This document shows positions 1 to 35,910 of a stretch of DNA of 35,910 nucleotides, one piece after another. Location of the stretch: positions 1 through 35,910 of the forward strand of contig JARLHL010000103.1 of NCBI GenBank assembly GCA_031292275.1, given 5' to 3'. How positions within the stretch are numbered: position 1 is the stretch's first letter; each line of letters starts with the position of its first letter. Made by a program: the position numbers and the translations under genes. Origin of the DNA: Desulfocapsaceae bacterium (GTDB lineage: Bacteria; Desulfobacterota; Desulfobulbia; Desulfobulbales; Desulfocapsaceae). Under the pieces are notes generated by a model. That model worked only from the letters and a program-made list of their open reading frames with translations. It searched no databases and was not told where the DNA came from.

Positions 1-541
1 AGAAGGAATGCGGCCTATCGTAGCGGGGGATCAGGTCGCGGAAGTCCTTGCACTCGATGACGGCATGGGCAAGCCTTCTCCAGGCTTCCTCAAGGGTGAT
101 CTCCAAAGAGAGCAGGTTGAGCCGGGGTTTTCCTGTGGTGCTGGTCCCGAAGGTCTGGCCGGTGATATGGCCGCCGAAGGCCGATTTCTGCAGATAGAGG
201 TATCGGGCTGCCCGCTGGATATCGGTCAGGGTTTCAGCCTTGACCTGTTTTTTCCGCTCGAACTCGGCCCGCGAGACCAGTGAGAACTTGAACTGCCGGT
301 ACAGCTCTTCGGGATGATGTTTGATCGCGCGGTACAGGGTGGTCAGGTCTTTATCCAGGTCGTTGATGATTTCCGCAGGCGACGGATCCTTGGCAAAGAA
401 GACGCCGGCCCCTCCTGCAAACACTTCTATGTAGCAGGTATGCTCAGGGATTTTATTGATAATGGTTTTGGCCAGCCGTGATTTTCCTCCGAAATAGGGG
501 ATGAATCCTTTCATTTTTTTCCTTTGAATTTGCCGGTCCAT
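1..541 (-). CDS. dam: DNA adenine methyltransferase, Dam/D12 class (partial, cut by left edge)
   Basis: N-terminal 180 residues of an N6-adenine DNA methyltransferase; the 3' end lies outside the window. Visible: the SAM-binding start IPYFGGKSRLA and the motif I segment EVFAGGAGVFFAK, followed by NDLDKDLTTLYRAI, all typical of the D12/Dam family. The catalytic DPPY motif is expected further on and cannot be checked. Two in-frame starts exist: ATG at 541 has a strong Shine-Dalgarno (GGGGGAGG, 8 nt upstream); ATG at 514 has a weaker AAAGG. I prefer 541. It is the last gene of the late operon, where Mu carries its DNA-modification gene mom, so protection of phage DNA from host restriction is likely (inference). 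The 153-nt structured leader upstream suggests post-transcriptional control. Confidence 0.85.
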   Translation of the reverse strand, partial: MDRQIQRKKMKGFIPYFGGKSRLAKTIINKIPEHTCYIEVFAGGAGVFFAKDPSPAEIINDLDKDLTTLYRAIKHHPEELYRQFKFSLVSRAEFERKKQVKAETLTDIQRAARYLYLQKSAFGGHITGQTFGTSTTGKPRLNLLSLEITLEEAWRRLAHAVIECKDFRDLIPRYDRPHSF

Positions 542-694
542 CTGCTAAACCTCCCCCATGCTCCAAAGCATCGGGACTTACGCAGGTGAACCCTGTCGGC
601 CTCCTTCCGTGGGCTTACACGGCTGAGTGGTTGGGGGATGTTGACGCATCCCCGTCCCGTCCTGACATCGCCAGTGGACTGGCGCCGCTGATCG
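542..694 (-). other. Structured leader between holin and dam
   Basis: A 153-nt non-coding gap holds four small perfect hairpins in series: 669-675/678-684 (7 bp), 634-640/647-653 (7 bp, 6-nt loop), 607-611/618-622 (5 bp) and 558-562/567-571 (5 bp, 4-nt loop). None is followed by a T-run, so these are not simple terminators. The last hairpin sits just upstream of the GGGGGAGG ribosome-binding site of dam. It could be a 5' UTR controlling dam translation, or a small RNA. A minus-strand frame is open through part of it (511-732) but resembles nothing I recognise. Confidence 0.5.
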
Positions 695-1090
695 TTACGA
701 TTTCGTCTTTTCGAAAGACCGCATCCCGCCAAGGCCCAGCATACCCAGGAGCAAGGGCATCATGGTTGACATATCCATCTGCGGAAATTGCACCGGATGA
801 CCGGCCAGGCCCGCCGCCCATTCTGCCAGCGGGCCGATCACGAACTGGATGGCAAAGCCGCTGCCGCAGACCCAGCCCACAAAGGGCCGCCAGCCGGAAG
901 CGAACGGGCTGGGGTTGGCAGCCTCCATCTTGTTGATCTCCAGCTGTCCGCTGATGATCGCCAGCTCTCCTGATTGCTGGAGCTTTAAAAGCTCGAGCCT
1001 GGCCGCGTCGGCCTGGGCCGGATCCGGCCAGAGTTTGTCGATTATCTTGCCGCCGATATCCAGCGCGGCGGTGATGGGATCAAAAGACAT
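695..1090 (-). CDS. Holin, 3-TM GTA-holin type
   Basis: 131-residue membrane protein that should make the inner-membrane hole for lysis. The central segment FASGWRPFVGWVCGSGFAIQF is typical of the GTA_holin_3TM family (PF11351). Hydrophobic segments lie near residues 70-90 and 105-125, and the N-terminal half is an amphipathic helix. Start chosen as the ATG at 1090, which overlaps the endolysin stop as TGATG; a TTG one codon upstream is the only alternative. It directly follows the GH108 endolysin, giving a two-gene lysis cassette. No spanin gene is visible nearby. Confidence 0.85.
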   Translation of the reverse strand: MSFDPITAALDIGGKIIDKLWPDPAQADAARLELLKLQQSGELAIISGQLEINKMEAANPSPFASGWRPFVGWVCGSGFAIQFVIGPLAEWAAGLAGHPVQFPQMDMSTMMPLLLGMLGLGGMRSFEKTKS

Positions 1091-1572
1091 CAAGCGGCTC
1101 CTTTTCTAAGATTGTTTGCCACCCGGCGAGCCCAGCCCCTGCCGAAGGTCTGCCAGATAGCCAGATCGGTGTAAAATTGCAGCCTGGTGGAGTTGAAGAG
1201 ATTAACAGTCCGGTGCGGATCGGCGGCCAGCGATGCATTAAGCGTTTTATTTCCGAATTTTCCATCGGCATCCGCGCCCACCGCCAGCTGCAGCCAGCGC
1301 ACGGCCGTTACGAGCCCATGGTTTACCGCCGCGTCGAAGACCTGAAAGGCCACTGCATACGGCAGCGCCTCAAGCTGCGGCAACCAATAGCGCCGGGCGT
1401 AGATGGCCTTTGCCGTCTGCCTGCTCATGTCCCGCATGGGGCCGGCGTAGCCGTTTTCCCGGGCCACCTTGACGGTGATCCCCCAGTTGGTCTCCCCGCC
1501 CGGATCGGCCGGGTTGTTCACATAGCCGCCCTCGTTGCCTATCAGATCATCGAACGCTGTATCGAAATGCAT
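1090..1572 (-). CDS. Endolysin, glycoside hydrolase family 108
   Basis: 160-residue peptidoglycan hydrolase that cleaves the cell wall at the end of the lytic cycle. The N-terminal motif NEGGYVNNPADPGGETNWGIT contains the catalytic Glu (residue 14) of GH108 (ZliS/lysozyme-like family). The C-terminal half, with the LQLAVGADADGKFG segment, matches a PG_binding_3 domain. No signal peptide is seen, so export depends on the holin. The start ATG has a GAGGAG site 8 nt upstream. It overlaps the holin gene by 1 nt. Confidence 0.93.
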   Translation of the reverse strand: MHFDTAFDDLIGNEGGYVNNPADPGGETNWGITVKVARENGYAGPMRDMSRQTAKAIYARRYWLPQLEALPYAVAFQVFDAAVNHGLVTAVRWLQLAVGADADGKFGNKTLNASLAADPHRTVNLFNSTRLQFYTDLAIWQTFGRGWARRVANNLRKGAA

Positions 1573-1609
1573 TGCTTACTCCTCTTATGTTTTTACTTTT
1601 TGCTCAACC

Positions 1610-1658
1610 GGGGACAGATTCAATTTTTGCAGAATGCGCAAAAATAAAATCAGTCCCC
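1610..1658. repeat. REP-like hairpin element (GGGGACAG...GTCCCC)
   Basis: Imperfect 22-nt inverted repeat with a 5-nt loop: left arm 1610-1631, loop 1632-1636, right arm 1637-1658, 18 of 22 positions paired. Ends with GGGGAC and an internal AATTTTTGC are typical of the chromosomal REP/RAYT-associated repeats common in Desulfobacterota and related bacteria. One arm runs into the 3' end of the tail-tip gene and supplies its last codons and stop (see findings). No transposase is encoded beside it. Confidence 0.75.
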
Positions 1659-3851
1659 TCGTGTTACGGTCAGATTCCATTTGGTGAAGCTCACCAGGGA
1701 CCCGCGTACTGCCTCAAGCTCCATGCGCAGGCTTTTGTTCAGCCGTGCCGGATCGAATCCGCTGTCGGCCTTCTCGTCGCCAGCCGGGTAGGTGAAGCCT
1801 GTGCCGGTCAGTCCGCTTACTGTGCGCAGCAGAATGCCGGTCTCGCCGTAGATCCTTATTATATAGGTGACCCCGGCCTCGGGGCCGATGCTGCCCTCAT
1901 CCTGGCGGATCAGGCTGACGGTCTGGGCGGTACGGCTGCGGTGCGCCCAGCTGACGGTAAGCTCCTCCTCCAGGCCGATAAAGCTGGGCCAGCGCTTGCC
2001 GCCTATCCGCACATTGCCGGGCGGATAGGGCCGCATCATCCGGCCGCGGGTGGTGTAGGCGTTCACGGCGGCGGCATCCAGAGCCAGTCTGCCCAGGGGC
2101 GTGGACGGCAGCAGCTTGACCTCGACGGTTTCGCCCGCCTCCCTGGGCTCAGTGTCCAGGCCGTAAAATCCCTGATGGAACCAGATCACGGTCCTTTCGG
2201 CATGGGCTGCCGGAATGGTATCGAGCACGCCGCGGGCCACGGTGACGCTGCGGCCAGCGGCATCCACCGCCAGCACCGCCACCAGCTCGCCGCCCAGGCA
2301 GGCATAGGTCCCGGCCCGGACCAGGTCGGTATCGATGGCCGCCGCGTCCAGCACAAGCAGACTCTCCACCTCAGGAACTGCCGCTGCGTCGATCCGAGCC
2401 GTAAAGGGAAAGGAATCGGTATCCTTCAGGCTCCAGTCGGCGGCCCCCCGGTTCCGCACCCACATCTCATAGTTGTAGGCGTCCGAGCTGGGCCGGCAGC
2501 AAAAGCAGACCACCAGCGTCGAGGTGTCGGAAAGCTCGGCCATCACCGCCTCCGATTCCCCGGCATACTCCCGGACAAACTGCCACCAGGTGATCTCCGC
2601 GATCTGCCGGTTGGCCGCGTCGGCCGGTTTGCTCTCCGGCCTCGTCCAGAGGCTTTGCGCGGGGGCGGTAAAAGCGGCCGAGCCCAGGCCGAAGACGTCG
2701 CGCACGGCCTTGATCCGGACACTGCCCGCGGTATGGACCCCGATCTCCACCTCCGAGACCCGCATGGCGAGCCCGGCAATCCCCAGCGGCCCCCAGGTGA
2801 AATTGAAGCAGTCGCCGGGCTCAAGGGCGGCACCTACACGGTTGATCTCCAGGGTGCAGGAGGAGATCGGCATGCAGAGCTGGGTCAGCTCGCGGGCGGC
2901 GATCCGGGCCGCCAGAGCGCCGCTGGTCACGCCTGGAAAATCCAGGGTGGCGGCGTTGATCTGGCCCCCCATCCGGCTGATCCCGGCAATGTCCTGGACG
3001 GTGACGGCGCAGGTCATATTCTCCCGGTCGACGTAATTCACCGTCACCTGGTTGACCACCTCGACGGCGGAGGGATTGGTAAACTCCACCAGCTCGATGG
3101 TGTTGGACTCGCCTACGACGGGCAAGGCGCCGATATTGTAGTCGTCCCGAATCAGCCTCAGGGTCAGCAGGCCGGTCGAATGCGCGAAGTAGAGCACCCC
3201 GTCGATATGGTTGAGGATCAGCCTGACGAAGTCTTCGACGCTGGTGTTTTTGGCCCAGATCAGGGAGAGGCCGAAGCTTTCCGCCTTCAGCAGGTTGGCC
3301 GCGGTCAGGAAGGAGGCGTCGTCCAGGTCGGCCTCCGGATAGCCCAGGCCTCCCCAGCCGGTATTGGTCAAGGCCTCGCGGATGATATGGGCCGGGTTCA
3401 TATCGATATGGCCGTCGTCACCAGGAATCTCCGCCAGATCCTCATGCCAGCCGGTGCGGGTGCGGCGGGCCAGCACCGACCAGGGCTTAATATAAGGATT
3501 GTTGGCGCTCAGCATGCATTTTCCGGCCACCAGGCCGAAGAGCCCCCGGAAGGCCGGGATGTCAGGCCCCAGCTGAGACTGCAGATAGGGATTCTGCGGC
3601 TGCCCCGCCTCGCCGAAGCAGAGGTCGACGGGGCCGCGGACCCCGCCTTCACGGCCTTCGCCGCCGAAAAGATCCGGCTGATCGATTGCGATCCGGGCGC
3701 TGGCCGCGACTCTTCCTTCCCAGGCGGTTTTTTCACCCACCACGATCTTCAGAACGGCGTCGACCGACTGGCAGAAGATCAGATGCAGGCCCGCAAAATA
3801 CCTGAAGCCGGTGGTGTAGCAGGATGATCCCCCCTTGCCTCCGCCTCCCAT
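1650..3851 (-). CDS. Tail-tip / central fibre-like protein (GTA-type phage tail protein)
   Basis: 733-residue baseplate-hub or tail-tip protein of a siphovirus tail. The glycine-rich start MGGGGKGGSS followed by a GFRYFAGLHLIFC segment is typical of large tail proteins found beside BR0599/DUF2163 proteins in GTA-like and D3112-like tails. The middle (about residues 120-280) resembles the Phage-tail_3/TIM-barrel-like segment; the C-terminal third is likely beta-rich. The ATG at 3851 overlaps the stop of the upstream gene as TGATG, which fixes the start; a longer frame to 3902 is rejected. The last residues Arg-Gly-Asp and the TGA come from a REP hairpin, so the native C-terminus may have been trimmed or replaced. 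Confidence 0.85.
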   Translation of the reverse strand: MGGGGKGGSSCYTTGFRYFAGLHLIFCQSVDAVLKIVVGEKTAWEGRVAASARIAIDQPDLFGGEGREGGVRGPVDLCFGEAGQPQNPYLQSQLGPDIPAFRGLFGLVAGKCMLSANNPYIKPWSVLARRTRTGWHEDLAEIPGDDGHIDMNPAHIIREALTNTGWGGLGYPEADLDDASFLTAANLLKAESFGLSLIWAKNTSVEDFVRLILNHIDGVLYFAHSTGLLTLRLIRDDYNIGALPVVGESNTIELVEFTNPSAVEVVNQVTVNYVDRENMTCAVTVQDIAGISRMGGQINAATLDFPGVTSGALAARIAARELTQLCMPISSCTLEINRVGAALEPGDCFNFTWGPLGIAGLAMRVSEVEIGVHTAGSVRIKAVRDVFGLGSAAFTAPAQSLWTRPESKPADAANRQIAEITWWQFVREYAGESEAVMAELSDTSTLVVCFCCRPSSDAYNYEMWVRNRGAADWSLKDTDSFPFTARIDAAAVPEVESLLVLDAAAIDTDLVRAGTYACLGGELVAVLAVDAAGRSVTVARGVLDTIPAAHAERTVIWFHQGFYGLDTEPREAGETVEVKLLPSTPLGRLALDAAAVNAYTTRGRMMRPYPPGNVRIGGKRWPSFIGLEEELTVSWAHRSRTAQTVSLIRQDEGSIGPEAGVTYIIRIYGETGILLRTVSGLTGTGFTYPAGDEKADSGFDPARLNKSLRMELEAVRGSLVSFTKWNLTVTRGD

Positions 3852-4093
3852 CAGACGCACCCCTTGCGATCGGTATCGGCGGTCTGCGGCTCCTTCGCCC
3901 ATCCGGTCGACTCGGCGAAGTCCACAGCCTTTATGGCCATGGCGTCGCCTGTCGCAACCAGAAAAGAGGCGTCGACACCATCAGCCAAAAAATCGGCCCA
4001 GGAGATGCCGTGCCCGGCAAACCAGGGCCGCAGCCCCCGGTTGCAGTAGCCGCAGGCCCGCAGATGCCAGTGATAGACCCTTTTTTCTCTCAT
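3851..4093 (-). CDS. Small tail-assembly protein
   Basis: 80-residue protein with YHWHLRACGYCNRGLRPWF near the N-terminus (Cys and His that could bind metal) and ADFLADGVDASFLVATGDAMA after it. It overlaps the upstream small protein by ATGA and the tail-tip gene by TGATG, so it belongs to the coupled tail-tip operon. Short proteins sit at this place in other Mu-like siphophages; the exact role is unknown. Confidence 0.75.
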   Translation of the reverse strand: MREKRVYHWHLRACGYCNRGLRPWFAGHGISWADFLADGVDASFLVATGDAMAIKAVDFAESTGWAKEPQTADTDRKGCV

Positions 4094-4323
4094 TTCTTGC
4101 CTCCGGAGCAGGACCTGATAGGCGTGGTGCCGATATCCCCATACCAGACGCAGTTGGCGCCCTCCAGCAGCCGGGTGCCGAAGAGCACCGGCACCGGCGA
4201 GGCCGCGTCCACGGTGGTGGCCTGGACCTCACCGGGCACGGGCGCGGGGCTGGTGTTCGACGCGGGTCTTGCCAGCAGCGCGGAGACGATCTGCAGACCT
4301 ATCCAGATAACCAATTGCCACAT
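4090..4323 (-). CDS. Small N-terminally hydrophobic tail-region protein
   Basis: 77 residues. An N-terminal hydrophobic helix (WQLVIWIGLQIVSALLA) is followed by a Ser/Pro-rich linker and a compact segment, PVPVLFGTRLLEGANCVWYGDI. The motif VPVLFGT...G.N.VWYGD is common near the start of tail-assembly or tip proteins. ATG at 4323 has GGGAGG 6-7 nt upstream. The frame stays open far upstream (to 4710) only because it reads through the tandem repeat, and that extension is not believed. It ends in an ATGA overlap with the next gene. Confidence 0.75.
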   Translation of the reverse strand: MWQLVIWIGLQIVSALLARPASNTSPAPVPGEVQATTVDAASPVPVLFGTRLLEGANCVWYGDIGTTPIRSCSGGKK

Positions 4324-4332
4324 ACATCCTCC

Positions 4333-4563
4333 CAGCAGGGCTGGACCAGACTGACCAGCCTCAAGGTTCCATGAAAGCGCCTCATTCCAGTATGGCAGGG
4401 ATGCCGCCTCCCCTGTACGCTTTCCTTTAAAGCAGCAGGGCTGGACCAGACTGACCAGCCTCAAGGTTCCATGAAAGCGCCTCATTCCAGTATGGCAGAG
4501 ATGCCGCTCCCCGGTGCGCTTTCCTTTAAACCAGCAGGGCTGGACCAGACTGACCAGCCTCAA
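4333..4563. repeat. Tandem array of a ~100-bp dispersed repeat (2.3 units)
   Basis: Unit 1 is 4333-4432 (100 bp), unit 2 is 4433-4531 (99 bp), and a 32-bp partial unit is 4532-4563. Units are nearly identical and each begins CAGCAGGGCTGGACCAGACT. Each contains an inverted repeat (GGCTGG, 10 nt, CCAGCC). The array begins 1 nt after the stop of the BR0599-family gene and ends just before the ribosome-binding site of the 77-residue gene. Diverged single copies occur at 12322-12420 and 15249-15350, in the opposite orientation. Confidence 0.95.
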
Positions 4564-4564
4564 A

Positions 4565-5362
4565 TCATACAAGGGCATCGCCCGAGAAGGGATTCTTCGC
4601 AGGCAGAAAAGGCAGACCGCCGTAGTTGGCGATGTTGCCAAACTTTGTCCGGCAGGTATCGACGGACCGGTCGCAGCCGGGCCAGAGTTCGACCGCGGCA
4701 CCCGGAGCAAGGGCTTCGATGCCGTCGATCAGCCGGATATCCGTCCCCGCATGGCCGACAATCATCCTCCGCTCGCCGCCGTATTGCAGCATGCCGCCGG
4801 TGAACCACCCCGGAGCAAAGCCCTCGGCGCCGCTGACCCTAAGCCCCGGGCCGGAGACAGAGGACGCTATCGCGGAAAAACGCCAGTCCTCCGGATGTAC
4901 CCGGCAGGCGGGGCCGTAGAGCAGATGCGGGCAGCCGATCTGATAGACCCGCCTCAGGCCAGCCCGTTTAAAGAGCGTGAAGACCGACTCCGACCCCAGC
5001 CTGGCCACGCTGCCCGACCAGGTGCAACCTACGATCCGTCCCTTCCAGAGCACCGAAAATTCCCCATCCTCGTAATGGTGCCTGAAGATGGTGACCACCA
5101 GAGCGGAGTCCAGCCAGCCCGACCGGAAGAGCAGCGCCAGCTCGTTGCTCGCGGCAATCTCGATGTCCATCTGGGATTTTCTGGCGTCGCCGCCCTTGGT
5201 GAAGCCGCCGCGCCGGATAAAAACCGGCTGGTATTTCTCCCGGCCGTTTGCGATCTCATGATCGGCGCTGGTAAACAGCCAGAGCCTGCCGCCCAGGGCG
5301 AAACGGTACAGCTCCAGGGGATGGCCGCCGTAAACGGATTGCTCGCGTTCGATATAGCTCAT
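4565..5362 (-). CDS. BR0599/DUF2163-family phage tail protein
   Basis: 265-residue structural protein of the distal tail. MSYIEREQSVYGGHPLELYRF is the typical N-terminus of the Phage_BR0599 family (PF09356), and CPHLLYGPACRV plus AAVELWPGCDRSVDTC fit its conserved Cys-containing C-terminal part. In the R. capsulatus gene transfer agent and related siphophages this protein lies between the distal tail protein and the tip. Start ATG 5362 overlaps the upstream stop (ATGA); the open frame to 5518 is not used. Confidence 0.9.
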   Translation of the reverse strand: MSYIEREQSVYGGHPLELYRFALGGRLWLFTSADHEIANGREKYQPVFIRRGGFTKGGDARKSQMDIEIAASNELALLFRSGWLDSALVVTIFRHHYEDGEFSVLWKGRIVGCTWSGSVARLGSESVFTLFKRAGLRRVYQIGCPHLLYGPACRVHPEDWRFSAIASSVSGPGLRVSGAEGFAPGWFTGGMLQYGGERRMIVGHAGTDIRLIDGIEALAPGAAVELWPGCDRSVDTCRTKFGNIANYGGLPFLPAKNPFSGDALV

Positions 5363-6915
5363 GTCAGCACCATGACGGGCAGGGTGGCCTCCAGGCAGTC
5401 CCAGCCCAGCCACCTGAGGTTGATTGTGTCGGTATCGAGCCGCACCGGCTCCAGCCAGGCGCAGCGATTCAGCTCGCGGCCGGAGATATCCATCGGCAGG
5501 GGCTCGTTCAGGGTCCATCGCTCATCGCCGCCCGGCAGGGTCTCGACGCCGGTGATCATCCTGCGGATAACCTCGCCCGAGACCGCGATCAGCTCGATAT
5601 GGGATCGGGCCGGGCTGCCCTGCAGGGCATACTCATAGCCGATACCGGCGATGGTGAGCCGGATGTCGCCCGCCTTGGCCGGGGCCGGTTCGAAGGCCCG
5701 ATCGTTTGCCGCCAGCCAGAAGGGGGCCAGACGTCCGGCTGCCGCGAACAGGAAGCGCAGAAACCGGTCGATCCGCTCCCTGCCGATGATCCGGAAAACG
5801 GCATCGCGGCTCAGCACCGGCTCGATGGACAGGATATCGTATTCGACCAGGCCGGTCTCATTGTCGAGCTGCAGCCAGCGGTTGCCCTGGCGGTCTTCAG
5901 GCCCCTCCCAGGACGGCACGAACGGGCAGCACGGGATCTGCCGGTAGAGGTCCGGATTCTGTACGGCAGGCATCAGGGACTCGTCCGCGGCTTCGAAACT
6001 TACGCGGTAATCGGCCGCCTCCTCGGTAAATCGGCCGATGCGGCGCTGGGCAAGGGCGAGGCCGTGACGGCAGGGGGCCGCCATGCTCCCTTGAGGCCAG
6101 CGGCGCTCGAAGGGGGCGTCCACCGAGACGAAGCCCGCCCCGATGCCGGTGACGGTACGGATCTCGAAACGGTCCCAGGCGTCGAAGACTGCCGCCTGAC
6201 GGCCTGCGGCGTAGTCGAGAAACCGGGGATTGAGCGGTATGATCGTATCGCCCGCCGCGATGGGCGCCTGCAGCCTCTGGACATCCCGCCAGACCGGGGT
6301 CAGCAAAAAGCGGGTGCGGCGCAGGGAAAGCCAGCCCTCCAGCCTGCGGCGAGCCGAGCCCGCGGCCAGCATCCGCAGATCGAAGATCCGCCGGGGCATG
6401 GTCCGGAGCCGGACCCGCTGCTCGGTGCCGTCATGGGCGGTCAGGACGTCGGTCTTCCAGGCCAGGGTCTCGTTAAAGCCCTCCTGCCAGTTGTGGGGAA
6501 AAAACAGATACCCGATATCGCCTGAGATCTGCGGAACCCTGGTGCCGGCAATGATCAGGATCGGAGCGATCGCGCAGGCGGACAGAAAACTCAACCGCGC
6601 CTGAAACTCCAGCGGCCCTTTGGTGCCGACGGTGATGATAACCGCAAGCCCCGCCCCGCGGGGGATCTGCCGGGGCGGGTCCGGCGTCCAGGCTATCCCT
6701 TCGGCCGCCTCGTTGCCGATGATGTCCGCCAGGGTGATTCCGGCAGCCGATCCGTTCCACAAAAAGACCGGGAGCCTTTTCTCCCGCGTCACATAGCCCG
6801 CATCGACCGTCTTGCCGGTGAAAAGGGAGAAGTATTGGGCGGAACGGTCCGTCGTCCTGGCACCCAGGCCTGCAAGGGGGATGAAGCAGCAGGTATTGAT
6901 CAGTCCGCTTGCCAT
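5359..6915 (-). CDS. Distal tail structural protein
   Basis: 518 residues, no signal peptide. Likely beta-rich, with conserved-looking motifs FPHNWQEGFNETLAWKTDVLTA and RRRLEGWLSLRRTRFLLTPVW, which recall distal-tail or baseplate proteins of Mu-like siphophages. It is preceded by a 1-nt gap after the 79-residue gene and followed by an ATGA overlap with the BR0599 gene, so it is part of the tail-tip block. Role inferred from position; no catalytic motif seen. Confidence 0.75.
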   Translation of the reverse strand: MASGLINTCCFIPLAGLGARTTDRSAQYFSLFTGKTVDAGYVTREKRLPVFLWNGSAAGITLADIIGNEAAEGIAWTPDPPRQIPRGAGLAVIITVGTKGPLEFQARLSFLSACAIAPILIIAGTRVPQISGDIGYLFFPHNWQEGFNETLAWKTDVLTAHDGTEQRVRLRTMPRRIFDLRMLAAGSARRRLEGWLSLRRTRFLLTPVWRDVQRLQAPIAAGDTIIPLNPRFLDYAAGRQAAVFDAWDRFEIRTVTGIGAGFVSVDAPFERRWPQGSMAAPCRHGLALAQRRIGRFTEEAADYRVSFEAADESLMPAVQNPDLYRQIPCCPFVPSWEGPEDRQGNRWLQLDNETGLVEYDILSIEPVLSRDAVFRIIGRERIDRFLRFLFAAAGRLAPFWLAANDRAFEPAPAKAGDIRLTIAGIGYEYALQGSPARSHIELIAVSGEVIRRMITGVETLPGGDERWTLNEPLPMDISGRELNRCAWLEPVRLDTDTINLRWLGWDCLEATLPVMVLT

Positions 6916-6916
6916 G

Positions 6917-7156
6917 TCAGATATGGGTCAGGAGGTTCAGGCATTGCCGCCAGGGGGCCAGCAGATCGGCGGCCGGTGCGCAGGCAATCCCCCAGCTGAT
7001 CGTCCCCATGGGCTGGGTTAGGGGCAAAGGCCCCCGCAGCAGCGGACTGCAGGCCGCCGCAAAGGGGAGGGTCCAAGGGAACTCCGCCTTGCCGAAGCTA
7101 TCACTCCTGCCCGCGAAATCGATCCAGGGCTCCTGCAAAAAGATGGTTGCGCTCAT
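6917..7156 (-). CDS. Small tail-region protein
   Basis: 79 residues: a short N-terminus (SATIFLQEPWIDFAGR) and a hydrophobic, Pro-rich middle (LPFAAACSPLLRGPLPLTQP). It fits exactly between two tail genes, 9 nt after one stop and 1 nt before the next start, which supports translation. Function unknown. It may be a minor tail component or chaperone. Confidence 0.65.
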   Translation of the reverse strand: MSATIFLQEPWIDFAGRSDSFGKAEFPWTLPFAAACSPLLRGPLPLTQPMGTISWGIACAPAADLLAPWRQCLNLLTHI

Positions 7157-7165
7157 GGTGCCGCC

Positions 7166-7933
7166 TCAGATGCTCAATTTAAAGAAGAGATCCCGCGTGC
7201 CGGTATCGGAAACGGCGCTCGGCATCACCAGATAGCTGTCCTCGCCGAACGGCAGGATCTCGCCTGACGTATAGACGTCGCCCGCGTTGATCCTGAACAG
7301 GCCGGGGGCGCGGCCCGCCGGGTGGAGATAGGCGGTGGAGGCGTTGCAGACGAAGATCGTCACCGGCATCGGCAGGATGCCTGCGTTATAGAGGGAGGGC
7401 TGCTTGTTGGCCAGCACCAGATCCCGGTCGATACTGCCCTGGACTGATCCCTCCCGCAGGGAGCCCATAGTCGACCACGCACCGTTTACAAACATGCTGG
7501 CCGAATAAAAGGCAGTCCCATTCAGGAAATAATGAGAATTCATCGAGGTCCCATGGACAAGCTGGCCGCCGGACCATGCGCCCACCTTGTGCACGACCGT
7601 GATCAGGCCGCCCCAGAACCAGCCGGTGGATGGGTAGACGCGGCCGATATAGATTGTGGTGCCGCAGGAGACAAAGGCGTATGACGCGCCATTTATAAGA
7701 TAGTCTATAGAGGGCGCTGCGCTGTTGTAGGTGGCTCCGCCGTCGGGCGAGGCGTAGAGCTTGACGGCGGATGCGCTGGAGTAGTCCACCCGGTAGCGGG
7801 CATCCCCTTTGCTGATGCTCACCCGGGTTCCCGGCTGTTTCTGGACGCCCCAGCCGTTAGCAGCCGCGAAATCGGCCAGATCGCCGAGAAAGGCGGCTAT
7901 GTCTGTAAAGGTGTATTTTTTGAACATATCCAT
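7166..7933 (-). CDS. Tail protein, D3112-type, copy 2
   Basis: 255 residues. The N-terminal motif TFTDIAAFLGDLADFAAANGW parallels NYKDLLAVLATFASANGW of the neighbour upstream, and both end with a short beta-rich segment after an 'SYLVMPS/NYMVFQD' motif. The two are probably tandem paralogues. Proteins of this type lie after the tape measure in D3112/B3-like Mu siphophages and are likely part of the tip or receptor-binding apparatus. The ATG overlaps the upstream stop (TAATG). Confidence 0.75.
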   Translation of the reverse strand: MDMFKKYTFTDIAAFLGDLADFAAANGWGVQKQPGTRVSISKGDARYRVDYSSASAVKLYASPDGGATYNSAAPSIDYLINGASYAFVSCGTTIYIGRVYPSTGWFWGGLITVVHKVGAWSGGQLVHGTSMNSHYFLNGTAFYSASMFVNGAWSTMGSLREGSVQGSIDRDLVLANKQPSLYNAGILPMPVTIFVCNASTAYLHPAGRAPGLFRINAGDVYTSGEILPFGEDSYLVMPSAVSDTGTRDLFFKLSI

Positions 7934-8784
7934 TAGTTCAGCCTCAATGCGCAGTAATCTCCATAACCGACGCGGTAGACATCCTGAAAGACCATATAAT
8001 TAATGCCGTCTATCGCAAAAACGTTTTCACTGGCGTTTTTGTGGCCGCTCACCCTGTACAGGCCGTCGATGGCAAAATAGGTTGAAGGCCTGACACTGTC
8101 GGTGACAAAAATCTGGTCCAGCAGGTAATCGCCGTTAATGCCCGAGAGTATGGTGTCCTTGTTCGCAGAGTTGGCGCTCACCACGTTGAGACTGGGGTTG
8201 CTTGCCGATTGCGCCCCGCCGTTGTAGCCTCCCCAGGTGCCTCCCGGCAGCAGGGCGCGGACGCCATAGCCGAGGTTCGCCCAGAAGGCGCTGTTGCCGT
8301 TATTGCTTACCGCGTACGACTGGTTCCTGATGGAGCCGCAGCCGCCGATCAGCATGGGATACGGATACTGGGTATCGGTTGCGGGGGGATCGCCCAGGCC
8401 GAGATGGACGAACTGGTAGACCGTCGATATTTTGGCAACCATGATGATCCGGCGCGGGGTGGCCACCATCCAGTACGGAATCGGCGCGTTCCACAGATAG
8501 GCAAAGCTCCTGTCCTTACCGCACGACAGCGGCTGCTTTTCCGGTTCGCGCCTGGCCCGCCAGCTGATCGAGCCGAAGAGGCACCAGTTATAATATCCTG
8601 CGGCGGGGTCTTCGAAGGTGTCCGCGCCGCAATAGATCCGGTCCAGCCCGGCCAGGCCCTCCCCGCACAGATAAAGCCTGGTGGCGCTCTGTTCCAGGAT
8701 CGTCCAGCCGTTGGCCGAGGCGAAGGTGGCCAGGACGGCCAGCAGGTCTTTGTAGTTGGCGGCGGTGCCGCTGGTGTATGCCAT
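7933..8784 (-). CDS. Tail protein, D3112-type, copy 1
   Basis: 283 residues. The MAYTSGTAANYKDLLAVL start followed by a GLAGLDRIYCGADTFEDPAAGYYNW segment closely resembles tail proteins of D3112-like transposable phages. Central part rich in Gly, Ser and Asn (SNNGNSAFWANLGYG), as in exposed tail or tip proteins. It starts 1 nt after the tape-measure stop. Likely a structural tip or host-contact protein; the exact role is not proven. Confidence 0.8.
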   Translation of the reverse strand: MAYTSGTAANYKDLLAVLATFASANGWTILEQSATRLYLCGEGLAGLDRIYCGADTFEDPAAGYYNWCLFGSISWRARREPEKQPLSCGKDRSFAYLWNAPIPYWMVATPRRIIMVAKISTVYQFVHLGLGDPPATDTQYPYPMLIGGCGSIRNQSYAVSNNGNSAFWANLGYGVRALLPGGTWGGYNGGAQSASNPSLNVVSANSANKDTILSGINGDYLLDQIFVTDSVRPSTYFAIDGLYRVSGHKNASENVFAIDGINYMVFQDVYRVGYGDYCALRLN

Positions 8785-8785
8785 G

Positions 8786-11700
8786 TCATCCTCCCAGGAT
8801 GGTTTTGATTGCCGATCCGTTCCGGCGGATGAAATTCAGCATGGTCTGCTCCCCGCTGCTTGTGCGCATGAGGTCCCCCAGCATATTCTTGTCGTTCACG
8901 TTGATCACCCGCAGATTGATGTCTCCGGCCTTGACGACGGTCTCGGGCGGCTGCCCCGGCGCCTGGCCGCCCTGTGCCAGCCGGAAGGATTGCGGCACGC
9001 GGGGCAAGGTGCCGCCCGCCAGGGCATGGGCCACATTTTTAGGGAATTGCAATCTCCGGATCTGTTCCATGAATCCCAGGCCGTAGTAGTCGACGGCTCT
9101 TACCGGCTGGACGAACTCGCGGGCGGTCAGCCAGGCCGGGATGTTGTCGGCAGTCGGGCTCGGAGACCAGCCGGGGACGGCGCCGCCTGCGGCAAACGAG
9201 AAAAACGACCCGATTTTCGAGACGACTCCGCTCAGGTCCATGCCGCCGCCGTCGGTCTTCTTGCCTCCCATGCCCTGCAAGGCATTCATTATCATCTGCT
9301 TTGAGATGATCTGGGAAAGCCACTGGATTGTCGACAGCGCGAAGTCGCGCATCGATTCTTTGGCGGATTTCGATCCGGTGATAAACGAGGTCCAGGCCGA
9401 TTCCAGATTCGAGGAGATCTGATCGGCGATATTACGGCCTATAAAGATCATCATCTCACCGTCGGTCTGCATGGTCTTGCGGGCTTCCCGAAAACCGTGA
9501 GACAGCGCGGCGCCCATATCGTCGCCGGAGGCTATGAGCTTTTCCTGCACCTGATCTTCAGTGAGCACTTTGCCGAGAGCCGCCTGGACGGCTTTCTGAT
9601 ATTCTTTCGCCGCTATCACGCCGCTTCTGAATTTTTCCTCGGCCTCGGCCAGATTCTCTCGTATGACATTGGTGTCTCCGTCCGCCGCAATCTGCAGCGC
9701 CTGCATCCGCAGCTGGGCCAGCTCGGCCTGGGCGCCAATAATGTTGGCCGGGTCCACACCGGGACCGGCGGCATTCATCATGTCGATTTCGCGCTGCTTG
9801 GCGTTGATGCGCTCCTGGGCGATCCGGTCGTTTATAGCCTGTTCGGCCCGGGCTCTGGCAAGAAGGGTGGGCAGCTTATGGGCCTCGATCTTCTGCACCT
9901 CCAGCTCCAGGAGCTTCTGCTCGCTTAAGGCCTTAAGCTGGGCGGCGTTGATCTGGACCTGGATGTTTGCCCGCTCCACATAGAGGTCGTTGATCTTCTT
10001 CTGCAGCTGCTCCTGCTGGGTGTCGGCGTCCTTGCTTTTGGAGCTTGCAGGCATTGCGGCAAGCAGCTGCCGGTATCGTGCAATCTCCTTGTCGATCAGG
10101 TCGATTTTGTCGCTGTGAACGGCGATGGAGCCCTGCTCTTTGGCAAGAAGCTGGTTCTGGTATTCGAGGATATTTTTCAGGCCGCTCAGTTCACGGTCTT
10201 TTTCCATATTGGCGATTTCGGCCTCAACTCGCCGCACAGTATTGCCGAAATCGGTCCAGGCCTGATTTGCCTCCTTGGCGGAATTTTTACCCAGGGACAA
10301 GGATGCCCATTTCTTGTTCGCCAGCTCATCCAGCTCGCCTTGAGTTATTTTCCCTTCCGCTTTCCATGCCTTAAGCTGTTCAATGTACCTGTTGTAGTCC
10401 GCGATCTCCTCGGCGCGCAGCTTCTTCTTCTCTTCGCTCAGCCGTTCGGCATTTTCTGCGGCCGCCCGTTCGTCGGCGATCTGTCTCTTTCTGTCCTGAG
10501 CCTCCTTTTTTTCAGCCGCTTCCTTGTCCGCCTGGGCACGAGCAGCAGAACGGGCAGCCGAATCGCGGGCCTTGACTCCGTCCTGGATAGCCTTGATTTC
10601 GTCCTGCAGATCTTTAACCCGTTTATCCTTGGCGCCGGGATCGGCGAATAGGGATACGGAATACCACGGCTTTTTGTTGATTTCGTCGATCTGCTGCCGA
10701 AGAGACGCTATTCTCCGGGCGTCTTTTTCGGCCTGGGTAATAATCTCCCCCGTATTCCAGTCCCTCTTGCCTGATATGGCATCCCATATATTCAGAACGG
10801 ACTTGTTGAATTCCAGGGCTTTCCTGGGCAGGGACCCGATATTCATATCGAAAGCCCTCAACGCCTCATTGAGGGTGCCAAGAGCCAAGGCGGCTCTGGC
10901 GTAGGGATTTGCCCCCACGGCCACATTAAGGGCGATCTGCGCCACCTTGGCAGCCCCGAGCAGCCCGGCGAAGGTGATCAATTCCGGTCCTATTCTCTTG
11001 AGGGCCTTGAAAAAAAGATCGGCTGCCGAACGTAAGGATGCAAAAATTTCCCGGCCCTTATCCGTGTCGAGGGCATCCTGCATCTCCTTGAGTTTTTCGG
11101 TTGCCGCCTTTACGGCATCGGCGAACTGCTTTAAAAATGGCTCCCCGAGCTTTACCATCAAGTCCTGTATATACCGCGTCATGGAGAGCAGCTGCTTCCC
11201 GGCCGTGGTCATTGAGGACTCGTATGCCCCGTTGATGCTTGCGCCGGCGCGCAAGGCTTCATTCATGCGCGCCTGGGCCTTTTGATTTTCGGTGAGCTGG
11301 TTTGCGGTTATCCCGAGCGCCTTGGCTTCCCGCATATACGCCTGCTCGAAATTCGCCATGATCCCGAGGTTGTGTAAGAGTACAACCTGGCCCGTGGCAA
11401 TGCCGGTCATCATCCTGTCGTAGGCCTCCGACGAGTTGACATTTGCCACAACGGCGGCGTTCTGCGCGACCCTGGCTAACTCGGTAGATTTGGACAAGTC
11501 GATGTTGGCCTGGATCATCCGGACAACGGCCTGGCGGGACGCCTCCATGGAAATTCCGGTCTTCTGGAGTCCCTCCGCCGCCCCCTTAAGCTCGGCTTTC
11601 GCATACCCGGCGGCGCGGCCTACGGTATCCATCACCACGCCCAGCGTCTCATACCTTGCGGCCATGGTGACGCTGTCTTTAATAAGATCGGCGAGCTTGA

Positions 11701-11890
11701 TTCCGGCAAAGGCCTGCGCCGCCTTGGTTGCCAGGCCGGCAAAGGCGTCTTTCAGGTCGTTTGTTGCATTCTGGGTTTGCCGGGACGCCTTTTCAACGTC
11801 GCCAAGCTTATCGACTACCTTGTCGATGGAGCTGGAAAGCCCGCGATCGATTGCCGACAATATGATTTGGATTACGTTGTTTTCAGCCAT
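8786..11890 (-). CDS. Tail tape measure protein
   Basis: 1034 residues. It sets tail length and is ejected during infection. N-terminal region (residues 1-300) resembles tape-measure N-domains (NVIQIILSAIDRGLSSSI; SSEAYDRMMTGIATGQ). Long charged helical and coiled-coil stretches occupy about residues 400-800, with many Lys/Glu/Ala. The C-terminal part has WTSFITGSKSAKESMRDFALSTI, the lambda-type tape-measure C-terminal motif, and a Gly/Pro-rich FAAGGAVPGWSPSPTADNIPAWL segment. The ATG overlaps the stop of the frameshift-extension frame by 8 nt, so it is translated directly after the chaperones. Its length predicts a tail of about 150 nm by the usual 1.5 angstrom per residue rule (inference). 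Confidence 0.95.
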   Translation of the reverse strand: MAENNVIQIILSAIDRGLSSSIDKVVDKLGDVEKASRQTQNATNDLKDAFAGLATKAAQAFAGIKLADLIKDSVTMAARYETLGVVMDTVGRAAGYAKAELKGAAEGLQKTGISMEASRQAVVRMIQANIDLSKSTELARVAQNAAVVANVNSSEAYDRMMTGIATGQVVLLHNLGIMANFEQAYMREAKALGITANQLTENQKAQARMNEALRAGASINGAYESSMTTAGKQLLSMTRYIQDLMVKLGEPFLKQFADAVKAATEKLKEMQDALDTDKGREIFASLRSAADLFFKALKRIGPELITFAGLLGAAKVAQIALNVAVGANPYARAALALGTLNEALRAFDMNIGSLPRKALEFNKSVLNIWDAISGKRDWNTGEIITQAEKDARRIASLRQQIDEINKKPWYSVSLFADPGAKDKRVKDLQDEIKAIQDGVKARDSAARSAARAQADKEAAEKKEAQDRKRQIADERAAAENAERLSEEKKKLRAEEIADYNRYIEQLKAWKAEGKITQGELDELANKKWASLSLGKNSAKEANQAWTDFGNTVRRVEAEIANMEKDRELSGLKNILEYQNQLLAKEQGSIAVHSDKIDLIDKEIARYRQLLAAMPASSKSKDADTQQEQLQKKINDLYVERANIQVQINAAQLKALSEQKLLELEVQKIEAHKLPTLLARARAEQAINDRIAQERINAKQREIDMMNAAGPGVDPANIIGAQAELAQLRMQALQIAADGDTNVIRENLAEAEEKFRSGVIAAKEYQKAVQAALGKVLTEDQVQEKLIASGDDMGAALSHGFREARKTMQTDGEMMIFIGRNIADQISSNLESAWTSFITGSKSAKESMRDFALSTIQWLSQIISKQMIMNALQGMGGKKTDGGGMDLSGVVSKIGSFFSFAAGGAVPGWSPSPTADNIPAWLTAREFVQPVRAVDYYGLGFMEQIRRLQFPKNVAHALAGGTLPRVPQSFRLAQGGQAPGQPPETVVKAGDINLRVINVNDKNMLGDLMRTSSGEQTMLNFIRRNGSAIKTILGG

Positions 11891-12313
11891 TGACGCCCAT
11901 CATTGCTAGTGCCCGCAGGAAAAATGCATAGCCGTATTCCCAGGTTATTGGACCGTGTCCGGCTCCGATGACGAGGCAGATTGCATCGGTGAGCGCTTCA
12001 CCGCCTCGCTTATCGATTCTTTTATCGCCGCCATGATTACCCGGTCGATCCCCATTTGGCGGCACACTCCCAAAAAAGAGGAATTCACCTCCTCGAAGGC
12101 CTGCCACAGCTCCTCGATTTCTGACGGGTACATTTCAAGAAGAGTTTCTTCCGTAAGATCAGGGCAGCCGAGTTTTAATAAATCTTTCATCCGGTCGATT
12201 CCGGAGACGGTTTCGTCCCCGGAATTATTGACCAGATCCCAGATTGTGCGGACGGAAAGCTCGCGGACGGTGAAGGATCGGTTGCCGATCGGGATGGTTT
12301 TGGTTTTCTGCAT
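11883..12313 (-). CDS. Tail assembly chaperone, long -1 frameshift product (GT-like)
   Basis: Predicted 143-residue fusion: the first 81 residues are read in the frame of the short chaperone, then a -1 slip at 12071-12077 gives 62 more residues, ending ICLVIGAGHGPITWEYGYAFFLRALAMMGVNG just inside the tape-measure start. The extension frame is open exactly over the overlap and its stop overlaps the tape-measure ATG, which is how lambda G-GT type pairs are arranged. The long form should bridge the tape measure and tail tube during assembly. Seen: frame, slippery heptamer, downstream stem. Inferred: slippage frequency and function. Confidence 0.8.
11945..12313 (-). CDS. Tail assembly chaperone, short form (G-like)
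   Basis: 122 residues, acidic and helical, with the start MQKTKTIPIGNRSFTVRELSV followed by WDLVNN and ...LTEETLLEMYPSEIEELW, as in phage tail-tube chaperones encoded between the tube and the tape measure. Start ATG at 12313 has AAAGGAG 8 nt upstream, beside the diverged dispersed repeat. The C-terminal tail is Ser/Pro-rich. About one third of its length lies after the frameshift site, so both products share residues 1-81. Confidence 0.85.
   Translation of the reverse strand: MQKTKTIPIGNRSFTVRELSVRTIWDLVNNSGDETVSGIDRMKDLLKLGCPDLTEETLLEMYPSEIEELWQAFEEVNSSFLGVCRQMGIDRVIMAAIKESISEAVKRSPMQSASSSEPDTVQ
12027..12077 (-). promoter_or_regulatory. Programmed -1 ribosomal frameshift signal
   Basis: On the coding strand the heptamer T TTT TTG (12077 down to 12071) is in the correct X XXY YYZ phase with codons 80-81 of the chaperone. 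Seven nt later there is a perfect 7-bp GC-rich stem, GCCGCCA (12063-12057) with TGGCGGC (12033-12027), enclosing a 23-nt loop. Slippery site, 5-9 nt spacer and stem are the standard parts of a -1 signal. A -1 slip joins the short chaperone to the frame that ends at 11883. Confidence 0.88.
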
Positions 12314-12321
12314 ATGGTGCT

Positions 12322-12420
12322 CCTTTTTTGAAAGTCTCCCAAGAGCAACGGCCTCGCCTTGCCGGAGTTGCGAGCTTTCATGGTCTGCCCAGGCTGGCCA
12401 ATTTGGTCCAGCCCTGCTGG
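12322..12420. repeat. Diverged single copy of the ~100-bp dispersed repeat
   Basis: Read on the minus strand it starts CCAGCAGGGCTGGACCA directly after the tail-tube stop codon, carries the inverted repeat GGCTGG/CCAGCC (10-nt loop), then CCATGAAAGC, and ends near CTTTC before the chaperone ribosome-binding site. It is recognisably the same unit as at 4333-4563 but more diverged and in the other orientation. Confidence 0.8.
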
Positions 12421-13164
12421 TTAGATGATTTCAAACGGCCAGGTCTTGCCCTCGGGGGTAATCATGGTGCCGACAAAGCCCAGCTCGGGGAAGCCGCCCT
12501 GGGCGAGCATGTCGAAATCGCCCTCGGCCCGGAGCTGGACCTTAAAGACCCGGAGCTTGATGTCGCTGCCGTCCACATAGTTCCTGCCGTCCAGATACAG
12601 GCCGACATTGATCACCGGCGAGGTGGCTCCGGTAATCTTGCTGCCGCTGGCCGCAGCCTTGTTTCCGGACAGATTCAGGACCTCGCCGTCTTTGATTGAA
12701 CCGGTAGACAGCGCTCTTATCATTCCCATGCGCAGGTTGATCTCATAATCCGTCCCCAGCGTGTAGGTTGCGAGGCCATCCTCGTCCTTCACCTCGCAGG
12801 TCGTGAGATCGACCAGCTCGATCGGCACCCATTTATCGTGGATGGCGGTGACGGCGGCGGAATAGGCTCCCGCGTCCGCCTCCATGTCCTGGGCCCGGCC
12901 CATGAAGAAGGCGGCCAGGATCCGGGGATCGTAGCGGTTCAGTGACAACGAAACGGTGGAACTGGTGATCCGGGTATAGGAATCGCCGGTCTGGCCCAGG
13001 GTGTCGCGGCCGTTGAGCTTGTTTTCAAGCGTCTCGGTCTCCACCTTGGGGATCAGCTTGGTGGCGTTGCCGACCAGGTCGAAGCCGGTCGAGGCCCCGT
13101 CCGGAGTCAGAAAATCAAAGTACAGATCACCGCCTGCGATGATGCCTTGCTGTGCTGATTTCAT
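12421..13164 (-). CDS. Major tail tube protein
   Basis: 247 residues, beta-rich. Segments KLIPKVETETLENKLNGRDTLGQ, TSSTVSLSLNRYDPRILAAFFMG and TLGTDYEINLRMGMIRALS match phage tail-tube proteins that carry a linear array of beta strands and a YDP motif. It should polymerise into the non-contractile tube. ATG with AAGGAG 8-9 nt upstream, in ATGA overlap with gp37. No tail-sheath gene is present anywhere in the window, supporting a siphovirus tail. It is followed by a dispersed repeat. Confidence 0.88.
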   Translation of the reverse strand: MKSAQQGIIAGGDLYFDFLTPDGASTGFDLVGNATKLIPKVETETLENKLNGRDTLGQTGDSYTRITSSTVSLSLNRYDPRILAAFFMGRAQDMEADAGAYSAAVTAIHDKWVPIELVDLTTCEVKDEDGLATYTLGTDYEINLRMGMIRALSTGSIKDGEVLNLSGNKAAASGSKITGATSPVINVGLYLDGRNYVDGSDIKLRVFKVQLRAEGDFDMLAQGGFPELGFVGTMITPEGKTWPFEII

Positions 13165-13574
13165 GGTGTAATCTCCTTATCAATGACAGCCGGTATAACC
13201 TTCATGGTCAGCCGGGCCGTATATACGAGCATTGTCTGCTCTATTCCTTCCATTCGTATTTCCGGCACTTCTGCGGGCAGCGTGCCGCCCTCCCAGGGCC
13301 TCCAGCCGGTAAAGGCTGCGCGGACCGCATCGATGCAGGCCCCCGCGGCACCTTGCCCCTTATCCGCGCCGAGCACCGGGATCAGCAGGACCAGATCCCA
13401 GCCAAGCTCCCGCGTGACCATGGGCGAGGATACCACCGCCCGGTCATAGGCCAGAAACATGGCCGCCGAAGGGGGGCTCGACAGAACCTTTCCGGTGACT
13501 GTGCGCTCCACCGCCTTGAACAGGCCGAGGCCTTTCAACCTGGCCTTAATCTCACGAGCGATTTTGTCTATCAT
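13161..13574 (-). CDS. Mu gp37-like head-tail protein (DUF1834)
   Basis: 137 residues. The start MIDKIAREIKARLKGLGLFKAVERTVTG and the core DLVLLIPVLGADKGQGAAG...WRPWEGG fit the Mu gp37/DUF1834 family, which lies after gp36 in FluMu-type genomes and is thought to be a tail-terminator or head-tail joining protein. Start taken as the ATG at 13574 overlapping the gp36 stop (TGATG); a GTG one codon earlier is possible. Confidence 0.85.
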   Translation of the reverse strand: MIDKIAREIKARLKGLGLFKAVERTVTGKVLSSPPSAAMFLAYDRAVVSSPMVTRELGWDLVLLIPVLGADKGQGAAGACIDAVRAAFTGWRPWEGGTLPAEVPEIRMEGIEQTMLVYTARLTMKVIPAVIDKEITP

Positions 13575-14002
13575 CACAGGCCCCTCATTTTTCTCCGGCT
13601 GAAGATCCGCTCGTTCCCGGAGACCAGCGCCCCATGGCTGACATTGTCCGCCTGGACCATGCGCGGGATGCCGATCGAGGCCTGGCCCTTCTGGACCAGC
13701 CGCAGGAAGTCCAGCGCCTGCTTGTGCCGCTGGCCGATCAGATCCGGCATCGGCACATGGGTGCGCCTGCTGTACAGGTTATAGACGGCCAGGTCCACCG
13801 TGTACATCCGGACCAGATCCGGCACCGGATCAAACGGCACGCTGTACAGATCCCGGCAATGGGCGTCGATTAAGGCCATGCCGTTGGCGATGGCCCGGTC
13901 CACGGCCGTTTCATCAACCGCCCCGGTCTGTTCATCATCGGTGAGGCTGATCAGCTCGGCCTCGGCCATCTGCTCCAGGATGTCTGCAAGCTCGGCATAC
14001 AT
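13574..14002 (-). CDS. Mu gp36-like protein (DUF1320), head-tail connector
   Basis: 142 residues, all-helical. MYAELADILEQM, AVDRAIANGMALIDAHCRDLY and VDLAVYNLYSRR are the DUF1320 signature seen in Mu gp36, which resembles gp6-type head-tail adaptors. ATG at 14002 overlaps the stop of the HI1506-like gene (TGATG); a GTG one codon upstream (14005) is an alternative. It sits between HI1506-like and gp37 genes, exactly as in FluMu. Confidence 0.9.
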   Translation of the reverse strand: MYAELADILEQMAEAELISLTDDEQTGAVDETAVDRAIANGMALIDAHCRDLYSVPFDPVPDLVRMYTVDLAVYNLYSRRTHVPMPDLIGQRHKQALDFLRLVQKGQASIGIPRMVQADNVSHGALVSGNERIFSRRKMRGL

Positions 14003-14241
14003 CACTGTTCATCCTCGCTTTCTTCGGAGCCTTTCTTCTCCTCCTTCTTGCCGCTGCCGGCATTCTGTTTGGAGCCTTTCTTCTCCTCCTCTTTGCCGAT
14101 GCTGAGATTCAACATCGGCTCGGCCTGCAGCACCTTCAACTCCTCGGCGCTGAACCGGTCGTCGGGATAGTCGACCGGCCGCACCGGATGGGCAATGCCG
14201 CAACGCCTGAAGCCTGCCTGCCTGCTGGTAATCGTGATCAT
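14002..14241 (-). CDS. HI1506-like / gp35-like protein with acidic-basic repeat tail
   Basis: 79 residues. The N-terminal half (RQAGFRRCGIAHPVRPVDYPDDRFSAEELKVLQAEPML) is the FluMu HI1506 family signature. The C-terminal half is low complexity, with the GKEEEKKGS/GKKEEKKGS motif twice and an acidic end (EESEDEQ). The repeat is also visible in DNA (14028-14100). GAGGTG lies 5-6 nt before ATG 14241. Located between major capsid and gp36; role in head assembly unknown. Confidence 0.85.
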   Translation of the reverse strand: MITITSRQAGFRRCGIAHPVRPVDYPDDRFSAEELKVLQAEPMLNLSIGKEEEKKGSKQNAGSGKKEEKKGSEESEDEQ

Positions 14242-14261
14242 ACTTTCACCTCTTTTTCAGT

Positions 14262-14341
14262 TGCCTGGGGAATGGCAAATTCCGGCCTCTTTCCCTTCCT
14301 TCTACCTTTTGTTTTCTGACTTCTGGCTTCTGCCTTCTGAC
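14262..14341. repeat. Degenerate purine-rich heptamer repeat
   Basis: On the minus strand, directly after the capsid stop codon, come repeated RRYAGAA-type heptamers (GTCAGAA, GGCAGAA, GCCAGAA, GTCAGAA, then more diverged units). This is the well-known intergenic polypurine repeat that translates as junk QKAEARSQKTKG and is common in some bacterial chromosomes. It fills the gap between the major capsid gene and the HI1506-like gene. No function is visible. Confidence 0.75.
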
Positions 14342-15235
14342 CTATGCCAGCCAGGGCACTTCCAGCAGGCCGACACGGTTGAAGTTGATATTCGAGTCGC
14401 CGCCGTTGATCAGCTGGGCCTGGAGAATCTTCCTGGCCGCGCTGGCATTCGACGACCCGACGACCAGCAGATCCGGGGTGACGCCCAAGGGGCTGCCGTA
14501 GTCGCCCTTGAACGCGCTCATGGCGGCGTAGGCGGCCTCGAAGTTGTCCGCATCGAGCACGGCCCTGGAGCCGTAGGCCATCTGCCAGAAACCGAAGCCG
14601 ACATTGCAGCGGGAATCCACACCGTAGATCAGATCCCCCTTCATAAAGACATTGCCGTCGGTCTCCTTGTCCAGGGCGACGAAGTTCGCACCCTTGCGGT
14701 CCTGAAAGATCAGCGGCTTCAGCGGCCTGCGGGTGTCGAGCAGGAACCACGGCGCACGAGCTCCCGGCTGGACGTTGCCGACCGAGGCAACACTGCCGTC
14801 CTCCTGGATCACCGGGTGGTCGGCATCAAAAAAATACTGTTTGTCGTAACATCTGGTGGTAAAGCCTGCGGCAAGCAGGGCAAAGACCAGCCGGTCCGGA
14901 TGCTCGGCGGCATTCTGGCCCAGCATCTGCATCAGCGGAGTGTAGATGCCGTACTGATCGTCGTCGATCTTGTCGCTGTCCACGGCGACGGTGGACTCGA
15001 ACTTCTTGTTCTTGATCGAGTAGTCATGCTGGCCGAGGTTGTTGATCTGCCGGTCTCCGATCCATTCCCGCATGCCGGGGATCTGGCCCAGCCAGCCGTA
15101 ATCCTCCACGCTGGTCGAGGACGGAATCCTGGTGGCGATCTTCTGCCAAAAGGAAGGTGCTCCGGCAAAACCGTTCTGGAAGGCGGTCTTGAAGGCCCGG
15201 AAGAGAATTGCCAGGCTGTTGCTGTTGATTATCAT
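14342..15235 (-). CDS. T: Major capsid protein, Mu gpT family
   Basis: 297-residue major head subunit. Matches the Mu gpT family (PF10124): FKTAFQNGFAGAPSFWQKIAT, VEDYGWLGQIPGMREWIGDRQ, KKFESTVAVDSDKIDDDQYGIY and DADHPV are the family's conserved segments. ATG with GGGAG 8 nt upstream; that ribosome-binding site lies at the very edge of the dispersed repeat. Flanked by the cement protein (upstream) and HI1506-like gene (downstream). Its stop TAG is followed at once by the purine repeat. Confidence 0.95.
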   Translation of the reverse strand: MIINSNSLAILFRAFKTAFQNGFAGAPSFWQKIATRIPSSTSVEDYGWLGQIPGMREWIGDRQINNLGQHDYSIKNKKFESTVAVDSDKIDDDQYGIYTPLMQMLGQNAAEHPDRLVFALLAAGFTTRCYDKQYFFDADHPVIQEDGSVASVGNVQPGARAPWFLLDTRRPLKPLIFQDRKGANFVALDKETDGNVFMKGDLIYGVDSRCNVGFGFWQMAYGSRAVLDADNFEAAYAAMSAFKGDYGSPLGVTPDLLVVGSSNASAARKILQAQLINGGDSNINFNRVGLLEVPWLA

Positions 15236-15248
15236 GATATGCTCCCTG

Positions 15249-15350
15249 CTGGTTTATATGAAAGCCCCCCAGAGACGGCATCCTTGCCATACTGGAATGA
15301 GGCGCTGCATGGTTTGCTAAGGTCGGTCAGTCCGGTCCAGCTTTGCCGGC
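15249..15350. repeat. Single copy of the ~100-bp dispersed repeat between cement and capsid genes
   Basis: On the minus strand it begins directly after the cement-protein stop (TAG at 15353-15351), keeps the CGCCTCATTCCAGTATGGCA core of the 4.3-kb units, and ends with CAGCAGGGAG, whose GGGAG is the likely ribosome-binding site for the capsid gene. Less identical at its outer arm than the units at 4333-4563. Confidence 0.85.
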
Positions 15351-15761
15351 CTAACGGAAGTCGACCCAGACGCCCCGGGCGTCCACGTCGAAGACCTGGC
15401 CCGCCACCGATCGCGCCCCTGAGCCATTGGTTTTGGCCACGGTCTGGTCGTCGGCGATATAGCAGTCCTTGCCGATGTCGGCCCTGGTGACCAGGTCGCC
15501 TGCGGCCGAGTTGGCAAAACGGAAGATCCCCTTATCGATCTCCACCGTCTTGTCGCCAGCGGCCCCGCCCGCATTATCTACCGTGGCGGTTGCCCGGCCC
15601 GCGCCCAGGAGGCCTGCTGCGGCCTTTCCCGGCACGGCGTTGCCGCTGCCGTCGCGGGCGACCAGCGCGCCTGCGTAGATGATCACTGCCGCGGCCGCCG
15701 CCAGGCTCAACCGGCTGCCGTCTCGTTCGATGGTGTCGCGCTCTGCTGCCAATGCTGTCAT
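15351..15761 (-). CDS. Capsid cement/decoration protein
   Basis: 136 residues, Ala/Gly-rich with likely beta structure: AAAAVIIYAGALVARDGSGNAVPG, GRATATVDNAGGAAGDKTVEIDKGIFRFAN and VAGQVFDVDARGVWVDFR fit the DUF2190-like/FluMu capsid cement proteins encoded between protease/scaffold I and capsid T. It should bind and stabilise the expanded head. GAGGAG lies 6 nt before ATG. Its stop is abutted by a dispersed repeat. Confidence 0.85.
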   Translation of the reverse strand: MTALAAERDTIERDGSRLSLAAAAAVIIYAGALVARDGSGNAVPGKAAAGLLGAGRATATVDNAGGAAGDKTVEIDKGIFRFANSAAGDLVTRADIGKDCYIADDQTVAKTNGSGARSVAGQVFDVDARGVWVDFR

Positions 15762-15796
15762 TATGTGCTCCTCTGTTTCGTTGATATTGGGCCATC

Positions 15797-16291
15797 TCAG
15801 CTCAGAGCGGTCTTTGCATAGTCCTCTTCGCTGATCCCCAGGGCGGCGCAGACCTCCTTTTCCTGGGCATTTAAGGCCTTGCCCCCGGTCTCGACGGTCC
15901 GGCTGTCAAGCCCGGTGTCTCCGCAGATCGAAGGCGCTGCGGCGCAATAGGCGGCAAACTTCGCAAGGCCGCCTTCCTGTTTGCACTGCGCCTTGTGGTA
16001 ATCGGCGGTGGCCGGGGTGATCTTGCCGTCTTTCAACGCCTGGCCGATGGCGGAGTTGATCGCAGTTTCCAACTGCCCGGCTTTCATTTCCGCCAGGGAT
16101 TGCTCGGCATTGGCCGCCTTGGCAAGCGCCGCATCAAAGTCGGCCCGCGGTACGAACTTTTCCAGGCTCGGGTTCTCGGCCCGGTTGGCGGCCGTGGCCA
16201 GGTCGGTCTTCAGTCCGGTGACGGCGGCCACGGCCTCCGCCTCGGTTGCGTTCTCCGGCAGCCCCAGGGCCGCCAGCAATGCTTTCAACAT
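15797..16291 (-). CDS. Z: Internal in-frame scaffold protein, Mu gpZ-like
   Basis: Same frame as I. Begins MLKALLAALGLPENATEAEAV at an ATG preceded by a near-ideal AAAGGAGGA site 5 nt upstream, followed by 164 helical residues. In Mu the separate scaffold Z is the C-terminal part of I made from an internal start; this sequence has the same layout. Direct evidence is only the strong internal ribosome-binding site and the domain boundary. Confidence 0.75.
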   Translation of the reverse strand: MLKALLAALGLPENATEAEAVAAVTGLKTDLATAANRAENPSLEKFVPRADFDAALAKAANAEQSLAEMKAGQLETAINSAIGQALKDGKITPATADYHKAQCKQEGGLAKFAAYCAAAPSICGDTGLDSRTVETGGKALNAQEKEVCAALGISEEDYAKTALS

Positions 16292-16768
16292 AGATTCCTC
16301 CTTTGGGGATTGATCCCCCTGTTCGCTGTTGAGCGCCGGGAGCTTCAGGTTCGGCTGATTGGTAAGACCGACTGAAGTCAGGCCGACGATGGTGCGGTCC
16401 GCCTCCTGATAGAGGATGACCGGACTCAGATACCGGTAGCGTTTATCAGCCACCAGCCGGCTGCCGGTGCCGTTCCACTCGGCCCGGCCCCAGACCGCGC
16501 CGTCCCGCACCTGCAGCTCTTTAATCCAGCCCATGGCCGGGGCGGGCTCACCCTTGGGTCCCTTCAGCTCGGTGGCATGCTCGATGTCGATGGGCAGGTC
16601 GCGGGCAAGCACCGCAAAGTTTGCGATGATCGCCTCCGGACGGCTATTGTTCCAGGCCCTGCCGTCCCGGCCGACAACCGGCCCTGCGGGCAGCAGACAG
16701 ACCCATTCCGGCAGACCGTTTTCCGCCTGTATGATTTCCATGGCGTTGATCGCCGTCGTGTTCTTCAT
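15797..16768 (-). CDS. I: Head maturation protease/scaffold, Mu gpI family
   Basis: 323 residues. The N-terminal half is the Mu I protease (PF10123): LPEWVCLLPAGPVVGRDGR, LPIDIEHATELK, and SPVILY...TSVGLTNQPNL. The C-terminal half is helical, Ala/Glu-rich and scaffold-like. It directs procapsid assembly and cleaves the scaffold. CGGAGGAAG lies 4 nt upstream of ATG. An internal start at 16291 yields the scaffold-only protein Z (next entry). Confidence 0.93.
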   Translation of the reverse strand: MKNTTAINAMEIIQAENGLPEWVCLLPAGPVVGRDGRAWNNSRPEAIIANFAVLARDLPIDIEHATELKGPKGEPAPAMGWIKELQVRDGAVWGRAEWNGTGSRLVADKRYRYLSPVILYQEADRTIVGLTSVGLTNQPNLKLPALNSEQGDQSPKEESMLKALLAALGLPENATEAEAVAAVTGLKTDLATAANRAENPSLEKFVPRADFDAALAKAANAEQSLAEMKAGQLETAINSAIGQALKDGKITPATADYHKAQCKQEGGLAKFAAYCAAAPSICGDTGLDSRTVETGGKALNAQEKEVCAALGISEEDYAKTALS

Positions 16769-16856
16769 CCCGCTTCCTCCGAACCATGTTTAAAACCCGT
16801 TTAATTTCCCCTGTACCGCCTCTTCGTCAGACGGTGCGGGTGTTGGGGCCTGCCGC

Positions 16857-16878
16857 CCGCCCGATCATGCACGGGCGG
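16857..16878. other. GC-rich hairpin between G and I
   Basis: Perfect 7-bp inverted repeat CCGCCCG (16857-16863) / CGGGCGG (16872-16878), 8-nt loop, just 3' of the G gene stop on the transcript. No T-run follows, so it is more likely a transcript-stability or weak pausing hairpin than a terminator. The 113-nt gap holds no gene. Confidence 0.55.
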
Positions 16879-16881
16879 ATT

Positions 16882-17436
16882 TCACGCCTTTTGCTCCGCA
16901 GCCGCCAACTCGGCCTCGATCAGCTCCATGATCCACCTGCGGTCGGGCTCGGCCAGCACCATCTCCTTCCCCCGGTTCACCGCCAGATAGGGCCGGGCCG
17001 GGATGGCGACTTTCCTGCCTCGGCCCGCCATGCCGCCGCGCTGGTGGATGGCCGCGTAAGGGATGGAGCCGGAGCTGCCGATGGCCACGCTGGTGCCGTC
17101 GGCCTGAAAATGAATGGAGCCTTCCAGGTCGCCGCGCTCCCGCAGGATCTTCTTGGTCCTCAGGTAGCGCCTGCCCCTGGCCGATAGCCCGCCGCTTTTT
17201 TTCAGGCCTTTGTGCCTGGCCAGGCCGATCAGCATGGTATCCTGGGCCAGCGGCTTCCAGGGGATGCCGTCGGGCGATTTTTCAGCCGCGAAATTCTCCA
17301 GCACCCGCCGCTCGTAGAGCGCGCCGATCCTGGTCATCACCGGCTTCAGATCGGAGACCCTGCTTTGAATCCGTTTCAGCATCGCTATGACCTCGCGGTC
17401 GTCGATGGTAATGAAGCTGGTTTGATCCGTGCCCAC
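16882..17436 (-). CDS. G: Virion morphogenesis protein, Mu gpG family
   Basis: 184 residues. MLKRIQSRVSDLKPVMTRIGALYERRVLENF and GIPWKPLAQDT...LRERGDLEGSIHF...YAAIHQRGG...IPARPYLAV are the phage virion morphogenesis (gpG/S-like, PF05069) signature. It acts in tail completion or head-tail joining. Start is the GTG at 17436 with AGGA about 9 nt upstream; an ATG at codon 19 is a shorter option. The 139-nt gap to the F gene shows no convincing gene. Confidence 0.9.
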   Translation of the reverse strand: MGTDQTSFITIDDREVIAMLKRIQSRVSDLKPVMTRIGALYERRVLENFAAEKSPDGIPWKPLAQDTMLIGLARHKGLKKSGGLSARGRRYLRTKKILRERGDLEGSIHFQADGTSVAIGSSGSIPYAAIHQRGGMAGRGRKVAIPARPYLAVNRGKEMVLAEPDRRWIMELIEAELAAAEQKA

Positions 17437-17575
17437 TTGCCGTAATCCTCACAATGCTGTAGAGTACATTGAGATCGTTGCCTTGCGGCGGCTGAAACAC
17501 GGTGAATCTCCCGGCCGTAGGACACTTGCCAAAGTGGATCGCGTGAGAGTGTTGAGGGAGCCTCTCCGGCCGCCG

Positions 17576-18706
17576 TCATTGCAAGGCATCGTAGATCACC
17601 CTGCCGGTTCTTCGTTTTCTCTGCACATCCGCCATCGTCGTTTTCCTGAATGAAGTCACATAGAGCCGCTGTCCGGATGCGGTCGCCTTCAGCACCGCCA
17701 GGTACAGCACGTCCTCGCGGCGGACGAACACCTCCTGCAGGCCTTTTTCTTCCACGACCAGCTGCGGCCTGCCGATCACCTCCGGCAGCAGCCGGTAATC
17801 GCCCACGGTCAGTTCCGGATGTCCCTTGCTCCTTTTCGGCTGCAGCCCTTTGTTCTTGGCCAGACTGTCGGCCGACAGCCATGCCGTCTGCACCTCGGCG
17901 CCGATCGCGGCCCGGGCCCGGGCGTCGAGCACCGCCACCGGAAATTCCCCTTCGATCCTGCCGTCGATAAAGCGCGTAAACGCGGGCTCCTCGACAAAAC
18001 GCCGCATCCACATGCTGGCGATATCGGGCGGCAGGCTGTCAAACTTGGCGGTCAGGGCCTTATACCCTTGTTCCTCGCCGGCAGCGCCGACGTTATACCG
18101 CCAGCCGTCATCGGCCAGGTTCTCCCAGCCCTCCGGCCTGGCGGTCCTGCCCTCCGGGGCATTTTTATACTCCTGCTCCGTTGCGGCCACGGCCCGGCAA
18201 TGGCAGCGGAAGCCGTTGGGCGGGTAGTTGACCTGCCAGAAGGGATCGTCCATGGGCAGGACGATGCCGTTCATGGCCAGATGATTGGGGCGCGGATGGA
18301 GCAGGCCGTCCTTATGCACGTATTGCAGATACCTGACGCCCCCGTCCCGGAACTGCTGCCAGCGCCCGGCCTGGTAGGCGGTGGCGATGTTGGTCCGCCA
18401 GATCAGATCGCTGCGCCAGGCGGCCCCGCCGCCTTTAAGCTGCCAGCCGTAGCGCGCAACCAGAGGCCGGAACCGGTCCCGAAACTCGCGGATATCCATA
18501 CCGCCGGCGATGGCCGTGTCGGTCATCTTGCGCAGCTCGGCCAGCAGGGAGGCGTTATAGGCCCCGGCGGATGTAAAGGCCTTGGCATGGGCGGCCCCGC
18601 TGAGATCGTCCCAGGCGCTGCTCTCCAGGGTCAGCTTGTCGCGGAAAAACCGCGCAGCCTCATAAAAGGGCAGCTTGAAGACCCTCTCGAACCGGTCGGC
18701 GTTCAT
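17576..18706 (-). CDS. F: Head morphogenesis (MuF) protein with C-terminal nuclease-like domain
   Basis: 376 residues. Residues about 40-175 form the phage Mu F head-morphogenesis domain (PF04233): RTNIATAYQAGRWQQF and PNHLAMNGIVLPMDDPFW...PPNGFRCHCR with its Cys/His cluster. Residues about 260-376 (KGHPELTVGDYRLLPEVIGRPQ, then EDVLYLAVLKATASGQRLYVTSFRKT) resemble the phage-Barnase-EndoU-ColicinE5/D-RelE (PBECR) nuclease-type domains often fused to MuF proteins, with His296 as a catalytic candidate. A few copies per capsid could be injected with DNA. The ATG overlaps the portal stop (ATGA). The MuF part is secure, the nuclease call moderate. Confidence 0.9.
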   Translation of the reverse strand: MNADRFERVFKLPFYEAARFFRDKLTLESSAWDDLSGAAHAKAFTSAGAYNASLLAELRKMTDTAIAGGMDIREFRDRFRPLVARYGWQLKGGGAAWRSDLIWRTNIATAYQAGRWQQFRDGGVRYLQYVHKDGLLHPRPNHLAMNGIVLPMDDPFWQVNYPPNGFRCHCRAVAATEQEYKNAPEGRTARPEGWENLADDGWRYNVGAAGEEQGYKALTAKFDSLPPDIASMWMRRFVEEPAFTRFIDGRIEGEFPVAVLDARARAAIGAEVQTAWLSADSLAKNKGLQPKRSKGHPELTVGDYRLLPEVIGRPQLVVEEKGLQEVFVRREDVLYLAVLKATASGQRLYVTSFRKTTMADVQRKRRTGRVIYDALQ

Positions 18707-20241
18707 CGTTTTGCCGCCTCCGTCCGCCCGGCCAGGTTGGCCAGCAGCTCGATCCTGGCCAGCGTTACCGCAAGGCCTTCGGGGTCGGTCTCGGCCAGCA
18801 GATCGATCAGCCGCTCCCGGAATTGCTCCAGGCTGTCCGCCTCACCGAGCAGGACCTCGGCCGCCAGGATCAGGGCCTCGGCCGGGTCTGCGGACTGCTC
18901 CTTCATCCGCTCAAAGAGAGATGATTCGATGCCGGCGTTCGGCTGCACGCGGTTCATGGCGGCTCCGTTTTTCGCGTCGGCTGCCGGCGCGGACGTCTGC
19001 TGCAGCAGATCCGCACCCGGGGCGGGGTCGGGCAGGCCGAGCTTGTCGCGGGCCACAGACTGTTCGACCTTCAGCCCGAGGGGCACCAGCTTCTCCAGGG
19101 CGGTGACCAGCACGGTCACGTCTTCATTTTCGACCGCCCGCAGGATCAGCTCAGGATAGGCCTGCTGCGGCCCGAAGTTCAGATCGATATAGGGGCGGAC
19201 CAGGTCGCGGTTCAGGGTCTCGGAGAGCTGGGCCGCATCGTCGTCGCGGATGTCGTCCCGCACCTCGGATTGCGCCTTCTCGTTGCCCAGCTTGCCGGGC
19301 GTCCCCTGGGTGGTCGCCGTCTGTCCGAGGATGCCCCGGCTGACCTGGGCGTCGAGCCAGTCCGCCAGCCGCATATAGAGGGTGTCGCCGCCGGAGGTCT
19401 TGGCCGCCTCGACAAATTCGATCATCATCGACTCGGGGATCACCGCCGCAGCGTCGCTTCCCAGGTTGGCCACCGCCATCTTCAGGATGTCGATGTCCTC
19501 CTTGAGGGCCCCGCTTTTGTACTTGCCCAGCCTGAGCGGCATGCCGAAGACCTCGGCGAAGGCCAGCCAGCCCTTGATCGTGTAATTCTTGCAGAGGTAC
19601 GACCAGGCCGCCACCCGCGCCACCCCGCCGCGGACCGGGATGCCGGTCTTCAGATGCGGCAGGTGGGTGATGAACTTGTACGGGGCAAGCTCGATGCCTG
19701 CGGCCGGATCCGCCGCGTCGAGCAGCCGGAGATTCTGCCGGGACTCCCGGTCAAACACGAAGAACCTGGGGTCCCGCCATCTGTAGGCGGCGGGTTCCCA
19801 TTTCGCGCCGCGATCCCAGATGATCTCGCAGGCGGAATAGCCTTTGCCCAGGGCGTCCAGCAGATCCTTCAAGAGTCCCCGGAAGCCGGTCTTTTTGATT
19901 AAGGCCCGGATCTCGTCGGCAAGCCGGATATCCTTTTCCTCATCGCTTGCCGCCTCGACGGTTGCGGGCAGCGAAGTCACTGCCAGCCGCCGTTTGCCGA
20001 TCTCGCAGCGGTAGTGGAGATCGCGCTCCTCCATCTCTTCGGCAAGGGTCAGATAGCCGCCCGCATCGCCTTCGGCAGCACCCTGCAGCAGGGCTGCCAG
20101 CCGGTACGGGGTCAGCCCCGCCGTCACCACATCGTCCCAGACCGTGCGGATGCCGGACAGCGTAGGCGCGGCCAGCTCCTTGCTCAGCAGCTGGCTTTTG
20201 ACAGGATTGCCCCGGTGATCATAGAGAAGCGTCATCACCAT
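18703..20241 (-). CDS. Portal protein, Mu gp29 family (DUF935)
   Basis: 512 residues forming the head vertex portal. DUF935 signatures: LAEEMEERDLHYRCEIGKRRLAV, GYSACEIIWDRG...YRWRDPRFFVFD, and KGWLAFAEVFGMPLRLGKY. The last about 100 residues are acidic and helical. Three starts are possible (ATG 20241, GTG 20238, ATG 20235); 20235 overlaps the terminase stop as TGATG and may be the one used. It lies between terminase and MuF as in Mu. Confidence 0.94.
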   Translation of the reverse strand: MVMTLLYDHRGNPVKSQLLSKELAAPTLSGIRTVWDDVVTAGLTPYRLAALLQGAAEGDAGGYLTLAEEMEERDLHYRCEIGKRRLAVTSLPATVEAASDEEKDIRLADEIRALIKKTGFRGLLKDLLDALGKGYSACEIIWDRGAKWEPAAYRWRDPRFFVFDRESRQNLRLLDAADPAAGIELAPYKFITHLPHLKTGIPVRGGVARVAAWSYLCKNYTIKGWLAFAEVFGMPLRLGKYKSGALKEDIDILKMAVANLGSDAAAVIPESMMIEFVEAAKTSGGDTLYMRLADWLDAQVSRGILGQTATTQGTPGKLGNEKAQSEVRDDIRDDDAAQLSETLNRDLVRPYIDLNFGPQQAYPELILRAVENEDVTVLVTALEKLVPLGLKVEQSVARDKLGLPDPAPGADLLQQTSAPAADAKNGAAMNRVQPNAGIESSLFERMKEQSADPAEALILAAEVLLGEADSLEQFRERLIDLLAETDPEGLAVTLARIELLANLAGRTEAAKR

Positions 20242-21782
20242 GCCCCATGGATTGCGCCGAACCCGGCGGTCGTCCTGATTGTGCGGAATGATCCGCCGTC
20301 CTTTTTGCCGACCGGGTGATAGGCGTATTCCGCCCCGCCTTCCCGGCCGGTTGCAAACCAGGCCATGGCCCCGGACACGCCGGCGTCGCCATGCCGTTTC
20401 TTGTGGTCCTTGCCGGTTGTGCGCAGCTCGGGCAGCTTGGCCACACCCTTGATGATCTTGAAGGCCCGATGGTCCTCGATAATGTCGGCGTCCAGAGGCA
20501 GCAGGATCGACTTGTCCTCGAAGGCCGCCTTGTAGCGGGGCATATTCTCCCGGTACCAGGACTCGGTGAGCATGACCTCGCTGATCCGCGTCTCGCCGTA
20601 TTTCTGGGCCGCCACCTCGGCCAGGTACTGGCCGTTGCCCCGGGCGTCGAAAGCCCCGTGGCTGAATCGCGGCAATCGGTCGATGATATAAAAAACAATC
20701 TGCTTCTGCTGCTCAAAGGGGATGTTCCGGATTTCCAGGACAAAGGGTGCCTTGAAGCTTGCGTTCTGCTGCTCCTGGAGCGGGGTGAGCACGGTCAGGT
20801 CGCCGGTTCGTCCGAAGTCCTCTCCTAAAAAGCTCTGCCGGTCCGGGTTGAGCCTTGCGAGCAGGGATTCGAGATGGTCCTCGCACCAGGCCAGGGTCTC
20901 GGCGATCCTGGTTTGCTCCGGTAAGAATTTAAAGGCATCCTTCTTTTCAAAACGCAGGACCGGCAGCTCGTCGCTCATGCACTGCTCGATCAGCTGCCTG
21001 GTCAGGAAGGTCCCCGAGCCCTGGGTCGGGATGCAGAACAGCTCCTCATCGGCGGCATCGCCGTAGAAGTCGACCAGCTCCTGGCGCCAGGCGGCCTCGG
21101 CTTCGGGCGACCACTGCCGGTGCAGGGTTAAACAGATCCGTTGATACAGGCCCTGCTCCAGGGCATCGTCCAGGGTCGCCCGGTGCAGGCTGTAGGGCTT
21201 GCGCCCGGCCCGGACTTCCTTGATCAGCTGGTTGAAGGGATTCTCGTCGCCGTCATGGGTCGAGATGATCCGCACCTGGCCGCCCCACATCAGAAGCGCC
21301 AGGGCGGCCTTTAAAAGCTCCTTTAAATTGTCGTGAAAGGCGGCCTCGTCGATCACCACCCGGCCCTGCTTGCCGCGCAGGTTGGACGGCGTCGAGGCCA
21401 GCGCCACGATCCGGCGGCCGGAGGCGAACCTGATCCGGAAGGTCAGAATATCCCGGTCTTCGTCCTGCATGGCCTCTTCTTCCACCTCTCCGGCTGCCAG
21501 GTTGTATTGCTTGGCCCAGAAGGCGCAGTCTTTGATGAACTCCTCGGCCATGTCCTTGTTGTAGCCGATATACCAGACGTCATCGCCGGACTCGGAGGCG
21601 GCGTAGAGGGTATCGTCGGCGGCCTCGCCCCAGGACAGGCCGATGCGCCTGCTCTTCTCGATGATCTTGACCTGGGACTGATCGGCGGCCCAGGCCTGCT
21701 GGTAGGGGAGAAGGACAAAGGGAGTGACGGCCATGGACGGCCTAATGCCGCGGGAGCCAGGGATGGCGGGAGCGGTGCTCAT
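20235..21782 (-). CDS. Terminase large subunit, Mu gp28 family
   Basis: 515-residue DNA-packaging motor. ATPase: Walker A-like EKSRRIGLSW (42-51), Walker B GRVVIDEAAF (140-149), coupling motif STHDGDENPF (174-183). RNase H-like nuclease: Asp322 in GEDFGRTGD, Asp379 in FDARGNGQ, Asp466 in RHGDAG. In Mu-like phages it cuts outside the prophage for headful packaging with host DNA attached. Start ATG 21782 overlaps the gp27 stop (ATGA); a second ATG at codon 17 is possible. Confidence 0.95.
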   Translation of the reverse strand: MSTAPAIPGSRGIRPSMAVTPFVLLPYQQAWAADQSQVKIIEKSRRIGLSWGEAADDTLYAASESGDDVWYIGYNKDMAEEFIKDCAFWAKQYNLAAGEVEEEAMQDEDRDILTFRIRFASGRRIVALASTPSNLRGKQGRVVIDEAAFHDNLKELLKAALALLMWGGQVRIISTHDGDENPFNQLIKEVRAGRKPYSLHRATLDDALEQGLYQRICLTLHRQWSPEAEAAWRQELVDFYGDAADEELFCIPTQGSGTFLTRQLIEQCMSDELPVLRFEKKDAFKFLPEQTRIAETLAWCEDHLESLLARLNPDRQSFLGEDFGRTGDLTVLTPLQEQQNASFKAPFVLEIRNIPFEQQKQIVFYIIDRLPRFSHGAFDARGNGQYLAEVAAQKYGETRISEVMLTESWYRENMPRYKAAFEDKSILLPLDADIIEDHRAFKIIKGVAKLPELRTTGKDHKKRHGDAGVSGAMAWFATGREGGAEYAYHPVGKKDGGSFRTIRTTAGFGAIHGAW

Positions 21783-22216
21783 GCGCTTATCCCCAGGATC
21801 TGGCTTCTGATCGCATTCACGGTCTCATCGGTAAGCCCCGCCTTTTTCACCTCGCGGACCACATCATCCGCCACCCGCTGCGCCTTCTCCATCTTGTCCC
21901 AGCGCTCAAGCAGCGCGCCGACCTTGGACAGGGTGTCCATCATCGGGGCGGTCCGCTCGCTGGCATGCTGGTTCTCAAGATAGGCGAGCTGATCCTCAAA
22001 GAGGTCCCGGAGGCGCTGGATATTGCCGCGCTTCTGGCTCCTGGCCCGGTCCCACTCGTCCATGGTCTGGCCGGGGACCTGCGATTCCGCCTTCCATCGG
22101 GCAAGCGAGGTCACCGAGACGCCCAGCTGGCCGGCAATGGCCGACAGGCTGTGGCCGTCGGCATAGAGCCGCCGGGCCTGGGGGGCGAGGACAGCCTTGT
22201 CGCCTTTAGTCGCCAA
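21779..22216 (-). CDS. Terminase small subunit-like, Mu gp27 / DUF1804 type
   Basis: 145 residues. An N-terminal helix-turn-helix (PQARRLYADGHSLSAIAGQLGVSVTSLARWK) is followed by a helical oligomerisation region, as in DUF1804 and Mu gp27-like proteins directly upstream of gp28. It likely recognises the packaging site. No ATG fits: the best start is TTG at 22216 (ATKGDKAVL after it), with GGAGGAAG 4-5 nt upstream, overlapping the upstream stop. The frame extends to 22327 but that part is antisense-like and inside the previous gene. Confidence 0.85.
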   Translation of the reverse strand: MATKGDKAVLAPQARRLYADGHSLSAIAGQLGVSVTSLARWKAESQVPGQTMDEWDRARSQKRGNIQRLRDLFEDQLAYLENQHASERTAPMMDTLSKVGALLERWDKMEKAQRVADDVVREVKKAGLTDETVNAIRSQILGISA

Positions 22217-22454
22217 GGGCTTCCTCCAGATCCGCGATATTTGCAGCAGCGGCCAGCAGTTCGGCCTGGGTGACAACCAGCTCGTCCATGACGCCCGCGG
22301 CCTCGGCGACATGCATCTTCTCCACATCCACCAGTGCGGGGTTGATCATGGGAGAGATGGTCCGGCAGAGGATTTTCGCCTTCATCCGCAGGCTGCTCTG
22401 CCTCTCGATCAGCTCCATCCGCCTGACCTTCATCATGGCAATGTTCTCGTTCAT
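22206..22454 (-). CDS. Mu gp26-like small helical protein
   Basis: 82 residues, helical and charged: RRMELIERQSSLRMKAKILCRTI then DELVVTQAELLAAAANIADLEEALG. It sits between the membrane coiled-coil protein and the terminase small subunit, where Mu and FluMu have gp26. ATG overlaps the upstream stop (ATGA). Function unknown. Assignment rests on position and size. Confidence 0.7.
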   Translation of the reverse strand: MNENIAMMKVRRMELIERQSSLRMKAKILCRTISPMINPALVDVEKMHVAEAAGVMDELVVTQAELLAAAANIADLEEALGD

Positions 22455-22855
22455 TGTTCCTGTCCTTTGGGTTTGACGGACGCACTGTTGCGGCTGAAGT
22501 CGATGCGGTCGACCAGCCGGGTTATCGCCTGGGTGTTCAGGTGGACGATGGTGGCCAGTTCTCCGGAGAGCTTTTCGTAATTCCTGACCAAGTAGACGTT
22601 GTTGTCGTATTTCGATTCAAAGGAGGTGAAATGCTTCTCGGAGAGCGTCACCATCGCCTCGAATTTTTTGTTGTCTTCCGCCCGGTCGGCCCTGATCACG
22701 GCCTCCAATCTTCCCAAGGAGGCGGCGAGCTTCAGTATGGCCAGCAGAAACAGGCCCGGCAGGAAAAGAACGATAAAGACGATCACGGTCCCGGCCTGCC
22801 AGCTGTTCATAGCCGTGAACAGCGTCGAGATGGCGGTAATTGTCGATGACTCCAT
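22451..22855 (-). CDS. Membrane-anchored coiled-coil protein (Mu gp25/DUF2730-like)
   Basis: 134 residues. One transmembrane helix at about residues 20-45 (WQAGTVIVFIVLFLPGLFLLAILKL) is followed by a charged coiled coil (EAVIRADRAEDNKKFEAMVTL...) and a polar tail. The topology matches the single-helix plus coiled-coil proteins at the Mu gp25 position (DUF2730). Start overlaps the TraR-like stop as TAATG. Exact role unknown; membrane-linked assembly or lysis timing is possible. Confidence 0.72.
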   Translation of the reverse strand: MESSTITAISTLFTAMNSWQAGTVIVFIVLFLPGLFLLAILKLAASLGRLEAVIRADRAEDNKKFEAMVTLSEKHFTSFESKYDNNVYLVRNYEKLSGELATIVHLNTQAITRLVDRIDFSRNSASVKPKGQEQ

Positions 22856-23067
22856 TATTTCCTCTCCTTGCGTTCATGCTCTTCGGCGCAATCAATGCAG
22901 TACCTGCAGCCGGGAACGGCCAGGCGCCTGGCCTCGGGTATCGCCTCGCCGCAGTCCAGGCAATGCGTCCGCGACTCGCCCTGCGGCCTGCGGCTCCTGT
23001 GGGCATCCAGGGCCTGCCTGCGATAGCGGGCGTCCAGCTCCTGGGCCCGGTCGAACTGATCCGCCAC
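22855..23067 (-). CDS. traR: TraR/DksA-type zinc finger protein
   Basis: 70 residues. A C4 finger with CLDCGEAIPEARRLAV (Cys36, Cys39) and CRYCIDC (Cys54, 57, 60), plus the coiled helical N-terminus of TraR/DksA proteins. These bind the RNA polymerase secondary channel; phage versions sit at the head of late operons in Mu-like phages. Starts at GTG 23067 (MADQFDRAQELDARY). A 21-codon frame ends on the same bases (TAGTG). Confidence 0.88.
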   Translation of the reverse strand: MADQFDRAQELDARYRRQALDAHRSRRPQGESRTHCLDCGEAIPEARRLAVPGCRYCIDCAEEHERKERK

Positions 23068-23132
23068 TATGCGCAGGCTGTGCCGCCCGCAGGCGTGATG
23101 GAGATATTGAATGCGCTGCCGATTGGTCCCAT
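23067..23132 (-). CDS. Possible 21-residue peptide ahead of traR
   Basis: ATG 23132 to TAG 23067 encodes 21 residues, MGPIGSAFNISITPAGGTACA. The stop overlaps the GTG of the TraR-like gene (TAGTG), the coupling seen elsewhere in this operon, and GGGTGAG lies 6 nt upstream. Too short to judge by composition. It could be a leader peptide or chance. Confidence 0.3.
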   Translation of the reverse strand: MGPIGSAFNISITPAGGTACA

Positions 23133-23499
23133 GTTTCTCACCCTGTGTATGATGCGCTCAAACCTCCGCAACCGGGAACGGGGTGGTAAGACCCGTCCCC
23201 GGTTTGAAAGGAGCGTTGTTCGATTCGAGTGAGTTATAAGGGGTTTTAATGCGGGGGCGTAGATGCAGGGGTGCAGTAGATATGGGCCGGAAGGGAGGGG
23301 AGCAGGGAGGTGTTATGCCGCTCCAGAAGAAAACAAGGCGCATGGGTAAAAATCGCGATATCTTATTCGTGTTATCTGATTTTTGCGCTATACTGGAATA
23401 TCTTCACCATAAGGAACGACATTGGTACTGATCATTGGGAATAGTGTTATTTTTTCGCACAATATTCGGATTGGAATGTTTTACGCATGGAGCAACACA
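23133..23499. promoter_or_regulatory. Divergent control region: late operon (left) and cargo block (right)
   Basis: This 367-nt gap separates the leftward late operon from the rightward cargo genes, so it must contain both promoters. The late promoter is expected to be Mor-dependent, and I cannot place it from sequence. For the cargo, TATACT at 23389-23394 is a -10 candidate with no good -35. The part near 23240-23330 is unusually G-rich on the plus strand. A strong inverted repeat lies at 23170-23204. The frame runs open back to 23422 but the cargo start is placed at 23500. Confidence 0.5.
23170..23204. other. Strong 13-bp inverted repeat upstream of the late operon
   Basis: Arms 23170-23182 (AACCGGGAACGGG) and 23192-23204 (CCCGTCCCCGGTT) pair at 12 of 13 positions around a 9-nt loop. 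No T-run follows on either strand. It would lie in the 5' leader of the late transcript or be an operator. Its AACCGGGGAC edge on the minus strand also occurs at the REP element near 1606-1615. Confidence 0.7.
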
Positions 23500-24435
23500 G
23501 TGGCAATCTATGACTTATTTTCAAAACGCCAGAAGAAATTGCGGGGCGATGTCCCAGATGTGTACGTCTATGATAGCCTGCCCCAAGAGCTTAAGACCCA
23601 AATAATCCATATCTGGTTTGATACATTAGGAAATGGTCAACAATACTACGAAGGACAAGTAAGGAATACATATGCATTGATAGTCAATACCCTTTGCAGG
23701 GAATATGGTCTTTTTAAATTGCCAGGCGCCTCGGATTACGGTGATAGAAATCACATTGAAGAGTTGGCAAATTTTTTTCTTGGCGAACCGAACATTGAAC
23801 GTGCTCTAGATGTAGTCGAGCTTTCCTTTAAAAGCATTGATTTTTACACAAGAGACTGGGAGTATTTATCTCGTCGAGATGCTAATCAGATAGCCGATAC
23901 AGCCTTTGAAGATTTGAATGAGAGATTCAAGGAGCATGGTATTGGTTATCAATTCAGTGATGGTGAGATTATTCGCATTGACTCTGAACTGGTTCATTCG
24001 GAAGTCGTAAAACCTGCATTGCGCCTACTAAATCAAAAGCAGTATGCAGGCGCGCAGCAAGAGTTCCTAAAAGCTCATGAGCATTACCGGCATGGAAATG
24101 CGAAGGAAGCGCTCAACGAGTGTTTGAAGTCATTCGAAAGCTTGATGAAGGCAATTTGCGACAAACGAGGATGGGTGAACAGTGGCAATGCTACTGCTAA
24201 GTACCTAATTCAAGCCTGCCTAGATAACGGACTTATTCCCTTGTTTTGGCAACAAAACTTCACTTCGTTGCGCAGTTTGCTGGAAAGTAGCATTCCTACT
24301 GGACGAAACAAGTTGGGAGGGCATGGGCAAGGTACCACGACAATCACAGTTCCGGACCACCTGGTTGCTTACATGATTCACATGACTGCCTCAGCTCTTG
24401 TTTTCCTTGGTGAAGCTGAAGCTGAGTTGCCTTGA
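23500..24435 (+). CDS. AbiJ-like abortive-infection protein with C-terminal HEPN domain (STM4504/CBY_0614 type)
   Basis: 311 residues, cytoplasmic. The start AIYDLFSKRQKKLRGDVPDVYVYDSLP...LKTQIIHIW is the AbiJ_NTD4 / STM4504-CBY_0614 family signature. After a linker of about 100 residues, the C-terminal part (SFESLMKAICDKRGW ... RNKLGGHGQG) is an Abi_C/HEPN domain. It keeps the RNxxxxxH catalytic motif (Arg269, His275) of HEPN RNases. It likely halts cell growth on infection by another phage. Start set at GTG 23500 because homology begins there and GGAG lies 7 nt upstream; an ATG at 23422 is weaker. Low GC and plus-strand orientation mark it as recent cargo. Confidence 0.75.
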   Translation: MAIYDLFSKRQKKLRGDVPDVYVYDSLPQELKTQIIHIWFDTLGNGQQYYEGQVRNTYALIVNTLCREYGLFKLPGASDYGDRNHIEELANFFLGEPNIERALDVVELSFKSIDFYTRDWEYLSRRDANQIADTAFEDLNERFKEHGIGYQFSDGEIIRIDSELVHSEVVKPALRLLNQKQYAGAQQEFLKAHEHYRHGNAKEALNECLKSFESLMKAICDKRGWVNSGNATAKYLIQACLDNGLIPLFWQQNFTSLRSLLESSIPTGRNKLGGHGQGTTTITVPDHLVAYMIHMTASALVFLGEAEAELP

Positions 24436-24508
24436 AGAGGCATAACAAGAGGTCCCTTGTGGTGCCAAAAAGCAGCGCAGCACTTTAACATTTAGCTAAG
24501 GAGTTAGG

Positions 24509-25378
24509 ATGATAACTGATCCGAAAATATCAGCTGCTTTGATATCTGCTGCAGTTTCCATTTTGACGGTAATACTGTCATTTCTTCTTAAAGCTTGGTT
24601 TGAAAGAAATTTCCTTATCTTCAAGCTGGATGCAGAGCATCGTTATGATCAGAAAAAAAAGATCAAAGAGGTCATAGCCAAGAACAAAACTTCCTTGCTG
24701 GATGCAGCCGAGAGTCTTAATCACCGATTCTGGAACTTCTCTGTTAACTATGGCAAGGAGTGGCATACAGATAACGATTTCTCTGACTTATCCCGCCATT
24801 ATTATCTGGCATCATTTGCATATCGCATTTTATCGTTTTTTTCCTGGGTCCGCCGGATAGAAACGCAAATGGTTTTCTTGGATACAACTGTTGCCTCCTC
24901 GGCAGACATTAACTTTATGAAGTTCTTGCGTGTTCTTAGCCAAGTGATGTGTGACACTATGTTGTTTAAGGGCTTGGATTACGATGATTTCCATGCGACT
25001 GATCATTTCTTCAAAAATGATTTCAACCATATGTGCGAATCTTTTTGGAAAGACGAGTCCGTACCATCCTATGCTGATTTCAAAGAGACTTCAGGTGAAG
25101 ACCTTACTCAAGTGCAGCCCATGCTCGCCATGCTATCAGGAATAGGGCCACATGAAAAAAGGCTGCGTTGGGACCGATTGCAGGCATTGCATTATCTGTT
25201 GCTTATGTTTCTGAATTCATATGGTTATGATTTTCAATACACAAGTCCGGAAAAAATCAAAAAACTTGTATCTCGTTCTCCCCGGCCCAACAAAACTATT
25301 TCAAATTTGCGTGACATGCTAGGAGAGATGTTCTTGGCAACACACAAAGAAGTGAAGAAGGTACTTGATGCGTTATAA
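24509..25378 (+). CDS. Unknown protein with N-terminal membrane anchor
   Basis: 289 residues. One hydrophobic helix at about residues 8-28 (SAALISAAVSILTVILSFLLKAW) and then a charged cytosolic domain of mostly helical character with many aromatic residues (HRFWNFSVNYGKEWH, SWVRRIETQMVF, LRWDRLQALHYLLLMFL). No known catalytic motif is seen. AAGGAG lies 6-7 nt before ATG. It follows the AbiJ-like gene by 73 nt on the same strand, with the same low GC. A membrane-tethered sensor or effector is possible; not recognised. Confidence 0.75.
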   Translation: MITDPKISAALISAAVSILTVILSFLLKAWFERNFLIFKLDAEHRYDQKKKIKEVIAKNKTSLLDAAESLNHRFWNFSVNYGKEWHTDNDFSDLSRHYYLASFAYRILSFFSWVRRIETQMVFLDTTVASSADINFMKFLRVLSQVMCDTMLFKGLDYDDFHATDHFFKNDFNHMCESFWKDESVPSYADFKETSGEDLTQVQPMLAMLSGIGPHEKRLRWDRLQALHYLLLMFLNSYGYDFQYTSPEKIKKLVSRSPRPNKTISNLRDMLGEMFLATHKEVKKVLDAL

Positions 25379-25462
25379 CCTTGCCGTCCACCGGGCCAGC
25401 AAAAAAACGCCGACGGTGACTATCGTGTTGAGCTGCGTGACAAAGAGGAATGAGGATATTTT

Positions 25463-25852
25463 ATGGAAGACAAGAAGATAGTTCAAGAATATGTCAATAA
25501 CTTTAGAAGACATTTAGCCTCACACTTGAGGCCCGGCATTGGTTTGTCGTGCAAAATTTTCCCGGCTAAGGCTGAGGGCGCTGTTTTGGAATTCACTATT
25601 GGCCCGAGCATAAGCAATGACGATTGCTTTGAAATACCTAAAGATACTGTAAATTCTATTCTTCAGGATGTCCCACAGCGATTGATCGGAGGTAATATAG
25701 GCGGAGTCAAGTTCGGTGGCACAAACGTAAGCATGGAACCTAATCGCATCGTGTTGATCAAAGGAGAAGATGACCCTCAATTGTGGAACGATCAGGGTGC
25801 AAGAGATGACATCGAAAGAATCATCGGAACTCAAATGAGGGCACAGAAATGA
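25463..25852 (+). CDS. Unknown small soluble protein, first of an overlapping pair
   Basis: 129 residues, mixed alpha/beta: helical N-terminus (MEDKKIVQEYVNNFRRHLASHL) then strands (GLSCKIFPAKAEGAVLEFTIG) and a Gly-rich region IGGNIGGVKFGGTNV. GAGGA lies 7-8 nt before ATG. It overlaps the next gene by ATGA, so the two proteins are made together. No family recognised. Confidence 0.7.
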   Translation: MEDKKIVQEYVNNFRRHLASHLRPGIGLSCKIFPAKAEGAVLEFTIGPSISNDDCFEIPKDTVNSILQDVPQRLIGGNIGGVKFGGTNVSMEPNRIVLIKGEDDPQLWNDQGARDDIERIIGTQMRAQK

Positions 25853-26232
25853 AAGTGGGCCCTGTTGATGGAAGCGTCCAAGAGGTACGAGATCTTTTCG
25901 AAAATCACGGGCTAGATCTTGAAAGCTACATAGAAAAGCCACTATCGCCTTTAAAGACTAGGTTTCTTATCATCCCAGTTGCCGTTTTCTTGTTTATTCT
26001 CTTCGTATTGGCTCTAATCCCTGCTAGTTCCCCCGAATGGCAATCTAGATTTCTCTATATTTTCAGTTTTGGCAGTGGAACCTGGATCTGTGCCAGTACG
26101 CAACTGCGGTTCAAAAATGGTATCGCAACATTCTGTGTAGCTATGGGTCTCGTCCTCACTATTCTTCTTGCAGCGGGGGTGATGTCGCCGATGGAGGCGG
26201 CTGAAGCAATTAAGAGCTTAAAAGGGAAATAA
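25849..26232 (+). CDS. Unknown small membrane protein, second of the pair
   Basis: 127 residues. Soluble N-terminal 35 residues (DGSVQEVRDLFENHGLDLESYI), then about three transmembrane helices (RFLIIPVAVFLFILFVLALIP; FLYIFSFGSGTWICAS; FCVAMGLVLTILLAAGVM) and a short Lys-rich tail. The ATG overlaps the partner's stop. A soluble-plus-membrane two-gene unit is common in defence and superinfection-exclusion cargo, but the function here is unknown. Confidence 0.7.
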   Translation: MKVGPVDGSVQEVRDLFENHGLDLESYIEKPLSPLKTRFLIIPVAVFLFILFVLALIPASSPEWQSRFLYIFSFGSGTWICASTQLRFKNGIATFCVAMGLVLTILLAAGVMSPMEAAEAIKSLKGK

Positions 26233-26477
26233 AAGTCACCCGTTCTCAATCGAAATGTCCACCACGAAGATAGGGCCATAACGTGCTCATGGGCTGATAT
26301 TTCTCATAAGAGGTAAAAAGGGAACATCAATAAGAAAATAAAAATCGTTCAATTAGGCCACGTAAATAATTTTGTGTAAACGGTGATCAGCAACTAAGCT
26401 AAACATTATTGCAAGTCCAGAACTCCTATTTCTCTTAAGCTGCTACCCCAAACTGTCAAATATCTAAAAAACTCCCC
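26233..26477. other. AT-rich gap between cargo block and mor
   Basis: 245 nt, no credible gene. The cargo pair (plus) and mor (minus) converge here, so terminators are expected, but I see no clear hairpin with a T-run on either strand. Base composition is similar to the cargo block, so the inserted segment probably ends near 26470. Confidence 0.5.
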
Positions 26478-26825
26478 TTAAAACAGCTTCAGCTGCCGAT
26501 CATCCTCGGGCGGTTTGCCAAGGATATCCCAAACCCGCCGCTGGCCCAGGCCCACGAGCCGGGCAATTTCCGGCACCTTTATGCCGCTTTCATAGAGCTC
26601 GACGATCCGGCGGTCGCGGGCGGCTCGCCAGAGTGCGTCCAGGTTGTGGCAGAAGACATAGGTCCCCCGGAAGCGCTGGGCGATCGCCATGGTGATCTCA
26701 ACGCCCATGCCCGGTACATAGCCATCGATGATCAGGGCCATCTCGGCCAGATCGCCGGGCAGCTCACCCGCTTCCGGGACCAGATCGGGAGGCAGATTTT
26801 GAGGCCGTTCAATCAAGGTCCACAT
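26478..26825 (-). CDS. mor: Mor-family transcription activator
   Basis: 115 residues. LPGDLAEMALIIDGYVPGMGVEITMAIAQRFRGTYVFCHN is the Mor/C dimerisation domain, followed by a helix-turn-helix RRIVELYESGIKVPEIARLVGLGQRRVWDILG (PF08765). In Mu, Mor turns on the next transcription stage with sigma-70 polymerase; here it likely activates the late operon at about 23.3 kb. ATG 26825 has GGGAGG abutting it, so the TTG three codons later (26816) may be the true start. It ends the early operon and faces the cargo genes. Confidence 0.9.
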   Translation of the reverse strand: MWTLIERPQNLPPDLVPEAGELPGDLAEMALIIDGYVPGMGVEITMAIAQRFRGTYVFCHNLDALWRAARDRRIVELYESGIKVPEIARLVGLGQRRVWDILGKPPEDDRQLKLF

Positions 26826-27234
26826 CCTCCCGGAGTGCCCATTGCTTCAGGGATGCAATTATTATGTCCAGTTGCCGGCTATTGCACCAGAGCAGATTGT
26901 TCATCCCGCTCAGCCGTTTGACATAGGCCTGCAGGGCCTTGTCCGATCGGTTGCGGACCGCCCCGGCTTGGCCCAGGGTGATCCAGATGGCCACAACCTT
27001 GCGCATCCGGGCGTCTTTATACTTGGGGCTGGCCGATTTCTTCTGCGCTCGTCTTTCCTTCCAGCCCTTGGCCTTGAAGGTGTTGAGCAGGACCGTGGCC
27101 TGCCGGTCCGTAAGACCTGCAGCAGATGGGACGTTGAAATGCATGGAGAGGATGTCCCGGTAGGCGTCGTCTGAAAGCCCGAGTTCCTTCTTGGCGATAT
27201 GGATCTTGGCCAGTGCGGCCCTTGATGGCGCCAT
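26809..27234 (-). CDS. gemA: GemA-like regulatory protein (Mu gp16 family)
   Basis: 141 residues. MAPSRAALAKIHIAKKELGLSDDAYRDILSMHF and the following AAGLTDRQATVLLNTFKAKGWK match the GemA/gp16 family (PF06252). C-terminal part binds DNA or protein (CNSRQLDIIIASLKQWA). In Mu, GemA modulates host gene expression and DNA supercoiling. GGAGG overlaps the end of the small zinc-ribbon gene just before ATG 27234. The mor gene overlaps its 3' end by 17 nt. Confidence 0.9.
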   Translation of the reverse strand: MAPSRAALAKIHIAKKELGLSDDAYRDILSMHFNVPSAAGLTDRQATVLLNTFKAKGWKERRAQKKSASPKYKDARMRKVVAIWITLGQAGAVRNRSDKALQAYVKRLSGMNNLLWCNSRQLDIIIASLKQWALREDVDLD

Positions 27235-27236
27235 GC

Positions 27237-27383
27237 TTATACCTCCTCGCTGTGATCAGCCAGTTGCCATGCGTCGGCGGTCATCAGCTCTTCAAAACAA
27301 TCCGGGCACAGACTGTCATCCGGGCTGATTGCCTTGCCGCATCCGGCGCAGATGGCGTTTATTTCAGCCGGTTTTTCTTCCAT
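27237..27383 (-). CDS. 48-residue zinc-ribbon protein
   Basis: Short gene: MEEKPAEINAICAGCGKAI then SLCPDCFEEL, giving a CxxC...CxxC zinc ribbon. GGAGG lies 9 nt before ATG 27383. It overlaps the end of the upstream gene by 25 nt, and its stop is 2 nt from the GemA start, so it fits the coupled operon. Function unknown; likely nucleic-acid or protein binding. Confidence 0.7.
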   Translation of the reverse strand: MEEKPAEINAICAGCGKAISPDDSLCPDCFEELMTADAWQLADHSEEV

Positions 27384-27898
27384 TGCGCCATCTCCTCCTC
27401 GCTTGGTTGTGTATCGCGCAGGCCCTGGATATACTGATCAAGCGGATTGCTGACAGGTTGAGGATCGTTAGCGGCACAGGTCCGCCTGCCCCTTGCCGCG
27501 CCCTTTTCCGCCAGGGCGTCCTCCTGATCGGCCAGCTGCCAGGCGACCTGCCGGAGGTAATTGTGGTTCTTCAGGGGCAGGGCGAGACCGACCCGGCGTT
27601 CGACCATCCGGTCCATGGCCTGCGCCCAGAGCCGGGGCGGGCAATTCCGGTCGACCTTGCCCTGGACATTGACATGGCCCTTCTTAACAAGAACTTTTAT
27701 CTCTTCAACCAGCCGTAGGGCTTTCTTCCAGGAGAGCCCGGTCTTCTGCGGCCGGAAGAGTGCCACATAGCTTAGTATAGCTTTCGGCAGAGGTACCGGC
27801 AGCCCCGCGATCAGCGCCAGGGTTTCCCGGCACAACGCATCGTTAATCCAGGTTTCGGCCGACGCAATTGCGCCGCAGGCGGGGCAGGTCAGCTTCAT
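27359..27898 (-). CDS. Early Mu-like protein with N-terminal zinc finger
   Basis: 179 residues. MKLTCPACGAIASAETW is a CxxC half-finger start seen in early proteins of Mu-like siphophages, followed by LSYVALFRPQKTGLSWKKALRLVEEI and KNHNYLRQVAWQLADQED. Likely a DNA-binding early protein; its role in replication or regulation is unproven. GAGGG lies 6-7 nt before ATG 27898, beside an AT-rich gap. Confidence 0.75.
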   Translation of the reverse strand: MKLTCPACGAIASAETWINDALCRETLALIAGLPVPLPKAILSYVALFRPQKTGLSWKKALRLVEEIKVLVKKGHVNVQGKVDRNCPPRLWAQAMDRMVERRVGLALPLKNHNYLRQVAWQLADQEDALAEKGAARGRRTCAANDPQPVSNPLDQYIQGLRDTQPSEEEMAQWKKNRLK

Positions 27899-28179
27899 TT
27901 TTGCCCTCTTGCTGGTAGTTTTCCTCTTTTTAGGTCCGTGACAACTTCAACGGTTGAGAACCGAAAACCGCATCTTTTACACTTTCTTCTCCTACGCCAA
28001 CCTGATCTGTAAGACCTACTGTTTATGATTTCTGACTTAGGGTTATTACAGGCTGGGCATATCAACATATGGACGTCTCCATTTATTTAATACAACATCT
28101 TGTGCTATACCAATTTATGTTTATTGTCTCAGGAAGTTTGCAGAGGGAAGATTTATCAATCTCCATAAGAGGAATTCAT
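27899..28179. promoter_or_regulatory. AT-rich gap upstream of the small plus-strand gene
   Basis: 281 nt with lower GC than the phage body. It contains an 11-bp dyad TCAACGGTTGA near 27950 and AT-rich stretches before 28180 that could include a promoter for the plus-strand gene. No minus-strand gene is visible. No confident -35/-10 pair was found. Confidence 0.4.
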
Positions 28180-28317
28180 ATGGCAAAATCTCCACATACC
28201 TCTAAGCCAGTGGCTACCAAAGCATCCAAGCTCCTGAGAAATCCAAAGACTCCGAAAATCGTACAATCTGTGGCTGGGTCCGATCTTCGCCAGACGGCTC
28301 ACAAGAAGAAAAGGTAG
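28180..28317 (+). CDS. Small basic protein, 45 residues, opposite strand
   Basis: MAKSPHTSKPVATKASKLLRNPKTPK...HKKKR: Lys-rich, Ser/Thr-rich, with an alternating Ala-Ser-Lys pattern seen in a family of short, widespread bacterial and phage proteins. AGAGG lies 7 nt before the ATG, so this start is preferred over the longer frame to 28069. It is the only plus-strand gene in the early region and lies in an AT-rich patch, so it is probably independently expressed cargo. Function unknown. Confidence 0.65.
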   Translation: MAKSPHTSKPVATKASKLLRNPKTPKIVQSVAGSDLRQTAHKKKR

Positions 28318-28489
28318 TAGCTTGACAACCAGCCAGAGAAGTAAAGTCTTCTTGAACAGCAATAAAATTACGAATCTGCTCCCCCTGCATATTTAACCTG
28401 CTGTTTATCTAGTCTTAATTTTTCTGGCTGGCATCTTCAGGCCGACGGAACCACCCGCCGGCGACCCCGGACAGGCCGGGGTTTCGCCT
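28318..28489. other. Gap after the small plus-strand gene with a wide inverted repeat
   Basis: CCAGCCAGA (28329-28337) and TCTGGCTGG (28423-28431) form a perfect 9-bp inverted repeat 85 nt apart. The stretch between is AT-rich. No gene seen. A compact hairpin lies at 28461-28487 (separate entry). Confidence 0.5.
28461..28487. terminator. Compact GC hairpin after the 57-residue gene
   Basis: CCCCGG (28465-28470) and CCGGGG (28476-28481) with a 5-nt loop, extended by GCGA/TCGC arms with small bulges. It lies 2 nt past the stop of the minus-strand gene at 28490. There is no T-run in that direction, so it may only pause or protect the transcript. Termination is possible but unproven. Confidence 0.4.
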
Positions 28490-28663
28490 TTAATTTTCCA
28501 ATTTGCAGACCACCCGCAGTCCTCTGTGATCCCTGACGGTGCCGTCAAAGTAGCCGCACCGCTGCCAGGGTTTTATCCCCTGGAGCTTAAGGGCGCAGAC
28601 GCCGTTCACCGGGCATTCGGCCACGATCTCGGTCACCCGTTTTATCGCCTTTCGCTGCCGCAT
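28490..28663 (-). CDS. 57-residue early protein with conserved cysteines
   Basis: MRQRKAIKRVTEIVAECPVNGVCALKLQGIKPWQRCGYFDGTVRD... has Cys pairs (CPVNGVC) and a basic N-terminus. Start at 28663 is 2 nt after the DUF3164 stop; the frame extends upstream to 28702 but overlaps that gene. It may be a small regulator. Not recognised. Confidence 0.6.
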   Translation of the reverse strand: MRQRKAIKRVTEIVAECPVNGVCALKLQGIKPWQRCGYFDGTVRDHRGLRVVCKLEN

Positions 28664-28665
28664 AA

Positions 28666-29277
28666 TCACACCCCCGCGATATCCAGCGGGATCTGCTTCC
28701 ACTGGTCGGTGTCGCCGATCCGCTCGTGCACCCGCAGATAGACCCGGCTTTCAAGGACGTTTAAACTGTCGTTAATGGCCTCCATGGCCTTCTTCCAGCG
28801 CGGGTCGTCGATATTGAATTTGCGCAGGCTCATGATCCGCTTGACGTTGACCTGGCCGAGCTTGTCCACCTGGAAGGCGTCGTTGATCAGCATCTTCAGC
28901 TCCGGCCTGCTGTCGCCCGACCACTCCTGCAGGCAGTCGTCCACCAGCAATTTGGCCACCTGCAGCCGCTCGTCGAAGACATAGGTCTCGGATACCGCCC
29001 GGCTGACCTTGTAGCGGCCATCGAAACTGAGCAGGGTGATGTTGCCTTTGGTGCCGCCCAGTTCCTTTTGATACTGCTCGGCCGACAGATCGACAAACGA
29101 CTGGATGTCTCCGAAGGCCGCGGCCTTGAAGACGGACAGGACCCCGGCTGTCTCCCTGGCCATCTTCACGATCTCAAGGACCAGGCCGTCGCGCATCTTG
29201 TCGATCTCCTTGACCATCGATACCGGCACCAGCCGACCCTGCGGATCCTGCATGTAGCCTGTCGGGATTTCATCCAT
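28666..29277 (-). CDS. DUF3164-family early protein
   Basis: 203 residues. GYMQDPQGRLVPVSMVKEIDKMRDGLVLEIVKMA...LSVFKAAAFGDIQSFVDLSAEQYQ is the DUF3164 signature (PF11363), typical of Mu-like early operons. Function unknown. ATG 29277 overlaps the upstream gene by 8 nt; the longer frame to 29505 is antisense-like and rejected. Confidence 0.9.
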   Translation of the reverse strand: MDEIPTGYMQDPQGRLVPVSMVKEIDKMRDGLVLEIVKMARETAGVLSVFKAAAFGDIQSFVDLSAEQYQKELGGTKGNITLLSFDGRYKVSRAVSETYVFDERLQVAKLLVDDCLQEWSGDSRPELKMLINDAFQVDKLGQVNVKRIMSLRKFNIDDPRWKKAMEAINDSLNVLESRVYLRVHERIGDTDQWKQIPLDIAGV

Positions 29278-29677
29278 GGTCCACCTCCGCACCTGCCTTC
29301 TTCTCCAGATAGCGGTAGGCCTTGCAGGCCAGATCCTGCGCCGCCAGGGCGAACATCTGTATCTGGCCGTCGGAGAGATCGGCACACGGTGCATCGGTAT
29401 CGAGTGCGCATAATTCATCGAACAGCAACCCCTGGAAGCCTGCCAGGCTGTCCACGGCATCCTGTTTATAGCTGTACAGGATTCTCTCGCTGATCGAACG
29501 ATCATTGATTGTATTCAGGGCATTGCAGCGCAGTTGGGAAAGCATGTCTTCAATGACCTGCTTGCTCTCCCGGTTGAGGCGCTCCGCCGAGACCGTCTCC
29601 TCGATAATCTCTATTCCTTTGATGATCGATTGCAGGGTGTTCTGCTGCTGTTCCAGCTGTAATGCGGATGAATTCAT
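29270..29677 (-). CDS. Helical early protein, unknown
   Basis: 135 residues, mostly helical and acidic: SSALQLEQQQNTLQSIIKGIEIIEETVSAERLNRESKQVIEDML, then LSDGQIQMFALAAQDLACKAYRYLEKK. Possibly an oligomeric early protein. GGAGGA lies 4 nt before ATG 29677. Not recognised beyond its place beside DUF3164. Confidence 0.7.
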   Translation of the reverse strand: MNSSALQLEQQQNTLQSIIKGIEIIEETVSAERLNRESKQVIEDMLSQLRCNALNTINDRSISERILYSYKQDAVDSLAGFQGLLFDELCALDTDAPCADLSDGQIQMFALAAQDLACKAYRYLEKKAGAEVDHG

Positions 29678-29733
29678 ATCGTCCTCCTTAATGGTGGTTT
29701 GCCGGGGTTCTCGGTATCGTCACCCGGCGGTAA

Positions 29734-30048
29734 TTATCTGAACGTGCATCTCCGGCAGGCCATATACAGCCGGATGGTTGCGGGGTTTCCGGGCATCCTG
29801 ATGGTCTGCGCCCGCTTGAAATTGTCGATGCATCGGGACGGCTCGATCTGACCCAGGACCGGGCAATTCACCTTGCCGTCGGCCCCGTAGATGGCCATGA
29901 CCTTCTGCTCGATCCTCTCCGTGCTGGCCTGGTATTTATTGCGCAGGACCAGGGACAGGGTGGCGGCAGAAATATCGAGCTCGCGGATCACGACCTGCGA
30001 GCCCTTTTGATCGACATGCTTTTGCAGTATTCCCAGCCAGTCAGTCAT
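29734..30048 (-). CDS. XRE-like DNA-binding early protein with Cys motif
   Basis: 104 residues. TDWLGILQKHVDQKGSQVVIRELDISAATLSLVLRNKYQASTERIE is an XRE-type helix-turn-helix. The C-terminal half NCPVLGQIEPSRC...IRLYMACRRC has four Cys that may bind zinc. Similar proteins are common in Mu-like early regions. ATG overlaps the upstream gene by 8 nt. Confidence 0.8.
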   Translation of the reverse strand: MTDWLGILQKHVDQKGSQVVIRELDISAATLSLVLRNKYQASTERIEQKVMAIYGADGKVNCPVLGQIEPSRCIDNFKRAQTIRMPGNPATIRLYMACRRCTFR

Positions 30049-30541
30049 CGGTTTTCTCCTTTATCACAGGCCGCGCAGGCCCCGGATCCTTGATCAGCAG
30101 ATAGACCTTCCGGCGGCCGTCCTTGCCGATCGCCCGTATGTAGCCATCCCGCTCCAGCAGCTTGGTGTAATCCTCGGCGCTGGCTATGCTTGCGGATGCC
30201 AGCCTGCGGATCTCCAGGCGGGTGCAGCGTCTTCTTGCCCGGATCAGCTTCCAGATCCGATCGCGCACGGTGAGCCGTTTCGGTTTCGGCCGGGCGAGTT
30301 CGACCAGGGGCCTGGCGATGATTTTCCAGGTCGGGTTGCGGCGGTCCCGGCCGAACTCGCCCAACCGGGCCGGGATCCTGTTGTCTTCCGTTTCTTCCAG
30401 GCAGCCTTCCCGGACCAGCCGGTCCATCACCCGGAGCACCGGCTTGCGCGGCCGCTCCGCGCCTGCTATGACCTGGGCCAGGGTGACCGTTTTTTTCTGC
30501 CAAGCCTGCAGGAATTGGATTACGGGTTCCAGTACCGTCAT
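30041..30541 (-). CDS. Winged-helix early protein
   Basis: 166 residues, two repeats of helix-turn-helix type: VTLAQVIAGAERPRKPVLRVMDRLVREGCLEE and RCTRLEIRRLASASIASAEDYTKLLERDGYI. Basic linker between. It lies next to MuB, so a regulatory or replication role is likely. Start taken as ATG 30541, 4 nt after the MuB stop with AAAGGTG upstream; a longer frame to 30583 overlaps MuB. Confidence 0.75.
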   Translation of the reverse strand: MTVLEPVIQFLQAWQKKTVTLAQVIAGAERPRKPVLRVMDRLVREGCLEETEDNRIPARLGEFGRDRRNPTWKIIARPLVELARPKPKRLTVRDRIWKLIRARRRCTRLEIRRLASASIASAEDYTKLLERDGYIRAIGKDGRRKVYLLIKDPGPARPVIKEKTDD

Positions 30542-30545
30542 GGTG

Positions 30546-31232
30546 TCACCTTTCGCTGTAGGCTTTGAGATGGACGGCGGCAACCTCGTCCAGCTTGTTG
30601 CGCTTGGCCAGTTGTTCCGCCCGGGAAAACCAGGTGGTTGTGGTCCGCAGCTTTCCCTGCCCGGTCTGGACGATATACTGGATCGCGCAGTCGGAAAGTT
30701 TGACGGTGCAGATCGATTCCGCCAGTTCGCGGATCTCGACCACGTCGAAGAGCTCGAAGCGGATGATGGCCGTGAAGCGGTCGTAAAGATGCCGGAAACG
30801 CCGGAGATTCTTCTCCGAGTGCTCCATGCCTATCATGATGATCGGCGTGTTGGTCATGTCGTTGATGTCGCGCAGGACCTCGACGGCCCCGCCGCGGACC
30901 AGGTAGTCGACCTCGTCGATGATGATGGGGCGGGGCCGCTCGATAAGCTGCTCGATGATCTGGTTGAAGAGATCGTCGGCCCTGAAGCTGCCCGCCACGC
31001 CCAGCTCGGAGACGATGTTGGCAAGCAGACTGCGCCGGGAGCTGATATCCTTGGCCCGGACATAGGGAATGTCGTTCTGCCCCGCATACCACTGCCCGAC
31101 GTCGGTCTTGCCGGTGCCGGGCGGGCCGAAGGCCAGCATGTTGCCGATGCGGCCCTTGATGGGTGTCTGCACCACCTCGACGCCATGGACAAAGCGGCGC
31201 ACGTTTTTGGTGATTGCAAAAGTCTCTTTCAT
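30546..31232 (-). CDS. B: Transposition ATPase, MuB-like
   Basis: 228-residue AAA+ ATPase. Walker A GPPGTGKT (36-43), Walker B IIIDEVD (103-109), then IMIGMEHSEKNLRRFRHLYDRF, as in MuB/TniB/IstB-like ATPases that pick target DNA and activate the transposase. Shorter than Mu B (312), lacking the N-terminal HTH. AAGGAGGA lies 10 nt before ATG 31232. Directly downstream of A, with a hairpin in the gap. Confidence 0.93.
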   Translation of the reverse strand: MKETFAITKNVRRFVHGVEVVQTPIKGRIGNMLAFGPPGTGKTDVGQWYAGQNDIPYVRAKDISSRRSLLANIVSELGVAGSFRADDLFNQIIEQLIERPRPIIIDEVDYLVRGGAVEVLRDINDMTNTPIIMIGMEHSEKNLRRFRHLYDRFTAIIRFELFDVVEIRELAESICTVKLSDCAIQYIVQTGQGKLRTTTTWFSRAEQLAKRNKLDEVAAVHLKAYSER

Positions 31233-31272
31233 TGCGTAAAATCCTCCTTGTATGATTGATGTTTTTTTGAAC

Positions 31273-31304
31273 CGGCCTGATGCTCGCTACATCAGGCCGT
31301 TTTT
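31273..31304 (+). terminator. Rho-independent terminator facing into the transposase gene (plus strand)
   Basis: Perfect 10-bp stem CGGCCTGATG (31273-31282) / CATCAGGCCG (31290-31299), 7-nt loop, followed on the plus strand by a T-run at 31300-31304. In this direction it is a textbook terminator. Early transcription runs the other way, so it would stop antisense transcripts before they cross gene A. In the A-B mRNA it forms a hairpin without a U-run between the two genes. Confidence 0.8.
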
Positions 31305-31306
31305 AT

Positions 31307-33505
31307 TTACATTCCGTTTTGATTTGCCTCCGCCAGCCCCGCCTTTTCCCTGAGATCGCCTTCCAGCTTCATGTACATCATCCCCGAGTTGGTGGTGTAG
31401 TACTCCGTCAGCCAGTCGTATTCTCTGCGGCTTAAGGGCCGGTTTTCCTTTTTGATTCGGGTGCGGATCTGGTCGTAGATATCCGAGTCGGAGCGCAGGA
31501 CTACAATCTTCTCCTCGCGTTTCATTATCCTGCTGTTATTCTCCAGGATCTCAGATCCGACACTGGTAAGCATCCCGTCGAACTGACGATTGCCCCTGCC
31601 AAGCTCCGCCATGGCCTCCGCGGCCCGGCCAGCCTCTTCCAGGGCTGGGGTGGTGTACGGTTTTCGGGGCTTGGGCAGATCGATGATGGCGGCGGTCTTT
31701 TCCTCGCGGGAGGCCAGGATTTCTTCGTGCACCATATCCAGGGCCTGTTTCTTGACGATCCGGTTCAGCTCCTTTTGCGCATCTTTGAGCAGCTTTTTCT
31801 GGGTGTTGCGGAGTTTTGCCGCGGTCTCGGCCCGATCGATGCCTGTGCGCCGCGGGTTCTGGGCCACACAGAGGAAGGCGTTGGTGTCGGCGTCAAAGAT
31901 ATAGATGGTTCCCAGGTCGAGGGTATCGATCCGCACCCGCACAGTGGTGCCGACTTCCGGCAGCATGTCGCTGATATAGGTGATATTGTCTACGGAGACC
32001 CCGGTCTTGGCCACTGTCCGGACGCCGCCGCCTGGGGCTGCAGCCAGCAGGATGTCCAGGGCGCGCTCGTTGCCGATGCCACGAACCGCCTCCTGCCAGG
32101 CGCGGGCTACTTCCGCAGGCGTCCGGCCGTTTAATTTCCTGTGCTTATTCTGGTGGTAGATGGCATTGCACCAGCGGTCGCAGTAGGCCTGCAGCTCTTC
32201 TGCCGTCATGTTGATCTCAACCATTTGGTCTTTGCCCATTATCCGGGATGCGAAGCTGCGGCGGGCCTCGATGTCCTTGCGTTCTGCCACCGAATGGCCG
32301 ATATAGCCCGGCATAAGCTCCTGAAAGGAATGGGCGAAGGTCTTGAAGGCCCGCTCGATATGCGGCTTGGCCTCCGGAGTGAAGGGCGGACAGAGGATCT
32401 GCTCTATCTGCAAGGCCTCGAAGACCTGGACGATATGGCGAGAGACATAGTCGGCACCGTTGTCGGTTTTGGCGGTCTCAGGCACGCCCCAGTCGAGCAG
32501 GGCCCGGCGGATCAGCGCCGCCACGGCGGTTGATCGAGATGTTTTTGAGACATGCAGCTTCAGGCGTCGGCTGTAGACATCGATCACCCCGATCAGGGTA
32601 TAGCGGCCATCGGCCAGCATCACGTCGGCAGGCGTGGAGTCGAATTCCCAGACCTGGTTGAGGCGCAGGACCTGCTCCGAGGCGTCGCCGATTGCAAATT
32701 GCCGCTGGTTGCGCCACTTGTCGGGGCTGGTGGTGAAGAGAAGCAGGCTGGCGTTCTCGCTCTTCCAGCGGTTAGTGAAACGGCGGATCGAGCTTGCGCC
32801 GGGCAGATCGGCAAAACGGGCCTCCATGGCCATCTGCAGGGTGGAGAATTTGGCATTCGGATGCGCTTTCAGCATGCCGATGATGAAATCTTTATGGCTG
32901 GAGGTGAGCTGGCTGGTTCCCTTTTTCGGGTTGCGGTAGTCCGGGGCAAGGCCTGCAAGGCCATCCTGCTTGAGGGCGGCCTGCCAGCGGCAGAGGCTGG
33001 ACCAGGACACCTGGTCGACATGCTTTTTGATATGGTCGGCGATCCGGATCTCGCCGCTGTTGTAGAGGTCGCAAAACCGGGCGGTGCCTTTTTTGATGTT
33101 GGTGGCTGCGGAAGCGGCAAGAAAGCCTTCCCAGGCCCGCAGGACATCCCGCCGGGCGTAGGCGATTTCCTGCCTGGCGGGCGGGATCTCGCCGAAGGCG
33201 GCAAGGTTGGCCTCTGCTGCGATTCGTTCTTTTTCGCTGGTCTCAGCCCGGCTTTGGGCGGCGGTATTGCCAGCCTCGGCCCCGGCCATGCCTGCAGGGG
33301 TGGAGACGATGACGGACGTTGCCCTTGAGCGGGCCAGTCGGAGGCGGATATCCTCGGGTAGAAAGGAGATGGGAAAACGCTTTTCCAGGCCACCTTTACC
33401 AGTTACGAAAGTATGGCGCCAGTTGTCGTGTGATGCCTTGCGGCATGCCGACCTCCTGCTGATCCCCAGGGCCTCTCCGATTTCCAGAATGCCTACCGAT
33501 TTCAT
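31307..33505 (-). CDS. A: DDE transposase, MuA family
   Basis: 732-residue transposase that cuts and joins phage ends to target DNA. N-terminal HTH (GILEIGEALGISRRSACRKA), then DNA-binding region, then catalytic core with Asp289 (VWEFDSTPAD), Asp348 (AKTDNGADYVS) and Glu384 (KPHIERAFKTF), the DDE triad with D-35-E spacing. The C-terminal 200 residues, basic and helical (KKLLKDAQKELNRIVKK), likely interact with MuB. Slightly longer than Mu A (663). AGAGG lies 9 nt before ATG 33505, in a 4-nt gap from the upstream gene. Confidence 0.97.
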   Translation of the reverse strand: MKSVGILEIGEALGISRRSACRKASHDNWRHTFVTGKGGLEKRFPISFLPEDIRLRLARSRATSVIVSTPAGMAGAEAGNTAAQSRAETSEKERIAAEANLAAFGEIPPARQEIAYARRDVLRAWEGFLAASAATNIKKGTARFCDLYNSGEIRIADHIKKHVDQVSWSSLCRWQAALKQDGLAGLAPDYRNPKKGTSQLTSSHKDFIIGMLKAHPNAKFSTLQMAMEARFADLPGASSIRRFTNRWKSENASLLLFTTSPDKWRNQRQFAIGDASEQVLRLNQVWEFDSTPADVMLADGRYTLIGVIDVYSRRLKLHVSKTSRSTAVAALIRRALLDWGVPETAKTDNGADYVSRHIVQVFEALQIEQILCPPFTPEAKPHIERAFKTFAHSFQELMPGYIGHSVAERKDIEARRSFASRIMGKDQMVEINMTAEELQAYCDRWCNAIYHQNKHRKLNGRTPAEVARAWQEAVRGIGNERALDILLAAAPGGGVRTVAKTGVSVDNITYISDMLPEVGTTVRVRIDTLDLGTIYIFDADTNAFLCVAQNPRRTGIDRAETAAKLRNTQKKLLKDAQKELNRIVKKQALDMVHEEILASREEKTAAIIDLPKPRKPYTTPALEEAGRAAEAMAELGRGNRQFDGMLTSVGSEILENNSRIMKREEKIVVLRSDSDIYDQIRTRIKKENRPLSRREYDWLTEYYTTNSGMMYMKLEGDLREKAGLAEANQNGM

Positions 33506-33509
33506 CGAC

Positions 33510-34403
33510 TCAGCCTCTTAGGTGGGTATGATCTTCCATGAGTTCCTTGAAGCCTTCCAAGAGTTGGGCGGCGCTGGGAAATTTCGCATGGACCGTCCAG
33601 GTTTCGCCGTGGTGCCACTGCTCGATCAGCGTGTGCTTGGGATCCATCCGGAAGATTTTGAAGCCTGCCTTCTGCAGCTTTTCGCGATCAGCAAGCTCCA
33701 TCTGGCAACACTGGGTGTCCAGGGTGCCGGGTATGGCCTCGGCCACAACCTCGATCAGGCCCTGCAGGGCGCGGTAGACTGTCTTGCGGGAGGTGTAACG
33801 CCAGTTGCGCTGCTTCTCGATCCTTATCTGCTCGAAGAACTGCTCGAAGGCCTGGGTGAAGGCCTCGGACTGGAAATCGGTGAGGTTGGTCCTGGTCTCG
33901 CCGACCTTTTGATCGATCTCGACCTCAACCTGGTTGCCTTTATAGGAAAGGACGGCCTTTTTAATGGTCTTGGCGGTGATTTTCGCCTTGGATTGGGAGG
34001 CAATATCCAGGAGGCTTTTCCAGACCTGGACCTGCTCCGCCGGTTCGAGTTTGGCGAGTTCTCGGGCTTGGGCTTCATTGGCGGGGAGAAAAAAAACTTT
34101 TTCCTGAATGGCATCGTCATCATTTTTGACCGCAATTGCGGTCAAATTTTCGATAACTCTGGATGCAGCTATATATTGGTTTGCCGTATTTTTGTGAATA
34201 TCCCACAGTTCTTGGCAATACCGTTCAAAGGTTTTGAATTTTTCACGATAAAGCCGCCGTTCCCGGATTTCGGCCAGAGCTGCCCCTACTGCGATAAATC
34301 CCTTGAAATTCCGTTCGATAATCCCTTCAAGTTCGCTTAGACGTTTACATTCAAGCGTAGTCAACGGGCGATCTTCAATGAGTTCCGGTACTTGAGCTGT
34401 CAT
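33510..34403 (-). CDS. Early DNA-binding-type protein, ParB/plasmid-like N-terminus
   Basis: 297 residues. The N-terminal segment LSELEGIIERNFKGFIAVGAALAEIRERRLYREKFKTFERYCQELWDIHKNTANQYIAASRVI resembles the helical HTH region of several phage and plasmid regulators that precede ParB-like domains. The rest is charged and of unknown fold. It overlaps the upstream gene by ATGA and lies 4 nt before A, so it is expressed with the transposase. Role unknown: replication or partition-like control. Confidence 0.7.
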   Translation of the reverse strand: MTAQVPELIEDRPLTTLECKRLSELEGIIERNFKGFIAVGAALAEIRERRLYREKFKTFERYCQELWDIHKNTANQYIAASRVIENLTAIAVKNDDDAIQEKVFFLPANEAQARELAKLEPAEQVQVWKSLLDIASQSKAKITAKTIKKAVLSYKGNQVEVEIDQKVGETRTNLTDFQSEAFTQAFEQFFEQIRIEKQRNWRYTSRKTVYRALQGLIEVVAEAIPGTLDTQCCQMELADREKLQKAGFKIFRMDPKHTLIEQWHHGETWTVHAKFPSAAQLLEGFKELMEDHTHLRG

Positions 34404-34873
34404 TGTTTCATCTCCATATCTTCAAGGTATTTCAGGCGCTTGCGCTTTTCTGCGCGGGCTTTGCGCTCTTGCTCGTCATATTTCTGGATCTCGGCCCGAA
34501 GGGCCTCTGGGCCAGGCATGGCAAACATCCCACCGCATTCGGCCAGGACGCGGATCGGCTCCAGGTCGCCGGTGGCCTTACAGAAAGCCGGAAGGTATTC
34601 GGCGGGGATTCGGTGGTGTTCTTTGGACTCGGCAGTCCAGGTGTCGATGGTTGTCTTGCTGACCTCGCAGCCAAGCAGATGGCTCATCTCGCCTGCAATC
34701 TGATGGCGGGAGAGGGTGCAATTTTTAATGGCTGAAAACAGGGCCTGGCGCAGAGTCTCGGCTATGTTCAGCTCACCGACGGCGGGGGGCTGGGGCTCAA
34801 CCTTTTGGACGCGTTGCAGGACATCTAAAAGGCTCATCTGCCGTCCGTCTATTTTGGTTTTGCGTTTAGACAT
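34400..34873 (-). CDS. Early helix-turn-helix protein, unknown
   Basis: 157 residues. TLSRHQIAGEMSHLLGCEVSKTTIDTWTAESKEHHRIPAEYLPAFCKAT is a phage-type helical HTH domain seen in Mu-like early genes; the tail EIQKYDEQERKARAEKRKRLKYLEDME is a basic coiled coil. ATG 34873 has a weak AGGC upstream. It lies 36 nt after the Ner-like gene. Confidence 0.75.
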   Translation of the reverse strand: MSKRKTKIDGRQMSLLDVLQRVQKVEPQPPAVGELNIAETLRQALFSAIKNCTLSRHQIAGEMSHLLGCEVSKTTIDTWTAESKEHHRIPAEYLPAFCKATGDLEPIRVLAECGGMFAMPGPEALRAEIQKYDEQERKARAEKRKRLKYLEDMEMKQ

Positions 34874-34909
34874 TGCGCCTGATAATCTATGTTGGTATGC
34901 TAAGTTATC

Positions 34910-35206
34910 TCATTGGAGATAACGCTGCTGGAGCTTTTTGGCAGCCCGGATTGCCTGTGTCACGATGGCCCGATCGATCAAGTTTCGCAGGATTGTGTCC
35001 GATTGCGGCCCCCAGCACTGTTCGTGTGTGAGGCCGAATAACGTGGCCACAGCCGTCTCGATGGCGAAATTTGTAAATCGCCCTGAATTGCTGCGGGTGG
35101 ACCGTTTGATAATCTTCTGGACGTTGTGATAGCCGTACCCGGTGCGATCGGCTATCTCCTTGATTGTCAGCCCTCGAAGTCTGATGAGCTTTTGCAGGTT
35201 GTTCAT
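34910..35206 (-). CDS. ner: Ner-like early regulator
   Basis: 98 residues. LIRLRGLTIKEIADRTGYGYHNVQKIIKRSTRS is a Ner/Nlp-type helix-turn-helix; the C-terminal part is helical (AIVTQAIRAAKKLQQRYL). First gene of the early operon, transcribed from the promoter at 35266-35295. In Mu, Ner shuts down early and repressor promoters. Longer than Mu Ner (75). Confidence 0.8.
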   Translation of the reverse strand: MNNLQKLIRLRGLTIKEIADRTGYGYHNVQKIIKRSTRSNSGRFTNFAIETAVATLFGLTHEQCWGPQSDTILRNLIDRAIVTQAIRAAKKLQQRYLQ

Positions 35207-35265
35207 AATCGTATTGTTCCGGCTCTGTTTTCTCAGGGGTGGTCTAGATAAGATTCCATTATAGA

Positions 35266-35295
35266 CTTATAACTAACATACATTAGCAGTGTCAA
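35266..35295 (-). promoter_or_regulatory. Early operon sigma-70 promoter
   Basis: On the minus strand TTGACA (35295-35290), 18-nt spacer, TATAAG (35271-35266). Consensus -35 and a near-consensus -10. It faces the ner gene 60 nt downstream. The spacer contains the dyad CTAATGTATGTTAG, so repressor binding there would block polymerase. A second TATAAT lies at 35263-35258 but has no -35. Confidence 0.8.
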
Positions 35296-35322
35296 TAGAA
35301 AAACAAACAAACGTTAGTATAG
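35273..35322. promoter_or_regulatory. Probable repressor/Ner operators
   Basis: A 14-bp dyad CTAACATACATTAG at 35273-35286 lies wholly in the early-promoter spacer. A related half-site, ACGTTAGTATAG, is at 35311-35322 on the plus strand and matches ATGTTAGTTATA on the minus strand near 35269-35280. Two related sites about 40 bp apart suggest cooperative binding. Which protein binds is unknown. Confidence 0.6.
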
Positions 35323-35804
35323 CTTCACGCTTGGTCTCGCTGATAGATCTCCATACAAATGGAAACCTAAAGAGGTTTGCTGAAATAGCGGGGATTAATC
35401 CGGTGACGCTTTTGAATTACTCAAAGGGAAGGCTTCCTAAAGCTGATGCCCTGGCTAACATATGTGAGTCTTTTGGGGTCAATATCAATTGGCTGCTTAC
35501 AGGTAAGGGAACCCAATACATTCAGGCAAACGATTCAAAATCCCTTCATGCGGACTTGGCTCCAGAGCTTTCTGACTTTTTGGAAAAAGCCAAGATGATA
35601 CTAGACAAAGGGGATGCCGCAGCCCAGGACACCCTGAAAAAAAATCTTACACAAATGATCGACAGGCTTGATGCGGAGACAGAAGTTGAAAAATTGAGAA
35701 GGGAGATGACAGACATCAAAAATGAACTTGCTGAAATGAAAAACAAAATGGAATATCGGGCGAACAACAGAGAGGAAAAATCCTCAAAAAAGAAGGTTGC
35801 GTGA
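35289..35804 (+). CDS. c: Phage repressor, XRE/HTH family
   Basis: 171 residues. N-terminal HTH LKRFAEIAGINPVTLLNYSKGRLPKADALANICESFGVNINWLLTGKG is a CI/Mu-c type DNA-binding domain that keeps lysogeny. C-terminal half is a coiled coil (EVEKLRREMTDIKNELAEMKNKME) with a basic end (SSKKKVA); there is no S24 protease. Start is the GTG at 35289, which overlaps the -35 of the early promoter and has no Shine-Dalgarno, so a leaderless or weak start is implied. No better in-frame start is visible. Confidence 0.85.
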   Translation: MSIEKQTNVSIASRLVSLIDLHTNGNLKRFAEIAGINPVTLLNYSKGRLPKADALANICESFGVNINWLLTGKGTQYIQANDSKSLHADLAPELSDFLEKAKMILDKGDAAAQDTLKKNLTQMIDRLDAETEVEKLRREMTDIKNELAEMKNKMEYRANNREEKSSKKKVA

Positions 35805-35910
35805 TTTATGTAGTCTTTAGTTACTACTTCGATTTGTTAATGTCCATTGATTTTTGGCAGGTTTTGGTCGCCTGAAACAGAGTGGGAAAATGAAGTAAAA
35901 GATGTCCAAC
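35805..35910. other. Region past the repressor gene, near the phage end
   Basis: 106 nt, AT-rich, no gene. TGTTTCA occurs on the minus strand at 35879-35873, resembling the first half of MuA end-binding sites. In Mu the transposon end lies a few hundred bp beyond the repressor gene, so the attL is probably just outside the window. I cannot place the end. Confidence 0.3.

Follow-up and report, generated by a model that had tools for sequence, protein, structure and literature searches.

In this work, we describe a repeat of about 100 nt, present at three late gene junctions of a phage and at numerous places in the genome of its host, which is probably a host-borne, non-autonomous mobile element that inserts just 3' of a TRA(A) triplet, is likely moved by an HUH-type enzyme, and has entered the phage. 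Its mobile character is supported by its copy number and dispersal, its asymmetric ends, the lack of a detectable target duplication, the phase of the stop codons at its border, and the empty junctions in related genomes.

Repeat Copies in the Late Gene Region of the Phage

The analyzed window, i.e., the whole stretch of DNA under study, is a phage contig of 35,910 bases (G000:C50) within a 4.14-Mb host assembly (G000). According to profile matches, its minus strand carries terminase, portal, head, and tail genes; we read the phage, as well as the transposase encoded in it, as Mu-like. The features of the window discussed below are the following:

4090–4323, minus strand: tail assembly chaperone gene (phrog_1180), downstream of the array
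4333–4432, plus strand: element unit 1 of the tandem array, antisense to the late genes
4433–4531, plus strand: element unit 2, 96% identical to unit 1
4532–4563, plus strand: truncated unit 3, first hairpin only, 32 nt
4565–5518, minus strand: tail assembly protein gene (phrog_778), which precedes the array in the direction of transcription
12321–12420, minus strand: single element copy between the major tail protein gene and the next gene (ATG at 12313)
12421–13164, minus strand: major tail protein gene (phrog_807), upstream of the 12321 copy
14342–15235, minus strand: major head protein gene (phrog_371), downstream of the 15251 copy
15240–15250, minus strand: CCAGCAGGG stretch, directly behind the 15251–15350 copy and overlapping the RBS
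15251–15350, minus strand: single diverged copy between the phrog_1731 gene and the major head gene (ATG at 15235)
15351–15761, minus strand: virion structural protein gene (phrog_1731), upstream of the 15251 copy
31307–33505: transposase (phrog_310), profile match

The start of the chaperone gene (ATG 4323) is a probable one, deduced from the profile match within ORF 4090–4710. Apart from the repeat, the window contains a 43-nt direct repeat at 14023–14110 (two copies 45 nt apart, 84% alike), falling within a small ORF (14002–14241) that adjoins the major head gene, and, outside the late genes, a type II hammerhead ribozyme (28422–28489, minus strand; Rfam RF02276, 51.7 bits, E 5.6e-8).

The first-pass annotation had reported the approximately 100-bp repeat between late genes, and this was confirmed for 4333–4563, 12321–12420, and 15251–15350, although the third unit of the array comprises only 32 nt. 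Its observation that the copies start at a stop codon applies to both single copies, in which the stop TAA (12421–12423) of the major tail protein gene abuts the 5' end of the 12321 copy and the stop TAG (15351–15353) of the phrog_1731 gene is located at the 5' end of the 15251 copy. It does not hold for the antisense array, whose 5' end touches the RBS of the next gene (the first base of unit 1 overlaps GGGAGG, 4328–4333, of the chaperone gene), while the stop codon of the tail assembly gene (4565–4567) is found beyond the truncated 3' end, 1 nt past unit 3. At all three sites, the repeat fills the space from the stop codon of a late gene to the RBS of the next one.

The Tandem Repeats Finder indicated a single array in the window (4332–4563, period 100, 2.3 copies, 95% match), and a repeat search paired this array, in inverted orientation, with 12391–12427 and 15272–15306. 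A covariance model, trained on 38 host and phage copies with the window copies among them, matched 4328–4433 (plus strand, E 1.8e-18), 4428–4532 (plus strand, E 7.8e-21), 12321–12424 (minus strand, E 2.9e-20), and 15251–15353 (minus strand, E 5.5e-17); the blastn matches at 12391–12419 (E 3.5e-4) and 15272–15341 (E 2.6e-12) are independent of this model. The nearest relatives of the phage copies are host copies (identity of 0.80, 0.77, and 0.75), and the three phage sites were presumably entered independently. The CCAGCAGGG stretch behind the 15251 copy looks like the remnant of an earlier second tandem unit, or may be a product of chance.

Copy Number and Distribution of the Repeat

A blastn search with one unit as the query located 45 places in the host with E values of up to 10, including 27 with E below 1e-4, and the covariance model gave at least 150 host matches with E at most 1.2e-6. 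Within the fetched host stretches, 153 non-overlapping copies were distinguished at E up to 0.001, of which 145 are at least 95 nt long; completeness was judged by match length, because the model reports positions 1–104 even for 54-nt matches. Moreover, a 20-base pattern of the 5' end (up to 3 mismatches) was found at 110 host sites, while its reversed control gave none.

Outside the host, exact-pattern matches were found at 19 loci in metagenome-assembled genomes (MAGs) of Desulfobulbaceae, Desulfobulbus, and Desulfoarculaceae. Among 58 compared genomes, 16 (the host included) contained an element match and 42 none. The numbers of matches per genome were: at least 68 each in G000 and G026, 63 in G039, 28 in G017, 22 in G051, 7 in G044, and 1–3 in ten others; under stricter filters, the sister genomes G001 and G002 had three each. 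G026 belongs to the same family as the host, and one of its copies, together with its context, is common to the Desulfobulbaceae record CALENA010000158, which makes it probable that the host itself belongs to the Desulfobulbaceae. In three loci of the Desulfobulbaceae MAG S143_11 (L049, L053, and L055), the first part of the element is kept and the second hairpin is changed or replaced, with nested palindromes.

Once one duplicate was removed, 141 of 145 G000 copies and 22 of 23 G026 copies had their nearest copy within their own genome, with the reservation that G000 dominates the sample and that its same-genome share is 0.76 once reduced to 23 copies. With the duplicate retained, the numbers were 140 of 145 and 23 of 24, respectively. 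Each lineage seems to have amplified its own copies. Within G000, the identity to the nearest copy has a median of 0.76 and a maximum of 0.97, which we read as a population of mostly old copies with some fairly recent ones. Between genomes, conservation is higher in the first 45 nt than in the remainder: G000 copies share with copies elsewhere a mean identity of 0.71 vs. 0.54, respectively.

These data bear directly on the idea of a phage-specific repeat inherited with the phage. The fact that all three window sites are late gene junctions would suit it; nevertheless, the presence of copies on many host contigs refutes it, exact-pattern scans of IMG/VR gave no match, and related viral loci also lacked the repeat (see below), so this explanation has next to no probability.

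Ends and Hairpin Structure

The units are approximately 98–104 nt long and comprise two hairpins. In the logo of 136 copies, conservation spans AACCAGC to TATAAA, and outside this span it does not exceed 0.26 bits at nt 1 and 0.18 bits per position in the flanks. The ends are asymmetric, i.e., TRA(A)|CCAGC...TATAAA|; no terminal inverted repeat was found in this logo, the two ends being unrelated, and no target duplication was detected (best z of 3.7 over 1210 offset and length tests). At the gathering cut-off, no Rfam family was found on the window element, and five host loci gave four sub-threshold matches (E 2–4.1).

The tandem units, as well as the 5' CTAAC, recall a recombination site, e.g., an integron attC array (the attC R'' box resembles CTAAC, and attC sites contain a GTTRRRY motif) or a CRISPR-like array. 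Against this, there is no GTTRRRY at the 3' end of the element, its two halves form separate hairpins, and the copies are mostly dispersed singles. Both the attC and the CRISPR readings were ruled out on sequence, and a recombination site of this kind is extremely improbable.

The two-hairpin structure was proposed by hand from the sequences and then counted in 38 copies, where covariation supports it: 86.3% of the cells were paired, 26 cells showed double changes (compared with a shuffled mean of 15.8), and pairing dropped when the stem partners were slid; RNAalifold, applied to an unguided alignment, gave only a 5-pair hairpin. In 143 copies, pairing compared with shuffles was 0.879 vs. 0.865 for stem 1, and, for stem 2, 0.868 vs. 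0.837 in the outer part and 0.649 vs. 0.583 in the other. When the four window copies were folded singly, 12322–12424 was better than most shuffles (z of −2.3), and the others had z from −0.8 to 0.2. The GGCTGG/CCAGCC stem named in the first-pass annotation is intact in the array and in the 12321–12420 copy, but in the 15251–15350 copy it is degenerate (AGCTGG/CCGACC), and the predicted fold of this copy differs.

The compensatory changes in the 38 copies would fit a selected cis-acting RNA element, controlling translation or mRNA decay between cistrons and spreading by duplication. Its location from stop to RBS, the lower rate of change between nearest copies in stems than in loops (0.148 vs. 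0.211), and the excess of the sense orientation over the antisense one between co-directional genes (49 vs. 26 copies) point in the same direction. However, the excess of pairing over shuffles in the 143 copies is small, and most stem changes between nearest copies break pairs (276, compared with 119 one-sided changes that keep the pair and 23 compensatory ones). Moreover, copies occur in all gene arrangements and in both orientations, the phage array is antisense, and most of the sense excess is explained by stop-adjacent copies, which number 15 among the 49 in sense orientation. We consider such an RNA element improbable as the primary explanation, and a regulatory role, the second alternative of the first-pass annotation, may be a secondary effect of a mobile repeat. 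In our reading, the hairpins are the structure of active lineages, which drifts after insertion, and the slower change of the stems could reflect some constraint persisting thereafter.

Position of the Repeat Relative to Stop Codons

The start at a stop codon, noticed for the phage copies, also characterizes a sizeable minority of the host copies. From the 5' side, 26 same-strand genes enter the element, a count that depends on the simple ORF and codon script used for gene calling, which misses short genes (e.g., at C35:12812). Of these genes, 24 stop precisely at its border (7 at nt 3 and 17 at nt 4) and the remaining two at nt 2 and nt 8, with none reaching deeper; random cuts would be expected to leave two-thirds of the frames open. 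A further 13 same-strand genes stop within 60 nt before the element. The 25 stops at nt 2–4 comprise 18 TAA, 5 TGA, and 2 TAG. Of the 121 copies away from stops, 63 likewise carry TRA at nt 1–4, and it therefore looks like a DNA motif; the other 58 are without it, and no TRA precedes unit 1 of the phage array, both of which count against TRA as the target. Downstream, there are 34 cases in which the next sense gene starts within −20 to +40, and in 25 of them the distance from the element to this start is 8–26 nt; 3 of the 153 copies are located inside a called gene.

Comparable Junctions in Sister Genomes and Related Phages

The comparison of the 153 copies with sister DNA covered first 528 kb and subsequently 230 kb, with overlapping loci counted in, and flanks on both sides were recovered in 24 cases (19 and 5, respectively), two of which (C90:62040 and C90:62253) share one junction. 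The net extra length in the host was 79–128 nt in 10 flank pairs. In the other 14, it ranged from −1260 to +744 nt, with three negative values, which counts against simple insertion; other changes must therefore have occurred there too. A scan with the model of 23 of the 24 sister stretches (all except L143) showed no element in the gap, and one clear copy was found in the 703 kb of sister DNA scanned in this way. Since the sister DNA is approximately 60–90% identical in the aligned flanks, most junctions are not readable to the base. In one case, a copy is present in the sister genome G002 (C395). The host site homologous to its right flank, G000:C60:46899, has no copy among the matches listed, and the left flank of the G002 copy is unaligned.

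For eight stop-adjacent copies, i.e., seven of the 25 and C35:12812 (recognized by eye), a homologous upstream gene was available in the sister. Its stop is located at the same codon in four cases (host/sister: C16:11827, TGA/TGA; C35:12812, TAA/TAA; C52:101407, TGA/TGA; C38:7213, TAA/TGA). At C52:9718, a site away from stops, TAAACC is present at the same place in the sister, and at C114:140123 no TRA was found in the sister comparison.

These comparisons matter for the possibility that insertion is nearly random, TAA being the first bases of the element itself, and that selection keeps the in-frame insertions near gene ends. CTAACC is indeed the 5' end of all sampled copies from G051 (4), G044 (3), and G054 (2), and in the remaining four sister cases (C90:62253, C90:64625, C33:12779, and C18:14204) the stop is placed 1–4 codons from the sister stop, which counts against insertion directly behind a pre-existing stop. 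On the other hand, the stops at the border vary among TAA, TGA, and TAG, half of the eight sister genes stop at the same codon, and TGA was kept in both TGA cases for which a sister sequence exists. Furthermore, no called gene enters the element in the other two frames, a pattern that selection against tails could mimic. Near-random insertion is hence a rather unlikely alternative to insertion behind TRA(A).

Related phages were represented by the best 80 of 189 viral loci with a relative of the head protein, covering up to 5 kb on either side of the head gene and so bearing mainly on the 15251 site; none contained a model match with an E value of 1 or lower. The phrog_1731 and head genes are separated by no more than 60 nt in 59 of 63 relatives, compared with 115 nt here. 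Likewise, no element match was found in 57 kb around a related prophage of G095, the head protein of which shows 65% identity and in which the corresponding gap, calculated from coordinates, is about 67 nt.

The first-pass annotation had suggested a mobile host repeat that repeatedly landed where it does no damage. Both checks proposed with this suggestion speak for it: the unit occurs on many host contigs, and relatives without the insertions exist among the sister genomes, at comparable junctions, and among the related phages, where the gaps are short. The opposite pattern, i.e., a unit absent from the host and constant in related phages, was not observed.

Proposed Mode of Insertion and Search for the Mobilizing Enzyme

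We propose that the element proper extends from CCAGC to TATAAA, can fold into two hairpins, and would insert immediately 3' of a TRA(A) triplet, mostly CTAA or TAAA, in a single orientation, with TRA as the probable recognized target. Because stop codons are such triplets, the element would often land directly behind a stop and leave the upstream gene intact. Its own 3' end, TATAAA, would recreate the target, and a later insertion there would give rise to head-to-tail arrays, an order of events that is plausible for the arrays. The folded single strand is likely moved strand-specifically by an HUH-type enzyme that acts in trans, in the manner of REP and IS200/IS605 elements; this enzyme class is suggested by analogy. 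HUH strand transfer fits asymmetric hairpin ends, one-way motif-directed insertion without target duplication, and the recurrence of the motif at the right end.

The Y1_Tnp domain (PF01797) was not found in G000, which is one of nine genomes without it, whereas 49 of the 58 genomes encode it; its presence consequently does not track the copy number of the element. Of six element-rich genomes, four contain Y2_Tnp and IS110, and the remaining two, G000 and G026, contain neither. Six Y1 loci (1 of 1 in G026, 2 of 8 in G051, and 3 of 4 in G001; loci of G017, G039, and G044 were outside this check) showed no element within up to 1.5 kb on each side. As G000 has no Y1, Y2, or IS110 match and the Y1 loci are not flanked by the element, the proposed HUH step is left without an enzyme, and the mover may have been lost, supplied from outside, or of another kind. 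In G026 (L158, contig C39), a Y1 transposase gene near the contig end has GGGGACAGACCA-type sequence on both sides, which is unrelated to the element.

An autonomous parent with these ends was not found among the 100 listed of the 110 5'-end sites. Thirteen of the 100 were absent from the model list, and 12 of them have a model end within 59–107 nt, ten at E up to 6.7e-5, i.e., further copies, and two at E 0.012–0.013; the 5'-end site C52:110942 has no model match. A more specific version of the mobile reading, in which the repeat is a strand-specific mobile family of Desulfobulbaceae and related bacteria, has the stop codon itself as its landing site, and is moved by an enzyme outside Y1, Y2, and IS110, is offered only tentatively.

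Comparison with Known Repeats

Literature searches yielded no account of this repeat. It resembles GTAG- and CGTC-tagged REPs, which are also high-copy, intergenic hairpin repeats near the 3' ends of upstream genes, and in which the tag at one end can supply the stop codon of a neighbor. According to section 15 of PMC3733652, the termini of GTAG REPs often provide a TAG stop to neighboring genes, and the same paper describes CGTC REPs as likewise without a known dedicated transposase. An earlier study, as cited in PMC12306157, reported that REPs within 15 nt of a stop codon stall ribosomes in E. coli.

The element shares with REPs the high copy number and the extragenic position near gene 3' ends. 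In contrast, a REP is a palindrome of 20–40 bp with an unpaired GTAG or CGTC tag at one end, whereas the element has about 100 nt, two different hairpins, and the borders TRA(A)CC and TATAAA. REP pairs are inverted and the element units are head-to-tail. Finally, REPs are accompanied by a flanked RAYT (a Y1 transposase), while the host has none and the Y1 loci are unflanked.

PATE-like derivatives of IS200/IS605 have hairpin ends without terminal inverted repeats, are not known to cause target duplication, and insert 3' of a motif resembling their own right end. The element agrees with non-autonomous IS200/IS605 derivatives in its hairpin ends without terminal inverted repeats, in the lack of target duplication, and, if the short motif is indeed its target, in insertion 3' of such a motif; it differs in that no TnpA is encoded in the host genome and no parent element with these ends was found. 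Classical MITEs are, like the element, short, high-copy, and non-coding, but they possess terminal inverted repeats and target-site duplications, neither of which was seen here.

If the proposed explanation is true, the repeat would be a readable case of how a selfish sequence can reach a high copy number, in a compact genome as well as in a phage, through insertion at points where a reading frame has just ended. This opens questions about the enzyme that moves REP-like repeats without a RAYT and about the effect of the hairpins on the expression of phage structural genes. The element differs from REPs in size, tag, and structure, with no RAYT in the genome, and the supply of stop codons by REPs is already known; relative to the first-pass reading, the new part is the precision, i.e., the exact asymmetric ends and the border placed at stop codons.
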